The notes under the pieces: generated by a model
What the model was told of the DNA's origin: nothing
Database searches by the model: none
The model's input: only the letters and a program-made list of their open reading frames with translations
Shown: positions 1-64,000 of the stretch, in pieces
Numbering within the stretch: the first letter of the stretch is position 1
Layout of the letters: every line of letters begins with the position of its first letter
Source: Streptomyces smyrnaeus
GTDB taxonomy: Bacteria; Actinomycetota; Actinomycetes; Streptomycetales; Streptomycetaceae
DNA length: 64,000 nucleotides
Assembly: GCF_017676345.1 (NCBI RefSeq)
Contig: NZ_JAFFZM010000010.1
Coordinates: forward strand, 186,001 to 250,000
Reading direction: 5' to 3'
Made by a program: the position numbers and the translations under genes

Positions 1-626
1 CGCGGGCGCTCGCGGAGTCGTTCGAGTTGAGCGACATCGACTGGCACGCCTCCCTGCGCGACGACTTGGGGGACGGCATGCGCATCACCACGCCGCCCGG
101 CACCCCGAAGACGCGGCTGATCCACCCCTTGGTGCACGATCTGACCGCCCGCCTGCGCGCCCACAACCGGCTGGCAGCGCCCCCGGCACGTATCCGCGTC
201 CGTATCGCGCTGCACGCCGGGGACGTCTGCCTGGGCCCGCGAGGCCAGGTCACCGGCCGACCGCTGGAAGTGCTCGCCCGGCTGCTCGACGCGGCTCCGG
301 CCCGGGCGGCGCTCGCCCGGGCCCCGGAAGCCGTGACCGCCTCGCTGCTCGTCTCCCAGCCCTTCTACGACGACACCGTGCACCACGGCTACCCCGGCAT
401 CGAGCCGGAGGCCTTCCGAAGGGTCTCTCTCGCGGAGAAGGAGTACGCCGCCGACGCCTGGCTGTATCTGCCCGGGCACGAGGGCGTCCCCCCGGTGCCC
501 GGACCGGCCGGTGCTCCGGCCCGGGCGGGCTCCGGCGAACCGAAGATGATCAACAAGGCGTCCGGGAACGGCGTCGTCTACGCGACCCAGAACGGTACCC
601 AGAACATTCACCACGGACGGCGGTGA
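1..626 (+). CDS. Class III cyclase-like signalling protein, 5' end cut by the window
   Basis: The frame is open from base 3, so the true start lies upstream; a TTG at 27 is not a convincing start. About 200 residues are visible. The segment RVRIALHAGDV followed by a GRPLEVLARLLDA stretch resembles the core of class III nucleotide cyclase domains, in the degenerate form found in actinobacterial conflict and signalling proteins; catalytic metal aspartates cannot be assigned. After a Pro/Ala/Gly-rich linker (about residues 152-172) the protein ends in an Asn/Gln/Gly-rich motif, N-K-A-x3-G-x-V-x-A-x-Q-x-G. The next gene, 25 bp downstream, has the same spacing of residues near its own C-terminus. 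Seen: domain-like core, linker and motif. Inferred: a nucleotide-sensing or effector protein that pairs with its neighbour through the motif. Function is otherwise unknown. Confidence 0.6.
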   Translation, partial: RALAESFELSDIDWHASLRDDLGDGMRITTPPGTPKTRLIHPLVHDLTARLRAHNRLAAPPARIRVRIALHAGDVCLGPRGQVTGRPLEVLARLLDAAPARAALARAPEAVTASLLVSQPFYDDTVHHGYPGIEPEAFRRVSLAEKEYAADAWLYLPGHEGVPPVPGPAGAPARAGSGEPKMINKASGNGVVYATQNGTQNIHHGRR

Positions 627-651
627 GCGCCGTGGACGGGGAGGAGCGCCG

Positions 652-1113
652 GTGAGTCAGGAACTGGCCGCAGTGGCCGAGGCCGGAGCCGCGGCGGTGG
701 TCGCGGCGATGGCCACGGAGGTGTGGCAGAGCACGAGGGCCGGGCTCCTTCGCCTCTTCCACCGCGGCGACGAGGAGCGCCGGGCGGCGCTCGCGGCCCA
801 ACTGGACAACAACGCGGCCCTGGTCGACGCCGCCGCAGCACCGGACGAGGTGCGGCGTGCCGTGCTCGCCTACTGGTCCGGGGAGTTGACGGCGCTGCTG
901 CACGCGGACTCCTCCCCTCGGCAGGCCCTCGCCCAGCTGGCCGCCGAGGTCGCCGCCGCCCTCCCGAAGGAGCGCGGGGCCGGCGTCTTCCAGCAGACCA
1001 ACACCGCGCACGACCTCGGCACCGTGCTCGCCGTCCAGCAGGGCGATCTGCACGCTAGCCGCCGTGCCGCGTCGGCACCGTCACCCGGGACGGGTCGTTG
1101 TTCGGGGAGCTGA
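652..1113 (+). CDS. Small helical protein with shared C-terminal motif
   Basis: A GTG at 652 is preceded by a good ribosome binding site (GGGGAGGAG at about 640-648). The 153-residue product is Ala/Leu/Arg-rich and probably helical over residues 1-115. I do not recognise a named family, though small proteins of this style sit beside cyclase-like and effector proteins in Streptomyces. Residues about 118-132 carry N-T-A-x3-G-x-V-x-A-x-Q-x-G, matching the C-terminal motif of the preceding gene at seven spaced positions. The last ~20 residues (Arg/Ser/Ala/Pro) overlap the end of the convergent hydrolase gene by 59 nt and look like read-through, so the natural 3' end may have been lost. Likely cotranscribed with the upstream gene. 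Confidence 0.6.
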   Translation: MSQELAAVAEAGAAAVVAAMATEVWQSTRAGLLRLFHRGDEERRAALAAQLDNNAALVDAAAAPDEVRRAVLAYWSGELTALLHADSSPRQALAQLAAEVAAALPKERGAGVFQQTNTAHDLGTVLAVQQGDLHASRRAASAPSPGTGRCSGS

Positions 1114-2671
1114 ACTCCAGGCGGGCGCCGTCCGGGTTGTACTCGGCGTAGAGCGGGTCGACGGTGTCGACGACGACGGCGAGCCGGTGGCCGGCGGGCA
1201 CGTCGTAGGAGGTGGAGAACAGCTCCAGGTCCACGCCGAACGGCTTGCCGGGGGTGCGGTCGTGGAAGGTGTAGGGGGCGTGGGTGATCAGCTTGCCGGT
1301 GCCGAGCGGGCCGACGTCGTAGAGGTGGGCGAAGAAGGTGCCGCTCTCCTTGTCGCTGGTCACCGTCGTGTGCAGCTTCGCCGTGCCCCGTACCCGGGTG
1401 GCCTGCGCATGGCGTTCGGACTGCCACACGGCGGCGCGGGAGCGCGGCAGCAGCGGTACGGAGACGACCGGCGGCAGCTTGAGGAACTGGTCGAGGATGC
1501 CGGTGAGGAAGACGGTGCCGCCGTTGGCGCCGGAGTCCTTGCCGGTGGCCAGCTCCTTCGTCCGGTCCAGTGGCACGGTGCGGCTGCCGGAGGGGACGTC
1601 CTGCCAGCTGCGGTAGCCCTCGTAGCCGCCGTTCGTCCGTGACTTGAGCTGGACGGGGGCCTCGGTGTCGATGCCGTTGTGCTCGTCCTTGAGATAGCGG
1701 TCGAACCACCGGTGCGCATGCGACCAGGTGTCGTTGGGGAGTCCGAGCAGACCGCTCGCCTCGGCGGTCGCATGGTCGCCGGGGCGGAACTCCAGCCGCT
1801 TGGGCCCGCGCAGCTTCTCGAAGAAGTCGGCGTACTGGTTGGGCGGGAAGATCGAGTCGTTCCAGGCGTTGCCGAGCATGATGGCGGCGCCGTTGTCGTT
1901 GATCTCGTCGAGGTAGGTCGCGGGGGAGCGCTTCTTGCCCCAAGCGATCATCTCGTCCTCCTTGGCCAGGTCGGAGGAGAGGAAGTTCTTCATGATCTCC
2001 CGCAGTTCGGGGCTCGGTCGGCCGGTGAGCTCGCCGGAGGCGCCGAGCAGCCCCGCCGCCTGGAGATGCTGGGTGCGACCGCTGTAGATGGCGCCGATCA
2101 GGTCGGCCCAGCCGCTGAGCGCGGTGACGGCCTTGATCCGCGGGTCGTGTCCGGCCGCCAGCAGACTGATGCCGGCGCCGTAGGAGACGCCGCCCATGCC
2201 GATCCGGTCCTTGTCGGCGGGGGTGTGGGCCAGTGCCCAGTCGATGACGCGGGAGGCGTCGGCGATGTCCTTGGGGCCGGCGGTCTCGATCAGGCCGCCG
2301 GACTGCCAGAAGCCGCGGGAGTTGTAACTGACCACCACATAGCCGGAGTCGGCGAGTTTCTTGGCCTGCGCGAGATATTCGATCTGCGGGCTGGCCCAGC
2401 TGGTGGGCAGCACGATCAGCGGGTAGGTGCGGGTGGCGGCCGGGTGTGCGGTGGCGCCCTCGGGGAGGAAGACGTTGCCCTTGAGGGTGATGCCGCCGTC
2501 ACCTTCGATGTCGACGAAGTCGACACCGGTGACGGCTGCCGCTGCCGGCCGGGCCGTCGCGGTGGGCTGTGCCGTCGCGGTGGGGGCGAGGGCCAGGCCG
2601 CTGGTGAAGAGCGTCCCGGACAGGAGGACGGCGGCGGTACGGACGTGCCCTGAGGTGGGGGAGGGGCGCAT
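1055..2671 (-). CDS. Secreted CocE/NonD-type alpha/beta hydrolase (peptidase S15-like)
   Basis: 538 residues. An N-terminal signal peptide is visible: Arg at 2 and 11, a hydrophobic stretch at 13-30 and a likely cleavage after ATA-34, so the enzyme is probably exported. The alpha/beta hydrolase core has the nucleophile elbow G-V-S-Y-G at Ser163; Asp273 (WND) and His301 (PGDH) fit the rest of a catalytic triad. The C-terminal third is beta-rich, as in the jelly-roll domain of X-Pro dipeptidyl peptidases and cocaine esterases. Known of the family: hydrolysis of acyl esters or X-Pro dipeptides. The exact substrate cannot be told. The ATG at 2671 places the signal peptide correctly. It is transcribed divergently from the pyrimidine-degradation operon. 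Confidence 0.85.
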   Translation of the reverse strand: MRPSPTSGHVRTAAVLLSGTLFTSGLALAPTATAQPTATARPAAAAVTGVDFVDIEGDGGITLKGNVFLPEGATAHPAATRTYPLIVLPTSWASPQIEYLAQAKKLADSGYVVVSYNSRGFWQSGGLIETAGPKDIADASRVIDWALAHTPADKDRIGMGGVSYGAGISLLAAGHDPRIKAVTALSGWADLIGAIYSGRTQHLQAAGLLGASGELTGRPSPELREIMKNFLSSDLAKEDEMIAWGKKRSPATYLDEINDNGAAIMLGNAWNDSIFPPNQYADFFEKLRGPKRLEFRPGDHATAEASGLLGLPNDTWSHAHRWFDRYLKDEHNGIDTEAPVQLKSRTNGGYEGYRSWQDVPSGSRTVPLDRTKELATGKDSGANGGTVFLTGILDQFLKLPPVVSVPLLPRSRAAVWQSERHAQATRVRGTAKLHTTVTSDKESGTFFAHLYDVGPLGTGKLITHAPYTFHDRTPGKPFGVDLELFSTSYDVPAGHRLAVVVDTVDPLYAEYNPDGARLEFSSPNNDPSRVTVPTRHGG

Positions 2672-2737
2672 GCGCTGCTCCAGATGTCGAGGGTGACCCA
2701 GGGGTGGGGGTGAAAGTGACTGGAGAGTAAGCGCGTT

Positions 2738-2769
2738 GGGCTACCCGGGGTAACCCGCCAGTAGGTTAC
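2738..2769. promoter_or_regulatory. Overlapping inverted repeats in the divergent promoter region
   Basis: Between the secreted hydrolase (start 2671) and the amidohydrolase operon (start 2916) lies a 19-bp imperfect palindrome at 2738-2756, GGGCTACCC-G-GGGTAACCC (one mismatched pair per arm). Overlapping it is GTAACC at 2750-2755 with its complement GGTTAC at 2764-2769. These dyads look like a binding site for a TetR- or GntR-type repressor. Which of the two genes is controlled, and by what, is not visible; no regulator gene is adjacent. Confidence 0.35.
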
Positions 2770-2915
2770 GGACCGGTAAAGGGATGCGCCGCCCGCCGCT
2801 CCGTACGGGTTCTTGTCAGGCGGGCAGAGGGGACTTACGGTCTCAACCTCACGTATATCTACGCGTGTCGAACTGGCTGCCGCCCTCGAGAGACGTCCTC
2901 GTGAAGGAGCTGCTC

Positions 2916-3758
2916 ATGCCCGACCTTGTACGTGCCGCGCTGGTACAGGCGACCTGGACAGGCGACACCGAGTCGATGATCGCCAAGCACGAGGAGCACG
3001 CCCGCGAGGCCGCCCGCCGGGGCGCGCGGATCATCGGCTTCCAGGAAGTCTTCAACGCCCCCTACTTCTGCCAGGTGCAGGAGCCCGAGCACTACCGCTG
3101 GGCCGAGCCGGTCCCGGACGGCCCCACCACCCGGCGGATGTGCCGACTGGCGCAGGAGACCGGCATGGTCGTCGTCTCCCCGGTCTTCGAGATCGACGGC
3201 TCCGGCTTCTACTACAACACCGCCGCCGTCATCGACGCCGACGGCACCGTGCTCGGCACCTACCGCAAGCACCACATTCCGCAGGTCAAGGGGTTCTGGG
3301 AGAAGTACTACTTCCGCCCCGGCAACCTCGGTTGGCCGGTGTTCGAGACCGCTGTCGGCAAGGTCGGCGTCTACATCTGCTACGACCGCCACTTCCCCGA
3401 GGGCTGGCGTGCCCTGGGGCTGGGCGGCGCGCAGCTCGTCTACAACCCCTCGGCCACCTCGCGCGGCCTGTCCGCCCATCTGTGGCAGCTCGAACAGCCC
3501 GCCGCCGCCGTCGCCAACGAGTACTTCGTCGCCGCCATCAACCGCGTCGGCGTCGAGGAGCTGGGCGACAACGACTTCTACGGGACGAGCTACTTCGTCG
3601 ACCCGCGCGGCCAGTTCGTCGGGGACGTCGCCTCGGACAAGGAGGAGGAGCTGCTGGTCCGCGACCTGGACCTGAACCTGATCGACGAAGTGCGGCAGCA
3701 GTGGGCCTTCTACCGGGACCGACGCCCCGACGCCTACGAAGGGCTGGTGCAGCCGTGA
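2916..3758 (+). CDS. Beta-ureidopropionase-like carbon-nitrogen hydrolase (nitrilase superfamily)
   Basis: 280 residues from the ATG at 2916, which has GAAGGAG upstream; a GTG at 2901 is in frame but would include the binding site. The nitrilase-superfamily triad is present: Glu44 (GFQE), Lys118 (YRKHH) and Cys155 (YICYDRHF). Members with this pattern hydrolyse N-carbamoyl-beta-alanine to beta-alanine, CO2 and ammonia, the last step of reductive pyrimidine degradation. The context agrees: the next genes are an aminotransferase able to use beta-alanine and a dihydropyrimidinase. The stop overlaps the next start (GTGA at 3755-3758), so translation is probably coupled. N-carbamoyl-D-amino-acid hydrolysis is the main alternative. 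Confidence 0.88.
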   Translation: MPDLVRAALVQATWTGDTESMIAKHEEHAREAARRGARIIGFQEVFNAPYFCQVQEPEHYRWAEPVPDGPTTRRMCRLAQETGMVVVSPVFEIDGSGFYYNTAAVIDADGTVLGTYRKHHIPQVKGFWEKYYFRPGNLGWPVFETAVGKVGVYICYDRHFPEGWRALGLGGAQLVYNPSATSRGLSAHLWQLEQPAAAVANEYFVAAINRVGVEELGDNDFYGTSYFVDPRGQFVGDVASDKEEELLVRDLDLNLIDEVRQQWAFYRDRRPDAYEGLVQP

Positions 3759-5116
3759 GCCGGGAGCCGGAGCCGGCGGCCGGCGCCCGTACCGACAGCC
3801 ACCGCGGCGCCGAGGTCCACCGCGAACTGCACGCCCGGCACCGGGCGGTGCTGCCCGGCTGGCTCGCGCTCTACTACGACGAGCCCCTGGAGCTCACCCA
3901 CGGCGAGGGCCGCCATGTCTGGGACGCCCGAGGCCGCCGCTACCTCGACTTCTTCGGCGGCATCCTCACCACCATGACGGCGCACGCGCTGCCCGAGGTC
4001 ACCAAGGCCGTCGCCGAGCAGGCCGGACGCGTCCTGCACACCTCCACCCTCTATCTCAACCGCCCCATGGTGGAGCTCGCCGAGCGCATCGCCGCGCTCT
4101 CCGGCATCCCCGACGCGCGGGTCTTCTTCACCACCTCGGGCACCGAGGCCAACGACGCCGCGCTGCTGCTGGCCACCACCTACCGCCGGTCCAACCAGGT
4201 CCTGGCGATGCGCAACAGCTACCACGGCCGGTCCTTCTCCACCGTCGGCATCACCGGCAACCGCACCTGGTCGCCCACCTCCCTCTCGCCCCTGCAGACC
4301 CTCTACGTACACGGCGGCGTCCGCACCCGCGGCCCCTTCGCGCACCTGGACGACGACGCGTTCATCCGAGCCTGCGTCGCCGACCTGGCGGACATGCTGG
4401 GCCAGGCACGCCCGGAGGTCGCCGCGCTGATCGCCGAACCCGTGCAGGGCGTCGGCGGCTTCACCTCGCCGCCCGACGGCCTCTACGCCGCCTTCCGCGA
4501 AGTCCTCCGGCAGCACGGCATCCTGTGGATCAGCGACGAGGTGCAGACCGGCTGGGGCAGGACGGGCGACCACTTCTGGGGCTGGCAGGCGCACGGCGCC
4601 GCGGGGCCGCCCGACATGCTCACCTTCGCCAAGGGCATCGGCAACGGCATGTCGGTCGGCGGGGTCGTCGCCCGCGCCGAGATCATGAACTGCCTGGACG
4701 CCAACTCCATCTCCACCTTCGGCGGCAGCCCCGTCACCATGGCCGCCGCCAACGCCAACCTCAACCACGTCCTCGAACACGACCTCCAGGGCAACGCACG
4801 CCGCGTCGGCGGTCTGCTGCTGGAGCGGCTGCGTGCCGCGTGCGCCGGGCTCGGTGTCGTCCGGGAGGTACGCGGCAGAGGATTGATGGCCGGAATCGAA
4901 CTGGTCGTCCCCGGCACCGAGGAGCCCTCGCCCGAGGCCGCCTCGATCGTGCTGGAGGCGGCCCGCGAGGGCGGCGTCCTCATCGGCAAGGGAGGCGGTC
5001 ACGCCACCTCCAGCGTGCTGCGGATCGCCCCGCCGCTCACGCTGACCGTCGCCGAGGCCGAAGAGGGCGCCGCCGTGCTGGAGAGCGCGTTGCGCGCCGC
5101 CGACAGTGCGATGTGA
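3755..5116 (+). CDS. Class III (omega) aminotransferase, probably for beta-alanine
   Basis: 453 residues from the GTG at 3755, which overlaps the upstream stop by four bases. It is a fold-type I PLP enzyme of the class III aminotransferase family. TTSGTEAND binds the cofactor phosphate, SDEVQTGWGRTG carries the ring-binding Asp, and Lys293 in TFAKGIGNG is the Schiff-base lysine. The subgroup resembles AGXT2/omega-amino acid:pyruvate transaminases. Lying between ureidopropionase and dihydropyrimidinase genes, it most likely converts beta-alanine (from uracil) or beta-aminoisobutyrate (from thymine) to the semialdehyde. Substrate preference is an inference from context. Confidence 0.85.
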   Translation: MSREPEPAAGARTDSHRGAEVHRELHARHRAVLPGWLALYYDEPLELTHGEGRHVWDARGRRYLDFFGGILTTMTAHALPEVTKAVAEQAGRVLHTSTLYLNRPMVELAERIAALSGIPDARVFFTTSGTEANDAALLLATTYRRSNQVLAMRNSYHGRSFSTVGITGNRTWSPTSLSPLQTLYVHGGVRTRGPFAHLDDDAFIRACVADLADMLGQARPEVAALIAEPVQGVGGFTSPPDGLYAAFREVLRQHGILWISDEVQTGWGRTGDHFWGWQAHGAAGPPDMLTFAKGIGNGMSVGGVVARAEIMNCLDANSISTFGGSPVTMAAANANLNHVLEHDLQGNARRVGGLLLERLRAACAGLGVVREVRGRGLMAGIELVVPGTEEPSPEAASIVLEAAREGGVLIGKGGGHATSSVLRIAPPLTLTVAEAEEGAAVLESALRAADSAM

Positions 5117-5150
5117 GGGGCTGCCCCTGTCTGCCGTCGACACCGTGCAG

Positions 5151-5194
5151 GTGGGTTGTGGCTTGTCGCGCAGTTCCCCGCGCCTCTTCGGGCG
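5151..5194. repeat. Dispersed Streptomyces extragenic repeat with hairpin
   Basis: The gap between the aminotransferase and the hydantoinase contains GGTTGTGGCTTGTCGCGCAG, then TTCCCCGCGCC and a short hairpin (GCGCC, loop, GGGCGC). From memory, near-identical stretches recur in intergenic spaces across many Streptomyces genomes. It is not coding, and here it sits inside an operon just upstream of the hydantoinase ribosome binding site. Confidence 0.45.
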
Positions 5195-5218
5195 CAGAGC
5201 ACTCAGGAGGGCAACCGT

Positions 5219-6622
5219 ATGACCCTGACGACCCTGATCAAGGGCGGCCTCGTCGTCACCGCCGCCGACGAGACGGAGGCCGACGTCCTCGTCGAGGACG
5301 GCCGAATCGCCGCCGTCGTCGCCCGCAACAGCACCGCCGCCGCGTCACTGACCGCCGACCGCACCCTGGACGCCACCGACAGATACGTCATCCCGGGCGG
5401 CGTCGACGCGCACACCCATATGGACTTCCCGTTCGGCGGCACCTTCTCCAGCGACGACTTCGAGACCGGCACCCGGGCCGCCGCCTGGGGCGGCACCACG
5501 ACCATCGTCGACTTCGCCGTGCAGACCAAGGGCCATGCGCTGCGCGAGGGGCTGGACCGGTGGCACGCCAAGGCCGACGGCCGGTGCGCCGTCGACTACG
5601 CCTTCCATATGATCCTCTCCGATGTGAACGAGGGCACCCTCAAGGAGATGGACGCCCTGGTGGAGGAGGGCGTCACCTCGTTCAAGATGTTCATGGCCTA
5701 CCCGGGTGTCTTCTACAGCGACGACGGCCAGATCCTGCGCGCCATGCAGCGCACCGCCGCCAACGGCGGGCTGACGATGATGCACGCCGAGAACGGCATC
5801 GCCATCGACGTCCTGGTCGAACAGGCCCTCGCGGCGGGCCGTACCGACCCCCGCCACCACGGGGAGGTCCGCAAGGCGCTGCTGGAGGCCGAGGCCACGC
5901 ACCGGGCCATCCAGCTGGCCCGGGTCGCCGGATCGCCGCTGTACGTCGTGCACGTCTCGGCGAGCGAAGCGGTCGAACAGCTGGCCGCCGCGCGCGGTAT
6001 GGATCTGCCCGTCTTCGGCGAGACCTGCCCGCAGTACCTCTATCTGAGCACCGACAACCTCGCCGAGCCCGACTTCGGCGGCGCCAAGTACGTGTGCAGC
6101 ACCCCGCTGCGCCCCCGCGAGCACCAGGCGGCGCTGTGGCGGGCGCTGCGCACCGACGACCTCCAGGTCGTCTCCACCGACCACTGCCCGTTCTGCTTCA
6201 CCGGCCAGAAGGAGCTCGGCAGGGGGGACTTCTCCAAGATCCCCAACGGTATGCCCGGCGTGGAGCACCGGATGGACCTGCTCCACCAGGCCGTCGTGGA
6301 CGGCCATCTCACCCGGCGCCGCTGGATCGACCTGGCCTGCACCACCCCGGCACGGATGTTCGGCCTCCACCCGAAGAAGGGCACCCTGGCCCCCGGAGCG
6401 GACGCGGACATCGTCATCTACGACCCGCGGGCGGAACAGACCCTCTCGGCCGAGACCCACCATATGAACGTCGACTACTCCGCCTACGAGGGCAAACGGC
6501 TCACCGGCCGCGTCGAGACCGTCCTCTCCCGGGGCGAACCGGTCGTGGAACGGGGCAGCTACTCGGGCCGGGCGGGGCACGGCAGGTACGTCCCGCGCGG
6601 GATCTGCCAGCTTCTCAACTGA
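5219..6622 (+). CDS. hydA: Dihydropyrimidinase / D-hydantoinase
   Basis: 467 residues from the ATG at 5219, with CAGGAGG seven bases upstream. It belongs to the cyclic amidohydrolase (TIM-barrel metallohydrolase) family. The binuclear zinc site is complete: His65 and His67 (AHTHMDFPF), the carboxylated Lys156 (SFKMFMAYPG), a histidine in YVVHVSAS, and Asp321 in STDHCPF. The enzyme opens dihydrouracil, dihydrothymine or 5-substituted hydantoins to the N-carbamoyl amino acid, which the amidohydrolase two genes upstream would then cleave. Length is normal for the family. It is separated from the aminotransferase by about 100 nt containing a dispersed repeat. Confidence 0.92.
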   Translation: MTLTTLIKGGLVVTAADETEADVLVEDGRIAAVVARNSTAAASLTADRTLDATDRYVIPGGVDAHTHMDFPFGGTFSSDDFETGTRAAAWGGTTTIVDFAVQTKGHALREGLDRWHAKADGRCAVDYAFHMILSDVNEGTLKEMDALVEEGVTSFKMFMAYPGVFYSDDGQILRAMQRTAANGGLTMMHAENGIAIDVLVEQALAAGRTDPRHHGEVRKALLEAEATHRAIQLARVAGSPLYVVHVSASEAVEQLAAARGMDLPVFGETCPQYLYLSTDNLAEPDFGGAKYVCSTPLRPREHQAALWRALRTDDLQVVSTDHCPFCFTGQKELGRGDFSKIPNGMPGVEHRMDLLHQAVVDGHLTRRRWIDLACTTPARMFGLHPKKGTLAPGADADIVIYDPRAEQTLSAETHHMNVDYSAYEGKRLTGRVETVLSRGEPVVERGSYSGRAGHGRYVPRGICQLLN

Positions 6623-6641
6623 ACACGGACTCGTAAGGGGT

Positions 6642-7658
6642 ATGCCCATGGACTTCGGACTCGTCCTCCAGACGGATCCGCCCGGCGCCGCGACCGTCGC
6701 GCTGATGCGGCAGGCCGAGCGCAACGGTTTCCGGTACGGCTGGACGTTCGACTCACCGGTGCTGTGGCAGGAGCCGTACGTCCTCCACAGCCGCATCCTC
6801 GCCGAGACGGAGCGGCTGGTCGTCGGGCCCATGGTCACCAACCCCGGCACCCGCTCCTGGGAGGTGACCGCCTCCACCTTCGCCACCTTGAACGAGATGT
6901 ACGGCAACCGCACCGTGTGCGGTATCGGCCGCGGCGACTCGGCCATGCGGGTCGCCGGGCGCCCGCCCACCACCCTGGCCAGGCTGGGGGAGGCCATGCG
7001 GACCATCCGCGACCTGGCCGAGGGCCGCGAGGCGGTGGTGGACGGCACCGCGTTGCGGCTGCCGTGGGTCCGTGACGGCCGGCTGCCGGTGTGGATGGCC
7101 GCCTACGGTCCCAAGGCGCTGGCGCTGGCCGGCCGGGAGGCGGACGGGTTCATCCTGCAACTCGCCGACCCGCTGCTGACCGCGTGGATGGTCGGCGCCG
7201 TCCGGGAGGCCGCGGTGCAGGCGGGCCGGGACCCGGCCGAGATCACCGTCTGCGTGGCCGCGCCCGCCTATGTGTGCGAGGACACCCCGGAAGCACTCGC
7301 GCACGCCCGGGAGCAGTGCCGCTGGTTCGGCGGCATGGTCGGCAACCATGTCGCCGACCTCGTCGCGCGGTACGGCGAGCGCTCCGAGGCGGTACCCGCG
7401 GCGCTCACCTCCTACATCAAGGAACGCGCCGGTTACGACTACGCGCACCACGGCCGGGCCGGCAACCCGGACACCGCGTTCGTGCCCGACGAGATCGTGG
7501 ACCGGTTCTGTGTGCTGGGTCCGCCGCAGGCCCATGTTGACCGGCTGCGCGAGCTGTCCGGGCTCGGCGTGGACCAGTTCGCGCTGTACGCGATGCACGA
7601 TGCGAGGGAGTACGCCGTCGACGTGTACGGCTCCGAGATCCTCCCGGCGCTGGGTTAG
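6642..7658 (+). CDS. LLM-class F420/flavin-dependent oxidoreductase
   Basis: 338 residues. The start is the ATG at 6642 (a second in-frame ATG is at 6648) behind TAAGGGG. It is a luciferase-like (LLM) TIM-barrel oxidoreductase: GPMVTNPGTRSWEV, GIGRGDSAMRV and the C-terminal FGGMVGNHV/YDYAHHG segment fit the F420-type subfamily modelled as TIGR03842. It follows the dihydropyrimidinase by 19 nt and closes the operon. Its substrate is unknown. No pyrimidine dehydrogenase is encoded here, so a role in reducing or oxidising a pyrimidine-derived compound is possible but unproven. Confidence 0.8.
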   Translation: MPMDFGLVLQTDPPGAATVALMRQAERNGFRYGWTFDSPVLWQEPYVLHSRILAETERLVVGPMVTNPGTRSWEVTASTFATLNEMYGNRTVCGIGRGDSAMRVAGRPPTTLARLGEAMRTIRDLAEGREAVVDGTALRLPWVRDGRLPVWMAAYGPKALALAGREADGFILQLADPLLTAWMVGAVREAAVQAGRDPAEITVCVAAPAYVCEDTPEALAHAREQCRWFGGMVGNHVADLVARYGERSEAVPAALTSYIKERAGYDYAHHGRAGNPDTAFVPDEIVDRFCVLGPPQAHVDRLRELSGLGVDQFALYAMHDAREYAVDVYGSEILPALG

Positions 7659-7661
7659 GGA

Positions 7662-7967
7662 TCACTCGTTCTGCTTCTCGTAGACCAGCGGCTGGTAGTC
7701 GGGGTGCCGGCGGATGTAGTTGGCGAAGAACGGGCACACCGGCGCCACCTTCTCGCCCGCCTCCTGTGCCGTCTCCAGGATGTGGTGCGAGAGAGCGCCG
7801 CCCACCCCCTGGCCCTCGTACTCGGGCTCGACCTCCGTGTGCGTCACCGCGATGACGCCGGGCGCGCGGAGATACTGCGCGATCCCCGCGAGGGAACCGC
7901 CGATCCGTGCCTCGTAGCGGCCCTCGGCGGCGTTGTCGGAGATCTCCGGTTGCTGCTCTCCGGCCAT
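7662..7967 (-). CDS. Short GNAT-type N-acetyltransferase (YjdJ-like)
   Basis: 101 residues from the ATG at 7967. It matches the short acetyltransferase family (PF14542 type): a compact beta-sheet start (GRYEARIGGSLAG), then the acetyl-CoA pyrophosphate-binding loop in VEPEYEGQGVGGALSHH, and the typical ending CPFFANYIRRHPDYQPL. These proteins are about half the size of ordinary GNAT enzymes. The substrate is unknown. It converges with the LLM oxidoreductase (3-nt gap) and lies 32 nt downstream of the DsbA-like gene, so the two are probably cotranscribed. Confidence 0.85.
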   Translation of the reverse strand: MAGEQQPEISDNAAEGRYEARIGGSLAGIAQYLRAPGVIAVTHTEVEPEYEGQGVGGALSHHILETAQEAGEKVAPVCPFFANYIRRHPDYQPLVYEKQNE

Positions 7968-7999
7968 GCTGCTCCCTCGCTGTCGTCGGCTGCCGGCTG

Positions 8000-8602
8000 T
8001 CACTCGGTCGCGTCGTGGATCTGGGCGGTGAACTGCTCGGGCCGCACGGCCTGCCCCCCGCTGTCGAGCACGGCGACGGGCCGGCCCCGGAAGACCACCG
8101 TCGGGGTGACCGAGATGTCGCTCGCGTCGAAGGCGCGGCCGACCCGCTTCGCCCAGGTGTGATACCCCCGCTCCAGCACCGCTTCGTCGAAGGTGTGGCG
8201 GCGCAGCCCCGGCACGTCGTTGGCCAGCCCGAGCAGCATCCGGTCCTCGGCGAACCCGTCGTGCCCCTCGTGCGGCTGGTTGCGGTAGAGCGTGCGCAGA
8301 TACGCCATGAACTGGGCCTGCCCCACGTCGGCCGCCGCCCCCAGCGCCGCCAGCGCATGGTGCGAGCCCTGCCCGCCCAGCTTGTCGTCCAGGAACGTGC
8401 CGAAGTGGAAGTGCAGTACGAACTCCCCGTCGTCGGCCAGCTGTTGCAGCGTGCCGCCCAGCGCGTTCTCCGCACGGGCGCAGTACGGGCAGCGCAGATC
8501 CAGGTAGAGGTCCAGCACGGGCGGCCCCGGCTCGGGCGCCTCGGGGTCGGCCCCGTAGACCACCGTCGTGCCGCCCTCGCCAGTCGTGTTCGCCGGGATC
8601 AT
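8000..8602 (-). CDS. DsbA-family thioredoxin-fold protein
   Basis: 200 residues from the ATG at 8602. The thioredoxin-fold active site CPYC is at residues 38-41 after LDLYLDLR, followed by a helical insertion and the cis-Pro loop (SVTPTVVF), which is the DsbA/DSBA-like arrangement. No signal peptide is seen, so it probably works in the cytoplasm as a thiol oxidoreductase or glutathione/mycothiol-linked isomerase-like enzyme. It is divergent from the NmrA-like oxidoreductase, and the shared upstream region contains a strong dyad. Substrate not known. Confidence 0.85.
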   Translation of the reverse strand: MIPANTTGEGGTTVVYGADPEAPEPGPPVLDLYLDLRCPYCARAENALGGTLQQLADDGEFVLHFHFGTFLDDKLGGQGSHHALAALGAAADVGQAQFMAYLRTLYRNQPHEGHDGFAEDRMLLGLANDVPGLRRHTFDEAVLERGYHTWAKRVGRAFDASDISVTPTVVFRGRPVAVLDSGGQAVRPEQFTAQIHDATE

Positions 8603-8679
8603 GCGCCCAGCCTCGTCGCACCGGTCGGGCCCGGCAACGGGGGAGCGCCCATTCGGGGTGGCCGGGGCCGGGCGTGCGG

Positions 8680-8713
8680 AAGTTGACTTGAACCTCACTT
8701 CAACTTGCAGGGT
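8680..8713 (+). promoter_or_regulatory. MerR-type promoter/operator for the NmrA-like gene
   Basis: A perfect 7-bp inverted repeat, AAGTTGA at 8680-8686 and TCAACTT at 8700-8706, has a 13-bp centre. A -35-like TTGACT (8683-8688) and a poor -10-like CAGGGT (8708-8713) are 19 bp apart, so the dyad lies between the two hexamers. A dyad in an overlong 19-bp spacer is the arrangement used by MerR/SoxR-family activators. No MerR gene is present in the window. Confidence 0.45.
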
Positions 8714-8786
8714 GGTGATCACACGGCACGAAGCCCCCGGGACAGCGGCCGTGACCCGCAGCAGTACGCGACGAAGGAGCTCAGCC

Positions 8787-9641
8787 GTGATTCTGGTAAC
8801 CGGAGCAACAGGCAAGGTCGGCAAGCATGTGGCGGCGCGGCTCGTGGCGGAGGGGATTGCCGTACGCGCCCTCGTCCGCGACCCCGCGACCGCCGTACTG
8901 CCCGACGGTGTCGAGGCCGTACGCGGCGACCTCGCGGACCCCGCGAGCCTGACCGAAGCCCTCGCGGGGGAAGAGGTGGAGGGCGTCTTCCTCATCTGGC
9001 CGCTGCCCGGCCCGCGCGGCGGGGCCGAGGCCGTCGCCGCGCTCGCCGAGCACACCCGCCGCATCGTCTATCTGTCGGCCCGCGGTGTGCCGGAGGACGA
9101 GACGGCACAGCTCACCGAGGACATCTTCGGCACCCACGCGGCACTGGAGCGGCTGATCCGCGCCTCCGTCGCCGAGTGGACCCTGCTGCGGCCCGGTGGC
9201 TTCGCCGGCAACACCCTGCTGTGGGCCCCGCAGATCCGGGCGGGCGGGCCGGTGCGCACGGCTCACCCCCAGGCGGCCCGCACGCTGGTGCACGAGGCCG
9301 ACATCGCCACCGCCGCCGTCCGCGCCCTGCTCACCGACGACCTGGTGGGGGCAGCACCCGAACTCACCGGCACCGAACTGCTCACCCAGGCCGAGCAGGT
9401 CACCGTCATCGGAGAGGTCCTCGGCCGCCACATCGCCGTCGAGAAGCTCTCCCGCGGCCAGGCCCGCGACGATCTGCTGGCGGCGGGACTGCCGCCCGCC
9501 TACGCGGACGGCATCCTCGACGCGCACGCCGAGATGGAGGCCCACCCGGAGACCGTCGCCCCCGGAGCCCTGGAGCTGCTGGGCCGTCGGCCCCTCACCT
9601 ACCGGCAGTGGGTGACCGACCACGTCGCCGACTTCCGGTGA
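8787..9641 (+). CDS. NmrA-like NAD(P)-binding oxidoreductase
   Basis: 284 residues from the GTG at 8787, with GAAGGAG upstream. The N-terminus VILVTGATGKVG is the glycine-rich nucleotide-binding loop (TGxxGxxG) of atypical short-chain dehydrogenases. The protein lacks a clear YxxxK catalytic pair, as is common in NmrA-like and NAD(P)H:quinone-type members (ytfG-like). Such proteins act as redox sensors or quinone reductases. The MerR-like operator upstream suggests induction by a redox-active or electrophilic signal. Specific activity cannot be assigned. Confidence 0.82.
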   Translation: MILVTGATGKVGKHVAARLVAEGIAVRALVRDPATAVLPDGVEAVRGDLADPASLTEALAGEEVEGVFLIWPLPGPRGGAEAVAALAEHTRRIVYLSARGVPEDETAQLTEDIFGTHAALERLIRASVAEWTLLRPGGFAGNTLLWAPQIRAGGPVRTAHPQAARTLVHEADIATAAVRALLTDDLVGAAPELTGTELLTQAEQVTVIGEVLGRHIAVEKLSRGQARDDLLAAGLPPAYADGILDAHAEMEAHPETVAPGALELLGRRPLTYRQWVTDHVADFR

Positions 9642-9679
9642 CCGGCCCGAGGTGACCGGCCGGGCGGCCTCCGGGCCGG
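9642..9679. terminator. Candidate bidirectional terminator between convergent genes
   Basis: CCGGCCCGAGG at 9642-9652 can pair with CCTCCGGGCCGG at 9668-9679 (one bulged base), giving a GC-rich stem of about 11 bp in the 46-nt space between the converging NmrA-like gene and the ABC transporter gene. There is no T-run, which is usual for Streptomyces. Confidence 0.45.
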
Positions 9680-9687
9680 ACGAGTCG

Positions 9688-12147
9688 TCAGTTCGGCAGT
9701 GCCCGCAACCAGGTGGGCGGCTGGCTGTCGTCCCGTTCGGCCGATTGCGGTGGCGGACCGCCCGCCTGGAGCTGCCACAGCTTGGCGTATCTGCCGCCGC
9801 GCTGCACCAGTTCGGTGTGGGTGCCGCGTTCGGCGACCACGCCGCCGCGTTCCAGGACATAGATGGTGTCGGCGTTGCGGATGGTGGAGAGCCGGTGGGC
9901 GATCACGATGAGGGTCCGCTTGTGCGCGAAGGCGTCGAGGCCGCGCTGGATGGCCGCCTCGGTCTCGTTGTCGACCGCGGAGGTGGCCTCGTCGAGGATC
10001 ACGACAGGGGGATTGGCCAGGATGGTGCGGGCGAGTGAGATGCGCTGCTTCTGGCCGCCCGACAGAGCGGCACCGCGTTCGCCGACCGGGGTGTCGTAGC
10101 CGTCGGGCAGGGAGTCGATGAAGGAGTCGGCCCCGGCCGCGCGGGCGGCCTCGGCGACGCGCCCCTGGTCGGCGTCGAAGGTGCCGTAGCGGATGTTCTC
10201 CGCGATCGTCCCGTCGAAGACGAACGGCTCCTGGGAGACGTAACCGATCGCGCCCCGCAGCTCGCGCAGGGACAGTTCGCGTACATCGACACCGTCGAGC
10301 AGCACCTGTCCCGACGCGGGGTGCCGGAAGCGCATCAGGAGCTTGGCGATGGTGGTCTTGCCGGCGCCGGTCGTGCCGACGATACCGGTGACCTGGCCCG
10401 GGGCGATGCGCATCGACAGCTCGCGCAAGGCGGGCTCCCGACCGGGATAGGCGAACGTCACCTTCCGCAGATCGAGCCCGCCGCGGATGCCCTCCGCGGG
10501 CAGCTCCCTGCTGCCCGCGGCGTCCTCCTTGGGCAGGCTCAGCAACCGCTCGACGCGCTCGAAGGCGGCGATGGAGCGGCGGTAGCCGTCCGTCATCTCC
10601 CCGAGCCGGTTGAGGCGCGAGAGGGCGATGGCGGGCATGTCCAGCAGGGGGGTGAAGCTCTCCAGCGCCAACTCGCCGCGCAGCACGGCGTTGCCGCCCA
10701 GCAGGATGGTGCCCGGCAGCGCGGCCAGGGCGCAGCCTCGCACCAGTTGGCCTTGCAGGGCGGAGCTGCGGTCGGTGCGGTGGTTCGCCGCCCCGTGCTC
10801 CGCGCTGAGTTCGGCCACGCGCTCGTCCTCGTACTCCTCGGTGCACGCGGCCTTGACCATCACATTGGCCTGCAGGGTGTCCGTCAGCCGGGCGTTGAGC
10901 CGCGACCGGGCCGCGGCCGACTTCTCGCGGTCGTCCGCCGTGCGCTCGTGGAACCGGAAGGAGAGCCAGGCGACCACGGGGACGGGGGCGAAGGCGACCC
11001 AGGCCAGCTGCGGGGCCAGCAGCAGATACGTGGGCGCGAGCACCGCGAAGCAGGTGGCCAGCTGCACCCCCTCGTGCAAGGTGCGCCCGACGAAGTCGCC
11101 GAGCTGCCCGATGTCCTCGGTCAGTACCTGCGAGGTGCGGCTGGTGCGCTCCCCCTCCAGGTCGGCGGTCGACAGTCGCTGGACGTGCGCGAACGTGGCC
11201 GTGCGCCACTCGCCCTCGACCTGCTGGCCGAGCTTGTTCCAGCGGACGTTGGCGGCGTACGCCATACCGGTGGCGGCCACCACCGCCAGCGCCGTGGCGC
11301 CCGCGAGCACCGGTAGTTGGGCGCCCAGACCGGCCAGCCCCATGCCCGACAGGGCCTCACTGCCGCCTTGGACGAGGACCGCGATGGTGTAGGAGATGAG
11401 CGCGAACGCACCCATCTCCAGGGCCTGGGAGACCACCGAGAGCGCTGCCGCGAAGGCGAACTTGCGGCGGTGCGGGCCGATGAGCCGGGGCAGGAAGCCG
11501 CGCCGGGAGCGCGGTTGGGAGGTATCGGCGGAGGCATCGACGGCGGTGTCGCCCCCGGGCGCGGCGGAGTTCGACCGCCGCCAGGACCGTCTGACGATCG
11601 CTGCCGTGGCCACGGCCACGACGCCGAGACTCACCCACGGTCGGGCCAGCACTTTCAACGTCTGCTTCCCGAAACCCAGCGCGAGGGCGACGGCCGCTCC
11701 GGCGCCGGCCACCGCGACGACGCCGGTACCGCTGCCGGACGCCTTCTTTCCGTCCTCGCCGAGAGGTCGTTGCCCGCTCGCGGCGCCGCCCGCTCGCCGC
11801 CGCGCCGAGCGGGGCGCCTGCCGGGGCGCGGGGCCGGGGGAGTGGGCGACCCTGGTGAGGAGCTGCGACACCGTCCGGCCCAGCAACCGTGCCACTTCCC
11901 GCGCGTCCACGGTCGCGTCGTGGAAGACCAGCACCCGGCCGGTGACCGCGCTGGCCTCCGCCTGCGTGATACCCGGCGCCGCCCGGAGGGAGGACTCCAG
12001 CAGCTGGGCCAGGTTGGGCCGACCGCGTACGGCCGTCACCTCCCAGCGCTGCCGACCCGGCAGCACCGAACGGGGGCGGACGGGGACATCGGCGAGACGG
12101 CTGAAGGACGGTGCGCTCGCCGCGGGCGGACCCATCAGAAGTGTCAT
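9688..12147 (-). CDS. ABC exporter (fused permease/ATPase) with HMA-like N-terminal domain
   Basis: 819 residues, about 220 longer than a standard half-exporter. Residues about 33-95 (RWEVTAVRGRP... LLESSLRAAPGI... TGRVLVF) look like a degenerate heavy-metal-associated fold without CxxC, as found at the start of some P-type ATPases. A Pro/Arg/Gly linker and a first hydrophobic segment follow, then a six-helix ABC transmembrane domain and a C-terminal ATPase: Walker A GTTGAGKTT (Lys597), signature LSGGQKQR, Walker B VVILDEATSAVD, H-loop IAHRLS. It probably works as a homodimeric multidrug or lipid exporter. The substrate is unknown; the extra domain hints at metal or heme linkage, which is inference only. 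Confidence 0.85.
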   Translation of the reverse strand: MTLLMGPPAASAPSFSRLADVPVRPRSVLPGRQRWEVTAVRGRPNLAQLLESSLRAAPGITQAEASAVTGRVLVFHDATVDAREVARLLGRTVSQLLTRVAHSPGPAPRQAPRSARRRAGGAASGQRPLGEDGKKASGSGTGVVAVAGAGAAVALALGFGKQTLKVLARPWVSLGVVAVATAAIVRRSWRRSNSAAPGGDTAVDASADTSQPRSRRGFLPRLIGPHRRKFAFAAALSVVSQALEMGAFALISYTIAVLVQGGSEALSGMGLAGLGAQLPVLAGATALAVVAATGMAYAANVRWNKLGQQVEGEWRTATFAHVQRLSTADLEGERTSRTSQVLTEDIGQLGDFVGRTLHEGVQLATCFAVLAPTYLLLAPQLAWVAFAPVPVVAWLSFRFHERTADDREKSAAARSRLNARLTDTLQANVMVKAACTEEYEDERVAELSAEHGAANHRTDRSSALQGQLVRGCALAALPGTILLGGNAVLRGELALESFTPLLDMPAIALSRLNRLGEMTDGYRRSIAAFERVERLLSLPKEDAAGSRELPAEGIRGGLDLRKVTFAYPGREPALRELSMRIAPGQVTGIVGTTGAGKTTIAKLLMRFRHPASGQVLLDGVDVRELSLRELRGAIGYVSQEPFVFDGTIAENIRYGTFDADQGRVAEAARAAGADSFIDSLPDGYDTPVGERGAALSGGQKQRISLARTILANPPVVILDEATSAVDNETEAAIQRGLDAFAHKRTLIVIAHRLSTIRNADTIYVLERGGVVAERGTHTELVQRGGRYAKLWQLQAGGPPPQSAERDDSQPPTWLRALPN

Positions 12148-12340
12148 GTACGCAAATCCACCAGAGTGCGGAACCGGTGTCCGCTGGGCGTGGCTGAACA
12201 GGGCGTAGGAAATCAGGCGACAAGGGTCGTACGGACCACATCGGCCATAGGGGCAACAACGGTCAGGGGGACTCTAGAGGTTGGCTCCGGCGGCCAGCCA
12301 GTGCAGGACCCGCTGGTTCACCCTTCCGGGTAAGCGCGGA

Positions 12341-13396
12341 CTAGGGCACCCGTGCGGTCCACGCCTCGCTGCTGTATTTGGACAGCGCCAGCTCCTCGGC
12401 CCGTGCCATCTCCTGCGCGGTCACCCGGCCCTCGGCCAGGCCGTAACGGGTGCGGAAGGAGCCGATCATGCGATCGATGACCTCGTCGCGGGGCAGCCCG
12501 GTCTGCCGCCGCAGTGGGTCGACGCGCTTCTTGGCGCTTCTGGTGCCCTTGTCGGACATCTTCTCCTTGCCGATGCGCAGCACGTCGAGCATCTTCTCGG
12601 CGTCGATGTTGTACGACATCGTCACGTGGTGCAGCACGGCCCCGCCACCCGCGGCGAGCCGCTTCTGGGCGGCGCCGGCGATCTTGCCCTCCTTGGAGGC
12701 GATGTCGTTCAGCGGCAGGTACCAGGCCTTGATGCCCATGTCGCCGAGCGCGTTGAGCACCCAGTCGTCGAGGTAGGCGTAGGACTCGGCGAACGACAGA
12801 CCCGAGACGAGGGAGGCGGGCACCGAGAGGGAGTAGGTGATGGTGTTCTCGGCCTCCACGAACATGGCACCGCCGCCGGAGATCCGGCGTACGACGGTCA
12901 CCCCGTGCCGGGCCGCGCCTTCGGGGTCCACCTCGTTGCGCAGCGACTGGAAGCTGCCGATGATGACGGCAGGGGAGTCCCACTCCCAGACCCGCAGGGT
13001 CGGCGAGCGGCGGCCGGCGGCCACCTCGCTCGTGAGCACCTCGTCGAGCGCCATATGGAGGGCGGGCGACTGCGGCGGCTCATGGATGAGCTGCCAGTCG
13101 TAGTCGGTCCACTCGGTGGCCCGGGTCAGCGCACGGCGCACACACACCGCGATCCCCTCGGCCGTGAGGCCGTACATCGTGGTGCTCTCCGGCAGCGCCG
13201 CCTCGATGCGGGCGGTGAGCCCGGCGGTGTCGGTGTCGGAGGGGGCGCCCTCCAGGGCCCGGTCGATGGCGCCGAGCGCCTCGTCGGGTTCGAGGAAGAA
13301 GTCGCCGGCGACGCGGACGTTGCGCAGCACCCCGTCCCGGTCGTCCAGATCGACCACCACCAGCTTGCCGCCGGGGATCTTGTACTCGCCGTGCAT
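12341..13396 (-). CDS. lplA: Lipoate-protein ligase A family protein
   Basis: 351 residues from the ATG at 13396. The first ~95 residues form a small accessory domain (HGEYKIPGGKLVVVDLD...) resembling the LplB/lipoate-accessory module. The rest is the BPL/LplA/LipB catalytic fold, with RRISGGGAMF for lipoyl-AMP binding and the conserved lysine in GKIAGAAQKR. These enzymes activate lipoate with ATP and transfer it to the lysine of E2 or GcvH domains. Fusion of both modules is common in actinobacteria. The next gene upstream starts about 540 nt away on the same strand with no obvious link. Confidence 0.86.
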   Translation of the reverse strand: MHGEYKIPGGKLVVVDLDDRDGVLRNVRVAGDFFLEPDEALGAIDRALEGAPSDTDTAGLTARIEAALPESTTMYGLTAEGIAVCVRRALTRATEWTDYDWQLIHEPPQSPALHMALDEVLTSEVAAGRRSPTLRVWEWDSPAVIIGSFQSLRNEVDPEGAARHGVTVVRRISGGGAMFVEAENTITYSLSVPASLVSGLSFAESYAYLDDWVLNALGDMGIKAWYLPLNDIASKEGKIAGAAQKRLAAGGGAVLHHVTMSYNIDAEKMLDVLRIGKEKMSDKGTRSAKKRVDPLRRQTGLPRDEVIDRMIGSFRTRYGLAEGRVTAQEMARAEELALSKYSSEAWTARVP

Positions 13397-13458
13397 CGGC
13401 TGACCGCCTGCCTCACTGTCCGTTCCGGCGGGACCGCGCTGGTGGTCCCGGCCGGTGT

Positions 13459-13938
13459 TCAGCCTACGTCCGTGACCAGCCGGCGCGATCGTCGCGTATG
13501 GCCGATCAGCAAGAAGGCGGACATCACCAGCGTGACGGCCTGGGCGACGACGGCGAGCCGCTTGTCGTCGAACCAGACCGGCTCGTACATGTCGGGGAAC
13601 GGCCCCAGCTCTCCCACGTCGACGTAGGTGTAGATCAGCAGCAGCGCCAGCCCGCCCGCGGCGACCAGTGAGGCGAACGCGTCCGAGACCGTGCGCCACC
13701 ACACCAGCACCAGCAGCCCCGCCAGCGCCGCCACTGCGGCCTCGATCCGGAACAGATCCCCCTGACTGATGCCCGCGCTCACCCTGTCGTACTGGTCGGC
13801 GAGGGTGGCGTGGACATAGGCGACCACACCGAGCCCGCCGGCGGACAGCGCACGGGCGCCGCCTTGCACGATGCGGTACGCCTGCCCGTGGGCCGCGGGT
13901 GGCGGAGCACGGTGGGGAGTGGGGGTGTTCGCGGTCAT
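13459..13938 (-). CDS. Four-helix membrane protein beside a lipoprotein
   Basis: 159 residues from the ATG at 13938. Four hydrophobic segments are visible (about 30-50, 68-83, 93-110 and 130-148). The loop before the last helix contains FPDMYEPVWFDDKRLAV. I do not recognise a characterised family. It lies 43 nt downstream of the lipoprotein gene on the same strand and is probably cotranscribed, so both proteins may act together at the membrane. The cytoplasmic ends are charged (N-terminal Pro/His, C-terminal Arg-rich). No enzymatic motif seen. Confidence 0.7.
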   Translation of the reverse strand: MTANTPTPHRAPPPAAHGQAYRIVQGGARALSAGGLGVVAYVHATLADQYDRVSAGISQGDLFRIEAAVAALAGLLVLVWWRTVSDAFASLVAAGGLALLLIYTYVDVGELGPFPDMYEPVWFDDKRLAVVAQAVTLVMSAFLLIGHTRRSRRLVTDVG

Positions 13939-13981
13939 CGCCTCTCCTGCCGTCCGGATGTGGGGACACCGGTCCTGGGAG

Positions 13982-14524
13982 TCAGTAGCCGCCGTCGGTC
14001 TGCCTCGGCTTCTTGGAGGGCTTCTTCTCCTTCTCCTCGCGGGTGATCTTCTTGCCGGAGGGGTCGAGGACGAACCACTCGGCGCCGAACTGGTCGAGCC
14101 CCTGGCCCTCGGTGTCACCCGGCTTCTCGTCGCCCTCGTAGCGGTAGAGGGGATGGCCGTCGTAGGTGACCTGCCGCTCGCCGCCCTCCCGCTCGCCGGT
14201 GCCCAGCAGTTCGCTCCTGGCGCCCGCACCCGCCTCGGGCTCGGCCTTGCCCTTGACGACGACGGGGGGCCACGCCTGCGCGCAGCCCCCCTCGCACGTC
14301 GATCGGCTCGACTTGTCCGCCTCGAAGAGATAGAGCGTGCGGCCGGTGCCGTCGACCAGGATCCTGCCCAGGTCGCTGGAGCGCACCTGGACCGTCCCCT
14401 CCTTCTTCGTGGGCGACGGGGAGGGGGACGGGCCGCCGTCGCCGCCGTCCGAGCAGCCGCTGAGGACCGCGGCCCACAGCACCGCGGCTGCGGCGCACAC
14501 GGCTGTCCAGGTGGTGTTCCTCAT
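13982..14524 (-). CDS. Lipoprotein with two secreted-repeat (COG4315, PF03640-type) units
   Basis: 180 residues from the ATG at 14524. A signal peptide with lipobox LSGC (Cys about 24) predicts a lipid-anchored extracellular protein. A Ser/Pro linker follows, then two repeats of the Lipoprotein_15 type: one around LGRILVDGTGRTLYLFEADK and CEGGCAQAWPPV, the other around YDGHPLYRYEGD and WFVLDPSGKKI. Proteins with this repeat are often linked to electron transfer or stress at the cell surface, but the role is poorly known. The C-terminus is Lys/Glu-rich. The membrane protein directly downstream is a likely partner. Confidence 0.8.
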   Translation of the reverse strand: MRNTTWTAVCAAAAVLWAAVLSGCSDGGDGGPSPSPSPTKKEGTVQVRSSDLGRILVDGTGRTLYLFEADKSSRSTCEGGCAQAWPPVVVKGKAEPEAGAGARSELLGTGEREGGERQVTYDGHPLYRYEGDEKPGDTEGQGLDQFGAEWFVLDPSGKKITREEKEKKPSKKPRQTDGGY

Positions 14525-14654
14525 GTGCTCCTCCGGCTCGGCTCTCCCCGGCCGGGGGGTGGCTGGGGAGCGGCTGCGGGACCAGAGCACCACGCGCCCG
14601 GGGGCGCCGCCACTCGGCGGGGGCCGTCCTGCGTACCCGGCCCGCCGACGCGGG

Positions 14655-15413
14655 TCAGGCGGCGAAGCCGCCGTCCACCGCGAGCAGGGCGCCGGTGACG
14701 TAACGGGCGCCGTCGCCGGCGAGATGCGCCACCGAGTCGGCGATCTCCTCCGGCGTCCCGTACCGGCCCAGCATCGTCAGAGCCGCCTGTGCCGAGGCTC
14801 CCGGCCCGTCGGCGGGGTTCATATCGGTGTCGATCGGGCCCGGAGAGATCTGGTTGACGGTGATCCCGCGCGGGGCCAGCTCCCGGGCCAGCCCCTTGGT
14901 GAGCCCGGTGACGGCCGCCTTGCTCATGGCGTAGAGGGTCATCCCGGGGAAGGGCACCCGCGCCGACACACAGCTGCCGATGTTGACGATCCGGCCGCCG
15001 TCCGCCAGCCGCGCCGCCGCAGCCTGCGCCACCAGATAGGCACCGCGCACATTGGCCGTCAGCACCCGGTCCACCTCCGCCGGCTCCACCGAGCCGAGCT
15101 CTCCCTGGGCGCCGGTGCCCGCGTTGTTGACGAGGATGTCCAGCCGTCCGAACTGCTCCGCCGCCCCGTCCACGGCGGCCCGGACGGAGTCCACGTCGGC
15201 CAGTGCGGCGCGTGCGGTCCACGCCCGGCCCCCGCGCTCCTTGATCTGTTCGGCCACCTCGCGGGCGGACGCGGCGTTCGACTCGTAGGTCAGGGCCACA
15301 TCGGCGCCCTCCGCCGCCAGCCGGAGGGCGACGGCCGCGCCGATGCCCCGGCTGCCCCCGGTCACAAGTGCCGCCTTGCCGCTCAGCGGCTTGCTGATGG
15401 TGTCGCTGCGCAT
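14655..15413 (-). CDS. Short-chain dehydrogenase/reductase (classical SDR, FabG-like)
   Basis: 252 residues from the ATG at 15413. Classical SDR features are complete: cofactor loop TGGSRGIG, NNAG motif (LVNNAGTG), catalytic Ser in NIGSCVS, YAMSK active site, and PGPIDTDMN. The C-terminus VDGGFAA is typical of tetrameric FabG-like enzymes. The basic residue after the first strand is not obvious (LTYES), so NADPH or NADH preference is open. Start choice is uncertain: an ATG at 15518 is in frame and has a better-spaced GAGGA, but would add about 35 Thr/Gly/Arg residues encoded by a low-complexity tract with untypical codons, so the shorter form is preferred. Substrate unknown. Confidence 0.85.
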   Translation of the reverse strand: MRSDTISKPLSGKAALVTGGSRGIGAAVALRLAAEGADVALTYESNAASAREVAEQIKERGGRAWTARAALADVDSVRAAVDGAAEQFGRLDILVNNAGTGAQGELGSVEPAEVDRVLTANVRGAYLVAQAAAARLADGGRIVNIGSCVSARVPFPGMTLYAMSKAAVTGLTKGLARELAPRGITVNQISPGPIDTDMNPADGPGASAQAALTMLGRYGTPEEIADSVAHLAGDGARYVTGALLAVDGGFAA

Positions 15414-15518
15414 GGTCTCCGCCCGTCTGTCCGTCGTCGTCCTGGCCGTCGTTCCGGATGTACCGGTTGTTCCGGTCATCTCGGTTGTTCGAGTTGTTCC
15501 GGTTGTTCGGGTTGACAT
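15414..15518. repeat. GTT-rich low-complexity leader of the SDR gene
   Basis: On the plus strand this stretch repeats variants of CGGTTGTTC and GTTCCGG (clear copies at about 15458-15515). In the SDR frame it would encode a Thr/Gly/Arg string, and units are mostly 9 or 12 bp, so copy changes would preserve the frame. It may be a leader or an unstable N-terminal extension. Confidence 0.5.
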
Positions 15519-15604
15519 GACTCGATCCTCGGGTGGGGCGGACGGCGGCGCTGGCGCTATTCGGACCGCACATTCTTGGTTTTCTGTGCTGCACTTCCTG
15601 GTAC

Positions 15605-15617
15605 GGTTCAGTGAACC
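15605..15617. promoter_or_regulatory. Palindromic operator-like site in divergent region
   Basis: GGTTCA-G-TGAACC is a perfect 6-bp inverted repeat around one base, 22 bp before the B3/B4-domain gene and within the upstream region of the divergent SDR gene. It has the size of a TetR- or XRE-type half-operator pair. No regulator gene is adjacent. Confidence 0.4.
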
Positions 15618-15638
15618 AACACGGGAGTGAAACGCACC

Positions 15639-16331
15639 ATGGACACCACCGAGGAGTGGCTGGACGCCGCCTCCATCGACCCGTCGGTGGGCGCTCTGCG
15701 CCCCGACTACCGCGCCCTGCTCATCGTCGCCGAGGGCCTGCGCCCCGGGCCCGGTGACGCCTTCAGCGAGGAACTGCTGGCGGAGGCCGAGGCGAAGGCC
15801 TGCGACCCCGAACAGCACCCGCACGTCGCCGCGTGGCGGGAGGCGTTCCGCGCCTTCGGCGCGAAGCCCAAGCGGACCCGCCCCAGCGTCGACGCGCTGC
15901 TGCGGCGCGCCCCCGAGGGGCTGCCGCGCGTCGACAGGTTGACCGACATCTACAACGCGGTCTCCGTCGCGCACGTCGTCCCGCTCGGCGGCGAGGACCT
16001 CGACCACTACGTCGGCCCGCTGCGGCTCACCCGCGCCGAGGGCACGGAGCCGTTCGCGCTGATGTCCGGCGGCGAGCCGGTGACGGAGAACCCGCGGGCG
16101 GGAGAGGTGATCTGGCGCGACGACGAAGGCGTCACCTGCCGCCGCTGGAACTGGCGCCAGTGCGTACGCACCCGGCTGACGACCGGGACCACCCGCGCGG
16201 TCTTCATCCTCGACGCCCTCGAAGCCATGGACGACACCGCCCTGGAAGCGGCGGGCCGCGCCCTCACCGAGGCCCTGCGGACCAGCAGCCCCGGCGCGAC
16301 GACGGCCTCCCGCCTGCTGCGGGCCGCCTGA
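15639..16331 (+). CDS. B3/B4 tRNA-binding-domain protein
   Basis: 230 residues from the ATG at 15639 (an in-frame GTG at 15627 is possible; CGGGAG precedes both). It is a stand-alone relative of the B3/B4 domain of phenylalanyl-tRNA synthetase beta subunit (PF03483). The conserved segments LRPDYRALLIVAEGL, RVDRLTDIYNAVSVAHVVPLGGEDLD and GEVIWRDDEGVTCRRWNWRQC are clear. The B3/B4 domain edits mis-charged tRNA in the synthetase, and free-standing copies are thought to act in trans on aminoacyl-tRNAs or related amino-acid adducts. That role is inferred, not shown. Confidence 0.85.
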   Translation: MDTTEEWLDAASIDPSVGALRPDYRALLIVAEGLRPGPGDAFSEELLAEAEAKACDPEQHPHVAAWREAFRAFGAKPKRTRPSVDALLRRAPEGLPRVDRLTDIYNAVSVAHVVPLGGEDLDHYVGPLRLTRAEGTEPFALMSGGEPVTENPRAGEVIWRDDEGVTCRRWNWRQCVRTRLTTGTTRAVFILDALEAMDDTALEAAGRALTEALRTSSPGATTASRLLRAA

Positions 16332-16346
16332 CGCCCACCACCGTCC

Positions 16347-17102
16347 TTACGACGGAGCGGAACCGCCCGGCCGCAGCTCGGCGAGCAACCGGGGAAGGGC
16401 CTGCCCGATCGGGTCCCGCACCACTTCGTCGGCGATCGGGTCGTACGGCGTCGGCTCGGCGTTCACGATGACGAGCCGGGCCCCGTGCTCGGCCGCCAGC
16501 CCGGCGAGGGAGGCGGCGGGCTGCACCTGGAGGCTGGTGCCCACGGCGAGGAAGACGTCGCAGGCCTTGGCCACCGCCACGGCCTCGGCCAGCACTTCGC
16601 CGTCGAGCTGCTGCCCGAACATCACGGTGGCGGACTTGAGGACGCCCCCGCACGCCTCGCACGCGGGGTCCGGCTCACCCGCCGCCACCCGGGCCAGCGC
16701 CTGTTCCATCGTCGAGCGCGCCCCGCACTCCGTGCACAGCACCGTGCGGGCGTTCCCGTGCAGCTCCAGCACCTTCCGCCCGGGGACACCCGCGGCCTGA
16801 TGCAGCCCGTCGACGTTCTGCGTGATGACCCGCACCGGGGTGCCCGTGCGCTCCAGCCGCGCGATCGCCTCGTGCGCCGCGTTGGGGACGGACTTCCACA
16901 CGGGGCTCTCGCCGCGCATCCGCCACGAGCGGCGGCGGATGTCGGGGTCCGCCATGTAGTACGCGTAGGTGACCAGCTTCTCGGCCTCCGGATCCTTGCG
17001 CCAGACACCCTGCGGGCCCCGGTAGTCCGGGATACCGGAGTCCGTGGAGATCCCCGCCCCGGTCAGGATCGCCACCAGCGGAGCGCTGTCCCTTTCAGCC
17101 AT
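16347..17102 (-). CDS. cobB: NAD-dependent protein deacetylase, sirtuin family
   Basis: 251 residues from the ATG at 17102. Sir2 hallmarks are all present: GAGIS at 15-19, the TQNVDGLH NAD-pocket motif, catalytic His115 (LELHG), a structural zinc site formed by Cys123, Cys126, Cys148 and Cys151, and GTSLQVQPAA near the C-terminus. It removes acetyl groups from lysines (for example of acetyl-CoA synthetase) with NAD consumption. Length is normal. It converges with the B3/B4 gene (15-nt gap) and diverges from an inositol-phosphatase relic immediately upstream. Confidence 0.92.
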   Translation of the reverse strand: MAERDSAPLVAILTGAGISTDSGIPDYRGPQGVWRKDPEAEKLVTYAYYMADPDIRRRSWRMRGESPVWKSVPNAAHEAIARLERTGTPVRVITQNVDGLHQAAGVPGRKVLELHGNARTVLCTECGARSTMEQALARVAAGEPDPACEACGGVLKSATVMFGQQLDGEVLAEAVAVAKACDVFLAVGTSLQVQPAASLAGLAAEHGARLVIVNAEPTPYDPIADEVVRDPIGQALPRLLAELRPGGSAPS

Positions 17103-17111
17103 GGGACCAGC

Positions 17112-17714
17112 CTAGTTCTCCACCTGGCCGAGGCGGCCGGTGCGCACGACCTGGTCACCGTCGCCGGCCAGCGCGCCGAACAGCAACTGTCCGAGGCGCT
17201 GCGCCGGTTGCTGCCCGGCTCCGCCGTCGTCGGCGAGGAGACCGTGCACGCCCACCCGGCGTCCTACGCGGCGCCAGCCTTCGGCCGGGCGGTGCCCCCA
17301 GCCGTGGCGGGGGACGAGGGCTTTTGCACCATGGTCGCCCTCGCCCACGGTGCGACCCTCGCCGGGTGGATCCTGGCCCCGGCGCTCGACAGGACGGCCA
17401 CAGCGCGGCGCGGCGGCGGCGCGTTCCTCAACGGTGGGCCGCTGCGGGCCGGTTCACCCGCGGCGGGCGCCACGCTGCACGTCGCCGTCTCGCACCCGGA
17501 CCACACGGACGCCGCCCAGGAGCGCGCGCTGCGCGGACTGCGTACGGACGGCATGGACGTACGACCCACCGGGTCCGCGGGGCTCGAACTGGCGGGAGGC
17601 AACGCGCTGCCGTTCACCGCCGCGCGTGACGCGGACACGACCCGGCGTATGGTGGGGCTGCTGCGCAACGGAAGCGACGACAGCGACGACAGTCACCGGA
17701 GCCGGCCCGCCTGA
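17112..17714 (+). pseudogene. Decayed inositol monophosphatase-family gene
   Basis: The frame reads like an inositol monophosphatase: LVTVAGQRAEQQLSEALR, PGSAVVGEE, then GFCTMVALAHGATLAGWILAPAL and GGGAFLNGGPL. It has no start codon or ribosome binding site at the expected place, because homology begins right beside the sirtuin start; the first in-frame GTG is at 17244. The metal-binding DPxDGT motif that should precede GFCTMVAL is replaced by a short unrelated stretch, and the C-terminal WD region also looks shortened. It therefore appears N-truncated and catalytically dead although no stop interrupts the frame. A diverged, repurposed protein is the alternative. Confidence 0.6.
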
Positions 17715-17749
17715 CCCGGGCCGGGCGGGCCGGGCGAGGGGAGCCGCAA

Positions 17750-19180
17750 GTGCCATCGATCAGGGACGCGGTGGTCGTGGGGGCCGGCCCCAACGGGCTG
17801 ACGGCAGCCGTGGAGCTGGCCCGGCGCGGCTTCGAGGTCGAGCTGTTCGAGGCCCGCGAGACCGTGGGCGGTGGCGCCCGTACCGAGGAGTTGACGCTGC
17901 CGGGCTTCCGGCACGACCCCTGCTCCGCCGTCCATCCCACCGGCGCCGTGTCCCCCGCCTTCCGCGCCATGCCGCTGGAGCGGTACGGACTGGAGTGGCT
18001 GCACCCCGAACTCCCCCTCGCGCACCCCTTCCCCGACGGCAGCGCGGCCGTGCTGGCCCGCTCGGTCGGTGAGACGGCGGCCTCCCTCGGGCCGCGGGAC
18101 GCGGGGGCCTACCGGCGTCTGGTCGGTCCGTATCTGCGCCGCTGGGAGACGCTCGCCGAGGACTTCTTCGGCTACGGCTCCGCCCTCAACGGGCGCTTCC
18201 CCACCGACCCGGTGCAGCTCGTCCGGTTCGGTCTGACCGGTCTGCAGCCGGTCACCTGGTCCAAGGTCCGCTTCCGCGACGAGAAGGCCCGCGCGCTGCT
18301 CGCCGGTATGGCGGGGCACGTCATCGCACCGATGAACAACCCGTTCATGACGGCTCCGGCCCTCGTCTTCGCGCTCGCCGGCCATGTCGTCGGCTGGCCG
18401 GTACCGCGTGGCGGCTCGCAGGCCATCTCCGACGCGCTGGCCGGATATCTGCGGGCGCTGGGCGGCACGATCCACACCGGCACCGAGGTCAAACGCCTGG
18501 ACGAACTCCCGCCCGCCCGCGCCTACGTCTTCGACACCTCGCCGACCGCGCTGGCCCGTATCGCCGGGCTGGGCAGCGCCTATGACAACGTCCGCTACGG
18601 CGCCAGCCTCTTCAAGGTCGACTACGCGTTGGACGGTCCCGTCCCATGGACCTCCCACGACGCGGCCCGCGCCGGAACGGTGCACGTCGGCCCCACGCTG
18701 GACGACATCGACACCGCGATGCGGGACGCTGTCGTACGCGGCCGGGCCCCTCAGCGGCCCTTCCTGATCACCTCCCAGCCCAGCCTCGTCGACCCCTCCC
18801 GCGCCCCCGAGGGCAAACACGTCTTCTGGGCCTACGGCCATCTGCCCAACGGCTGGGAGGACGACGCCACCGAGGCGGTGGAGGGCCAGATCGAACGCTT
18901 CGCGCCCGGCTTCCGCGACCGGGTGCTGGCCCGCGCGACCGCGGGGCCGCCGCAGCTCGCCGCGCGCAACGCCAACTACGTGGGCGGCGACATCGCCTGC
19001 GGTTCGGCCGCCGGGCTGCGGCTGCTGATCCGGCCCAAGCTCAAGCGCGTCCCGTACGAGACCGCACACCCGTCCGTCTATCTGTGCTCCTCCGCGGCCC
19101 CGCCCGGTCCCGGCGTGCACGGCATGGCGGGCCACCACGCGGCCCGGGCCGTCTGGCGCCGCCTCCGCCGCACACGGTGA
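17750..19180 (+). CDS. FAD-dependent oxidoreductase, phytoene desaturase-like
   Basis: 476 residues from the GTG at 17750 behind GAGGGGAG. The N-terminal [19 protein letters not shown] is the dinucleotide-binding fold for FAD, followed by [17 protein letters not shown] (flavin ribose Glu). Other family marks are [22 protein letters not shown] and the C-terminal [16 protein letters not shown]. It belongs to the broad phytoene desaturase/CrtI-related group (COG1233), but no carotenoid synthase gene is nearby, so the substrate is open. It follows the inositol-phosphatase relic by 35 nt. Confidence 0.83.
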
Positions 19181-19291
19181 GGCGCAGCGCCGCCCGAGGT
19201 GGTGGCCCATGGTCGAGGGAGGCGTGGGAAAGATAGGGTCCCCAAGGCGCGACTGCCTGTTCGACCAACAGAGAGACCCAGGGGCAGAACC

Positions 19292-20425
19292 ATGACAACG
19301 ACGGCCCGGACCACACCGGCGCGCGTGCTGATCGCCGCGGACAAGTTCAAGGGATCGCTGACGGCCGTCGAGGTCGCAGAGCGTCTCACGGTGGGAATCC
19401 GGAAAGCGCGCCCCGAGGTGGACGTGGAGGCCCTGCCGGTGGCGGACGGCGGCGACGGCACCGTCGCGGCGGCCGTCGCCAACGGCTTCGCCCGTCACGA
19501 GGTGGAGGTGACCGGACCCCTCGGCGCCCCCGTCACGGCCGCCTTCGCGCTGCGCGAGGGCACCGCCGTGGTGGAGATGGCCGAGGCGTCCGGCCTGCAG
19601 CATCTGCCGCCCGGGGTCTTCGTACCGCTCACAGCCACCACCTACGGCGCCGGTCAGCTGCTGCTGGCCGCCGTCGAGGCGGGGGCGCACACCATCATCT
19701 TCGGGGTCGGCGGCTCGGCCACCACCGACGGCGGCGCCGGCATGCTCGACGCGCTGGGCGCCCGGCTGCTGGATCGGGACGGCGACTCCATCCCGTGGGG
19801 CGGCGGCGGGCTGCGCGAGCTGGTCTCCGCCGACCTGTCCGAGATGGATCCCCGGCTCAAGAACGTCGAGGTGGTGCTCGCCAGCGACGTCGACAACCCG
19901 CTGACCGGGCCCAAGGGCGCCGCTGCCGTCTACGGCCCGCAGAAGGGCGCCGCCGAGGAGGACGTGCAGCTGCTGGACGCCGCCCTCACCCACTTCGCCG
20001 AGGTCCTCGGCGAGCAGGAGGCCGCCGCCTCGCCCGGCGCGGGCGCCGCGGGCGGCATCGGCTTCGGTGCCCTCGTCGGGTTGCGCGCCCGGTTCCGGCC
20101 CGGCATCGAGATCCTGATGGAGGAGCTGGGCGTGGAGGCCGCCATCGGCCGGGCCACCCTCGTGGTCACGGGGGAGGGGTCGCTGGACGAGCAGACCCTG
20201 CACGGGAAGGCCCCGGCGGGCGTCGCGGCGGCGGCGCGGCGCGCCGGTAAGCCGGTGGTGGCCGTCTGCGGGCGGCTCGCCATCGGGAAGAAGGATCTGC
20301 AGGCCGCCGGCATCGAGAAGGCCTATGCGCTCACCGACATCGAGGCCGACGTCGAGCGCTGCATCGCGGAGGCTGGTCCGCTGCTGGAGACGCTCGCCGA
20401 GCGCCTCGCCGCCGACCGGCTGTAG
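19292..20425 (+). CDS. Glycerate kinase (GarK/GlxK family)
   Basis: 377 residues from the ATG at 19292. The family start RVLIAADKFKGSLTAVEVA is clear, as are ADGGDGT, GVGGSATTDGGAGMLDALGAR, the Gly-rich segment AGAAGGIGFG and TGEGSLDEQTLHGKAP near the C-terminus. It phosphorylates D-glycerate to 2-phosphoglycerate, feeding photorespiration-type or glyoxylate-derived glycerate into glycolysis. The glyoxylate made by the nearby ethylmalonyl-CoA operon could be one source of glycerate (inference). A strong hairpin terminator follows 58 nt after the stop. Confidence 0.9.
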   Translation: MTTTARTTPARVLIAADKFKGSLTAVEVAERLTVGIRKARPEVDVEALPVADGGDGTVAAAVANGFARHEVEVTGPLGAPVTAAFALREGTAVVEMAEASGLQHLPPGVFVPLTATTYGAGQLLLAAVEAGAHTIIFGVGGSATTDGGAGMLDALGARLLDRDGDSIPWGGGGLRELVSADLSEMDPRLKNVEVVLASDVDNPLTGPKGAAAVYGPQKGAAEEDVQLLDAALTHFAEVLGEQEAAASPGAGAAGGIGFGALVGLRARFRPGIEILMEELGVEAAIGRATLVVTGEGSLDEQTLHGKAPAGVAAAARRAGKPVVAVCGRLAIGKKDLQAAGIEKAYALTDIEADVERCIAEAGPLLETLAERLAADRL

Positions 20426-20483
20426 CCGCGCCGGACCCGCCCCGTACCCGGAGCACAAGGCTCCGCACCGTACCCGGAGCAAC

Positions 20484-20520
20484 AAGAGGGGCCCGCCGCA
20501 GTGCGCGGCGGGCCCCTCTT
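20484..20520. terminator. Strong bidirectional hairpin terminator
   Basis: A perfect 16-bp stem (AAGAGGGGCCCGCCGC at 20484-20499 with its complement at 20505-20520) closes a five-base loop AGTGC, with A and T bases at the stem ends. It lies between the glycerate kinase gene and the converging pssA gene, so it can end both transcripts. Confidence 0.9.
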
Positions 20521-20541
20521 CGTGAGCGTATGGAGCGTCGG

Positions 20542-21456
20542 TCAGCCCTGGGCGGCGGCCCGTGCCTCGCGGCGGTTGTCGCGGAACGCGTTCACCCGGC
20601 GTGCTGTGGCGAACAGCGGAATCACCGCGCCGAGGACGACCTGGAGGGCGCAGCCGGTCTGGAGCAGCAGCTCGCCTCCGGGAGCGTCGAAGGCCCAGGA
20701 GGCGAGGAGCCCCATGCTGAGCGCGATCCAGCACAGCATCGCCACGGCCAGCCGACCTCGCGGCTTCGGGTACTCCACGCGGCTGACCATCAGCCATGCG
20801 ACGCCGAGGATGCCGAGCGCGGTCGGCAGGAAGGGCAGCTCCAGCAGCACGATGGAGATGACGGTCAAGGCGCCGAAGGGTCCTGGCATGCCCTGGAACA
20901 TTCCGTTCCGCATCGGCACGCAGGAGAACCGCGCAAGCCGTAGCACCACCGCCAGGAGGACCACCACGGCGGCGACCACGGAGATCCGCTGGTGTGCGTC
21001 GTTGGCGACCATGCCCCAGACGGCCACGAAGTAGGCGGGCGCCAGTCCGAAGCTGATGAGGTCGGAGAGGTTGTCCAACTCGGCGCCCATGGCCGAGCTG
21101 CGCAGCTTGCGTGCGACCAGCCCGTCGAACAGGTCGAAGACGGCGGCCATCAGCATCAGCACCACGGCGGTGGCGGCGCTGTGCCGGGCCATACCGCCGT
21201 CCTCGCTGCCGGTCAGATGCGGGATGAGGACGCCGGTGGTGGTGAAGTACACCGCCATGAAGCCACAGGTGGCGTTGCCCAGCGTGAGGGTGTCCGCGAT
21301 CGACAGCCGGGTCGACAGCGGCATCTCGTCGTCGGCGTCGTCCGCGTAGTCGTCGTCCGCGTACTCGGCGTATCCGGCGAAGTCGTCCTCCCGGTCGGTG
21401 GACCGCTCCGCCGCGGGGACCCAGGCGGCCTGGGCGTCGGGATCAATCACGGTCAA
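20542..21456 (-). CDS. pssA: CDP-diacylglycerol-serine O-phosphatidyltransferase
   Basis: An integral membrane CDP-alcohol phosphatidyltransferase of about 304 residues. The signature D-x2-D-G-x2-A-R-x8-G-x3-D-x3-D is intact in DLFDGLVARKL ... GAELDNLSD, preceded by IADTLTLGNATCGF. It makes phosphatidylserine from CDP-diacylglycerol and serine, the substrate of the adjacent decarboxylase. The first ~45 residues are Asp/Tyr-rich and probably cytoplasmic. Start is uncertain: TTG at 21456 has GGGGGTGA at ideal spacing, while GTG at 21450 overlaps the psd stop by eight bases. Either way it is translationally coupled to psd. Confidence 0.92.
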   Translation of the reverse strand: MTVIDPDAQAAWVPAAERSTDREDDFAGYAEYADDDYADDADDEMPLSTRLSIADTLTLGNATCGFMAVYFTTTGVLIPHLTGSEDGGMARHSAATAVVLMLMAAVFDLFDGLVARKLRSSAMGAELDNLSDLISFGLAPAYFVAVWGMVANDAHQRISVVAAVVVLLAVVLRLARFSCVPMRNGMFQGMPGPFGALTVISIVLLELPFLPTALGILGVAWLMVSRVEYPKPRGRLAVAMLCWIALSMGLLASWAFDAPGGELLLQTGCALQVVLGAVIPLFATARRVNAFRDNRREARAAAQG

Positions 21457-22132
21457 GGCGAGTCACCCCCGCTGTCGTGGTCTGACCGACCTCCACGGCC
21501 GTCTCGACGCCCTCGGGGAGGTAGAGGTCCACCCGGGAGCCGAACCTGATCAGCCCGAGGCGCTCGCCCTGCTCGACCTTGGCACCACTGGGCACGTACG
21601 GCACGATCCGCCGGGCCACGGCACCGGCGATCTGGACCATCTCGATATCGCCCAGCTCGGTGTCGAAGTGCCAGACGACGCGCTCGTTGTTCTCGCTCTC
21701 CTTGTTGAACGCGGGAACGTAGCCGCCGGGGATGTGCTCGACGGACGTCACCGTGCCCGCGAGCGGGGCGCGGTTGACGTGGACGTTCAGCGGGCTCATG
21801 AAGATGGCGACGCGGGTACGGCCGTCCTGCCACGGCATGATGCTCTGCACCACGCCGTCGGCCGGGGAGATCACCCGGCCCTGGCCGATTTCCCGCTCCG
21901 GGTCCCGGAAGAACCACAGCATCCCGGCGGCGAGCGCCGTCGCGGGTACGGCGACCAGTGCGGCGCGCTTCGACCTGCGGGCGCGTGCCAGGCTGAGAGC
22001 CGCCGTCGCCACGGTCGGGACGAGCCACGGCGAGGCTCCGCGTGCCAGGCGCACCCGGGGTGCACCGGGCGTGCCGTGGTCGGTGCCGGACGAGGGAGAG
22101 CCGCTGGGTGCTGTGGATGGGCTGTGGGGCAT
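21443..22132 (-). CDS. psd: Phosphatidylserine decarboxylase proenzyme
   Basis: 229 residues from the ATG at 22132. The short, archaetidylserine-type decarboxylase is recognised by WFFRDPERE, ISPADGVVQSI, FMSPLNVHVNRAP and the self-cleavage site Gly-Ser in IRFGSRVDLYLP, which yields the pyruvoyl alpha subunit. One or two hydrophobic segments near residues 36-73 would anchor it. It converts phosphatidylserine to phosphatidylethanolamine. It lies upstream of and overlaps pssA, so the two enzymes of the pathway are made together. Confidence 0.93.
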   Translation of the reverse strand: MPHSPSTAPSGSPSSGTDHGTPGAPRVRLARGASPWLVPTVATAALSLARARRSKRAALVAVPATALAAGMLWFFRDPEREIGQGRVISPADGVVQSIMPWQDGRTRVAIFMSPLNVHVNRAPLAGTVTSVEHIPGGYVPAFNKESENNERVVWHFDTELGDIEMVQIAGAVARRIVPYVPSGAKVEQGERLGLIRFGSRVDLYLPEGVETAVEVGQTTTAGVTRLDRD

Positions 22133-22266
22133 GAATGACCTTCGTAGCGGAGGGAGCCGCGTAGGTGACAGGGGGACGGCGGCTTTCCCGGGATGCTATC
22201 GGTTTCTGATGGCAACTGGGCAAGCCAGCGGGCCAGTCAGTGACCGAAGTCCCGGTCCGGGGTGCG

Positions 22267-22281
22267 CCTTGAAATCTCAAG
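22267..22281. promoter_or_regulatory. Inverted repeat and shared 14-base element upstream of psd
   Basis: CTTGA-AATC-TCAAG at 22268-22281 is a 5-bp inverted repeat. The 14 bases GCCTTGAAATCTCA (22267-22280) recur with one change upstream of ccr (28677-28690). It lies about 135 bp upstream of the psd start in an AT-richer patch, which suggests a common regulator of the two operons. Confidence 0.35.
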
Positions 22282-22302
22282 AAAACACCCCGAAACGGAC
22301 AT

Positions 22303-23517
22303 TCAGCCCTGGCTGCGGTACTCCTCCAGGAGCCGCCGGCCCACGATCATTTTCTGGATCTCTGCGGTTCCTTCGCCGATCAGCAGCATCGGCGCCTCCC
22401 GGTAGAGCCGCTCGATCTCGTACTCCTTGCTGAAACCGTACCCGCCGTGGATGCGGAAGGCGTCCTCCACGACCTCCTTGCAGTACTCGGAGGCGAGATA
22501 TTTCGCCATTCCCGCCTCCAGGTCATTGCGTTGGCCGGAGTCCTTCTTGCGGGCGGCACCCACCATCAGGGCGTGTGCCGCCTCGACCTTCGTGGCCATT
22601 TCGGCCAGCTTGAACTGAATGGCCTGATGCCCCGCTATGGGCTTGCCAAACGTGTGACGCTGCTGCGCGTAGTCGATTCCGAGCTCGAACGCACGCTGCG
22701 CGACCCCGCAGCCACGTGCCGCGACGTTCACCCGGCCGACCTCGACCCCGTCCATCATCTGGTAGAAACCGCGGCCGGTCGCGCCGCCGAGCACCCGGTC
22801 GGCCGGAATCCGCAGGTCATCCATGATCAGCTCGGTGGTGTCGACGCCCTTGTAGCCCATTTTGTCGATCTTGCCGGGGATGGTGAGCCCGGCCCTGACC
22901 TGGCCGAAACCAGGCTCCTTCTCCACCAGGAAGGTCGTCATCGACTTGTGCGGAGGCGTGCCGTCGGGGTGCCCCTCGTCCGTGCGGCACAGCACCGCGA
23001 CGAGCGTGGCGGATCCGCCGTTGGTCAGCCACATCTTCTGCCCGTTGAGCAGGAAGTCACCGCTGCCGTCCGGAGCGGGGACCCCCTTCGAGGTGATGGC
23101 CGACACGTCCGAGCCCAGGCCCGGTTCGGACATCGAGAAGGCACCGCGGACCTCGCCCGTGGCCATCTTCGGCAGGAAGTGGTCCTTCTGCTCCTGCGTG
23201 CCGTGCTGCTTGAGCATGTACGCCACGATGAAGTGCGTGTTGATGATGCCGGAGACGCTCATCCAGCCGCGTGCGATCTCCTCCACGCACAGCGCGTAGG
23301 TGAGCAGCGACTCGCCCAGCCCGCCGTACTCCTCGGGAATCATCAGGCCGAAGATGCCCAGTTCCTTCAGGCCCTCGACGATCTCGCTGGGGTACTCGTC
23401 CTTGTGCTCCAGCTGAGTGGCGACCGGCAGGATCTCCTTGTCGACGAAGCTGCGCACCGTCGAGAGGATCTCCTGCTGTATCTCCGTCAGACCCTCGGTC
23501 TGCGCCAGCCGTCCCAT
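22303..23517 (-). CDS. mcd: Acyl-CoA dehydrogenase, probably methylsuccinyl-CoA dehydrogenase
   Basis: 404 residues from the ATG at 23517, one base after the mch stop (TGAGATG), so coupled translation is likely. It is an FAD-dependent acyl-CoA dehydrogenase: AFSMSEPGLGSDVSAI, KMWLTNGGSATL, the helical QRHTFGKPIAGHQAIQFKLA and the C-terminal YREAPMLLIGEGTAEIQ. As the last gene of the ethylmalonyl-CoA operon it should oxidise (2S)-methylsuccinyl-CoA to mesaconyl-CoA. It is shorter than the proteobacterial Mcd (about 550 residues), so the assignment rests on operon position. A general short-chain acyl-CoA dehydrogenase is the alternative. Confidence 0.85.
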   Translation of the reverse strand: MGRLAQTEGLTEIQQEILSTVRSFVDKEILPVATQLEHKDEYPSEIVEGLKELGIFGLMIPEEYGGLGESLLTYALCVEEIARGWMSVSGIINTHFIVAYMLKQHGTQEQKDHFLPKMATGEVRGAFSMSEPGLGSDVSAITSKGVPAPDGSGDFLLNGQKMWLTNGGSATLVAVLCRTDEGHPDGTPPHKSMTTFLVEKEPGFGQVRAGLTIPGKIDKMGYKGVDTTELIMDDLRIPADRVLGGATGRGFYQMMDGVEVGRVNVAARGCGVAQRAFELGIDYAQQRHTFGKPIAGHQAIQFKLAEMATKVEAAHALMVGAARKKDSGQRNDLEAGMAKYLASEYCKEVVEDAFRIHGGYGFSKEYEIERLYREAPMLLIGEGTAEIQKMIVGRRLLEEYRSQG

Positions 23518-23518
23518 C

Positions 23519-24043
23519 TCACCTACCGCCCTTCGGCGCCGGCTCGCGCAGTTCGGGGCGGCCCGGCTGCTCACCGCCGCGCTCCTTGACGTAGGTCTCG
23601 GTCGGCACCATCACCTTGCGCCGGAAGACGCACACCAGGGTGCCGTCCTGCTTGTAGCCCTTGGTCTCGACGTGCACGATCCCGCGGTCGCTCTTCGACT
23701 TCGACGGGGTCTTGTCCAGCACCGTCGTCTCGCCGTAGACGGTGTCGCCGTGGAAGGTCGGCGCCACGTGCTTGAGCGACTCGATCTCCAGATTGGCGAT
23801 GGCCTTCCCCGACACGTCCGGCACCGACATGCCCAGCAGCAGCGAGTAGATGTAGTTGCCCACCACCACGTTCCTGCCGAAGTCGGTCGTCGACCCGGCG
23901 TAGTTGCTGTCCAGGTGCAGCGGGTGGTGGTTCATGGTGAGCAGACAGAACAGGTGGTCGTCGTACTCGGTGACCGTCTTGCCCGGCCAGTGCTTGTAGG
24001 TCTCGCCGACGGTGAACTCTTCATAGGTGCGTCCGAACTGCAT
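23519..24043 (-). CDS. mch: MaoC-like hydratase, probably mesaconyl-C1-CoA hydratase
   Basis: 174 residues from the ATG at 24043. A single hot-dog-fold MaoC domain is present with the catalytic D-x4-H-x pattern in TMNHHPLHLDSNYA, and an N-terminal HWPGKTVTEYDDHLFC. In the ethylmalonyl-CoA pathway Mch hydrates mesaconyl-C1-CoA to beta-methylmalyl-CoA. Proteobacterial Mch has two fused hot-dog domains, whereas this one would need to dimerise. It lies 3 nt after mcl and 1 nt before mcd, in a tightly coupled operon. Confidence 0.85.
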   Translation of the reverse strand: MQFGRTYEEFTVGETYKHWPGKTVTEYDDHLFCLLTMNHHPLHLDSNYAGSTTDFGRNVVVGNYIYSLLLGMSVPDVSGKAIANLEIESLKHVAPTFHGDTVYGETTVLDKTPSKSKSDRGIVHVETKGYKQDGTLVCVFRRKVMVPTETYVKERGGEQPGRPELREPAPKGGR

Positions 24044-24046
24044 GGA

Positions 24047-25018
24047 TCAGTCCTCCGGAGGGGTGAAGGAGGTGGTGCGCCGCATGCCGGCGGCTCGGCC
24101 CTTGCCGGAGATGACCAGCGCCATCTTGCGGCTGGCCTCGTCGATCATCTCGTCGCCGAGCATCGCCGAGCCCTTCTTGCCGCCCGCCTCGGAGGTGTAG
24201 TACTCGTACGCGTCCAGAATCAGCTCGGCGTGGTCGTAGTCCTCCTGGGAGGGGGAGAAGACCTCGTTGGACACCTCCACCTGCCCCGGGTGCAGTACCC
24301 ACTTGCCGTCGAAACCGAGCGCGGCGGCACGCTGGGCGACCTTCCGGTAGCCCTCCACATCGCGGATCTGCAGATAGGGCCCGTCGATCGCCTGCAGATC
24401 GTGGGTACGGGCGGCCATCAGGATCCGCATCAGGATGTAGTGGTAGGCGTCGGCCGGGTAGCCGGGCGGCTGCTCGCCCACCACCAGCGACTTCATATTG
24501 ATGGACGCCATGAAGTCGGCCGGGCCGAAGACGATGGTCTCCATCCGGGGCGAGGCCGCGGCGATCTCGTCGACGTTCACCAGGCCCTTGGCGTTCTCGA
24601 TCTGCGCCTCGATGCCGATGCGGCCCACATCCAGGCCCACCGTCTTCTCGATCTGGGTCAGCAGCATGTCCAGGGCCTGCACCTGCGCGGCGTCCTGCAC
24701 CTTCGGCAGCATCACGCAGTCCAGATTGGCGCCCGCGCCCTCCACGACGGTCACCACGTCGCGGTAGGTCCACTCGGTGGTCCAGTCGTTGACCCGCACG
24801 ACGCGCGTCTTGCCACTCCAGTCGCCCTCGTTGAGGAACTTCACGATGGTGTGCCGCGCCTCCGGCTTGGCCAGCGGGGCGCAGGCGTCCTCCAGGTCGA
24901 GGAAGACCTGGTCGGCGGGGAGGCCCTGCGCCTTCTCCAGAAACCGCGGGTTGCTGCCCGGCACGGCCAGGCAGGAACGGCGCGGGCGGAGCGCACGCTG
25001 CCGGTTGTCGCTGTTCAC
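24047..25018 (-). CDS. mcl: L-malyl-CoA/beta-methylmalyl-CoA lyase (CitE-like)
   Basis: 323 residues from the GTG at 25018, overlapping the ecm stop by four bases. It is a HpcH/HpaI/CitE-type CoA lyase: CLAVPGSNPRFLEKA, QVFLDLEDACAP (metal Glu/Asp), MLPKVQDAAQV, IEAQIENAKGLVNVDEIA and KWVLHPGQVEVSNEVFSP. In this operon it should cleave beta-methylmalyl-CoA to glyoxylate and propionyl-CoA, and may also act on malyl-CoA. Its neighbours supply both the preceding and the earlier steps of the ethylmalonyl-CoA pathway. Confidence 0.9.
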   Translation of the reverse strand: MNSDNRQRALRPRRSCLAVPGSNPRFLEKAQGLPADQVFLDLEDACAPLAKPEARHTIVKFLNEGDWSGKTRVVRVNDWTTEWTYRDVVTVVEGAGANLDCVMLPKVQDAAQVQALDMLLTQIEKTVGLDVGRIGIEAQIENAKGLVNVDEIAAASPRMETIVFGPADFMASINMKSLVVGEQPPGYPADAYHYILMRILMAARTHDLQAIDGPYLQIRDVEGYRKVAQRAAALGFDGKWVLHPGQVEVSNEVFSPSQEDYDHAELILDAYEYYTSEAGGKKGSAMLGDEMIDEASRKMALVISGKGRAAGMRRTTSFTPPED

Positions 25019-27114
25019 GAGGTGACCTCCAGTGGTTCCATCTGGTCGCGCTCGCTGCGCTCATCGCGCGTATCGAGCTTGTGCTGTGTCCGGATCTCGT
25101 CGACGATACGGCCGATGATCCGGGTGATCCCGAAGTCCTTCGGGGTGAAGACGGCGGCGACCCCCGCCTCGCGCAGCGCCCGTGCGTCCGCGGCCGGGAT
25201 GATGCCGCCCACGACCACGGGGACGTCGGCCGCGCCCGCCTTCCGCATCCGCTCCAGCACGTCGGGCACCAGTTCGGCGTGCGAGCCGGAGAGGATGGAC
25301 AGGCCCACGCAGTGCACGTCCTCGGCGAGTGCCGCCGAGACGATCTCCTCGGGTGTGAGCCTGATGCCCTGGTAGACCACCTCGAAGCCCGCGTCCCGGG
25401 CCCGTACGGCGATCTGTTCGGCACCGTTGCTGTGGCCGTCGAGCCCCGGCTTGCCCACCAGCAGCCGCAGCTTTCCGACGCCCAGCTCCTCGGCGGTGCG
25501 CTCCACCTGCTGCCGCACCGCGGCCAGCTCGGAGCCCTCCTCGGCGGTCACCGCGACCGGGGCCGAACTCACCCCGGTCGGCGCCCGGAACTCGCCGAAG
25601 ACCTCGCGCAGCGCGCCCGCCCACTCCCCGGTGGTGACCCCCGCGCGGGCGCACTCCAGCGTGGCCTCCATCAGATTGGTGTCGCCGGCCGCCGCCTGGC
25701 GCAGCGCCGCCAGGGCCTGCTCGGCGCTCGGGTGCAGTCCCGGCTCGCGGGTGCCCTCGCGCCAGAACGGCTCGTCCCGGGTCTCCCGCCAGCGCTTGAC
25801 GGCCTCCACGGTGGCCGCCTCGCCGGCAGGGTCCACCGTGAGGATCGCGGTGTCCAGATCGGCGGTCAGCGGGCTCGGCTCGGTCGACTCGTAGCAGTTG
25901 ACGCCGATGATCTTCTCCTCGCCCGACTCGATCCGGGCACGCCGCCGAGCGTGCGAGGCGACCAGCTGGGACTTGAGATAGCCGGACTCGACGGCCGCCA
26001 TCACCCCGCCCATCTCCTCGATCCGCGCCATCTCGGCCAGCGACTCGTCCACCAGTGCGTCCACCTTGGCCTCGACGACGTGCGAGCCGGCGAACAGGTC
26101 CTCGTACTCCAGTAGATCGCTCTCGTGCGCCAGCACCTGCTGGATGCGCAGCGACCACTGCTGGTCCCAGGGGCGGGGCAGACCCAGCGCCTCGTTCCAG
26201 GCGGGCAGCTGCACGGCACGCGCGCGGGCGTCCTTGGAGAGGGTGACGGCCAGCATCTCCAGCACGATGCGCTGGACGTTGTTCTCCGGCTGGGCCTCGG
26301 TCAGCCCGAGCGAGTTGACCTGCACGCCGTAGCGGAAGCGGCGCTGCTTGGGGTCGGTGATGCCGTAGCGCTCGCTGGTGACCCGGTCCCAGATGCGGGT
26401 GAAGGCCCGCATCTTGCACATCTCCTCGACGAAGCGGACGCCCGCGTTCACGAAGAACGAGATCCGCGCGACGACCCGCCCGAACTCCTCGGGCGGCACC
26501 TGACCGCTGTCCCGCACCGCGTCCAGCACCGCGATCGCCGTCGCCATCGCGTACGAGATCTCCTGCACCGGCGTGGCCCCGGCCTCCTGCAGGTGGTAGC
26601 TGCAGATGTTGACCGGGTTCCACTTGGGCAGGTGGGCGACCGTGTAGGCGATCATGTCGGTGGTCAGCCGCAGCGAGGGCCCCGGCGGGAAGACATGCGT
26701 CCCGCGCGAGAGGTACTCCTTGACGATGTCGTTCTGCGTCGTGCCCGACAGCTGGGTGATGTCGGCGCCCTGCTCCTCCGCGACCACCTGGTAGAGCGCC
26801 AGCAGCCACATGGCGGTGGCGTTGATGGTCATGGAGGTGTTCATCTTCTCCAGCGGGATGCCGTCGAAGAGCCTGCGCATGTCGCCCAGATGGGAGACCG
26901 GGACCCCGACCCGGCCGACCTCGCCGCGGGCGAGGACGTGGTCGGGGTCGTAACCGGTCTGGGTGGGCAGGTCGAACGCGACGGACAGCCCCGTCTGGCC
27001 CTTTTCGAGATTGCGCCGGTACAGCTCGTTGGACGCCTCCGCGGTGGAGTGGCCGGCGTATGTGCGCATCAGCCAAGGGCGGTCGCGCTTCCTGTGCTCC
27101 CGTTCCTCACTCAT
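25015..27114 (-). CDS. ecm: Ethylmalonyl-CoA mutase, B12-dependent
   Basis: 699 residues from the ATG at 27114. The N-terminal TIM barrel is of the methylmalonyl-CoA mutase type (RTYAGHSTAEASNELYRRNL, FDLPTQTGYDPDH, SGTTQNDIVKEY). The C-terminal cobalamin domain carries the lower-ligand motif D-G-H-S-N-G in KPGLDGHSNGAEQ, with LSILSGSH and VVVGGIIP. The meaA-like subgroup interconverts (2R)-ethylmalonyl-CoA and (2S)-methylsuccinyl-CoA. It lies directly after ccr (9-nt gap), the enzyme that makes its substrate, and overlaps mcl, so the assignment is well supported. Confidence 0.95.
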   Translation of the reverse strand: MSEEREHRKRDRPWLMRTYAGHSTAEASNELYRRNLEKGQTGLSVAFDLPTQTGYDPDHVLARGEVGRVGVPVSHLGDMRRLFDGIPLEKMNTSMTINATAMWLLALYQVVAEEQGADITQLSGTTQNDIVKEYLSRGTHVFPPGPSLRLTTDMIAYTVAHLPKWNPVNICSYHLQEAGATPVQEISYAMATAIAVLDAVRDSGQVPPEEFGRVVARISFFVNAGVRFVEEMCKMRAFTRIWDRVTSERYGITDPKQRRFRYGVQVNSLGLTEAQPENNVQRIVLEMLAVTLSKDARARAVQLPAWNEALGLPRPWDQQWSLRIQQVLAHESDLLEYEDLFAGSHVVEAKVDALVDESLAEMARIEEMGGVMAAVESGYLKSQLVASHARRRARIESGEEKIIGVNCYESTEPSPLTADLDTAILTVDPAGEAATVEAVKRWRETRDEPFWREGTREPGLHPSAEQALAALRQAAAGDTNLMEATLECARAGVTTGEWAGALREVFGEFRAPTGVSSAPVAVTAEEGSELAAVRQQVERTAEELGVGKLRLLVGKPGLDGHSNGAEQIAVRARDAGFEVVYQGIRLTPEEIVSAALAEDVHCVGLSILSGSHAELVPDVLERMRKAGAADVPVVVGGIIPAADARALREAGVAAVFTPKDFGITRIIGRIVDEIRTQHKLDTRDERSERDQMEPLEVTS

Positions 27115-27123
27115 GGGGGCGCC

Positions 27124-28461
27124 TCACACGTTCCGGAACCTGTTGATGGCCTCCAGGTGCTTCGCCCGCTTCTCCTCGTCGCGCACGCCCAGTCCCTCCT
27201 CGGGGGCCAGCGCGAGGACGCCGACCTTGCCCTGGTGGATGTTGCGGTGCACGTCGTGGGCGGCCTGCCCGGTCTCCTCCAGCGGGTAGCTCTTGGAGAG
27301 CGTCGGGTGGATCTTGCCCTTGGCTATCAGCCGGTTGGCCTCCCAGGCCTCGCGGTAGTTGGCGAAGTGCGAGCCGACGATCCGCTTCAGCGACATCCAC
27401 AGGTAGCGGTTGTCGTAGCTGTGCTCGTAGCCGGAGGTGGAGGCGCAGGTGACGATGGTGCCCCCCTTGCGGGTGACGTAGACGCTCGCGCCGAAGGTCT
27501 CGCGCCCCGGGTGCTCGAAGACGATGTCCACGTCCTCGCCGCCGGTCAGCTCGCGGATGCGCTTGCCGAAGCGCTTCCACTCCTTGGGGTCCTGGTTGTG
27601 CTCGTCCTTCCAGAACCGGTAGCCCTCGGCCCTGCGGTCGATGATGGCGTCGGCGCCCATTCGGCGGCAGATCTCGGCCTTCTCCTCGCTGGAGACGACG
27701 CAGATCGGGTTGGCGCCGCCGGCCAGCGCGAACTGCGTGGCGTAGGAGCCGAGTCCGCCGCTGGCGCCCCAGATGAGCACGTTGTCGCCCTGCTTCATCC
27801 CGGCGCCGTTCTGTGAGACCAGCTGCCGGTAGGCGGTGGAGTTGACCAGCCCGGGGGCCGCCGCCTCCTCCCAGCTGAGGTGGTCCGGCTTGGGCATCAG
27901 CTGGTTGGACTTGACCAGCGCGATCTCGGCGAGCCCGCCGAAGTTGGTCTCGAAGCCCCAGATCCGCTGCTCCGGGTCGAGCATGGTGTCGTTGTGCCCG
28001 TCGGCGGACTCCAGTTCGACGGAGAGGCAGTGCGCGACCACCTCGTCGCCCGGCTTCCAGGAGTTGACGCCCACGCCGGTGCGCAGCACGACGCCCGCCA
28101 GGTCGGAGCCGATGATGTGGTACGGCAGGTCGTGCCGCTTGGCCAGCGGCGAGAGGCGGCCGTAACGCTCCAGGAAGCCGAAGGTGGACAGCGGTTCGAA
28201 GATCGAGGTCCACACGGAGTTGTAGTTGACCGAGGAGGCCATCACGGCCACCAGGGCCTCGCCCGGGCCGAGTTCGGGCAGCGGCACCTCGTCGAGGTGC
28301 AGAGACTTGCGCGGGTCCTTGTCCCGGGTCTCCAGCCCTTCGAACATGTCCACCTCGTCCTTGTGCACCGTCACGGCGCGGTAGGACTCGGGCAGCGGGA
28401 GGGCGGCGAAGTCCTCCGGCGAGGTGTCGGACGCGAGGATCGCGTCGAGGATCTGGTTCAC
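27124..28461 (-). CDS. ccr: Crotonyl-CoA carboxylase/reductase
   Basis: 445 residues from the GTG at 28461, with GGAGG seven bases upstream. It is a zinc-free MDR-type reductase: GSDLAGVV, the CO2-site residues in FETNFGGLAE, GASGGLGSYATQFA for NADPH binding, and HPGRETFGASVYVTRKGG. Ccr reductively carboxylates crotonyl-CoA with NADPH to (2S)-ethylmalonyl-CoA, the key step of acetate assimilation by the ethylmalonyl-CoA pathway and the source of ethylmalonyl extender units for polyketides. It is the first gene of the five-gene operon. The duplicated 3-hydroxyacyl-CoA dehydrogenase upstream can supply its substrate. Confidence 0.96.
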   Translation of the reverse strand: MNQILDAILASDTSPEDFAALPLPESYRAVTVHKDEVDMFEGLETRDKDPRKSLHLDEVPLPELGPGEALVAVMASSVNYNSVWTSIFEPLSTFGFLERYGRLSPLAKRHDLPYHIIGSDLAGVVLRTGVGVNSWKPGDEVVAHCLSVELESADGHNDTMLDPEQRIWGFETNFGGLAEIALVKSNQLMPKPDHLSWEEAAAPGLVNSTAYRQLVSQNGAGMKQGDNVLIWGASGGLGSYATQFALAGGANPICVVSSEEKAEICRRMGADAIIDRRAEGYRFWKDEHNQDPKEWKRFGKRIRELTGGEDVDIVFEHPGRETFGASVYVTRKGGTIVTCASTSGYEHSYDNRYLWMSLKRIVGSHFANYREAWEANRLIAKGKIHPTLSKSYPLEETGQAAHDVHRNIHQGKVGVLALAPEEGLGVRDEEKRAKHLEAINRFRNV

Positions 28462-28819
28462 GGTATGCCTCCGGCGGAGCGCGAAGTTACAAGATCGCTT
28501 GAGGGACGTCGGTGGTGAGGCAGTGCCGTCGGTTCGGCTCTTGCGGTGTTCGCGCGGGTGTGCGCGGCTCGCTTGTGACGCCAAGCGTTCCGGGGCACAC
28601 GGTTTTCGCCGTGGGGACAGCGCCCGGACTGATGCCAAGCTATGACACCCAGTGCCAGAGCACAAGACACTGCGTGCCTCGAAATCTCACATGGCGCGAT
28701 ACCTACTCATCTGAGCGATGATCGATCACCGCGGCCCCTCCAGGGGCGCCTCCCGCCACAACTCACCCGCAGCCTGCGACGGCGAAAGAGGGGCAGCCTC
28801 CCCGGAAGCGCAGCAGCCC
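28462..28819. promoter_or_regulatory. Upstream region of the ethylmalonyl-CoA operon
   Basis: This 358-bp gap contains no convincing gene. It is AT-richer than its surroundings around 28620-28730. Visible elements are GCCTCGAAATCTCA (28677-28690), matching a site upstream of psd with one change; GTGC-CAGA-GCAC (28652-28663); and the perfect palindrome TGATCGATCA (28719-28728). It must hold the ccr promoter; which element binds a regulator is not known. Confidence 0.5.
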
Positions 28820-30400
28820 TCACGGCACGTGGTGCGGCGTCGGCTCCTCGCCCCGCCGCAGCCGGCTCTTCCGCCGTCCGTAGACGGCGTACAGCACGGC
28901 CCCCAGTGCCATCCAGCCGGCGAACCGTGCCCATGTCTCACTCGGAAGGTTCAGCATCAGCCACAGCGAGGTCAGTACCGAGGCGATCGGCAGTACGGGC
29001 ACCAGCGGGGTACGGAAGGCGCGCGGCAGATCCGGCCGGGTACGCCGAAGAATGATCACACCCAGTGCCACCACGGCGAACGCGAAGAGCGTGCCGATGT
29101 TCACCAGCTCGGCCAGCTCGGAGAGGCTGACGAAGCCCGCCACGACCGCGACCAGCACCCCGAGCAGGATCGTGGAGCGGTACGGGGTGCCGAAGTGCGG
29201 GTGCACCCGGGCGAAGAAGGGCGGCAGCAGCCCGTCCCGGCTCATCGCGAAGAACACCCGCGACTGCCCCAGCAGCAGGATCATGCACACGGTCGTCAGC
29301 CCGACCGCCGCCCCGAAACTGATCAGTCCGGCCCAGAACGGCTCGCCCACGGCCTTGAACGCGTCGGCCAGCGGAGCATCCACCGTCAGCTCGGTGTACT
29401 TGCGCATCCCGGTCACCACGATCGAGACCGCGACATACAGCACCGTGCAGATGATCAGCGAGCCGAGGATGCCCCGGGGCATGTCCCGCTGCGGGTTGCG
29501 GGTCTCCTCGGCGGCCGTGGCCACCACGTCGAAGCCGATGAAGGCGAAGAAGACGATGGCCGCGCCGGTGAAGATGCCCATGACGCCGAACGTGGTCGGC
29601 TCGTACCCCGACATCAGCTGGATCAGCGGCGCGGCGAACCCGGAGGCGGACTCCGCGGTGCCCTGCGCGGGCGGAACGAACGGGTCGTAGTTGTCGGCCG
29701 TGATGAAGAAGGCCCCGGCGACGATCACCAGCAGCACCACCCCGACCTTGACGGCCACGACGGTGGAGGTGACCCGGGCCGACAGCTTCATCCCGGCCAC
29801 CAGAATGGCCGTCAGCAGCAGTACCAGCACGCAGGCCAGCAGATCGAAACCGAACCCGCTCTGCTCGCTGGTGCCCGAGAGCCACCCCGGCAGATTCCAC
29901 CCGACGCTCTCCAGCAGGGAACGCACATATCCCGACCAGCCGACCGCCACCACCGCACAGCCCAGCGCCAGCTCCAGCACCAGGTCCCAGCCGATGATCC
30001 AGGCGGGCAGCTCGCCGAGCGAGGCGTACGCGAAGGTGTAGGCGGAGCCGGCCACCGGAACGGTCGAGGCGAACTCCGCGTAGCACAGCGCGGCCAGCGT
30101 GCACACCACGCCGGCCGCGGCGAACGAGATCGCCACCGCCGGGCCCGCCGTCGACCTGGCCACCTGGCCGGTCAGGACGAAGATGCCGGTGCCGATGATC
30201 ACGCCGACGCCGAAGACCGTCAGGTCGAGCGCCGAGAGCGATTTACGCAGCCCGCCCTCGGGGTCGTCGGTGTCGAGGATCGACTCCTCGACGGACTTGG
30301 TCCGCAACCAGGGCCTGGATCTGATCGCCTTGTGCCTGGGACCCTTCGCCCCGCCCGGCGCCACCGACACTGCCGCACCTCCACGTCGCCTTCGCGCCAT
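28820..30400 (-). CDS. APC-family amino acid permease (CAT-type)
   Basis: 526 residues from the ATG at 30400, with 12 or more hydrophobic segments. After a basic N-terminus comes the APC signature GVGVIIGTGIFVLTG, then YAEFASTVPVAGSAYTFAYASLGELPAWIIGW and FFAFIGFDVVATAAEETRNPQRDMP, which are typical of cationic amino-acid/polyamine-type transporters. It imports an amino acid by proton symport or exchange; the substrate is not fixed by sequence. It lies upstream of ccr on the same strand, separated by 358 bp, so it is likely a separate transcript. Confidence 0.9.
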   Translation of the reverse strand: MARRRRGGAAVSVAPGGAKGPRHKAIRSRPWLRTKSVEESILDTDDPEGGLRKSLSALDLTVFGVGVIIGTGIFVLTGQVARSTAGPAVAISFAAAGVVCTLAALCYAEFASTVPVAGSAYTFAYASLGELPAWIIGWDLVLELALGCAVVAVGWSGYVRSLLESVGWNLPGWLSGTSEQSGFGFDLLACVLVLLLTAILVAGMKLSARVTSTVVAVKVGVVLLVIVAGAFFITADNYDPFVPPAQGTAESASGFAAPLIQLMSGYEPTTFGVMGIFTGAAIVFFAFIGFDVVATAAEETRNPQRDMPRGILGSLIICTVLYVAVSIVVTGMRKYTELTVDAPLADAFKAVGEPFWAGLISFGAAVGLTTVCMILLLGQSRVFFAMSRDGLLPPFFARVHPHFGTPYRSTILLGVLVAVVAGFVSLSELAELVNIGTLFAFAVVALGVIILRRTRPDLPRAFRTPLVPVLPIASVLTSLWLMLNLPSETWARFAGWMALGAVLYAVYGRRKSRLRRGEEPTPHHVP

Positions 30401-30490
30401 GGTTCCGGCTCGCCGTGCCGGGAGCGGGTACGCGGGGCGGGAAGGCGGGGCAATTCACCCGACTCCCTCGCGGGAGGCCGGGGGCGGGGC

Positions 30491-31282
30491 TCAGTCCCGG
30501 GAGAGCGCGCGTTCGATGGTGGACATGATCTCGCCGAGCGGGGCGTCGGTACGGGCGACCGTCACCAGCACCTCGTCCCGGCGTTCCACGGACGCCGCGG
30601 GCTGCTCGGCGGCGGGCCGGTGCGCGCCGAACCCGGTGCCGAACGTACGCCGCACGATGGCGAAGGCGTGGTCGAGCTGCGCCATCACATCGCCGGCGGC
30701 ACCCGAGCGCAGCCAGCGCCGCAGCACATGGTTGTGCGCGGTCACCACCGCTGAGGCGGCGACCTCGGCCAGCAGCGGCTCGTCGTAGCCGCTGACGCCG
30801 TCGCGGTGCGCCTCCTCGTCGAAGTGGCCCAGCAGATAGCGGGTGAACAGCCGCTCGTAGCGCGCCACCGAGGCGATCTCCCGCTCCCGCAGCGCCGGTA
30901 CCTCGCGGGTGAGCTTGTACCGCTCGACGCTGCCCTTGGGGGAGGCGGCGTACATCTTCATGACTTCCTTGATGCCCCGGCACACGGTGTCCAGCGGGTG
31001 CTCGTGGGCGGGCGCCGCCTCCAGTACCGCCTGGGCACGTACGAGAGTGTCGTCGTGGTCGGGGAAGATCGCCTCTTCCTTGGAGCGGAAGTGCCGGAAG
31101 AAGGTGCGCCGTGCGACACCCGCGGCGGCGGCGATCTCATCCACCGTCGTCCCTTCGTAACCCTTCGTGGCGAAGAGCTCCATCGCAGCGGCGGCCAACT
31201 CGCGTCGCACCCTGAGTCGCTGGGTCGCGGCACCGTTCGCACGCTGGCTGGTCGTACGGGAGTTCTTCTCGGGCTCTGGCAT
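30491..31282 (-). CDS. TetR/AcrR-family transcriptional regulator
   Basis: 263 residues from the ATG at 31282. The helix-turn-helix lies at about residues 28-75, with AMELFATKGYEGTTVDEIAAAAGV and RRTFFRHFRSKEEAIF. The C-terminal ligand domain is longer than average. It lies between an amino-acid permease and a 3-hydroxyacyl-CoA dehydrogenase, next to acyl-CoA metabolism, so an acyl-CoA ligand is plausible but unproven. A tandem 10-bp direct repeat sits just upstream of the start and may be its own operator. Confidence 0.88.
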   Translation of the reverse strand: MPEPEKNSRTTSQRANGAATQRLRVRRELAAAAMELFATKGYEGTTVDEIAAAAGVARRTFFRHFRSKEEAIFPDHDDTLVRAQAVLEAAPAHEHPLDTVCRGIKEVMKMYAASPKGSVERYKLTREVPALREREIASVARYERLFTRYLLGHFDEEAHRDGVSGYDEPLLAEVAASAVVTAHNHVLRRWLRSGAAGDVMAQLDHAFAIVRRTFGTGFGAHRPAAEQPAASVERRDEVLVTVARTDAPLGEIMSTIERALSRD

Positions 31283-31290
31283 GTGGTGAA

Positions 31291-31310
31291 CGTTACACGC
31301 CGTTACAGGC
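31291..31310. promoter_or_regulatory. Tandem 10-bp direct repeat upstream of tetR
   Basis: CGTTACACGC is followed immediately by CGTTACAGGC (nine of ten bases identical), 9 bp upstream of the regulator start. A period of one helical turn suits a dimer binding on one DNA face. Autoregulation by the adjacent TetR protein is the simplest reading. Confidence 0.35.
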
Positions 31311-31383
31311 TCGGGGGACGGGCCGTTGGCCGTGCTGCTCGCCGACGGCTCCAACAGCCCGCCCCACCCGGCGATGCCGCCGG

Positions 31384-33168
31384 TCACCGGCGTGCGTACT
31401 CGCGGAAGCCGCGCCCCGTCTTCCTGCCCAGACACCCCGCGGCCACCAGGTGTTCCAGCAGCGGGGCCGGTGCCAGCCCCGGGTCCCGGAACTCCTCGTG
31501 CAGCACCCGCTCGATGGCGAGCGAGACATCGAGGCCCACCACGTCCAGCAGTTCGAAGGGGCCCATCGGGTAGCCGCCGCCGAGCTTCATCGCCGCGTCG
31601 ATGTCGTCCAGCGAGGCGTAGTGCTCCTGGACCATCTTCACGGCGTTGTTCAAGTAGGGGAAGAGCAGCGCGTTGACGATGAAGCCGGCGCGGTCGCCGC
31701 AGTCGACCGGGTGCTTGCGGACCTTTGTGCAGACCTCGCGGACGGTGGCGTGGGCCTCCCGGTCGGTCAGCACGGTGGAGACCACCTCGACCAGCTTCAT
31801 GGCGGGCGCCGGGTTGAAGAAGTGCATGCCGATCACGTCCTGCGGCCGGGAGGTGGCGCGGGCGCAGGCGACCACCGGCAGCGAGGAGGTGGTGGTGGCC
31901 AGTACGGCACCCTGCTTGCAGACCGCGTCCAGCCGCCGGAACAACTGCCGCTTGATGTCGAGGTCTTCGGCCACCGCCTCGACCACCAGGTCCACCTCGG
32001 CGAGCGCGTCCAGCGACCCGGCCGGGGAGATGCGCGCCAGCGTGGCGTCCCGTTCCTCGGCCGTCATCCGGCCCTTGTCGACCGAGCGCCCCAGCGACCG
32101 CTCGACGCGCTCCTTGGCCGTCGCCGCCTTCTGCTCGCTGCGCGCCGCCAGCACCGTCGGGTAGCCGGCCTTGGCGAAGACCTCGGCGATACCGCCCGCC
32201 ATCGTCCCCGAGCCCACGACGCCCACCGCGGTGACGGGGCGGCCCGGGGCGCGGGACGCCGCCGGGTCCCGGGTGAGGGCGTCGGGCACCACTTCACTGC
32301 TGCCCGGCGCGGCGTAGGTGTAGAAGCCGCGGCCCGACTTGCGGCCGGTCAGCCCCGCCTCACTCAGCTGTCGCAGGATCGGCGCCGGGGCGTGGAGCCT
32401 CTCGCGGGACTGCTCGTACATGGCCTCCAGTACGGTGCGTGCCGTGTCGATACCGATCAGATCGAGGAGGGCGAGCGGGCCCATCGGCAGACCGCACCCC
32501 AGTTTCATGGCGGAGTCGATGTCCTCGCGGGTGGCGTAGCGCGACTCGTACATCGCGGCTGCCTGGTTCAGATATCCGAACAGCAGTCCGTCCGCGACGA
32601 ATCCGGGACGGTCACCGACCGCGATCGGATCCTTGCCCAGTTCCCGGGCCAACTCGGTGACGGCGGCCACCGCCTGCGGCGAGGTGAGCACCGAGGAGAC
32701 GATCTCGACCAGCTTCATGGCCGGTGCCGGATTGAAGAAGTGCAGCCCCAGCACGCGCTCGGGCCGGTCGGAGTCGGCGGCCAGCCGTGTCACGGACAGC
32801 GCGTTCGTGCCGGTCGCCAGGATGGTGTCCGGCTTGACGACGGTGTCCAGTTCCGCGAACACCTGGCACTTGGTGTCGTACTCCTCCGGCACCACCTCGA
32901 TGACGAGATCGGCCTCGGCCGCCGCGTCGAGGCCGGTGAAGGTGCGAAACCGCGCCAGCACGTCCCGGCGCTCGCTCTGTGTCATCCGCTCGCGCTGCAC
33001 CGAGCGCGCGGTGGAGGACTCCAGCGCGGCAACGGCCCGCCGCGCGGCTGCTTCGTTCGTGTCGATGCCGATGACCTCACGCCCGGCGCGGGCGAGAATA
33101 TCGGCGATGCCGGTGCCCATCGTGCCGAGGCCGACGACGGCGATCGTGCGCAGGGGAGGACGGTCCAT
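31384..33168 (-). CDS. Duplicated 3-hydroxyacyl-CoA dehydrogenase (3-hydroxybutyryl-CoA type)
   Basis: 594 residues from the ATG at 33168, twice the usual length of a 3-hydroxybutyryl-CoA dehydrogenase. Two complete copies are fused. Each has an NAD loop (VGLGTMGTGIA near residue 12; VGSGTMAGGIA near 320), the catalytic His in LHFFNPAPAMKLVE or MHFFNPAPAMKLVE, a GDRPGF/GDRAGF helix and a C-terminal GRKSGRGFY/GRKTGRGFR end. Both copies look active. It interconverts acetoacetyl-CoA and 3-hydroxybutyryl-CoA, which after dehydration gives crotonyl-CoA for Ccr. Double-domain forms are known in actinobacteria. Confidence 0.92.
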   Translation of the reverse strand: MDRPPLRTIAVVGLGTMGTGIADILARAGREVIGIDTNEAAARRAVAALESSTARSVQRERMTQSERRDVLARFRTFTGLDAAAEADLVIEVVPEEYDTKCQVFAELDTVVKPDTILATGTNALSVTRLAADSDRPERVLGLHFFNPAPAMKLVEIVSSVLTSPQAVAAVTELARELGKDPIAVGDRPGFVADGLLFGYLNQAAAMYESRYATREDIDSAMKLGCGLPMGPLALLDLIGIDTARTVLEAMYEQSRERLHAPAPILRQLSEAGLTGRKSGRGFYTYAAPGSSEVVPDALTRDPAASRAPGRPVTAVGVVGSGTMAGGIAEVFAKAGYPTVLAARSEQKAATAKERVERSLGRSVDKGRMTAEERDATLARISPAGSLDALAEVDLVVEAVAEDLDIKRQLFRRLDAVCKQGAVLATTTSSLPVVACARATSRPQDVIGMHFFNPAPAMKLVEVVSTVLTDREAHATVREVCTKVRKHPVDCGDRAGFIVNALLFPYLNNAVKMVQEHYASLDDIDAAMKLGGGYPMGPFELLDVVGLDVSLAIERVLHEEFRDPGLAPAPLLEHLVAAGCLGRKTGRGFREYARR

Positions 33169-33529
33169 CAGGGGACTCCAGAGGGTGTGACACAGGCCCC
33201 CGGCCAGGGGGCGCGATTGATGAGGGTGAGGGTTTCGTGCACTACCGGGCGCGCGGGCGTACGCACGCGCAGGGCAGGGGAGTTACCGGTCACGCCCCGC
33301 TGCGCGGCCCTGTCCCGGGGCCCGGTCACGAGGCGGTCCGTACGGGTCCGACGCGCCTGGGCGCGTGCCGGGCCCACTGCCGAACCGACGTCACTCTCGG
33401 CGGCTGCGTCACCAAACCGCCTGAGCGGGGGTACCGCTCTGATGAGCACTTTAACTCGTGGGTAACCATAAAGCCAGGGGTAGGAACACTTCCACCGCTG
33501 TGGAACTCAGCACGTGAGGGGGAGCCGGA
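33169..33529. other. Divergent intergenic region, no gene seen
   Basis: The 361-bp gap between the dehydrogenase and the HEAT-repeat gene contains no plausible coding frame. Its right half is AT-richer (33440-33480). Two inverted repeats are visible: GAGCGG/CCGCTC with loop GGGTA (33423-33439), and TTCCAC/GTGGAA with loop CGCT (33490-33505). The second lies 24 bp before the HEAT gene start and may affect its transcription or translation. Confidence 0.5.
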
Positions 33530-34114
33530 GTGGGCGACGCGTTCCGAGCGCTGATCGACCGTGTGCGGCCCGAGGCCGAGCCCGTCGAGTACGCACGTCT
33601 GGTCACACTGGCCAGGCAGCGCAGCACAGAGGCGCGCGACCAGCTCGCCGCCGTGCTCGTGGAGACCGAACGGCCGCTGTGGGCCCGGGAGATCGCGGCC
33701 TTCGCGCTGGGCAGCGCGGGGGACAGAAGGGCCTTCGAGACCCTGATCTTCATGCTGAACTACCGCGACCCGGTCTGCTGCGCCAGCGCGGCCCAGGCGC
33801 TGGAACGGCTGCGCGATCCCCGTACGGCCAAGGCCGCGGCGGCCCTGGCCACCAACGAACTGCGCACCGCCTACGCGCTCTACCCGGTACGCCTGCTGAC
33901 CGCGCTGCGCGCCCCGGAGTCGGTGCCCACCCTCATCAACGTCCTCCAGCGGCTGCTGATCGGGCCCCTGCACTACTGGCCGATCGCGGAGGCCTGCGTC
34001 GTCGGCCTCGGTGCGCTGGGTGACAAGCGCGCCATCCCGGTCCTCGACGCGGCAGCCGAACACCACCGCCTCTCCCCCTCCGCGAAAGCGGCGCTGGCCC
34101 GCATCCCGGCCTGA
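33530..34114 (+). CDS. HEAT-repeat protein
   Basis: 194 residues from the GTG at 33530, with GGGGGAG upstream. The protein is built of helical HEAT/PBS-type repeats: REIAAFALGSAGDRRAFETL, SAAQALERLRDPRTAKAAA and VGLGALGDKRAIPVLDAAA share the A-x-x-A-L-G-x-L-G-D pattern. Such proteins act as binding scaffolds; no catalytic motif is seen. The binding partner is unknown. It is divergent from the 3-hydroxyacyl-CoA dehydrogenase and converges with a GNAT gene 17 nt away. Confidence 0.8.
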   Translation: MGDAFRALIDRVRPEAEPVEYARLVTLARQRSTEARDQLAAVLVETERPLWAREIAAFALGSAGDRRAFETLIFMLNYRDPVCCASAAQALERLRDPRTAKAAAALATNELRTAYALYPVRLLTALRAPESVPTLINVLQRLLIGPLHYWPIAEACVVGLGALGDKRAIPVLDAAAEHHRLSPSAKAALARIPA

Positions 34115-34131
34115 CGCTCCACGCCCCCTTC

Positions 34132-34677
34132 TCACTCCCCGGTCAGGACGCGTACGTAGCGGACGTCGGGCACCTGTGCGCCCCCGACCTCGAAGGTGTC
34201 GGTGCGGCCGTCGGCGGCGAAACCCGCCCGCTCGTAGAAGCGGCGGGCACGGGAGTTGCCCGCCAGCACCCACAGGAACATCCGGGGGCAGCCGCGTGCT
34301 GCGGCCCCGTCGAGGACCGAGGCCAGGAGCAGCCGGCCCACACCGGTCCCGATGTGCTCCGGACGCACATACAGCGCGTACAGCTCCTCGTCCTCGCCGG
34401 GCGCTCCCGGTCGCGGTACGGCGTCCGAGGTGCGGTACGGCCCCACCGCTGCCCAGCCCACGACCCCGCCGCCGGCGGTGTCGTCCTCGGCGACCACGTT
34501 GTGCACGATTCCCCGGCTCGCGCCGAAGTGGCCCCGGCGCCGCTGCGCGTTCTCGGCAGGCGACATCTCCTCCAGATATTCCCGCGGGACCAGCCCCCGA
34601 TAGGCGTACTGCCACCCGCGCACCCGCACTTCGGACACGGCGTCGATGTCGTCCTCGGTCATCTCTCGTACTCGCAT
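34132..34677 (-). CDS. GNAT-family N-acetyltransferase
   Basis: 181 residues from the ATG at 34677. It has the standard GNAT layout: RVREMTEDDIDAVSEVRVRGWQ at the start, a central ELYALYVRPEHIGTGVGRLLL that includes the acetyl-CoA loop (R/Q-x-x-G-x-G-x), and the final NSRARRFYERAGFAADG. The substrate cannot be predicted from the sequence; similar proteins acetylate small amines or peptide N-termini. It is divergent from the PPOX gene. Confidence 0.88.
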   Translation of the reverse strand: MRVREMTEDDIDAVSEVRVRGWQYAYRGLVPREYLEEMSPAENAQRRRGHFGASRGIVHNVVAEDDTAGGGVVGWAAVGPYRTSDAVPRPGAPGEDEELYALYVRPEHIGTGVGRLLLASVLDGAAARGCPRMFLWVLAGNSRARRFYERAGFAADGRTDTFEVGGAQVPDVRYVRVLTGE

Positions 34678-34781
34678 GGAACGAGGGTGGTCCAAGGCCG
34701 TGCGGCTCGGCACCGGATTTTCCTCCGGCCGACACGCGATACTCGACAGAAGATGTCCGGTTACCGCGTCAAGGTGGTGCC

Positions 34782-35336
34782 ATGACGAGGACGCACACCA
34801 GGGAAGAGCTGTCCGCACCCGGCGCGAGCTGGGCCGAGTTCCACCAGGCGGAACCCGGGTTCGCCGAGACGGTGGAGCAGCGCTTCCGGAAGTACACGCA
34901 CCATGTGCTGGCCACCCTGCGCAAGGACGGGTCGCCGCGGCTGACGGGGCTGGAGGCGGACTTCCGGGCGGGTCGGATGTGGCTCGGGATGATGCCGAAC
35001 TCGCTCAAAGCGCTGGACCTGCGCCGCGACCCCCGCTTCGCGATGCACGCCAACCCCGGCTCCGGCACGGAGATGGACGGCGGAGACGTACGGGTCTCCG
35101 GGCGCGCGGTCGAGGTCACGGACGACCCGGAGGAGATGGCGAGCTGGGCCGCGGGCGTGCCCGACGGCGAGGTGCCCGAGGTCTTCCATCTCTTCCGGGC
35201 GGAGGTCACCGAAGTGGTGCGGGTGACCATCGAGGGGGAGGAGATCGTCTTCCGCACCTGGCGGCCCGGGCGTCCGCTGCGCACCATCCGGCGCGGCAAC
35301 GACGACGCGCCGCCGCGCGAGGACCCGGTGGGCTGA
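34782..35336 (+). CDS. Pyridoxamine-phosphate-oxidase-like flavin/F420-binding protein
   Basis: 184 residues from the ATG at 34782. It has the split-barrel fold of the PPOX-like family: HHVLATLRKDGSPRLTGLEADF, MWLGMMPNSLKALDLRRDPRF and DVRVSGRAVEVTDDPEE. These actinobacterial proteins bind FMN, heme or F420 and act as small reductases or oxidases. The cofactor is not determined by the visible motifs. It ends 2 nt before the converging stop of the HpnR-like gene. Confidence 0.82.
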   Translation: MTRTHTREELSAPGASWAEFHQAEPGFAETVEQRFRKYTHHVLATLRKDGSPRLTGLEADFRAGRMWLGMMPNSLKALDLRRDPRFAMHANPGSGTEMDGGDVRVSGRAVEVTDDPEEMASWAAGVPDGEVPEVFHLFRAEVTEVVRVTIEGEEIVFRTWRPGRPLRTIRRGNDDAPPREDPVG

Positions 35337-35338
35337 GG

Positions 35339-36871
35339 CTACTGCGGCGGTGCGGGGTCGGCCTGCTGTCCGGTCGGCTGCCCGCTCTGCTGGGTGCGGG
35401 CGCCGGAGCGGCCGATCGTGTGGACGAACAGTTCCTTGCGGCCGGGCGCTCCACGGCGCTCGGGGACGGGCAGCTCGTAGGTGACCGGGCGCGCGTGATC
35501 GGCCAGCTGCCGGTCGGCGTTGTAGACGCGGCCGAACTTCCACAGCATGCGGGCGAAGTTCGTCTGGCCATGGGCCAGATTGCGGCCCAGGACGCGCATC
35601 GCGCCGATGGCCGTGCGCAGCCCCAGGTGCTTGCGGTTGATGACGGCCTGGGTGCTGACCAGCTCCCGGTAGAACTGCTCCAGCGGCAGCCGGGTGGGCA
35701 CGACGGCGTGCTGGATGTCGAAGAGCCGGTAGTCGCGCGTGGTCAGCTGGCGGCCCTCGGTGTGCCAGACCTCCGTGCCGGGGTACGGCGTCATGACGGT
35801 CAGGTGCACGATCTCCGGTACCGCCAGGGCGAACTCGCGCACCAGACGGAACTGCTCCTCGTCCCAGCCCGGATCGACGATCAGGTTGATCGCCACGCTG
35901 ATGCCCATACGGCGCGCCGTCTCCAGCGCCTTGAAGTTCTCGTCCGGGCTGATGCGCTTGCGGAACTGGTCGAGCCCCTCGGCGTCCAGCGCCTCCATGC
36001 CGAGGAACATGTACTTCAGCCCCAGCCGGGTCCAGCGCTCGAAGACCTCCTCGTTGCGCAGCAGGACGTCCGCGCGGGTCTCCAGGTAGTACCGCTTGCG
36101 GACGTTGCGGCGCTCCAGCTCGGCGGCGATGCCGTGGCCGTGGTCGGGCTTGATGAAGGCGACGTCGTCGACGATGAAGACGTTCGGCTCGCGGATGGAG
36201 GCCATCTCCTCGGCGGCCGCCTCCGGCGCGGCCCGCCGGTAGCTGCGGCCGTAGAACGTCCACGCGGAGCAGAACGAGCAGTCCCAGGGGCAGCCGCGGG
36301 TGAACTCGATGGAGGCACAGGGGTCGAGCTCGCCGATGAAGTAGCGGTTGCGGCGGCGCATCAGGTCCCGGGCGGGCCGCGGCCGGTCGATGCTGTCGAG
36401 CATCTTGGGCGCCGGGCCGCGCCCGTCCGCCGTCACCACGCCGGGCACGGTGTGCGCCGCCTTGTCCCGTGCGGCCTCCAGCAGCGGCACGATGACGGTC
36501 TCACCCTCCCCCCGGGCAATCGCGTCGACCGCGCCCTCGGCCTGCTCCAGCACATGGTCGCCGACGAAGGAGATGCTGTGCCCCCCGAAGAAGACGAAGC
36601 ACCCCGGGGCGGCCGCCTTGGCGCTCTGGGCGATCCCGATGGCCTCGGGGATGTTGGCCAGATAGTTGAGGGAGATGCCCAGCGCCTCGGGCTGGTAGGA
36701 GCGCAGCTCCCTCTCCAGCAGCTTCCGGTCCAGCACCTGCAGGTCCACCACGCGCACCTGGTGTCCGGCCTCCCTGGCGGCGGCGGCGACGCGTTCGAGC
36801 CCGAGCGGCTCCAGACGGAGGAAGATTTCGGAGTACATCAGCGCACTCGGGTGGACCAGCATCAGGCGCAT
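35339..36871 (-). CDS. hpnR: B12-binding radical-SAM protein, hopanoid C-3 methylase (HpnR)-like
   Basis: 510 residues from the ATG at 36871 (GGAG upstream); an ATG at 36943 would add 24 residues. The N-terminal cobalamin-binding fold (LMLVHPSALMYSEIFLRLEPLG) is followed by the radical-SAM cluster motif in RGCPWDCSFCSAW. Conserved VDDVAFIK, FLGMEALDAEGLDQF and YPGTEVWHTEGR match the B12 radical-SAM methylases acting on hopanoids. HpnR adds a methyl group at C-3 of the hopanoid A-ring. No hopanoid-synthesis genes are present in this window, so the substrate assignment depends on family resemblance. Confidence 0.78.
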   Translation of the reverse strand: MRLMLVHPSALMYSEIFLRLEPLGLERVAAAAREAGHQVRVVDLQVLDRKLLERELRSYQPEALGISLNYLANIPEAIGIAQSAKAAAPGCFVFFGGHSISFVGDHVLEQAEGAVDAIARGEGETVIVPLLEAARDKAAHTVPGVVTADGRGPAPKMLDSIDRPRPARDLMRRRNRYFIGELDPCASIEFTRGCPWDCSFCSAWTFYGRSYRRAAPEAAAEEMASIREPNVFIVDDVAFIKPDHGHGIAAELERRNVRKRYYLETRADVLLRNEEVFERWTRLGLKYMFLGMEALDAEGLDQFRKRISPDENFKALETARRMGISVAINLIVDPGWDEEQFRLVREFALAVPEIVHLTVMTPYPGTEVWHTEGRQLTTRDYRLFDIQHAVVPTRLPLEQFYRELVSTQAVINRKHLGLRTAIGAMRVLGRNLAHGQTNFARMLWKFGRVYNADRQLADHARPVTYELPVPERRGAPGRKELFVHTIGRSGARTQQSGQPTGQQADPAPPQ

Positions 36872-37044
36872 ACGGGCGCTCCAGATCTCCAGGGCAAGGC
36901 GGTCGGCGTGCGGTCGTGGCCAGGGAGCGATGGCCAGGGACATGCCCCTTCGAGGAAATTATCCGTTGAGCGCCTTTTCGTCCTGGGACACGCCGATCCG
37001 TCCACGTATGCCCGAGTCGCTGCCGGGTGCTCGGCCCGGAGCGG

Positions 37045-37449
37045 TCACCTCGGCGGGAGCACGGCGAATGCTTCGACCTCCATGAGAAGTTCCGGCCGGA
37101 TCAGCCCGGCCACCTGCACGGCGCTGCTCGCGGGGAGCCGTTCCGGGTCGAGATACCGGTCGCGTACGGCACGCAGCGCTGGTATGACGGACAGGTCCGT
37201 CACGAAGAAGGTGAACTTCACGACGTCGGCGAAGCCGGCTCCGGCCTCCCGCAGACAGCGCTCCAGGTTGGCGAACACCTGCTCGGCCTGGGCTTCGGGG
37301 TCGCCCTCGCCGACGACCTTGCCGTCCGCGTCGAGCGCGATCTGCCCGGATATCGCGGCCAGCCTGCCTTCCGCGACGACGAGATGGCTGTAGCCGTTGC
37401 CGGGCGCGAGGCCCTGGGGGGCGACGATGTGAGTGGGCGACGATGACAT
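37045..37449 (-). CDS. RidA-family enamine/imine deaminase
   Basis: 134 residues from the ATG at 37449 (another in-frame ATG is at 37458). The YjgF/YER057c/UK114 fold is recognised by LVVAEGRLAAISGQIALDADGKVVGEGD, AQAEQVFANLERCLREAGA and FTFFVTDLS, ending with a conserved Arg in AGLIRPELLMEVEAFA. RidA proteins hydrolyse reactive 2-aminoacrylate-type enamines, although this subgroup differs from the housekeeping RidA. It lies 13 nt downstream of the SplB-like gene on the same strand and is likely cotranscribed. Confidence 0.87.
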   Translation of the reverse strand: MSSSPTHIVAPQGLAPGNGYSHLVVAEGRLAAISGQIALDADGKVVGEGDPEAQAEQVFANLERCLREAGAGFADVVKFTFFVTDLSVIPALRAVRDRYLDPERLPASSAVQVAGLIRPELLMEVEAFAVLPPR

Positions 37450-37462
37450 GCGGCACATGCTG

Positions 37463-38587
37463 TCAGAGCAGAGTGAGCTGTGTGCAGTGGTTTTCCCCGG
37501 CGTCGTCGAGCTCCGGGTCGCCGAGTTCCGCGTCGTCGAGTCCCGGGGCGTCGAGCTGGGCGCCGCCGGGCACCGCGCCGCCGGGCGAGCTCGGTGCCGC
37601 CGACTCGATCCGCCGGGTCGCGCCGGACGTCGAGGGCCCCACGCCGTACTCGGCGGCCAGCTCGTGCACCTGCCGCGTGATGCGCCGCTGGTACCACTTG
37701 GGCGCATACGCGCCGCCCGAGTAGAGGGCCTCGTAGTGCCGCACCAGGTGGGGATGGTGCTGGTGCAGCCACCGGAAGTACCACTCGCGGGCTCCCGGCC
37801 GCAGATGCAGCGCGAGCGGTGTGACGGAGGTGGCCCCGGCCGCGGCGATGGCGCGCACGGTCGTACGCAGCTGCGCCGGCGAGTCGCCCAGGAACGGGAT
37901 CACCGGAGCCATCAGCACCCCGCACGGAATCCCGTGCTGCGAGAGCGTGCGTACGACATCGAGCCTCCGCTGCGGAGCCGGGGTCCCGGGCTCCACCGTG
38001 CGCCACAGCTCCTCGTCCGTGAAGCCCACGGACACCGAGATCCCCACGTCCGCGATGGCGGCGGCCGAGCGCAGCAGGTCGAGATCGCGGAGGATGAGTG
38101 TGCCCTTGGTGAGGATGGAGAAGGGATTCGCGTAGTCGCGCAGGGCGGTCAGAATGCCCGGCATCAACCGATAGCGTCCTTCCGCCCGCTGATAGCAGTC
38201 GACGTTCGTACCCATGGCGATGTGCTGGCCGCGCCAGCGGGAGCTGCTCAGCTCCTTGCGCAGCAGTTCGGGCGCGTTCACCTTGACGACGATCTGGGTG
38301 TCGAAGCCCTCTCCCGTGTCCAGGTCCAGATAGCTGTGCGTCCTGCGTGCGAAGCAGTAGACGCATGCGTGGGAGCAGCCCCGATAGGGATTCACGGTCC
38401 ATTCGAACGGCATCCGTGAGGCGCCGGGCACCCGGTTCACCAGCGAGCGGGCCCGCACCTCGTGGAAGGTCATGCCGCGGAACTCCGGGGTGTCGAACGT
38501 CCTGCTCGTCACGGCGGAGGTGCCGAAGAGGGCGGGCGCCGCGGTCCGGCTGTGCTCGTCCGTGTCCCTCAGCTCGTCCCAGCGCAT
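37463..38587 (-). CDS. Radical-SAM protein of the Rv2578c/SplB-like family
   Basis: 374 residues from the ATG at 38587. The [4Fe-4S] motif is C71-x3-C75-x2-C78 in YRGCSHACVYCFAR, and the barrel includes TNVDCYQRAEGRYRLMPGIL and LTKGTLILRDLDLL, as in Rv2578c-type proteins of the COG1533 (DNA repair photolyase/SplB-like) group. The enzyme uses SAM-derived radicals; a nucleic-acid lesion substrate is suspected but unproven. The last ~40 residues are an acidic Asp/Leu/Gly/Pro tail of variable repeats. A LexA-type box upstream supports a link to DNA damage. Confidence 0.88.
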   Translation of the reverse strand: MRWDELRDTDEHSRTAAPALFGTSAVTSRTFDTPEFRGMTFHEVRARSLVNRVPGASRMPFEWTVNPYRGCSHACVYCFARRTHSYLDLDTGEGFDTQIVVKVNAPELLRKELSSSRWRGQHIAMGTNVDCYQRAEGRYRLMPGILTALRDYANPFSILTKGTLILRDLDLLRSAAAIADVGISVSVGFTDEELWRTVEPGTPAPQRRLDVVRTLSQHGIPCGVLMAPVIPFLGDSPAQLRTTVRAIAAAGATSVTPLALHLRPGAREWYFRWLHQHHPHLVRHYEALYSGGAYAPKWYQRRITRQVHELAAEYGVGPSTSGATRRIESAAPSSPGGAVPGGAQLDAPGLDDAELGDPELDDAGENHCTQLTLL

Positions 38588-38652
38588 CGTCGGCCTCCTC
38601 GGTGGTGGTGTCGCGTCCCTCTGGCGGCACTGTCGCTTCTTCGTCCTCAGAA

Positions 38653-38682
38653 TAGAACACTCGTTCGCACCGAACGTGTCAA
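38653..38682 (-). promoter_or_regulatory. SOS (LexA) box overlapping the promoter of the SplB-like gene
   Basis: On the minus strand TTGACA (38682-38677) and TGTTCT (38659-38654) are 17 bp apart. TAGAACACTCGTTCGC at 38653-38668 matches the actinobacterial SOS consensus TCGAAC-N4-GTTCGA at all but two outer positions and covers the -10 region. An adjacent perfect palindrome CGTTCG-CAC-CGAACG (38662-38676) fills the spacer. Repression by LexA is expected. It lies 67 bp upstream of the ATG, in the space shared with the SRPBCC gene. Confidence 0.65.
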
Positions 38683-38776
38683 GGCGGATTTGGGGAGCCG
38701 ACCCGAGGGTGATTGGCTGGCCACCTCGTCCACCACAGGCCGTCCCAACACAGGCCGTCCAACCACAGGAGGAGTC

Positions 38777-39229
38777 ATGGCGCAGGTCGAGGCGACCACG
38801 CAGCGGGAGATCGCCGCCGGGCCCGATGAGGTGTTCGATGCGCTGGCCGACTACAGCGGGACCCGGGCCGAGCTGCTTCCCGACCACTTCAGCGAGTACG
38901 AGGTCAAGGAGGGCGGCGACGGCGAGGGCACCCTCGTGCACTGGAAGCTCCGGGCGACCAGCAAGCGCATCCGTGACTGCCTGCTCGACGTCACCGAGCC
39001 CGAGGACGGTGAACTGGTCGAGAAGGACCGCAACTCCTCCATGGTCACCACCTGGCGGGTGACCCCGGGCAGCAAGGAGAAGACGGCCCGGGTCACCGTG
39101 ACGACGGTCTGGAACGGTGCGGGCGGTATCGGCGGCTTCTTCGAGAAGACCTTCGCCCCCAAGGGCCTGGCCCGTATCTACGACGAGGTGCTGCAGCGGC
39201 TGGCCACCAGGATGGAAAAGGCCGGCTGA
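38777..39229 (+). CDS. SRPBCC/START-like polyketide cyclase-type protein
   Basis: 150 residues from the ATG at 38777 with a strong AGGAGGAG. It has the START-like lipid-binding fold (QREIAAGPDEVFDALADYSG, then WRVTPGSKEKTARVTVTTVW, and a long C-terminal helix LARIYDEVLQRLATRME). The fold binds hydrophobic ligands or polyketides; no catalytic residues are apparent and the ligand is unknown. It is divergent from the SplB-like gene. Confidence 0.82.
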   Translation: MAQVEATTQREIAAGPDEVFDALADYSGTRAELLPDHFSEYEVKEGGDGEGTLVHWKLRATSKRIRDCLLDVTEPEDGELVEKDRNSSMVTTWRVTPGSKEKTARVTVTTVWNGAGGIGGFFEKTFAPKGLARIYDEVLQRLATRMEKAG

Positions 39230-39478
39230 CCCGTGCCCCGCACCCGGGGACCCGCGGCGCGGCGCGCACTCACCGGATCGGGTGGTTTCCGCCGAAGAGC
39301 GCTGCCGCGCCGCTGATCCTCCGCCTCGGCGAAAACCCCTGCTCGGCACGGTGACGGGCGCCTCGGGCAACCGAATTCGTTCCCACCGGCCCCACGCCGC
39401 GCAGTCGAACCGTGCTTGAACGCTCTTGTCGTGCAATGCGAGAAATACTCCCCCAGCAGCAGCGGCAAGGGGAGTGCG

Positions 39479-42280
39479 ATGGGCGGGACCGGCGGGGCGA
39501 TCCTCGACAGCAGGGACGACGAGAATCCCGTACCAGGGACGGGAGTTCGCGTGGGCGGCCCCGGCGCCCGGGGCGGTGCCGGGGCCACTCCCGCCCCGGC
39601 CGCTCCGGCCGCCGTCGAGGTCACCCTGGAACTGCCGGGCCGACCGGACATTCCGGTGCAGGCCACGCCGGTACGGGCGCCCGCGGCTGCTGGGGCTGCG
39701 GGGCCTGCGGGTGCTGCTGGGGTTGCAGCAACGGTGGGTACTGCGGGGGCTGCAGGGGCTGTGGGCCCTGCCGGGGCTGCGGATGCTGGGGAGTTCGAGG
39801 CGGTCGGGGCGGCGACCGCGCCGCGGTCGGCACAACCGGCTCCGGCGTCTGCTGCGACTCGGTCGGCCCCCGCGCCCGGCCCGCACCGGCCGTCCCCCGC
39901 ATCCGACGAGGCGGTGCCGGACGACGGTTCACCGCAGGTCTCGCTCTCCCCGCGCCGCCTCAGGCTGGTCTTCGGGGCACTGATGCTGTCGCTGCTGCTG
40001 GCGGCGCTCGAACAGACCATCGTCGCCACGGCACTCCCCAAGATCGTCGGCGAACTCGACGGCCTGCGGCAGATGTCCTGGGCCGTCACCGCCTATCTGC
40101 TCGCAGCGACCATCGGGCTGCCCATCTACGGCAAGCTCGGCGATCTGTTCGGCCGCAAGGGGCTCTTCCTCTTCGCCATCGGCGTCTTCACCGTCGGTTC
40201 GGCCCTCGCAGGCTGGGCCGGATCGATGGAGGAGCTGATCATCTACCGCGCGGTGCAGGGCACCGGCGCGGGCGGACTCATGATCGGCGTCCAGGCGATC
40301 ATCGCGGACGTCGTACCGGCCCGGGAGCGCGGGCGCTACATGGGTCTGATCGGTGCCGCCTTCGGGCTGGCCTCCGTCGCCGGTCCGCTGCTGGGCGGCT
40401 GGTTCACCGACGACCTGTCCTGGCGCTGGTGCTTCTGGTTCAACGTGCCGGTCGGCCTGCTCGCCCTCCTGGTCACCTCCTTCGCCCTCGAACTGCCGCG
40501 CGCCCGAGTCCGCCCCCGGCTCGACATCCTCGGCGCCCTGCTGATCGCGGTGTTCTCCACCTGCCTGGTGCTGCTCACCAGCTGGGGCGGTACGACCTAC
40601 GACTGGGACGACCGCGTCATCGTCGGGCTCGCCGCCGGCGCGCTGGTCAGCGGAGTCCTCTTCCTCGTCGCCGAGCGCTTCGCGCCCGAACCCGTGCTGC
40701 CGCTGCGGCTGTTCCGCGACTCCGTCTTCAACGTCACCGGACTGGTGGGCGCGGCCATCGGCATCGCGCTGTTCGGCGCCGCCAGCTATCTGCCCAGCTT
40801 CCTGCAGATGGTCGAGGGTGTCAGCGCCACCTCGTCGGGGCTGCTGATGCTGCCACTGATGTGCGGGGTCGTCGTCTCGTCCCTGCTGTCCGGTCAGCTC
40901 ATCTCCCGTACCGGGCACTACAAGATCTTCCCCATCCTCGGCTGCGCCCTCTCGGCAGAAGGCATGTGGCTGCTGTCCAAGCTGGACGAGGACACCTCGT
41001 GGCAGGTCTTCGGTGTCTGGTCGGGCATCCTCGGCCTCGGTATCGGTTTCGTGCTGCCGGTGCTGGTGCTGGCCGTGCAGAACTCGGTAAGCCCCGCCGA
41101 CATCGGGGCCGCCACCAGTGCCAACAACTACTTCCGGCAGATCGGCGGCAGCGTCGGCGCCGCCCTCTTCGGCACCCTCCTCGCACACCGGCTCGCGGAC
41201 GCCCTCGCCCGTGAACTCCCCCGCGGCCAGGGCGAGGTGCCCGACCCGGACTCCATCACCCCGCAGCTCGTGCGCGCGCTGCCCGCACCGCTGCGTGACG
41301 GCTACGTCCACGCGTACGCGGACGCCATGCCGCGGATCTTCCTCTACCTCGTTCCGGTGCTCGTCCTCGGGCTGGCACTGTCCCTCTTCCTCAAGGAGAA
41401 ACCCCTGGTGTCCCAGCACACGCCTGTGCCGTCGGCCCGTACCGCCGAAGCGCCCGCAGCGTCCGCGCCCGACGCCGACGGCGCGGCACCGCACCTCCAG
41501 GCGCAGCCCGCGCCGTACGCGGCGGGCGTCCCGGTCTGCGGCACCGTCCGGCACCACGACGGCAGCGCCGTCCCCCGCGCGGCACTCACCCTCGTCGACA
41601 CCTCGGGACGGCAGATCGGACGTGGCGCCACCAAGGAGAACGGGCGGTACGCGCTGAGCACCCCCGGTGAAGGCTCCTATGTGCTGATCGCGGCGGCCGG
41701 CGGGCACCAGCCGCGCGCGGTCAGCGTCACCGTGGGCGAACGTCCCGTCGACCTCGATGTGGTGCTCGGTGGTGCGGGCAGGCTGGCGGGCAGCGTGCTG
41801 ACGGCCGACGGCAACCCCGTCAAGGACGCCATCGTCACGCTCACCGATGTACGCGGCGAGGTGGTCGCCACCACCCGCAGCAGCCGGGAGGGCTGCTACG
41901 TCATCACCGAACTCGTGGCCGGGGAGTACACCTTGGCGGCCAGTGCGCCCGTCTACCGCCCGGCCGCACTGCCCGTCTCCGTACAGGCGTCCCGCGAGAC
42001 CCGGCAGGACATCGAGCTCGCGGGCGGTGCCGTACTGCGCGGCACCGTCCGGGCCACCGGCGGGCGCCCCGTCGAGGACGCCAGGGTGACGCTGCTGGAC
42101 GCCGCGGGCAACGTCGTCGACACGGCGACGACCGGCGCCGACGGTATCTTCCGCTTCGTCGACCTGGCCTCGGGCGAGTACACGGTGGTGGCCGCCGGCT
42201 ATCCGCCGGTCGCCACCGTCCTGCAGATCGCCGGCGGCGGGCGCACGGAGCGCGACCTGCAACTGGGCCACGAGGACTGA
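39479..42280 (+). CDS. DHA2-type MFS transporter fused to carboxypeptidase-regulatory-like domains
   Basis: 933 residues from the ATG at 39479, which has AAGGGGAG five bases upstream. Residues 1-155 are a Gly/Ala/Pro-rich, probably disordered segment. A 14-helix drug:H+ antiporter follows: LLLAALEQTIVATALPKIV, YGKLGDLFGRKG (motif A) and GTGAGGLMIGVQAI. The last ~260 residues form three beta-sandwich repeats of the CarboxypepD_reg type (GTVRHHDGSAVPRAALTLVD; GSVLTADGNPVKDAIVTLTD; GTVRATGGRPVEDARVTLLD). It probably exports a drug-like compound. The location and use of the C-terminal repeats are unknown. Confidence 0.88.
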   Translation: MGGTGGAILDSRDDENPVPGTGVRVGGPGARGGAGATPAPAAPAAVEVTLELPGRPDIPVQATPVRAPAAAGAAGPAGAAGVAATVGTAGAAGAVGPAGAADAGEFEAVGAATAPRSAQPAPASAATRSAPAPGPHRPSPASDEAVPDDGSPQVSLSPRRLRLVFGALMLSLLLAALEQTIVATALPKIVGELDGLRQMSWAVTAYLLAATIGLPIYGKLGDLFGRKGLFLFAIGVFTVGSALAGWAGSMEELIIYRAVQGTGAGGLMIGVQAIIADVVPARERGRYMGLIGAAFGLASVAGPLLGGWFTDDLSWRWCFWFNVPVGLLALLVTSFALELPRARVRPRLDILGALLIAVFSTCLVLLTSWGGTTYDWDDRVIVGLAAGALVSGVLFLVAERFAPEPVLPLRLFRDSVFNVTGLVGAAIGIALFGAASYLPSFLQMVEGVSATSSGLLMLPLMCGVVVSSLLSGQLISRTGHYKIFPILGCALSAEGMWLLSKLDEDTSWQVFGVWSGILGLGIGFVLPVLVLAVQNSVSPADIGAATSANNYFRQIGGSVGAALFGTLLAHRLADALARELPRGQGEVPDPDSITPQLVRALPAPLRDGYVHAYADAMPRIFLYLVPVLVLGLALSLFLKEKPLVSQHTPVPSARTAEAPAASAPDADGAAPHLQAQPAPYAAGVPVCGTVRHHDGSAVPRAALTLVDTSGRQIGRGATKENGRYALSTPGEGSYVLIAAAGGHQPRAVSVTVGERPVDLDVVLGGAGRLAGSVLTADGNPVKDAIVTLTDVRGEVVATTRSSREGCYVITELVAGEYTLAASAPVYRPAALPVSVQASRETRQDIELAGGAVLRGTVRATGGRPVEDARVTLLDAAGNVVDTATTGADGIFRFVDLASGEYTVVAAGYPPVATVLQIAGGGRTERDLQLGHED
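39683..39790. repeat. GGGGCTGC-type triplet-rich repeat inside the MFS gene
   Basis: Imperfect 9- and 12-bp units of the form GGGGCTGCGG/GGTGCTGCTG encode a Gly-Ala-Ala/Gly-Pro-Ala string ahead of the first membrane helix. Unit sizes are multiples of three, so length variation would keep the frame. Confidence 0.6.
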
Positions 42281-42470
42281 GCGCGGGCCGGCCCGGCTCC
42301 CCGGCGGCGCAGGGGCGGGCCGCCTGCCGCCGCCCGGAAGCGGCTGCCCGCCTCGCGGCGCGTCCCCCGTTCGGGCGTCACCCGCCCGGTCGTTGCGCTC
42401 CGGCTCTACGGTGGTGCAGGCCGCGCCGTCGCGGCGGGACCGGCCGTCGCCGGGAGAGAGGACTGGTCCG

Positions 42471-43169
42471 ATGGGAAGCGAGCCGTACGCCGGCCGAACG
42501 GCCTGGAGGGTGAAGACCCCCGGCACGGCGGAGACCCTTGTCGCCGTGCGCGGTTGTCTTCCGACCGCCGCGGTGGCCGTCGACGCGCGCGGCACCGTGG
42601 CGCACTGGAGCGCCGGAGCGCGGGCGCTGTTCGGACACCGCCGCAAAGACGCGCTGGGCGCAGCCGCCGGCGAACTGCTGCCGGTGACCGGCGCCTTGAA
42701 CGCCGCCGCGCGCCCCGGTGACCACCACTGGCTCGCCGGCATCGGGGATCTGGCGGGGTCCGGCGAGGCGATGGCGGGCCGTGCCCGCGTGCCAGCGCCC
42801 GGCGGTGCCCGTGCGGACGTGCTGTGGTGGGGCTACCCCATGGCGGCACCCGCGCCCTTCCGGCTGCTGGTGCTGGCCACCGGGGCCGCGCGGCTCCAAC
42901 GGCAGCGGGCGCTGCGCGGTACCCGCGTCGTGCCCGGCTTCGGCCCGTACGGCTGGTTCCCCGAGGGGGCCGACCTTGGCGGGCGGCTGCCGCGGATGCT
43001 GGGCCGTGCGGAGCCTCAGGTGGTGGCCCCGGTGCTCGCGCGGATACGGGAACTCGGCTGCCCGGTGGTGGAGGTGCACCGTCCCGTCGACCGGGACGAT
43101 CCGGCGCTCACGGTGCTGAATGCGCAGGTCAGCGGAGGGTGTGCGGAGCGTTCTCACCCGCCGGAGTGA
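42471..43169 (+). CDS. PAS-domain protein resembling the front end of a PP2C phosphatase
   Basis: 232 residues from the ATG at 42471, with GGGAGAGAGG upstream. A PAS domain is visible at about residues 33-70 (AVAVDARGTVAHWSAGARALFGHRRKDALG), followed by a second sensor-like region containing ADVLWWGYPM. From memory this layout is the N-terminus of Streptomyces PAS-GAF-SpoIIE phosphatases. Here the protein stops before any GAF or phosphatase domain, and the final ~20 residues look unrelated. It may be a truncated relic or a stand-alone sensor. No partner gene is adjacent. Confidence 0.65.
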   Translation: MGSEPYAGRTAWRVKTPGTAETLVAVRGCLPTAAVAVDARGTVAHWSAGARALFGHRRKDALGAAAGELLPVTGALNAAARPGDHHWLAGIGDLAGSGEAMAGRARVPAPGGARADVLWWGYPMAAPAPFRLLVLATGAARLQRQRALRGTRVVPGFGPYGWFPEGADLGGRLPRMLGRAEPQVVAPVLARIRELGCPVVEVHRPVDRDDPALTVLNAQVSGGCAERSHPPE

Positions 43170-43243
43170 AAACGAGTGGTGTGGACCAGTGGAGTTATCC
43201 ACAGGGGTGTCCTGGCGCTTGGCTACCGCGTAACGTGCCGCGC

Positions 43244-44077
43244 ATGAAGATCCTCATCAGCGCCGACATGGAGGGCGCAACGGGAGTCACCTGGCCGGCC
43301 GACGTCCTGCCGGGCACGCCGCAGTGGGAGCGCTGCCGGTCGATGTTCACCTCGGACGTCGACGCCGCCGTCCGGGGCTTCTTCGAGGCAGGCGCTGACG
43401 AGGTGCTGATCAACGAGGCGCACTGGACGATGCGCAACCTCCTGCTGGAGAAGCTGGACGAACGGGCCGAGATGATCACCGGCCGGCACAAGTCGCTGTC
43501 GATGGTCGAGGGCATCCAGCACGGCGACGTGGACGGCGTCGCCTATATCGGCTACCACACCGGCGCAGGCAGCGAAGGCGTCCTCGCCCACACCTACCTC
43601 GCCAACTCCCTGACCGGGGTGTGGGCCGACGGCGTACGGGCCAGTGAGGGGTGCCTCAACACGCTGGTGGCCACCGAGTTCGGCGTACCCGTCATCCTGG
43701 TGACCGGTGACGACCGCACCGTCGAGGACGCCAAGGGCTACGCACCCGAGGCGCTGGGCGTCGCCGTCAAGGACCATGTGTCGCGGTACGCCGCGGTCTG
43801 CCGGCCCCCGGCCCGCACCGCCGCCGACATCCGGGAAGCGGCCCGCCGCGCCGCGCCGCTGGCGGTGCGCCGCACCCCGCCCGAGCCCGAACCGCACACC
43901 GTCGAGATCGAGTTCGACGCGGAGCACCTGGTCGGGGCCGCCACCGTCGTGCCCGGCGTGGAGCGCACGGGTGAACGCCGGGTGGCCTACACCGCGCCCA
44001 GCGCCTACGAGACGATCCGCTGCTTCAAGGCGGTCACGACCGTCGTCTCCGCCGCGGTGGAGGAGCAGTATGGCTGA
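43244..44077 (+). CDS. M55-family D-aminopeptidase (DppA-like)
   Basis: 277 residues from the ATG at 43244. The zinc ligands of the DppA family are all visible: Asp/Glu in SADMEGATG (residues 7-9), His in NEAHWTMRN, His in GYHTGAGS, and the Glu in RASEGCLN. These self-compartmentalising peptidases cleave D-amino-acid-containing peptides such as cell-wall D-Ala-D-Ala. It is the first of four tightly packed genes; its stop overlaps the next ATG by eight bases. Confidence 0.92.
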   Translation: MKILISADMEGATGVTWPADVLPGTPQWERCRSMFTSDVDAAVRGFFEAGADEVLINEAHWTMRNLLLEKLDERAEMITGRHKSLSMVEGIQHGDVDGVAYIGYHTGAGSEGVLAHTYLANSLTGVWADGVRASEGCLNTLVATEFGVPVILVTGDDRTVEDAKGYAPEALGVAVKDHVSRYAAVCRPPARTAADIREAARRAAPLAVRRTPPEPEPHTVEIEFDAEHLVGAATVVPGVERTGERRVAYTAPSAYETIRCFKAVTTVVSAAVEEQYG

Positions 44078-45506
44078 GCTGACCGAGCAGTCCGCGTCGA
44101 GAAAACCGGAAGAGAGCACGATGACGCCTGGGCCACGGCAGAGCCACCTCGACGCGCAGGTCTTCGAGGAGGTGGTGCGGGCGACCTCGGAGCTGATCCG
44201 CCTGGACACCACCAACCGCGGCGGCGGCGAGGGCAACGAGCGCGCTGCCGCCGAGTACGTCGCCTCCGGACTCGCCGACGCGGGCATCGAGCCGCGGCTG
44301 CTGGAGAAGAAGGCCGGACGGACCAATGTGGTGGCCAGGATCGAGGGCACCGATCCCACCGCGGGGGCGCTGCTGCTGCACGGCCATCTCGATGTGGTCC
44401 CGGCCGAGCCCGCCGACTGGACCGTGCACCCCTTCTCCGGCGAGGTCCGGGACGGTGTGGTGTGGGGCCGGGGCGCCATCGACATGAAGAACGCCGACGC
44501 GATGGCACTGAGCCTGGTGCGCGCCTGGGCCCGCGCGGGGGTCCGGCCGCCCCGCGACATCGTCCTCGCCTTCACCGCCGACGAGGAGGACAGCGCGGAG
44601 TTCGGCTCGGACTTCCTGGTGCGGGAGCACCCCGAGCTGTTCGAGGGCTGCACCGAAGGCATCAGCGAGTCCGGCGCCTTCACCTTCCACGCCGGGCCGG
44701 GCATGCGGCTCTACCCCGTGGCGGCGGGGGAGCGCGGCACCGCCTGGCTCGAACTGACCGCACACGGCAGGGCCGGTCACGGCTCCAAGGTCAACCACCA
44801 CAACGCGGTCAGCCGCCTCGCCGCCGCCGTCCACCGCATCGGTGAGCACCAATGGCCCGTACGGCTCACCCCCACCGTGCGGGCCGCGCTCGCCCGCCTC
44901 GCCGAACTGCACGGGCTGCGGCCGCTCGGCCCCGACGCGCAGGACGCCGAGGTGGACGCGCTGCTCGCCCAGCTCGGCCCGGCCGCCGCGCTGATCGAGC
45001 CGACCGTGCGCAACAGCGCCAACCCGACCGTCCTGGAGGCCGGTTACAAGGTCAATGTGATCCCCGGGACGGCCAAGGCGCGGGTGGACGGCCGGATGCT
45101 GCCCGGCGCCGAAGAGGAGTTCCACGCCACCCTCGACACCCTCACCGGCCCCGATGTGCGCTGGGAGTTCCAGCACCGCGAGATCCCGCTCCAAGCGCCC
45201 GTGGACTCCCCGCTGTTCGCCGCCATGGGCGAAGCCCTCGAACACTTCGATCCGGGCGCACACGCGGTGCCGTACTGCATGTCGGGCGGCACCGACGCCA
45301 AGCAGTTCTCCCGGCTCGGCATCGTCGGCTACGGCTTCACCCCTCTCAAGCTGCCCGAGGGCTTCGACTACCAGGCGCTGTTCCACGGCGTCGACGAGCG
45401 GGTGCCCGTCGAGGCCCTGCACTTCGGCGTCCGCGTCCTGGACCGCACCCTGCTCGGCACCGCCACCGCCACCGACCGCGACGCGACCACCCCGTCAGGA
45501 GGCTGA
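44070..45506 (+). CDS. M20-family metallopeptidase
   Basis: 478 residues from the ATG at 44070, with GGAGGAG upstream. It is a dinuclear-zinc peptidase: LLHGHLDVVP (His, then Asp), WGRGAIDMKN (bridging Asp), FTADEEDSAEFGS (Glu base and ligand), AHGRAGHGSK in the dimerisation domain and the C-terminal YCMSGGTDAKQF. The subgroup (M20/M25/M40) includes carboxypeptidases and dipeptidases. Together with the neighbouring M55 and S9 enzymes it points to stepwise degradation of unusual peptides. The first ~18 residues are a loose extension; an ATG at residue 18 is an alternative start. Confidence 0.92.
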   Translation: MAELTEQSASRKPEESTMTPGPRQSHLDAQVFEEVVRATSELIRLDTTNRGGGEGNERAAAEYVASGLADAGIEPRLLEKKAGRTNVVARIEGTDPTAGALLLHGHLDVVPAEPADWTVHPFSGEVRDGVVWGRGAIDMKNADAMALSLVRAWARAGVRPPRDIVLAFTADEEDSAEFGSDFLVREHPELFEGCTEGISESGAFTFHAGPGMRLYPVAAGERGTAWLELTAHGRAGHGSKVNHHNAVSRLAAAVHRIGEHQWPVRLTPTVRAALARLAELHGLRPLGPDAQDAEVDALLAQLGPAAALIEPTVRNSANPTVLEAGYKVNVIPGTAKARVDGRMLPGAEEEFHATLDTLTGPDVRWEFQHREIPLQAPVDSPLFAAMGEALEHFDPGAHAVPYCMSGGTDAKQFSRLGIVGYGFTPLKLPEGFDYQALFHGVDERVPVEALHFGVRVLDRTLLGTATATDRDATTPSGG

Positions 45507-45511
45507 CCCTC

Positions 45512-47557
45512 ATGACCGTCCAGGCCCCCTACGGCACCTGGCCCTCACCGATCGACGCTGGAACCGTCGCCGCGCACGACGGGCGGCCCGAGTTCCTCGG
45601 CTCCGTCGGCGAGGAACTGTGGTGGACCGAGCCGCGCCCCGAGGAAGGCGGGCGCCGCGCTCTGCTGCGGCTCGCGGCCGACGGGCGACACCCCCCGGTC
45701 AGTGTGCTGCCCGCGCCGTGGAACGTGCGCAACCGCGTGATCGAGTACGGCGGTCTGCCCTGGGCCGGCGCACCCCGGAGCGAGGGTGGGCCGCTGATCG
45801 TCTTCACCCACTTCGCCGACCAGCGGCTCTACGCGCTGGAACCCGACGCCCCCGACGCCCGCCCCCGGCCGCTCACCCCGCTGTCGGAGGTCACCGACGG
45901 CGGGCTGCGCTGGTGCGACCCGGTGGTGCTTCCCGAGCGCGGCGAAGCGTGGTGCGTGCTGGAGGAGTTCACCGGGGAGGGGCCCACCGACGTGCGCCGG
46001 GTGCTGGCCGCCGTGCCGTTGGACGGCTCGGCCGCCGAGGACCGCGGGCGGGTGCGGGAGCTGACCGGGGACGGGGACCGGTTCCTGACCGGGCCGCGGC
46101 TCTCCCCGGACGGCCGCCGCCTGGCCTGGCTGGCCTGGGACCATCCCGCCATGCCCTGGGACGGCACCCGTGCCATGACCGCGCGGATCCGGGACGACGG
46201 CACGCTGGAGACCCCGCGCGCGGTCGCCGGCGGGCGCGAGGAGTCGGTGGCGCAGGCCGAGTTCTCCACCGACGGCTCGCTGCTGATCGCCTCGGACTCC
46301 AGCGGCTGGTGGAACCTCCAGCGGGTGGACGTCGAAGCCGCCGAGACGGCCGAGGCCACCGAGCCGGGCCGGGGCCCCGTCGTACCGCGGGTGCCGCTGT
46401 GCCCCCGCGAGGAAGAGTTCGCCGGCGCCGCATGGAAGATCGGCCAGCGCTGGTTCGCACCGCTGCCCGGCGGGCTGGTGGCCGCACTGCACGGGCGCGG
46501 CGCACAGCGGCTCGGCGTGCTCGACCCGGAGACGGGGGAACTGGTCGACGCGGCCGGGCCCTGGACCGAGTGGGCACCCTTCCTCGCCGTCATCGACTCC
46601 CGCGTCACCGGTGTCGCCGCCAGCCCCCGCACCTCCCACGAGATCGTCGAGCTGGACACCCGCACGGGCCACACCGTCGTACTGGCCTCCCACCACAAGG
46701 ACCATGTGGACCCGGCCTACTACCCGGAACCGCAGATCCGCACCTTCACCGGGCCCGACGGCCGCGACATCCACGCCCACATCTACCCGCCGCACCACCC
46801 CGACCACACGGCCCCGGCCGGCGAACTGCCGCCGTACGTGGTGTGGGTGCACGGCGGGCCCACCAGCCGCGCCCCTCTGGTGCTCGACCTGGAGATCGCC
46901 TACTTCACCTCGCGCGGCATCGGCGTGGCGGAGGTCAACTACGGCGGCTCCACCGGTTACGGGAGGGAGTACCGCAACCGGCTGCGGCAGCAGTGGGGCG
47001 TCGTCGACGTCGAGGACTGCGCCGCGGTCGCCCGCACCCTCGCCCGCGAGGGCACCGCGGACCCGGCGCGGCTGGCCATCCGGGGCGGCAGCGCGGGCGG
47101 TTGGACCAGCGCCGCCTCGCTCACCTCACCCCTCGCGGAGGGGCTGTACGCCTGCGGCACCGTCACCTACCCCATCCTCGACCTGACGGGCTGGGCCACG
47201 GGGGAGACCCACGACTTCGAGTCGCAGTATCTGGAATCCCTGGTCGGCCCGCTCTCCGAGGTACCGGGCAGATACCGCGAGCGCTCCCCACTGCACCAGG
47301 CGCAGCGGGTCGCCGTTCCCTTCCTGCTGCTCCAGGGGCTCGACGATGTGATCTGCCCGCCCGTGCAGTGCGAGCGTTTCCTCGAACAGGTCAAGGGCAG
47401 AGGGGTCAGCCACGCCTACCTCGCCTTCGAGGGGGAGGGACACGGCTTCCGCAGAGCCGACACCATCGTGCGCGCGGTGGAGGCCGAACTGTCGCTGTAC
47501 TCCCACACCTTCGGCCTGCGCCGCGAGGACGTCCCCCCGCTGGAACTGCGCTCATGA
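45512..47557 (+). CDS. S9-family prolyl oligopeptidase-type peptidase
   Basis: 681 residues from the ATG at 45512, five bases after the M20 stop, with CAGGAGG upstream. The N-terminal ~400 residues are beta-propeller-like, and the C-terminal alpha/beta hydrolase domain has the nucleophile Ser527 in RGGSAGGW, an acidic residue in GLDDVICPP (611/612) and His644 in EGHGF. No signal peptide is seen, so it acts in the cytoplasm on short peptides, often with acylaminoacyl- or dipeptidyl-peptidase specificity. It ends with an ATGA overlap into the DinB-like gene. Confidence 0.92.
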   Translation: MTVQAPYGTWPSPIDAGTVAAHDGRPEFLGSVGEELWWTEPRPEEGGRRALLRLAADGRHPPVSVLPAPWNVRNRVIEYGGLPWAGAPRSEGGPLIVFTHFADQRLYALEPDAPDARPRPLTPLSEVTDGGLRWCDPVVLPERGEAWCVLEEFTGEGPTDVRRVLAAVPLDGSAAEDRGRVRELTGDGDRFLTGPRLSPDGRRLAWLAWDHPAMPWDGTRAMTARIRDDGTLETPRAVAGGREESVAQAEFSTDGSLLIASDSSGWWNLQRVDVEAAETAEATEPGRGPVVPRVPLCPREEEFAGAAWKIGQRWFAPLPGGLVAALHGRGAQRLGVLDPETGELVDAAGPWTEWAPFLAVIDSRVTGVAASPRTSHEIVELDTRTGHTVVLASHHKDHVDPAYYPEPQIRTFTGPDGRDIHAHIYPPHHPDHTAPAGELPPYVVWVHGGPTSRAPLVLDLEIAYFTSRGIGVAEVNYGGSTGYGREYRNRLRQQWGVVDVEDCAAVARTLAREGTADPARLAIRGGSAGGWTSAASLTSPLAEGLYACGTVTYPILDLTGWATGETHDFESQYLESLVGPLSEVPGRYRERSPLHQAQRVAVPFLLLQGLDDVICPPVQCERFLEQVKGRGVSHAYLAFEGEGHGFRRADTIVRAVEAELSLYSHTFGLRREDVPPLELRS

Positions 47558-48087
47558 GCATGCCGCCGCTCCCCGAGTCGGAGCCCGCTCCGACCCTTGC
47601 CGACCCGCACGAACTGCTGGAGGGCTATCTCGACCACTACCGCCGCACCCTGTTGCGCAAGGCGGCAGCCCTGTCCGAGGAGGAGCTGCGCTCCACCCAC
47701 CTCCCCTCGGGGTGGACCCCGCTGGAGCTGATCCGGCATCTTCAGTACGTCGAACAGCGCTGGCTGAACTGGGGCTTCGCGGCCGAGCAGGTCCCCGACC
47801 CGTGGGGCGACCGGCGCTCGGGGGATGTGCGGGACCGCTGGCACGTGCCCGAGGGGATGAGCACCCAGCAGGTGCTCGACGCCTTCCATGCGCAGTGCGA
47901 CCGCTCCCGGCAGGTCACGGCGGCCGCACGGCTCGAGGAACGTGCCGCGGTCGGTGGCCGCTTCCCCACCGAGGAGGAGGCCCCGACCCTCGCCTGGACC
48001 CTCTTCCATCTGCTGCAGGAGTACGCGCGGCACGTCGGTCAGCTCGATGTAGCCGTGGAGCTGGCGGGCGGTGGCACAGGGGAGTAA
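47554..48087 (+). CDS. DinB/mycothiol-dependent-type protein (DUF664)
   Basis: 177 residues from the ATG at 47554, which overlaps the S9 stop by four bases. It belongs to the DinB four-helix fold of the DUF664 (PF04978) branch: DHYRRTLLRKAAALSEEELRSTHLPSGWTPLE, IRHLQYVEQRW and HLLQEYARHVGQLDV, whose histidines would bind the metal ion. Several relatives are mycothiol-dependent transferases or hydrolases. Its coupling to peptidases suggests detoxification or conjugation of a peptide product, which is an inference. Confidence 0.85.
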   Translation: MSMPPLPESEPAPTLADPHELLEGYLDHYRRTLLRKAAALSEEELRSTHLPSGWTPLELIRHLQYVEQRWLNWGFAAEQVPDPWGDRRSGDVRDRWHVPEGMSTQQVLDAFHAQCDRSRQVTAAARLEERAAVGGRFPTEEEAPTLAWTLFHLLQEYARHVGQLDVAVELAGGGTGE

Positions 48088-48124
48088 CACGGAAGGGCAA
48101 CCGCACGGGCAGAACGGGGGACTC

Positions 48125-48718
48125 ATGGTTTCGGCAACGTGCCGGAGGGCGGGCGAGGTGGGGAAGCACGGCGGGGCGAAGAGGAGACCGGCTCCGGTCA
48201 CGGCGGTGCGGATTCGGCGTATGGCCGGTCTCGCCGCGCTGGCCGCGCTCTGTGTGCCGGCTGTGGCCGGCTGCGGTGATTCCGACGAGGACGCCGACAG
48301 CGCCAAGCCGCCGGCCTCGGGCGCGGCCAAGAGCCCTGCTGCCAGCTCGGCCGGTCCGTCCCCCACCGTGACAGCGGCTGACGGGAGCGACCACGAGGCC
48401 TGCTCGGACGGAAACTGCGAGATCGCGGTGTCCGAACCGGTGACGATCCGCTTCAAGATCGCGGGAAAGCCCGCCAAACTGTCCCTGACCGAGGTCGGCA
48501 AGAACCGGGTCGCCTACAAGGTGACCTCCGGCAGCGGAAGAACGAGCGGCGAGGCGAGCGGTAAGGGCAGCGGCTGCACAGCCGTCTTCCGCAGCGGCGG
48601 CAGCAGCAGCTCGTGCGGCGGGGTGGGCGGGGCGCCCGACAAGGTGGACGGCGCGGTCGTGTTGCAGGTGGCGGCAGGGGCCGACGGCACCGCGATGCTG
48701 CGCCTCGTCTCGGACTGA
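48125..48718 (+). CDS. Small secreted lipoprotein
   Basis: 197 residues from the ATG at 48125 (GGGGGA upstream). A lipobox (VAGC, about residue 48) follows a hydrophobic core after Arg-Arg-Met, so the ATG at residue 33 (48221) may be the true start of the signal peptide. After cleavage the protein is Ser/Ala/Pro/Thr-rich, then has a conserved SDGNCEIAVSEPVTIRFK beta-rich domain with two further cysteines. I do not recognise a characterised family. It starts 37 nt after the DinB gene but probably has its own promoter. Confidence 0.75.
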   Translation: MVSATCRRAGEVGKHGGAKRRPAPVTAVRIRRMAGLAALAALCVPAVAGCGDSDEDADSAKPPASGAAKSPAASSAGPSPTVTAADGSDHEACSDGNCEIAVSEPVTIRFKIAGKPAKLSLTEVGKNRVAYKVTSGSGRTSGEASGKGSGCTAVFRSGGSSSSCGGVGGAPDKVDGAVVLQVAAGADGTAMLRLVSD

Positions 48719-48738
48719 GACGGGGGGACGGTCCGGGG

Positions 48739-49704
48739 TCACAGGCCGGCGACATCCGCCAGGGTCCGGGCCTGGCGCAGCAGCGCGATGCTGTCCTCCA
48801 GGTCGTCGTCCTCGTCGACCGACCACAGCGCGTATTCGACATGGCGCGCCATCGACCAGGCGCGTACCCGGTCGGTGTCCTCTCCGAGCGCGTCGGCGAG
48901 CAGCGCCGTGCGGTGGCGGAGCACGCGGTGCGGGTCGGGGTGCTCGAAGGGGTCGTCGACCTGTTCGAGCAGAGGCCAGGGATCGAAGGCGGGGTCGCCG
49001 GTCATCGGCTTGGCGTCGATGGCCAGCCACGGAGCGCGCCTGGCTGCCAGCAGGTTGCCGGGGTTGAAATCTCCGTGCAGCAGGACCTCGCGCCGGGCGG
49101 AGCGCGGCAGTTCGCGGAACAGCTCGGCGGCCAGCCGGTAGAGCCCCGTGTCGAGCTGCGGGGGCCAGTCGCGGGCGGCCTGCCGCTCGGCGAGGTCGGC
49201 CCAGGTGGCGGTCGTGTCCGCGACCGGGCCCACGCCGAGCGCGGTCGCCTCGGCCGGGTCCGCGTCCCACAGCCGGCGGAGCACGTCTGCTGCCATGAGC
49301 AGCCGTTCGTCGGCCGGAAGGTGGTCGGCGCCGCCCAGTTCGGTGCCGGGCTCCACACGCTCCAGCAGCAGCGCGAAGAGTTCCGCGTCCTGCTCCAGCA
49401 CCCGTACGGCACCGTTCCCGTCCCACAGGCGGAGGGCGGCGCCCTCGGTGCGGGCCTCCGGGTGTGGCCAGGTCAGTTTGAGTACGGCACGGGTGCCGTC
49501 CGGTCGCTCGGCGGGCGCCACCCAGGAGCAACTGCCCCCGTGGAAGGGGGTGCCCAGTCGCAGCTTCCAGCGCTCGCGCATCTGCTCCACCAGTGCGGGG
49601 AGCCCGGCCAGCCAGTCGCGGCCGTCGGCCGTATGGCTCATCTCGGTGAGCACGGGAAGGGTGGGAGGGAACAGGGCGGCAGAACTGGGGTCGGGCTCGG
49701 TCAC
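48739..49704 (-). CDS. Aminoglycoside/hydroxyurea phosphotransferase-like kinase
   Basis: 321 residues from the GTG at 49704. The kinase-like fold shows the catalytic loop H210-G-D-F-N-P-G-N and the metal-binding AIDAKPMTGDPAFDPWP, as in the APH(6)/hydroxyurea-kinase family (PF04655), which includes streptomycin 6-phosphotransferases. In a streptomycete such a gene may confer low-level self-resistance or phosphorylate an unrelated metabolite. No antibiotic gene cluster is next to it, so resistance is not claimed. A (GGCTGY)n tract precedes it. Confidence 0.82.
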   Translation of the reverse strand: MTEPDPSSAALFPPTLPVLTEMSHTADGRDWLAGLPALVEQMRERWKLRLGTPFHGGSCSWVAPAERPDGTRAVLKLTWPHPEARTEGAALRLWDGNGAVRVLEQDAELFALLLERVEPGTELGGADHLPADERLLMAADVLRRLWDADPAEATALGVGPVADTTATWADLAERQAARDWPPQLDTGLYRLAAELFRELPRSARREVLLHGDFNPGNLLAARRAPWLAIDAKPMTGDPAFDPWPLLEQVDDPFEHPDPHRVLRHRTALLADALGEDTDRVRAWSMARHVEYALWSVDEDDDLEDSIALLRQARTLADVAGL

Positions 49705-49727
49705 GTCACCATTCCAGGCGGTCTTGT

Positions 49728-49809
49728 GCGGCTGCGGCTGCGGCTTAGGCTGCGGTTCTGGCTGTGGCGGCGGCTGTGGCTGTGGCTGCGGTTCTGGCTG
49801 TGGCTGGGG
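49728..49809. repeat. Hexanucleotide (GGCTGY) tandem repeat
   Basis: About 13 units of GGCTGC/GGCTGT with GGTTCT and GGCTTA variants fill the space between the divergent kinase and phosphopantetheinyl transferase genes. A 20-bp block (49748-49767) recurs exactly at 49784-49803, so units were duplicated in six-unit steps. Read from the minus strand in the kinase frame it gives Pro-Gln repeats upstream of the GTG start. Confidence 0.85.
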
Positions 49810-49972
49810 CCGTATCTGTTGCTGTGGGCAGGCCTTGCAACGGTACGGCGCGGACCCCGGTTTCCCGAGTGGTTTTCGACCGCCCGCGGCCCGAGCCACC
49901 AGGGCCCTCCGGGGCTCCTGGAACGCGAGGGCGCGGCAGCGCCGCCGTCCCCCGTTCGGGTACGGTCGCGGC

Positions 49973-50665
49973 ATGACGAGCGTCGTACCCGGCATCGACG
50001 ATCCCGCCCGCTCTCCCGCCATCCATGTGCTCCGCGTCTCCGAGCACGCTGCCGAGACCAGGGCCTTTGGTGCGCTGGCACCGCTCTCGCAGGAGGAGCG
50101 GGAGCGTGCGGCGGCGTTCATCCGCCCTGTCGACCGTGAGCGCTATCTGGTGGCGCATCTGGCGTTGCGCAGGGAGCTGGGTGCGCTGCTGGAGCTGGAC
50201 CCGGCCGAGGTGCGGTTGACCCGTGCGGACTGCCCCGTGTGCGGGGGCCCGCACGGCAGACCGACCGTGCCCGGCGATCCGGTGCACTTCTCCCTCTCGC
50301 ACGCGGGGGATGTCGTGATGCTGGCGTTCGCCGCCGTGCCCGTGGGCGTGGACGTGGAGGAGTACCCGAGTGTCGCCTCCGCGCGCGAGACGATGACCGC
50401 GCTGCACCCCCGCGAGCAGGCCGAGCTGGCGGCGGTCGAGGACACCACCGCGTTGCCCGCCGTGTTCGCACGCTGCTGGACCCGGAAGGAGGCGTATCTC
50501 AAGGGCACGGGAACCGGGCTCGGCGAGGACCCTTCCGTCACGTATGTCAGCGCATTGGACGAGCCGGCGCCGGTCCCCGGCTGGCGCCTGACCGATCTTC
50601 CGGCACCCGCCGGTTACGCCGCCGCCGGCGCGCTGCGGCAGAGCACGACCCACGAGGCCGGGTGA
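49973..50665 (+). CDS. 4'-phosphopantetheinyl transferase, Sfp-type
   Basis: 230 residues from the ATG at 49973. Sfp-family marks are clear: FSLSHAGDVVMLAFA, VGVDVEEYPS (Mg-binding Asp and Glu) and RCWTRKEAYLKGTG. It transfers the phosphopantetheine arm of CoA to carrier proteins of polyketide or non-ribosomal peptide synthases, or of fatty acid synthase. No carrier protein or synthase gene is in the window, so it probably serves clusters elsewhere. It is divergent from the kinase gene. Confidence 0.88.
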   Translation: MTSVVPGIDDPARSPAIHVLRVSEHAAETRAFGALAPLSQEERERAAAFIRPVDRERYLVAHLALRRELGALLELDPAEVRLTRADCPVCGGPHGRPTVPGDPVHFSLSHAGDVVMLAFAAVPVGVDVEEYPSVASARETMTALHPREQAELAAVEDTTALPAVFARCWTRKEAYLKGTGTGLGEDPSVTYVSALDEPAPVPGWRLTDLPAPAGYAAAGALRQSTTHEAG

Positions 50666-50867
50666 GGGCAGCAGCGGTGCTGCGGTTTTCCGCAGGGTGC
50701 GGGCTGCGGGGAACCGGAAGGGGCCCGACGGCGACCCCCATACCGGCGGTGAATCCGGGTTCCTAGCGTAGCGGGCATCGGGGCTTCGACCCCGGGAAAC
50801 CGGCTCCGGGAGCGACCCGACGGCGGCGCCGCCGCTGTGCGGAGCCGCTGCCCGGCAGGCGTCACCC

Positions 50868-51572
50868 GTGCCCCTTGAGAACCCGCCCGTGAAGACCTTC
50901 GTGGAGACCTCTGTGCATCTCACCTCCCAGGCCCTGCCGAGCGAGCCGGCCGGCGGTATCGCCGGCTGGGCCGCCGACCTCGTCGACACCATGGGCGGTC
51001 CCGGAGCGGGCCTGGCCATCGCGCTGGAGAACCTGTTCCCACCGCTGCCGAGCGAGGTGATCCTGCCGCTGACGGGGTTCGCCGCCGGTCAGGGGGTGCT
51101 CAGCCTGGCGTCGGCGCTCTTTTGGACGACGCTCGGTTCGGTCGTGGGCGCCGTGGTCCTGTACTGGATCGGCAGGCTCTTCGGCCGCGACCGTATGCGC
51201 GCCATCTGGGCGAAGCTGCCGCTGGTGAAGCTCTCCGACCTGGAGCGCACGGAGGCGTGGTTCGCGAAGCACGGCACCAAGGCGGTCTTCTTCGGCCGTA
51301 TGGTGCCGATCTTCCGCAGTCTCGTCTCCATCCCGGCCGGGGTGGAGCGCATGCCGTTGCCCGTGATGGTCACGCTGACCATGCTGGGCAGTCTGATCTG
51401 GAACTCCGTCCTGGTGCTGGCCGGTTACTGGCTGGGCGACCAGTGGGACCTGGTGGAGACCTACGTCGGGATCGTCTCCAAGGCCGTGCTGGTGCTGGTG
51501 GTGCTCGCCCTCGCGGTGTACGCGACCGTACGGGTGCGCGGCCACCGCCGTGCCAAGCACCGCCGCGTCTGA
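50868..51572 (+). CDS. DedA-family membrane protein
   Basis: 234 residues from the GTG at 50868; a GTG at 50889 is also possible. It has the DedA/VTT fold: ENLFPPLPSEVILPLTGFAAG re-entrant loop, GRLFGRDR, FFGRMVPIFRSLVSIPAG and several helices ending near 225. DedA proteins are thought to be proton-coupled lipid carriers, for example for undecaprenyl phosphate or phosphatidylethanolamine scrambling. It is the first gene of a three-gene operon with a histidine kinase and response regulator (TGATG junction), so the kinase may sense an envelope signal tied to DedA. Confidence 0.9.
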   Translation: MPLENPPVKTFVETSVHLTSQALPSEPAGGIAGWAADLVDTMGGPGAGLAIALENLFPPLPSEVILPLTGFAAGQGVLSLASALFWTTLGSVVGAVVLYWIGRLFGRDRMRAIWAKLPLVKLSDLERTEAWFAKHGTKAVFFGRMVPIFRSLVSIPAGVERMPLPVMVTLTMLGSLIWNSVLVLAGYWLGDQWDLVETYVGIVSKAVLVLVVLALAVYATVRVRGHRRAKHRRV

Positions 51573-52849
51573 TGGCCGTTCACGCCGGGTCCGAGCGCCA
51601 CCGCTCGGGCCGTACGCCGGTACCCGGCTCCGAGCCCGGGCAGGGTGCCGGGGGAGCGGACGCCGGGGGAGTGGACGCCAAGGTGGGCGCCGCCGCACCC
51701 GCCCCGTGGCCGCTGAGGCTGCTCGGCGTCCTCCTCGGCTGCTGCACGGCGCTGCTCGGCTTCGTCTACCTCGTCCTCGCCGGTGCCGCCCTCGGCCCGT
51801 TCCTGCTGTGGCCGGCCACCCGCGACGGTGCCCTCGGCCGGCTCACGGCTGGAGCGCGGGGGCTCTCGGGAGTGGAACGGGCCCGCCGGTCCGTCTTCTT
51901 CGGCGACCGCTTCCCCGAGCACTACAAGGTGTCCGACCAGAAGCTGTTGCGCTATCTCGCCGTCCGCAGTGGTACGGGACTGCTGTGCGCCGTGGTGCTC
52001 CTCCTGCTGGGCTTCGGCCTCACCCTGGCGGGTCTGACGGCGCTGCGGACGGTGCAGGGCGCGTTCGGCGCGGAGGATCTGCTGGTGCAGTTGCTCCTCG
52101 GGGGCGCGTTGCTCTTCCTCGACATCCAGGGGCTCCGCTCGCTCACCAAGCTGGACGCGCGCAGCGCACGGGAGTGCTTCGGCCCCTCGGAGCGGGAGTT
52201 GCTGCGGCGCCGTATCGATGAACTGGCCACCAGCCGGGCGGCTGTCGTGCACGCGGTGGACACCGAACGCCGCCGTATCGAGCGGGATCTGCACGACGGG
52301 ATGCAGCAGCGCATGGTGGCGCTCGCCATGCTGCTCGGCCGCGCCCGCAGGGGCCGCGATCCCGGGCAGGCCGAAGCGCTGCTGCGCCAGGCGCACCAGG
52401 AGGCGCAGGACGTCGTCACCGAGCTGCGCGAGGTGGCCTGGCGGATCTACCCCTCGGCGCTGGACAGCCTGGGGCTTCAAGAGGCGCTCGGTGGGGTGTC
52501 CGAGCGGTGCGCCGTCCCTGTGCGCATCGGGTTCGATGTCGGGGAGCCGCTGCCGCAGCCCGTGGAGACGGCCGCGTACTTCGTGGTGTCGGAGTCGGTG
52601 ACCAACGCGGCCAAGCACTCCGGCGCCACGGCCGTCTCCGTGCGAGTGACGCTTCGCCGGCGTCCCGGCACCGACCTTCCCGGGGTGCTCGTGGTGCGTG
52701 TCCAGGACGACGGCAAAGGCGGAGCCGATCCCCTCGGCAGCGGGCTGAGGGGCCTGCGCAGCCGGGTGGCGGCGCTCGACGGCGCGCTGCACGTCGACAG
52801 CCCCCCTGGAGGACCGACCACCATTACCGCGGAGCTGCCATGCACGTGA
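51572..52849 (+). CDS. Sensor histidine kinase (NarL-type, HisKA_3)
   Basis: 425 residues; the ATG at 51572 overlaps the DedA stop. After a disordered Gly/Pro-rich N-terminus come membrane segments at about 48-85 and 125-160, plus a third near 175, forming a PF13796-like sensor. The phosphoacceptor is His241 in ERRRIERDLHDGMQQRMVAL, then the ATPase N-box SESVTNAAKHSGA and G-box DDGKGGADPLGSGLRGL. It phosphorylates the NarL-type regulator encoded next; overlap is ten bases. The signal is unknown. Confidence 0.92.
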   Translation: MAVHAGSERHRSGRTPVPGSEPGQGAGGADAGGVDAKVGAAAPAPWPLRLLGVLLGCCTALLGFVYLVLAGAALGPFLLWPATRDGALGRLTAGARGLSGVERARRSVFFGDRFPEHYKVSDQKLLRYLAVRSGTGLLCAVVLLLLGFGLTLAGLTALRTVQGAFGAEDLLVQLLLGGALLFLDIQGLRSLTKLDARSARECFGPSERELLRRRIDELATSRAAVVHAVDTERRRIERDLHDGMQQRMVALAMLLGRARRGRDPGQAEALLRQAHQEAQDVVTELREVAWRIYPSALDSLGLQEALGGVSERCAVPVRIGFDVGEPLPQPVETAAYFVVSESVTNAAKHSGATAVSVRVTLRRRPGTDLPGVLVVRVQDDGKGGADPLGSGLRGLRSRVAALDGALHVDSPPGGPTTITAELPCT

Positions 52850-53484
52850 TGATCGCCGAGGACTCGACCCTGTTGCGGGAGGGGCTGGTGCGGCTGCTCG
52901 TCGAGGAGGGCCACGAGGTACCGGCCGCGTTCGGCGAAGCTGACCCGCTGCTGGCGCAGATGGCGGCGCGGCAGCCGGACATGGTCGTCCTCGACATCCG
53001 GATGCCTCCCACACACACCGACGAGGGCCTGCGCGCGGCGCTGGAGATCCGCGAGCGCTGGCCGCAGGTCGGCGTACTGGTGCTCTCGCAGCACATCGAG
53101 CGCAACTACGCGGCTCAACTCCTGTCGGCCAACGCCGAACGGGTGGGGTATCTCCTCAAGGACCGCGTCGCACAGGTCGAGGAGTTCCTGGACGCTTTGG
53201 AGCGCATCCACGCGGGCGGTGCCGTCATCGACCCGGAGGTGGTGCGGCAGTTGGTCTTCCGCACCACGCACGGAGATCCGCTGGCCCGCCTCACGCCACG
53301 GGAGCGCAGCGTTCTGGAGGCCCTGGCCCAGGGGCACACCAACACCGCCATCGCGCAGAAGCTGCACATCTCGCTGAGCGCGGTGGAGAAGAACCTGGGT
53401 GCTGTCTTCGACAAGCTGGAGCTGTCGCAGACCACCGGCTACAGCCGAAGGATTCTGGCGGTCCTGCGATATCTGGAGTCCTAG
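52840..53484 (+). CDS. NarL/FixJ-family response regulator
   Basis: 214 residues from the ATG at 52840. Receiver domain: acidic pair at Glu7/Asp8, phospho-Asp52 (VLDIRMPP), and Lys107 (YLLKD). The C-terminal LuxR-type helix-turn-helix spans about 147-205 (LTPRERSVLEALAQGHTNTAIAQKLHISLSAVEKNL). It is the cognate partner of the overlapping sensor kinase, so the target genes may include its own operon (dedA). No operator can be named from sequence alone. Confidence 0.93.
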   Translation: MHVMIAEDSTLLREGLVRLLVEEGHEVPAAFGEADPLLAQMAARQPDMVVLDIRMPPTHTDEGLRAALEIRERWPQVGVLVLSQHIERNYAAQLLSANAERVGYLLKDRVAQVEEFLDALERIHAGGAVIDPEVVRQLVFRTTHGDPLARLTPRERSVLEALAQGHTNTAIAQKLHISLSAVEKNLGAVFDKLELSQTTGYSRRILAVLRYLES

Positions 53485-53659
53485 CCGCATCGGCACCAGC
53501 TGCGCCAAGCAGCGTGGCGCGGCCGTACGGGCTGGATGCAGCTGCCGATGCCGTCGAAAGGATCTGGCGCGTGGGCAGTGGAGCGTGTTCCATGGTCATC
53601 GGGGGGTCCCGGTCAGGCGGCGGCGCCCGTTGACGACGTATGGAAGAAGCGAGGTTGCC

Positions 53660-55672
53660 GTGGCCACGACCGTACGACGCAGCACCCGGACCCTGCCCGC
53701 CGCGCCGCTCGGCCCCGAGAATCCGCTGCCCGCACTGCTGCCGCTGGACGAGGCCCACACCCTCACCGAGGCCGACCGCGCCGCGCTGCCGCCCGAGATG
53801 GCGCGGCAGGTCGGCTACGGGCCGCTGCGTTCGGTGCTGCCCACCCGCGTTCTCGACGGCTACGGGCGGCAGCGCACCCCCACCCGGCTCGATACGCTCG
53901 TTCTGGAGAACGACCGGCTTCGCGCCACCGTCCACCCCGGTCTCGGCGGCCGGCTCGCCTCCCTCTTCCACAAGCCGACCGCGCGGGAACTGCTGTATGT
54001 GAACCCCGTGCTGCAGCCCGCCGACTTCGCCCTCAACGGGGCCTGGTTCTCCGGCGGTGTCGAGTGGAACATCGGCGCGACCGGCCATACGACGCTCTCC
54101 TGTGCCCCGCTGCACGCGGCCCGGGTGCCCGCGCCGGGCGGGGACGGTGCGATGGTGCGGCTGTGGGAGTGGGAGCGGCTGCGCGACACCCCGTTCCAGG
54201 TGGACCTGTGGCTGCCGGAGGACTCGGACTTCCTGTACGTCGGGGTCCGCGTCCGCAATCCGCACCACCGCACGGTGCCGGTCTACTGGTGGTCCAACAT
54301 CGCCGTGCCCGAGGAGCCGGGGGCGCGGGTGCTCGCCCCTGCCGAGGAGACCTGGTATTTCGCGTACGAGCGCAGGCTGCGGCGGATACCGGTGCCCGAG
54401 TGGGAGGGCACCGATCTGACCTACCCGCTGCACAGCCGGTTTCCCGCCGACTACTTCTACGAGGTGCCCGAGAGCTCCCGGAAGTGGATCGCCTCGCTCG
54501 ACGAGAAGGGCCGAGGGCTCGTCCAGACCTCGACGGATCTGCTGCGCGGCCGCAAGCTGTTCGTCTGGGGCGCCGGACCCGGCGGCAGGCGCTGGCAGCA
54601 GTGGCTGACCGAACCGGGCACGCCCGGCTATGTGGAGATCCAGGCGGGGCTCGCCCGCACCCAGCTCGAACATCTGCCGCTGGAGGCGGGCGGCGAGTTC
54701 TCCTGGCTGGAGGCGTACGGGCCGCTGAGTGCCGACGCCGAGACGGTGCACGGCGCCGACTGGTCGGCCGCCCGGGTCCACACCGAGCGGCGGCTGGAGG
54801 AGGCGCTGCCGCGCGGCGCGGTGGAGGCGGCCTACGCGGCATGGCGGCCGCAGGCGGACGTCGAACCGGAGGGCGGGCCGAGGGACGGGTGGCTGGCGTG
54901 CGGTTCGGGGTGGGGAGCGCTGGAGGTGGAGCGCGCCGGCTTCACTCTTCCGGGTACACCGTTCCCGCCCGGGACGCTCGGTGCCCAGCAGCGGCCGTGG
55001 CGCGAACTGCTGCACACCGGCACCCTGCCGTGCGGCCCGGATCACGCGCCTCCGGGGCCCACACTGGTCGCGGCCGAATGGCGTGAGCTGCTGGAGTCCG
55101 CGGACGCGGAGCCGGCCGTGGACGCGGCGGGCAAGGCGGCCCGGCGCGAGTTGGACCATCACCTGGGTGTGGCGCAGTGGCACGCGGGTGACCGCTCGCA
55201 GGCGGTCCGCAGCTGGGAGCGGTCCCTCGAACAGGGCGCGTACTGGCCCGCGTTGCGCTCTCTGGCCGTCGCCGACCAGCAGGACGGTAACGGGGCCCGC
55301 GCCGCGGAGCGCTACATGGCGGCCGTGCGGGACGCCGGTGAACGGCTCGACGCCGACGACCCCCTCGGTGCCGCGGCGCTCGCCGCGCTCGCGCGGGAGG
55401 CGGTCGAGGTGCTGCTGGCCGAGGACCGTGCAGGGGATGCCGAGAGCGTGCTGGACGGGCTCTGCGACGATCAGCGTGCCCGGGGCCGCTGCCAACTGCT
55501 GCGCGCCCGTGTGCTGCTGGCGAAGGGCGACGTCAAGGGCGCTCGCGCGCTCTTCGACGCCGGTTTCGAGGTGGAGGATCTGCGGGAGGGCGAGGAGGTG
55601 CTGAGCGACACCTGGGCGGCACTGACAGCCGATCCCCTCCCTGCCCGCTACGACTTCCGGATGCGGCCCTGA
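53660..55672 (+). CDS. DUF5107 carbohydrate-type protein with C-terminal TPRs
   Basis: 670 residues from the GTG at 53660 (GCGAGG upstream). The first ~420 residues match the DUF5107 beta-sandwich pattern (LENDRLRATVHPGLGGRLASLFHK, YVNPVLQPADFALNGAWFSGGVEWNIG, PVYWWSNIAVPE), related to galactose-mutarotase-like folds of glycoside hydrolases. The last ~200 residues carry TPR-like helices (HHLGVAQWHAGDRSQAVRSWERSLEQG). No signal peptide is seen. The domain is thought to act on sugars, but the activity is not established. Confidence 0.75.
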   Translation: MATTVRRSTRTLPAAPLGPENPLPALLPLDEAHTLTEADRAALPPEMARQVGYGPLRSVLPTRVLDGYGRQRTPTRLDTLVLENDRLRATVHPGLGGRLASLFHKPTARELLYVNPVLQPADFALNGAWFSGGVEWNIGATGHTTLSCAPLHAARVPAPGGDGAMVRLWEWERLRDTPFQVDLWLPEDSDFLYVGVRVRNPHHRTVPVYWWSNIAVPEEPGARVLAPAEETWYFAYERRLRRIPVPEWEGTDLTYPLHSRFPADYFYEVPESSRKWIASLDEKGRGLVQTSTDLLRGRKLFVWGAGPGGRRWQQWLTEPGTPGYVEIQAGLARTQLEHLPLEAGGEFSWLEAYGPLSADAETVHGADWSAARVHTERRLEEALPRGAVEAAYAAWRPQADVEPEGGPRDGWLACGSGWGALEVERAGFTLPGTPFPPGTLGAQQRPWRELLHTGTLPCGPDHAPPGPTLVAAEWRELLESADAEPAVDAAGKAARRELDHHLGVAQWHAGDRSQAVRSWERSLEQGAYWPALRSLAVADQQDGNGARAAERYMAAVRDAGERLDADDPLGAAALAALAREAVEVLLAEDRAGDAESVLDGLCDDQRARGRCQLLRARVLLAKGDVKGARALFDAGFEVEDLREGEEVLSDTWAALTADPLPARYDFRMRP

Positions 55673-55688
55673 CGGATCGCGTGGGGGG

Positions 55689-56054
55689 CTACTGCTCGGT
55701 TGCTGCCCCCTGCTTCCGGTCCACGTACTCGAAGACGCTGCCGTCGGGGTGGCGGGCGACCAGGTTGCGGCCGATGGGGGTGGGCTTGGGGCCCGCGATG
55801 ACCTGCGCTCCCACGGTGTGCAGATCGGCCAGCGCGTCGTCCACGTCCTGCACCGCGAGGGTCGCCTTGACCTTGCTGAGCACGTTGAGGTGCTCCTCGG
55901 GGCCGCTCATCAGGAAGAAGGGGCCGACGGCGGCGACCTCCACGGGGCCGTTCTGGAAGCGCATCGCCTCCGCGCTTGCCAGTCTTTCGTACACCGGTAC
56001 GGCGGCGTCCAGATCGTCGACGCAGATGCGCAGCGAGGTCCCCAGAATATCCAT
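55689..56054 (-). CDS. VOC/glyoxalase-type protein
   Basis: 121 residues from the ATG at 56054. It has the vicinal-oxygen-chelate fold in two beta-alpha-beta-beta-beta units: LRICVDDLDAAVPVYERLASAEAM, FQNGPVEVAAVGPFFLMSG and the C-terminal RHPDGSVFEYVDR with the conserved Glu. Members include glyoxalase, bleomycin-resistance-like and dioxygenase proteins. Only some metal-binding residues are recognisable, so activity is uncertain. It lies downstream of the methyltransferase on the same strand, 91 nt away. Confidence 0.82.
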   Translation of the reverse strand: MDILGTSLRICVDDLDAAVPVYERLASAEAMRFQNGPVEVAAVGPFFLMSGPEEHLNVLSKVKATLAVQDVDDALADLHTVGAQVIAGPKPTPIGRNLVARHPDGSVFEYVDRKQGAATEQ

Positions 56055-56145
56055 GGCCCCACCCTAGAGCGGGGCCGCCTGCCGTGCCGAACCACGGGGG
56101 TCACGTGTGCAGTTGCGCACTGGTGCGGCGCGGCGCCGGCGGCTC

Positions 56146-56955
56146 TCACGCCCGGCAGAGGATCTCGCCGTGGACGACGGTGAACCAACCGTCGGCCTCC
56201 CTGCCCCAGGCCCGCCACGCTTCGGCGATCTCATCCAGCCCGTCCTCGGTGGTCAGGCCGCCGTCGACGGCGACGGCGGCATAGCTGGAGGCCACGGTGC
56301 GGTCCGCCCACAGTTCGCTCCACCACGCACGCTCCTCCGGGGTGCTGAAACTCCAGGTGCTCGTGGTGACGGTGACATCGTCGAAACCGGCCTCGCGCGC
56401 CCACGCGTGCAGCCGTCGTCCGGCATCCGGAACGCCCCCGTTGGCCTGTGCGACCCGGCGGTAGAGATCCAGCCAGACGTCCATGCCGGGCGTTTGCGGA
56501 TACCAGAACATGCCCCCGTAGTCCGCGTCCCGGACGGCCACCACTCCGCCGGGTACGCATACCCGCCGCATCTGGCGCAGCGCACCCACCGGATCGCCCA
56601 CGTGCTGGAGGGTCTGGTGGGCGTGGACGACGTCGAAGGAGTCGTCGGGGAAGTCGAGCGCGTGCACGTCGCCGGTGGTGAACCCGACGTTGGCCACGCC
56701 GCGTTCCGCCGCGGTCGCCCGCGCCTGTTCCAGCACCCCGGCCGCCGCGTCCAGCCCGGTGACCGAGCCCTGCGGGACCAGCGCCGCGAGGTCGGCGGTG
56801 ATGGTGCCGGGGCCGCAGCCGATGTCGAGGACGCGGTGGTCCGGGCGCAGCTGGTCGAGCAGGTACGCGGCGGAGTTGGCGGCGGTGCGCCAGCGGTGCG
56901 AGCGCAGGACGGACTCGTGGTGGCCGTGGGTGTACACGGCGGTCTCGTGTGCCAT
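56146..56955 (-). CDS. Class I SAM-dependent methyltransferase (UbiE-like)
   Basis: 269 residues from the ATG at 56955. The SAM-binding motif VLDIGCGPGT is at about 43-52, with an acidic residue in VTGLDAAAGVLEQA and FTTGDVHALDFPDDSFD. It resembles the UbiE/MenG-like methyltransferases, but the substrate is not known. No ribosome binding site precedes the ATG and a -10-like TACAGT ends only seven bases before it, suggesting a leaderless mRNA. Two dyads lie just upstream. Confidence 0.85.
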   Translation of the reverse strand: MAHETAVYTHGHHESVLRSHRWRTAANSAAYLLDQLRPDHRVLDIGCGPGTITADLAALVPQGSVTGLDAAAGVLEQARATAAERGVANVGFTTGDVHALDFPDDSFDVVHAHQTLQHVGDPVGALRQMRRVCVPGGVVAVRDADYGGMFWYPQTPGMDVWLDLYRRVAQANGGVPDAGRRLHAWAREAGFDDVTVTTSTWSFSTPEERAWWSELWADRTVASSYAAVAVDGGLTTEDGLDEIAEAWRAWGREADGWFTVVHGEILCRA

Positions 56956-56960
56956 GCACG

Positions 56961-57008
56961 CACTGTAACCCGGCGTCTTGCTATGCGAGCAAGAACATTC
57001 CGGAATGT
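56961..57008 (-). promoter_or_regulatory. Operator dyads and leaderless promoter of the methyltransferase gene
   Basis: On the minus strand TTGCTC (about 56992-56987) and TACAGT (about 56967-56962) are 19 bp apart and the -10 ends close to the ATG. CTTGCT-ATGCG-AGCAAG (56977-56993) is a perfect hairpin-like dyad spanning the -35, and ACATTCCGGAATGT (56995-57008) is a perfect 14-bp palindrome just upstream. Both look like repressor sites. The cognate regulator is not in the window. Confidence 0.45.
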
Positions 57009-57045
57009 GGACACCCTCGCGCTCGGGTCGAGGAGCGGGTGCCGG

Positions 57046-57522
57046 TCACCGCCGGCCGGCCGCGCCCTCCTCGGACCAGGTGTCCGGCGCGCGGCGGCTG
57101 ATGTGGGCCAGCGTCGAGCCCGGATCACTCGCCCGCACCAGATCGCCGAGGCTCACCATCCCGGCGAGCCTGCCGTCCTCCAGCACCGGCAGCCGCCGCA
57201 CCGCATGGGTGCGCATCAGCTCCGCCGCCGCCCCGATCCGGGTGCCGGGGGTGACGGTCACCGGGTCGGGCGTACAGGCCGACAGGCAGTTCACACTCAG
57301 CGGATCCACGCCGTCGGCCACCGCGCGCAGCGTGATGTCCCGGTCGGTGAGCAGCCCGAGCAGTTTGCCGTCCTTGACGACCAGCACGTCGCCGATCTCC
57401 TGTGCCCGCATCAGTTGCGCGGCCTCCACCAGGGTCGCGTCGGGACGCACGGTCGTCGCCGCCGGCGTCATGACCTCGCTCACCAACCGCTCCGTCTGTG
57501 GGCCCTCTTCCTCCGACGCCAT
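57046..57522 (-). CDS. CBS-domain pair protein
   Basis: 158 residues from the ATG at 57522. Two tandem CBS domains are seen: MTPAATTVRPDATLVEAAQLMRA with DVLVVKDGKLLGLLTDRDI, and CTPDPVTVTPGTRIGAAAELMRTH with LPVLEDGRLAGMVSLGDLVRA. CBS pairs bind AMP, ATP or SAM and report energy state. This stand-alone type is abundant in Streptomyces. The partner protein is unknown. It is divergent from the sigma-factor gene, with 299 bp between. Confidence 0.9.
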   Translation of the reverse strand: MASEEEGPQTERLVSEVMTPAATTVRPDATLVEAAQLMRAQEIGDVLVVKDGKLLGLLTDRDITLRAVADGVDPLSVNCLSACTPDPVTVTPGTRIGAAAELMRTHAVRRLPVLEDGRLAGMVSLGDLVRASDPGSTLAHISRRAPDTWSEEGAAGRR

Positions 57523-57821
57523 GGCCTCGCCTCTTCGTCTCTCGCCCTGCGGGAGGGACGACGTACCCCGAGCGGATCGGCCGACACCCGTGCGGACAAG
57601 GGCAGTTGGCGATCCGGGCGGCGGTGCGGATGTCGGGTGGAGGTTCCGTGGACGGATCGCCGAGGCCGGGTTTGCCGTTCGACGCGTCGGGCACCCGCAC
57701 ACTCGTGCTTCGGAAAGAAGGCACCTTCCGCGGGAGCGACCTGTGCGCCTCGGTCCCCCCGCACGTGCCTTCGCTGCCGCGGTGACCGTCAGACGACGCG
57801 ACCGCTACGGGAGCACAGCTG

Positions 57822-58787
57822 ATGAACGTTCGTACGACACGCTCCAAGCACCCCCACGACGACGCCCCCGACACCACCGCCGAGTTCCGACGCATCGCCG
57901 AACTGCCCGAAGGACCCGAGAAGGAAGAGCTCCGCCAGCGCGTGGTGCGGGCCTGGATGCCGATGGCAGGCCGGCTGGCCAGGAACTTCCGCAACCGCGG
58001 TGAGGCACTGGAAGACCTCGAACAGGTGGCGGCGCTGGGATTGGTGAAGGCCGTCGCGCGCTACGACATCTCCCGCGGCTGCGCCTTCGAGAGCTTCGCG
58101 ATCCCCACCATCGTCGGCGAGGTGAAGCGGCACTTCCGCGACCACATGTGGGGGCTGCACGTACCCCGGCGGGTCCAGGAACTCCGCAACCGGGTGCGCA
58201 ACAGCCAGCGCGAACTCAGCTACTCCCTGGACGGGCGCAGCCCGTCCGTGCAGCGCATCGCCGAGCACTGCGGCCTCAGTGAGGAGGACGTACTGCTGGG
58301 CATGGAGGCGCTGGAGAGCTACAGCACGCTCTCCCTGGACGCCGAGATGCCCGGCGCCGACGACGGCTACTCCCTCGCCGACACGCTCGGCAACCGCGAG
58401 CCGGGCTTCGACCAGGTCGTCTACCGCGAGGCCGTCAAACCACGGCTCGCGCGGCTCCCGGAGCGGGAACGCCGCATCCTGTACATGCGGTTCTTCTGCG
58501 ACATGACCCAAAGCCGCATCGCCGAACAGCTCGGCATCTCCCAGATGCACGTCTCCCGGCTCATCAGCCGCACCTGCCGCCGTATCCACCAAGAGGTCGA
58601 GAGCGACCGGCGACTCGAACGCGAGGGGTCCCACCGCCAGTGGGAGACGGTGGGCCGCGAGTCGGCGCGGCACGAGACGGCCCACCGGGAGAAGACCCGG
58701 CAGGGCGCCGTGCGGCACGGGCCGCACCGCCGCGAGGCCACCCGGGCCCCGCGCGGGCACCGCACCCACGCCCCCGCCGCTGCCTGA
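57822..58787 (+). CDS. RNA polymerase sigma factor, SigB/SigF/SigG type
   Basis: 321 residues from the ATG at 57822, GGGAGC upstream. Sigma70-family regions are clear: region 2 (EDLEQVAALGLVKAVARYDISRGCAFESFAIPTIVGEVKRHFRDH), region 3 (VQRIAEHCGLSEEDVLLGM) and region 4 (MTQSRIAEQLGISQMHVSRLISR). This group controls stress and sporulation genes and is usually held by an anti-sigma factor; none is adjacent. The last ~50 residues are an unusual Arg/His/Glu-rich tail after region 4. The 299-bp upstream region may hold an autoregulated promoter, but I see no certain match. Confidence 0.93.
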   Translation: MNVRTTRSKHPHDDAPDTTAEFRRIAELPEGPEKEELRQRVVRAWMPMAGRLARNFRNRGEALEDLEQVAALGLVKAVARYDISRGCAFESFAIPTIVGEVKRHFRDHMWGLHVPRRVQELRNRVRNSQRELSYSLDGRSPSVQRIAEHCGLSEEDVLLGMEALESYSTLSLDAEMPGADDGYSLADTLGNREPGFDQVVYREAVKPRLARLPERERRILYMRFFCDMTQSRIAEQLGISQMHVSRLISRTCRRIHQEVESDRRLEREGSHRQWETVGRESARHETAHREKTRQGAVRHGPHRREATRAPRGHRTHAPAAA

Positions 58788-58910
58788 GCCGCGGCGCACA
58801 CGCGGGCGGCACGCGCGCAGGAGCGCACGTGTCGCCGCTGCCGGTGTCACCGCCGTCTGCCAAGGTGTACGCAAGAAAGGTTGTCAGATAAGCGGTGGAG
58901 GCTGAGACGG

Positions 58911-60275
58911 ATGCGGCCGGACCAGGGCGACTCGGACAGCGCGGGTCCCTGCGCGGTGCCGCAGGCGACCGCCGTGCGCCAGGGCGCGTGCGGCTACTGG
59001 GACCGGCGCGGTCTGCCGACCGAGCCCGCGCAGGTCGCCGTCGCGCCCGGTGGCGCCCTGCTGCTGCTCGCCGTCCTGGCCGCGGCGGCCGGAGTCGGGG
59101 CGGGGACCGGCTCCGGCACGGGCACCGGAGTCGGCACGGGCACCGGGGGAGGTGCGGGCGAGCGGGGGACCGGCAGTGTGCTGCTCCCGCATCCGTGCCC
59201 GCCCTGGTACGCGGAGCAGGCGCGGCTGCTCGGCCGGGCGGTGCACACCGTGCCGGTGCCCGTGGAGTGCGGCGGGATCCCGGACCCGTTCGCGCTGCTG
59301 GAGGCAGTACGCAGGACCCGCGCGGCGGGTGAGGTCCCGCAGGCACTGGTGCTCTCCGTCGCCGACGACGTCACCGGGACGGCCCCGCCGCCCGAACTGC
59401 TGCACGAGGTGTGCGAGGCGGCCGTCGCCGAGGGGCTGCTGATCGTCAGTGACGAGACCTGGCGGGACACCTCGCACGATCCGCACGACACCGTGGTGGT
59501 CAGCCCTGCCGAAATGCTCACCGAGGCGGGTCGGGCCGACCATGTGGTGGTGCTCGCCGGCCTCGAAGCCGCCTTCGAGTCCACGTTCGGAACCGGAGCA
59601 GGAGCCGGAACCGGAGCAGGCGCCGGGGCCGTAGCAGGAGCCGGCACCGGAGGCGGTGCCGTGAACCGACGGCCCGGCCCGCCCCCCGCCATCGCCCGGG
59701 TCCCCGCCACGGGCCGCGGGCGGCTCCTCGGCGAACGGGTGCACGAGGTGCTGGCCGCGCTCCGCGCCGACCTGCCCGGCCCGGCCGCGGAGGCCGCCGC
59801 CGAGGCGCTGCGCGAGCCCGCCGAGCTGCTGTCCCGGCGTGCCGAGGCGGCCCGGCTGCACGGCGGACTGGCCCGCGCGCTGCACCAGGCGGTCACCGGG
59901 GCGGGCGCGCTCTGCCGTCCCCCGCACCTGGGACGACATCTGTACGCCGACCTCGATCCGTTCCGGCCCCGGCTGGCCCGGCGCGGGATCACCGACGCCG
60001 CCGGGCTGGAGGCGGAGCTGGTGCGGCGGCTGGGCCCGTACGCGCTGGGCGGGCACCGCTTCGGCGACGACCCGCACGAACTGCGGGTGCGGCTGACCAC
60101 CGCACTGCCGGCCGCCGCCCTCCCCGCCGCCGACCGGGCCGCACACCGGCCGGTGGGCACCGGAGGGTCCTGGGCGACTGCCCGACCGGAGCCGGGGGAA
60201 TTGCCGGGTGTGGCAGAGACGTTGGCACAGGTGCAGTCGGTGCTGGTCGACCTCACGGATGGGAGTCCTCAGTAG
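58911..60275 (+). CDS. Aminotransferase-fold protein without any lysine
   Basis: 454 residues from the ATG at 58911, with GGAGG upstream; a TTG at 58881 is less likely. The frame follows the class I/II aminotransferase fold (VLLPHPCPPWYAEQARLLG, VTGTAPPPELLHEVCEAAVAEGLLIVSDETWRD, and a C-terminal LYADLDPFRPRLARRG). The segment where the PLP-lysine should lie reads LAGLEAAFE, and the whole protein contains no lysine, so it cannot form a normal PLP Schiff base. Two Gly-Thr/Gly-Ala inserts (59092-59165, 59587-59660) interrupt it. It ends directly before an MBL hydrolase (TAGATG). Confidence 0.75.
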   Translation: MRPDQGDSDSAGPCAVPQATAVRQGACGYWDRRGLPTEPAQVAVAPGGALLLLAVLAAAAGVGAGTGSGTGTGVGTGTGGGAGERGTGSVLLPHPCPPWYAEQARLLGRAVHTVPVPVECGGIPDPFALLEAVRRTRAAGEVPQALVLSVADDVTGTAPPPELLHEVCEAAVAEGLLIVSDETWRDTSHDPHDTVVVSPAEMLTEAGRADHVVVLAGLEAAFESTFGTGAGAGTGAGAGAVAGAGTGGGAVNRRPGPPPAIARVPATGRGRLLGERVHEVLAALRADLPGPAAEAAAEALREPAELLSRRAEAARLHGGLARALHQAVTGAGALCRPPHLGRHLYADLDPFRPRLARRGITDAAGLEAELVRRLGPYALGGHRFGDDPHELRVRLTTALPAAALPAADRAAHRPVGTGGSWATARPEPGELPGVAETLAQVQSVLVDLTDGSPQ

Positions 60276-61595
60276 ATGACCGAACGGACCGGGCAGCCCT
60301 CCGAGCGCTCCCCCCTGACCGACGGGGCCACGGGCTCGGAAACCCCCGAGACGGCCGAGACCCCGTCGGCCGGAGCTCCCGCCCCCACCCCCGCGGCCGA
60401 AGCCCCGGCCGGAACGCCCGCGGCGGCCGGTCCCGCCCCGGCAGGGCCCGCGCCCGCCTCCGGCGGCACCCCGCACGGTGCGCCGTCGTCACCGGGCGAG
60501 GGACCGTCGGGGCAGAGCTGCGCCGGAGGCGGTGGCCGGAGCGGTCCCACCGACGTGCTCCTCCAGCCCCCGCCGCCGGCCCTCTCCCCGCCGCGCCCCG
60601 TCGGGGCCCGCCGCATCTGGCCCCGGTCGTTCACCGACCGGCTCACCTCCCCGCTGCCCGGTGTCCGCGCGATGGCCCGGCTCGCCCGCGAGGGGGCCAT
60701 GCGGCCGATCGGCGCCGCGCTCGCCGAGGAGATCCCCAAGCTCCCCTTCGCGCCGGGCCCGATCCCCGACCCGGGGCCCGACACCGTCTCCGTCACCTGG
60801 GCGGGGCACGCCAGCTGGGTGGTGCGGATCGGCGGTCTGACCGTGCTGACCGACCCGGTCTGGTCCCGGAAGATCCTCGGCACCCCGGCGCGTATCACCC
60901 CCGTCGGCGTGGCCTGGCAGGATCTGCCGAAGGTGGACGCCGTCGTCGTCTCGCACAACCACTACGACCATCTGGACGCCCCCACGCTGCGCAGACTTCC
61001 GCGCTCCACCCCGCTGTTCGTACCGGCGGGGCTGGGCGCGTGGTGCCGCAAGCGCGGCTTCACCACCGTCACCGAGCTCGACTGGTGGGAGGGCGCCGAG
61101 CTGCCCGCCGGGGGGGGCGCCACAGGATCGAAGTCCGGGGCTCGGGCGCGGGTGCGGTTCGACTTCGTGCCCGCCCACCACTGGTCCAAGCGCACCCTCA
61201 CCGACACCTGCCGCTCCCTGTGGGGCGGCTGGGTGCTGACCGACCAGCACGGGCAGCGGGTGTACTTCGCGGGCGACACCGGATACGGGCACTGGTTCGG
61301 CGAGATCGGCCGCCGCTACCCGGACATCGACCTGGCCCTGATGCCCATCGGTGCCTACGACCCGCGCTGGATGCTGCGCCCCGTGCACACCGACCCCGAG
61401 GAGGCGGTGCTCGCCTGCCAGGACGTGGGCGCGCGCCGGATGGCACCCATGCACTGGTCCACCTTCCTGCTCTCGGGCGAGCCCCCGTTGGAACCGCTCA
61501 TCCGCGTGCGGGCAGCCTGGCGCAAGGCCGAACGCCCCCGCGAGGACCTGTGGGACCTCCCGGTGGGGGCCTCCAGGGTGCTGGAGCCCGCCTGA
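60276..61595 (+). CDS. Metallo-beta-lactamase-fold hydrolase (NAPE-PLD/UlaG-like)
   Basis: 439 residues; the ATG at 60276 follows the upstream stop with no gap. Residues 1-105 are Ala/Pro-rich and probably disordered. The MBL fold follows: TWAGHASWVVRIGG, DPVWSRK, the metal motif HNHYDHLD, FVPAHHWSKR, FAGDTGYG and APMHWSTF. The subgroup (N-acylphosphatidylethanolamine phospholipase D/UlaG-like) hydrolyses phosphodiester or lactone bonds in a two-metal site. The substrate is unknown; the fused expression with the lysine-less protein is notable. Confidence 0.86.
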   Translation: MTERTGQPSERSPLTDGATGSETPETAETPSAGAPAPTPAAEAPAGTPAAAGPAPAGPAPASGGTPHGAPSSPGEGPSGQSCAGGGGRSGPTDVLLQPPPPALSPPRPVGARRIWPRSFTDRLTSPLPGVRAMARLAREGAMRPIGAALAEEIPKLPFAPGPIPDPGPDTVSVTWAGHASWVVRIGGLTVLTDPVWSRKILGTPARITPVGVAWQDLPKVDAVVVSHNHYDHLDAPTLRRLPRSTPLFVPAGLGAWCRKRGFTTVTELDWWEGAELPAGGGATGSKSGARARVRFDFVPAHHWSKRTLTDTCRSLWGGWVLTDQHGQRVYFAGDTGYGHWFGEIGRRYPDIDLALMPIGAYDPRWMLRPVHTDPEEAVLACQDVGARRMAPMHWSTFLLSGEPPLEPLIRVRAAWRKAERPREDLWDLPVGASRVLEPA

Positions 61596-61654
61596 CGCCT
61601 CCCCTTCCGCTGCGTGACGCCCCGCGACGCCCCGGCGACGCGCACCCTCCCCTC

Positions 61655-62317
61655 CTAGGCCCGTGACCCACGCAGGCGGCGCCACACCGATGGTGCCGAG
61701 CTCACCAGCAGCGTCAGCGCGACGGCCGCGACGACGCCCTCCCAGGGGCGGGGGAAGAGGGAGCCTCCCGCGACACCGATGAGCTGGTAGACGGCGGCCC
61801 ACGCCAAACAGGCCAGTACGTCACCGCGGGCGAACTCCCGCATCCGCATCCGGGACAGCAGACAGGCGAGCATCACGGGGATGCGGCCGGCGGGGATCAG
61901 CCGGGAGACGACCAGCACCGCCACCCCGTGTTCGCGCAGCCGTGCGTCGGCCTGGGCGAGCCGCTCGGGTGCGGCCCGCTCGCGGAGCGCCGACAGCCAG
62001 CGGGAGCCGTTCTTGGAGCCGATCCCGCGTTTGCCCAGCCAGTACAGCCCGAGGTCGCCGAGGAAGGCGGCGAACGAGGCGACGCCGAAGACGGCGAGCA
62101 GGGCGAGCACCGGCAGGCTCTGGTGCAGCGCCACCACGGCGGCGCCGCTGACCAGCGCCCCGGTCGGGACGACGGGCACCAGTGAGCCGAGCACCACCAG
62201 CAGGAACAGCGAGGGGTAGCCGATTGCTTGCTGGGTGGACTCCGGCGGGCGTACGACCGTCTCGGAGACGGTGTGGGCGACCGCGCTCAGACCGTCCACG
62301 AGCGCAGTACCGTTCAC
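61655..62317 (-). CDS. Second DedA-family membrane protein
   Basis: 220 residues from the GTG at 62317, overlapping the stop of the upstream MBL gene by four bases. DedA/VTT features are seen: LVPVVPTGALVSGAAV, YWLGKRGIGSKNG, VVSRLIPAGRIPVMLACLLSRM and several hydrophobic helices. It is a separate paralogue of the DedA at 50868, with a different re-entrant loop. Pairing with an MBL-fold hydrolase suggests a lipid-linked substrate, an inference. Confidence 0.87.
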   Translation of the reverse strand: MNGTALVDGLSAVAHTVSETVVRPPESTQQAIGYPSLFLLVVLGSLVPVVPTGALVSGAAVVALHQSLPVLALLAVFGVASFAAFLGDLGLYWLGKRGIGSKNGSRWLSALRERAAPERLAQADARLREHGVAVLVVSRLIPAGRIPVMLACLLSRMRMREFARGDVLACLAWAAVYQLIGVAGGSLFPRPWEGVVAAVALTLLVSSAPSVWRRLRGSRA

Positions 62318-63090
62318 CTGTTCGCCCCCAGCCGTACGCTCTGCCCGTGCTCCAGCAGATGCACCTCCACCTGCGGTGCCGGCCGCGCGGCCAGCCGCTT
62401 GAACTCGGCCCCGGGCGCATGGAACTCGTGCGGTCTGACCGCGTCGAGACCGACCGGCCAGTAGGTGCCGAAGTGCACCGGTACCGCGCTGCGCGGGCGC
62501 AACCGGGTCAGTGCCTCGGCGGCTCGGCGCGCGTCCAGATGCCCCTCCCCGAGGAAGGGTCCCCAGCCGCCGACCGGGAGCAGTGCCGTGTCCACGTCGC
62601 CGACCGCCTCCGCCATCCCGTCGAACAGTCCGGTGTCACCGGCGAAGTAGGTACGCTCCTCGCCCGAGACGACGAACCCCAGCGCGGGTGAGACCTGCCG
62701 CCCCACCGGCAGCCGCCGCCCGTCGTGCGCGGCGGGGACCGCCCGTACGGTCACCGGGCCCACCGCGACCTCGTCGCCCGGGACCACCTCGGTCAGCCGC
62801 AACAGCGGGGCCAGCCGCCGCAGCCCCGGCACCGCGCGCACCGCGCCGCGCGGGACGACGACACGGGTGCCCGGAGCCAGCATGGCCAGCGACCCCGGAT
62901 GCAGATGGTCGGCGTGCAGATGGGAGACGAGCACCAGATCGGCCCGGACCGCGTCCGGCGGCGGCAGCGCGCCGCGCCTGCGGCGCAGATGAGCCAGGCG
63001 GCGCACCAGCAGCGGGTCCGTCAGCACCGTGACCCCCGAGTCCCGCACGGTGGCGGTGGCGTGACCCCACCAGGTGACCTCGACCGGCAC
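62314..63090 (-). CDS. Metallo-beta-lactamase-fold hydrolase
   Basis: 258 residues from the GTG at 63090. It is a UlaG-like MBL protein: TWWGHATATVRDSGVTVLTDP, the metal motif HLHADHLHPGS, FAGDTGLFDG and VPVHFGTYWP. It is distantly related to the MBL gene at 60276 but much shorter and without the Pro-rich N-terminus. Substrate unknown. It is cotranscribed with the downstream DedA gene (GTGA overlap). Confidence 0.85.
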   Translation of the reverse strand: MPVEVTWWGHATATVRDSGVTVLTDPLLVRRLAHLRRRRGALPPPDAVRADLVLVSHLHADHLHPGSLAMLAPGTRVVVPRGAVRAVPGLRRLAPLLRLTEVVPGDEVAVGPVTVRAVPAAHDGRRLPVGRQVSPALGFVVSGEERTYFAGDTGLFDGMAEAVGDVDTALLPVGGWGPFLGEGHLDARRAAEALTRLRPRSAVPVHFGTYWPVGLDAVRPHEFHAPGAEFKRLAARPAPQVEVHLLEHGQSVRLGANR

Positions 63091-63341
63091 GTGCGCTCAT
63101 CCTCCTCGGGACCGTCCGGGCTGCACAAAGCACCTACGAGCGTAAGCGTGCACCGGCGCGCCCGTGCCGCCGCCTTGGTGCCAGGACCGCACCGCCCCTG
63201 TCCTTCCGAGCCCGTCGCCCGCTTCGGGCATGCCCATACTCCTGAGCCTTTCGAACGCTTCGAGCGCCGTCCTGCCCGCGGACGAGACTGTGCAAAAGTG
63301 GAGGTTGTCCCATCAGCCGTGAGGGAGGTGACCCGACGGAC

Positions 63342-64000
63342 GTGCGCGTCTCCCGCATACCGTGGCGCAGGCTGGGTGCCGCCTCGTTGCGCGTCGGAGC
63401 CGTCTGGCTGGTGAGTACCCTCACGATGCTCGTGCTCGCCGGGGTGCTGCCGGACTTCCAGCTCCAGTCCCGCGGCGGCGACAGCGCCACCGTGATCGGT
63501 ATCACCGCCGCAGCGGGCGCCGGTGCCTTCGGGCTGCTGAGCGCACTGGTGTGGCCGCTGCTGGTACGGGCCTTCCTGCTGGTGCCCGCCCTCGTCCTCG
63601 GGCTGCTCGTCTTCTTCCTCAACGGCTCGCTGCTGTGGCTGGCACTGTCCCTGATCCCCTACGGCAGGGGAAGTGCCGATCCGTCGATGGCCGTCGTGGT
63701 GGCCGCCGTCATGTCCGCCGCCTCCTCGGCGACCAACGCGTTCCTGGTGGTACGGGACGACCGCGCCTACCGGCACCGGCTCGCCCGGATCGCGGGCCGC
63801 AGGAGGCGCAGGGAGGGGCAGGGCGCACCGCCGAGCACCCCGGGCACGGTCTTCCTCCAGCTCGACGGGCTCGGCCACGCGGTGCTCAAGGAGGCGCTGG
63901 AGACTCCGGAGGGCGGCGAACCGCTGATGCCCGCCGTGGCCGAGCTGTACGGGCGCACCCACCGGCTCACCCGCTGGCGCACCGACTGGTCCAGCCAGAC
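63342..64000 (+). CDS. Holin-like membrane protein fused to an alkaline-phosphatase-type domain, 3' end beyond the window
   Basis: The frame opens at the GTG 63342 (the GGAGG at 63324-63328 is rather far upstream) and stays open to the window edge. Four membrane helices come first: VWLVSTLTMLVLAGVL, TAAAGAGAFGLLSALVWPLLV, FLLVPALVLGLLVFFLNG, and one near 63690-63740. A basic linker and FLQLDGLGHAVLKEALE then begin an alkaline-phosphatase/nucleotide-pyrophosphatase-like domain. From memory this fusion is common in Streptomyces and unrelated to phage lysis despite the holin label. Substrate not known. Confidence 0.75.
   Translation, partial: MRVSRIPWRRLGAASLRVGAVWLVSTLTMLVLAGVLPDFQLQSRGGDSATVIGITAAAGAGAFGLLSALVWPLLVRAFLLVPALVLGLLVFFLNGSLLWLALSLIPYGRGSADPSMAVVVAAVMSAASSATNAFLVVRDDRAYRHRLARIAGRRRRREGQGAPPSTPGTVFLQLDGLGHAVLKEALETPEGGEPLMPAVAELYGRTHRLTRWRTDWSSQ

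Follow-up and report, generated by a model that had tools for sequence, protein, structure and literature searches.

By analogy, the best-known counterpart of the protein described here is SPT1/hLCB1, a homologue of PLP-binding subunits that has no PLP lysine and that works in a heterodimer (PMC3794620, PMC6148460). Active and inactive aminotransferase paralogues are also the subject of a study of yeast Alt2, to judge from its title (PMC3458083). In the open-licence papers that were searched, we found neither the pseudo-aminotransferase family reported here nor a paper on an NAPE-PLD-like hydrolase of the kind encoded next to it.

We analyzed a stretch of 64,000 nucleotides from Streptomyces smyrnaeus (contig NZ_JAFFZM010000010.1, positions 186,001 to 250,000), hereafter the window, which carries the following gene pair (coordinates are those of the window):

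58897..58901, + strand: GGAGG ribosome-binding site of the pseudo-aminotransferase gene, seen in the sequence and in 21 of the 22 homologues printed
58911..60275, + strand: lysine-free pseudo-aminotransferase of 454 aa with the predicted fold of fold-type-I PLP enzymes (translation, Pfam, alignment, AF2 model)
60273..60278, + strand: TAGATG junction between the pseudo-aminotransferase gene and the downstream MBL gene, seen in the sequence
60276..61595, + strand: NAPE-PLD-like metallo-beta-lactamase-fold (MBL) hydrolase (PF12706) with metal-site motifs and a low-complexity N-terminus; top PDB match human NAPE-PLD 4qn9, E 1.3e-56

A lysine-free protein with a predicted aminotransferase fold

The translation of the open reading frame at 58911-60275 (+) contains no lysine in its 454 residues, as a previous sequence-only reading of this DNA had stated. 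That reading had also assigned the protein to the class I/II aminotransferase pattern, and it does match PF00155 (Aminotran_1_2) with an E value of 1.9e-6 and a score of 27.7 bits against a cut-off of 19.7; its NCBIfam matches were all far under their cut-offs. The predicted fold agrees with this assignment. The AlphaFold2 (AF2) model had a mean pLDDT of 85.8 and a pTM of 0.87, VIA-align placed it on the prephenate aminotransferase 6f77_A (Z 35.9, rmsd 3.0, 333 aligned), and its top Foldseek match was the T. thermophilus aspartate aminotransferase (AspAT) 5bj3 (E 5.2e-16), while a profile comparison with the PDB returned 1bkg (E 1.1e-35). The architecture of fold type I is thus present in the model, in its similarity to 6f77_A and in a Pfam score above the gathering score.

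The coupling to the MBL reading frame (60276-61595) through TAGATG, also noted previously, is there in the sequence. At the other end of the gene, a longer open reading frame beginning with TTG at 58881 holds a lysine. This lysine is probably not translated, because GGAGG precedes the ATG at 58911 and likewise the chosen ATG in 21 of the 22 homologues printed (in L003 it stands ahead of an earlier ATG), and we consider the ATG at 58911 the likely start.

How unusual is such a protein? Across 337 predicted genes of the same genome, drawn from the window and 20 stretches of 20 kb with a simple GC-position gene caller, lysine accounts for 2.18% of residues, and it is missing from 4 of the 109 genes of at least 400 aa in that sample; the four include the pseudo-aminotransferase gene. 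One protein without lysine is therefore uncommon yet not remarkable alone; the family-wide pattern is remarkable. A nearby methyltransferase of 269 aa (56146-56955, - strand) is also lysine-free, as are 5 of the 13 members of its ortholog group.

Loss of the active site and spread of the lysine-less clade

To follow the active site we used aligned homologues from 61 neighbourhoods, comprising 36 lysine-less and 25 lysine-bearing rows. This split was read from the alignment columns, because the lysine-motif pattern also caught an unrelated SLTK in L016. We take the aligned positions to be PLP contacts from established knowledge of fold-type-I aminotransferases and from the profile match to solved aminotransferases. 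In the window protein these positions are:

59055..59057, + strand: lysine of the GSK motif in the phosphate cup, now Ala49 (alignment: all 25 sister-grade rows have Lys, none of the 36 clade rows does)
59367..59369, + strand: cofactor Asn position, now Asp153 (alignment: all 36 lysine-less rows have Asp, all 25 lysine-bearing rows Asn)
59451..59453, + strand: Asp of the SDE motif, kept as Asp181 (alignment: 36 of 36 lysine-less rows)
59568..59570, + strand: PLP-lysine position, now Ala220 (GCC; alignment)
59682..59684, + strand: phosphate-binding Arg position, now Pro258 (alignment)

An alignment of homologues had been suggested as a way to see whether the lysine is absent throughout; it is absent from all 36 rows of the clade and present in all 25 of the sister grade. 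The Ser of GSK follows the same pattern (25/25 versus 0/36), as does the Asn of NPTG (25/25 versus 0/36, with Asp in all 36), and the phosphate Arg of GGWR is found in 25/25 lysine-bearing versus 2/36 lysine-less rows. The GLSK Ser is replaced in 33 of the 36 lysine-less rows, whose PLP-lysine column has no fixed residue (Gly in 18, Ala in 15, Ser in two, Pro in one). The phosphate cup of the window protein has Ala for the GSK Lys, Gly for the GSK Ser and Pro for the GGWR Arg. Both groups share the Asp of SDE (24/25 lysine-bearing, 36/36 lysine-less) and the C-terminal Arg (24/25 and 34/36), and a remodelled pocket made of Asp181, Asp153 and the C-terminal Arg392/Arg394 has been kept. The claim that no PLP Schiff base can form agrees with these data, as the protein has no lysine and carries Ala220 at the PLP-lysine position. 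Moreover, since the PLP lysine, the GSK Ser and Lys and the cofactor Asn are lost in all lysine-less rows and the phosphate Arg in 34 of 36, the pseudo-aminotransferase is not expected to use PLP, a conclusion that is well supported by sequence.

The family is widespread. A search with the single protein matched 98 of 101 genus genomes at E<=1e-3, a contig scan with the same query placed relatives on two named Streptomyces contigs (at least two loci), and a 32-row profile matched 140 of 150 genus genomes at E<=1e-40. In 129 of these 150 genomes the match exceeded 410 bits, where most lysine-less rows score; this count, made by hand from the table, reflects scores and not the lysine state of each genome, given that a lysine-less row may score lower (L145, 369 bits) and that the profile also reaches lysine-bearing sisters. 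Beyond the genus, 48 of 61 genomes at family rank and 88 of 197 at class rank matched at E<=1e-8. These searches led to full-length relatives at 290-400 bits with GPGSKPLL, PDNPTGT, SDEIYRD, GLSK and GGWR, which look like working aminotransferases. The lysine motif was present in 14 of 14 full-length loci fetched from outside the window's family, where about ten more full-length matches and a number of weak ones also occur.

In a tree built with a quick method, with SH-aLRT as the only support and three other aminotransferases of the window's genome as the root (outgroup row L033 sits on a long branch), the 35 lysine-less rows used group in a single clade (SH-aLRT 100) that is nested among the 25 lysine-bearing rows, so that one change suffices. 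This nesting bears out the enzyme origin put forward by the sequence-only reading. The truncated L080 is absent from the tree and present in the neighbour, active-site and insert counts; this copy, from genome G005, covers profile positions 71-303, and its genome is also without a close hydrolase. Nei-Gojobori dN/dS, a rough count at such G+C content, was 0.14-0.42 over 12 pairs, and the window's own pair was the highest (0.42). The nearest relative, at 73%, has the same architecture as the window protein. Catalytic residues are lost clade-wide from a gene under purifying selection, as in a pseudoenzyme, and this is thus a conserved, old pseudo-aminotransferase of single origin, forming a clade in the genus and sister genera. 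It is not the decay of one copy, because 129 of the 150 genomes match above 410 bits and the 12 pairs lie between 0.14 and 0.42. Lysine-bearing homologues beside a merely decayed copy had been named as the outcome that would speak against the earlier reading: such homologues do exist, as all 25 sister-grade rows show, but the lysine was already lost in the ancestor of a large conserved clade.

Two readings at the level of the single gene were weighed against these results. A decaying pseudogene in this strain could explain the dN/dS of the window's pair, the growth of simple repeats in two loops and the lost N-terminal segment, but the frame is open and preceded by a ribosome-binding site, the core is conserved, the gene is retained across the genus and the closest relative shares its architecture. 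We consider this reading very improbable, and strain-level decay was set aside on the dN/dS range and the genus-wide matches. The same low standing applies to an ordinary aminotransferase that employs another residue or binds PLP non-covalently. It would account for the predicted fold and the kept SDE Asp, but it has to face the replacement of Lys, GSK Ser/Lys and cofactor Asn in 36 of 36 rows, of the phosphate Arg in 34 and of the GLSK Ser in 33, together with a lysine column that is not fixed on any substitute.

Why, then, is lysine missing altogether? Among the 32 homologues extracted first, 25 are entirely lysine-free with the chosen starts, and the set holds 8 lysines in 13,110 residues. 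In the alignment, 28 of the 36 lysine-less rows are without any lysine and 8 contain lysine in the matched region; the 12 lysines over the 36 rows may include some 5' of the true start (L061 has two there and none with the chosen start). The lysine-bearing relatives are already lysine-poor (0.955%, at least two lysines each), and four of them (L132, L135, L136 and L138) have just two, both functional. Total absence of lysine, to judge from these counts, is mainly the product of a lysine-poor ancestry and the loss of the two functional lysines, and drift from a lysine-poor start is its simplest account. The sequence-only reading had invoked selection or composition bias; low-lysine ancestry and the two functional losses explain most of the pattern, and selection against lysine keeps a low probability. 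Active exclusion of lysine, for example because lysines would be open to pupylation or to attack by reactive aldehydes and acyl donors, would fit the fall to 0.083% lysine in the clade at equal Arg (9.04 versus 8.99% in the sister grade) and the 28 lysine-free rows. It would also fit a K/(K+R) of 0.005, below the 0.035-0.256 of all 10 other ortholog groups at the same 21 neighbourhoods (groups present in at least 6 of the 21, genes from the simple GC-position caller). However, the four sister-grade proteins with two functional lysines indicate that drift may suffice, 8 of the 36 rows do hold a lysine, and rows of shared ancestry are not independent; we regard active exclusion as unlikely.

The two Gly-rich inserts noticed earlier correspond to the following features:

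59089..59174, + strand: Gly-rich insert 1, spanning about residues 61-88, an 18-bp-period tandem repeat modelled as a low-confidence loop
59588..59668, + strand: Gly/Ala-rich insert 2, tandem repeat with an 18-bp period, 4.4 copies, low-confidence loop after the former lysine

The 18-bp-period arrays (59089-59146/59115-59169 and 59588-59668) exist, and the second closely follows the lysine position, as described. They are not a general feature, however, because the anchors at site 1 are spaced by 8 residues in 52 of 61 rows (35 in the window, 21 in the nearest relative) and those at site 2 by 14 residues in 58 of 61 (44 and 25, respectively), with smaller growth at site 1 in a few other rows. 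The inserts as a family feature were therefore rejected; repeats seem to have expanded in two loops of this lineage, most of all in this strain.

The downstream hydrolase and the proposed role

The match of the downstream hydrolase to 4qn9 spans residues 170-436, and an HxHxDH-type metal-site motif is present in the majority consensus. The start of the gene (60276-60770) encodes a long N-terminal stretch rich in Pro, Ala and Gly, which has tandem repeats of its own at 60361-60454; the protein has 439 aa, and its relatives are mostly shorter (281-408 aa by gene call). The hydrolase gene follows on the same strand, at most 2.5 kb away, at 31 of 36 lysine-less versus 0 of 25 lysine-bearing loci (Fisher p 1.6e-12, a value that overstates the independence of the loci). 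On the tree, the state of this neighbour requires 5 changes, consistent with a single gain and subsequent losses, and the association between lysine loss and the hydrolase counts as one event, because both map to one branch. At the 25 of 31 loci with a recognised hydrolase start, the distance between the genes runs from -4 to 146 bp, with a median of 52. Among the clustered neighbours, which derive from the calls of the simple GC-position caller, none is as constant as the hydrolase, and its spacing is operon-like. Of the five lysine-less loci without it, four belong to genomes with only distant paralogues and one to a genome with none at E<=1e-20; four of these five pseudo-aminotransferase copies look full length. 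In two genomes with a lysine-bearing relative, a close hydrolase is encoded at another place, and the hydrolase lineage thus does not need the pseudo-aminotransferase. PADLOC defence families matched neither protein.

Other features of these loci were recorded. A VTT-domain gene (61655-62299, - strand) and a second MBL gene of the Lactamase_B_3 type (62314-63090, - strand) are convergent to the pair and syntenic at many loci. In seven rows from sister genera (L145, L155, L156, L158, L159, L177 and L178), the stop codon of the pseudo-aminotransferase gene starts a recurring TGA-NN-TAC(C/G)GTC word that might be a promoter or operator of the hydrolase gene. Directly next to 8 of the 25 lysine-bearing sister aminotransferases is a gene of about 439 aa (L141:7149-8465 and relatives); this group has no Pfam match at E<=1e-5, and an AMP-binding ligase lies near some of its members.

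A structural or regulatory role, as previously suggested, is plausible. Our model, to which we give about an even chance, is that of an ancient PLP-independent pseudo-aminotransferase that either partners the downstream NAPE-PLD-like hydrolase or senses a ligand and regulates it. Its ancestor was an aminotransferase related to the aspartate and prephenate aminotransferases, which lost the lysine, the phosphate cup and the cofactor Asn on one branch. The predicted fold and the remodelled pocket (Asp181, Asp153, Arg392/Arg394) have been retained under purifying selection, and the non-catalytic protein, without PLP, would partner or regulate the hydrolase encoded next door. Contact with the hydrolase could involve two helices with charged positions that have become conserved (E131/R135 and E162/E166); alternatively, an amine or carboxylate ligand could be bound in the old pocket. 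Ten alignment columns are fixed differently between the groups (at least 88% and 80%), and E131, R135 and E162 (36/36 each) and E166 (34/36) are conserved in the lysine-less clade and variable in the sister grade, a pattern that favours a new surface role.

Distances of the pseudo-aminotransferase and the hydrolase gave partial correlations of 0.31 (p 0.012), 0.14 (p 0.18) and 0.03 (p 0.44) under three controls, and the pseudo-aminotransferase distances correlate more with those of other neighbours (0.48-0.62). In this weak test, co-divergence of the two proteins beyond that of neighbouring genes thus appears weak and not specific. Folding both proteins as a fusion read through the TAG, likewise a weak test, gave a pTM of 0.54 and no confident sign of docking, from an alignment that was unpaired but for three rows and whose other aminotransferase rows were short at the C-terminus. 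Neither result speaks specifically for direct contact. Further counterpoints to the model are the single evolutionary event behind the association, the five lysine-less loci without the hydrolase, the two close hydrolases encoded away from a lysine-bearing relative, and the dN/dS comparison, in which the window protein's pair shows the weakest constraint of the 12.

A stand-alone function, in which the pocket binds a metabolite or runs a PLP-free reaction and the hydrolase is a mere pathway or gene-block neighbour, is distinctly less probable than the partner or regulator model. It would explain the conserved Asp181/Asp153 and C-terminal Arg pair, the gene kept without the hydrolase at 5 of 36 loci, the unspecific co-divergence, and the synteny of the VTT-domain and second MBL genes at many loci. 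It sits less well with the hydrolase being the most constant clustered neighbour at operon-like spacing, and no new catalytic motif was recognised in the pseudo-aminotransferase. We find it improbable, somewhat more so than active exclusion of lysine, that the protein pairs with an active aminotransferase as the inactive half of a heterodimer, like SPT1/hLCB1 in serine palmitoyltransferase. That precedent, as reported in PMC3794620 and PMC6148460, and the 27 other PF00155 matches in the window's genome, all possible partners, speak for it. However, no lysine-bearing sister was found in the window's genome (the sole match at E<=1e-8 is the gene itself), and more than one match occurs in just 16 of the 140 matching genus genomes, some of these being fragments of one gene; on these two grounds, a heterodimer with the lysine-bearing sister was set aside as a general model, whereas a partner from another aminotransferase family may exist. 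The partner or regulator model also has a bolder extension, which we regard as a long shot: a two-gene streptomycete lipid module in which the dead PLP pocket would sense an amine or amino-acid head group and gate the NAPE-PLD-like phosphodiesterase, with lysine excluded because the N-modifying (acyl or aldehyde) chemistry of the module would modify it.

Comparison with known systems

Because the gene passes the Pfam cut-off, genes of this kind are likely to be named PLP-dependent aminotransferases by automatic annotation despite the lost cofactor site, and the pseudo-aminotransferase should not be read as one. In this family the step from enzyme to pseudoenzyme is clean: relatives with the lysine still exist, the loss happened once, the pocket has been replaced and the gene has acquired a new neighbour. 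The family thereby makes the function of a dead PLP fold in bacteria testable in standard laboratory strains and brings an NAPE-PLD-like hydrolase to notice.

With the PF00155 class I/II aminotransferases (T. thermophilus AspAT 1bkg/1bjw; prephenate aminotransferases 6f77 and 5wmh), the pseudo-aminotransferase has in common the whole predicted fold (Z about 34-36), the SDE Asp and the C-terminal Arg. In contrast to these enzymes, it is without the PLP lysine and the phosphate cup, has Asp in place of Asn, and its N-terminal segment is reduced. The lysine-bearing sisters (L141-L144, L146-L152, L161-L173 and L180) are full-length homologues that share the GG.P, SDE and LR.R motifs; unlike the pseudo-aminotransferase, they keep the lysine, GSK, the NPTG Asn and the GGWR Arg, and the hydrolase gene follows none of the 25. 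The window hydrolase resembles NAPE-PLD (4qn9) in sequence and in the HxHxDH-type motif, but it is bacterial and has a low-complexity N-terminus. Yeast Alt2 is eukaryotic, unlike the Streptomyces protein. Finally, SPT1/hLCB1 is likewise a lysine-less PLP-enzyme homologue retained as a partner; it differs in belonging to the alpha-oxoamine synthase family and in having an active paralogue, not an MBL hydrolase, as its partner.
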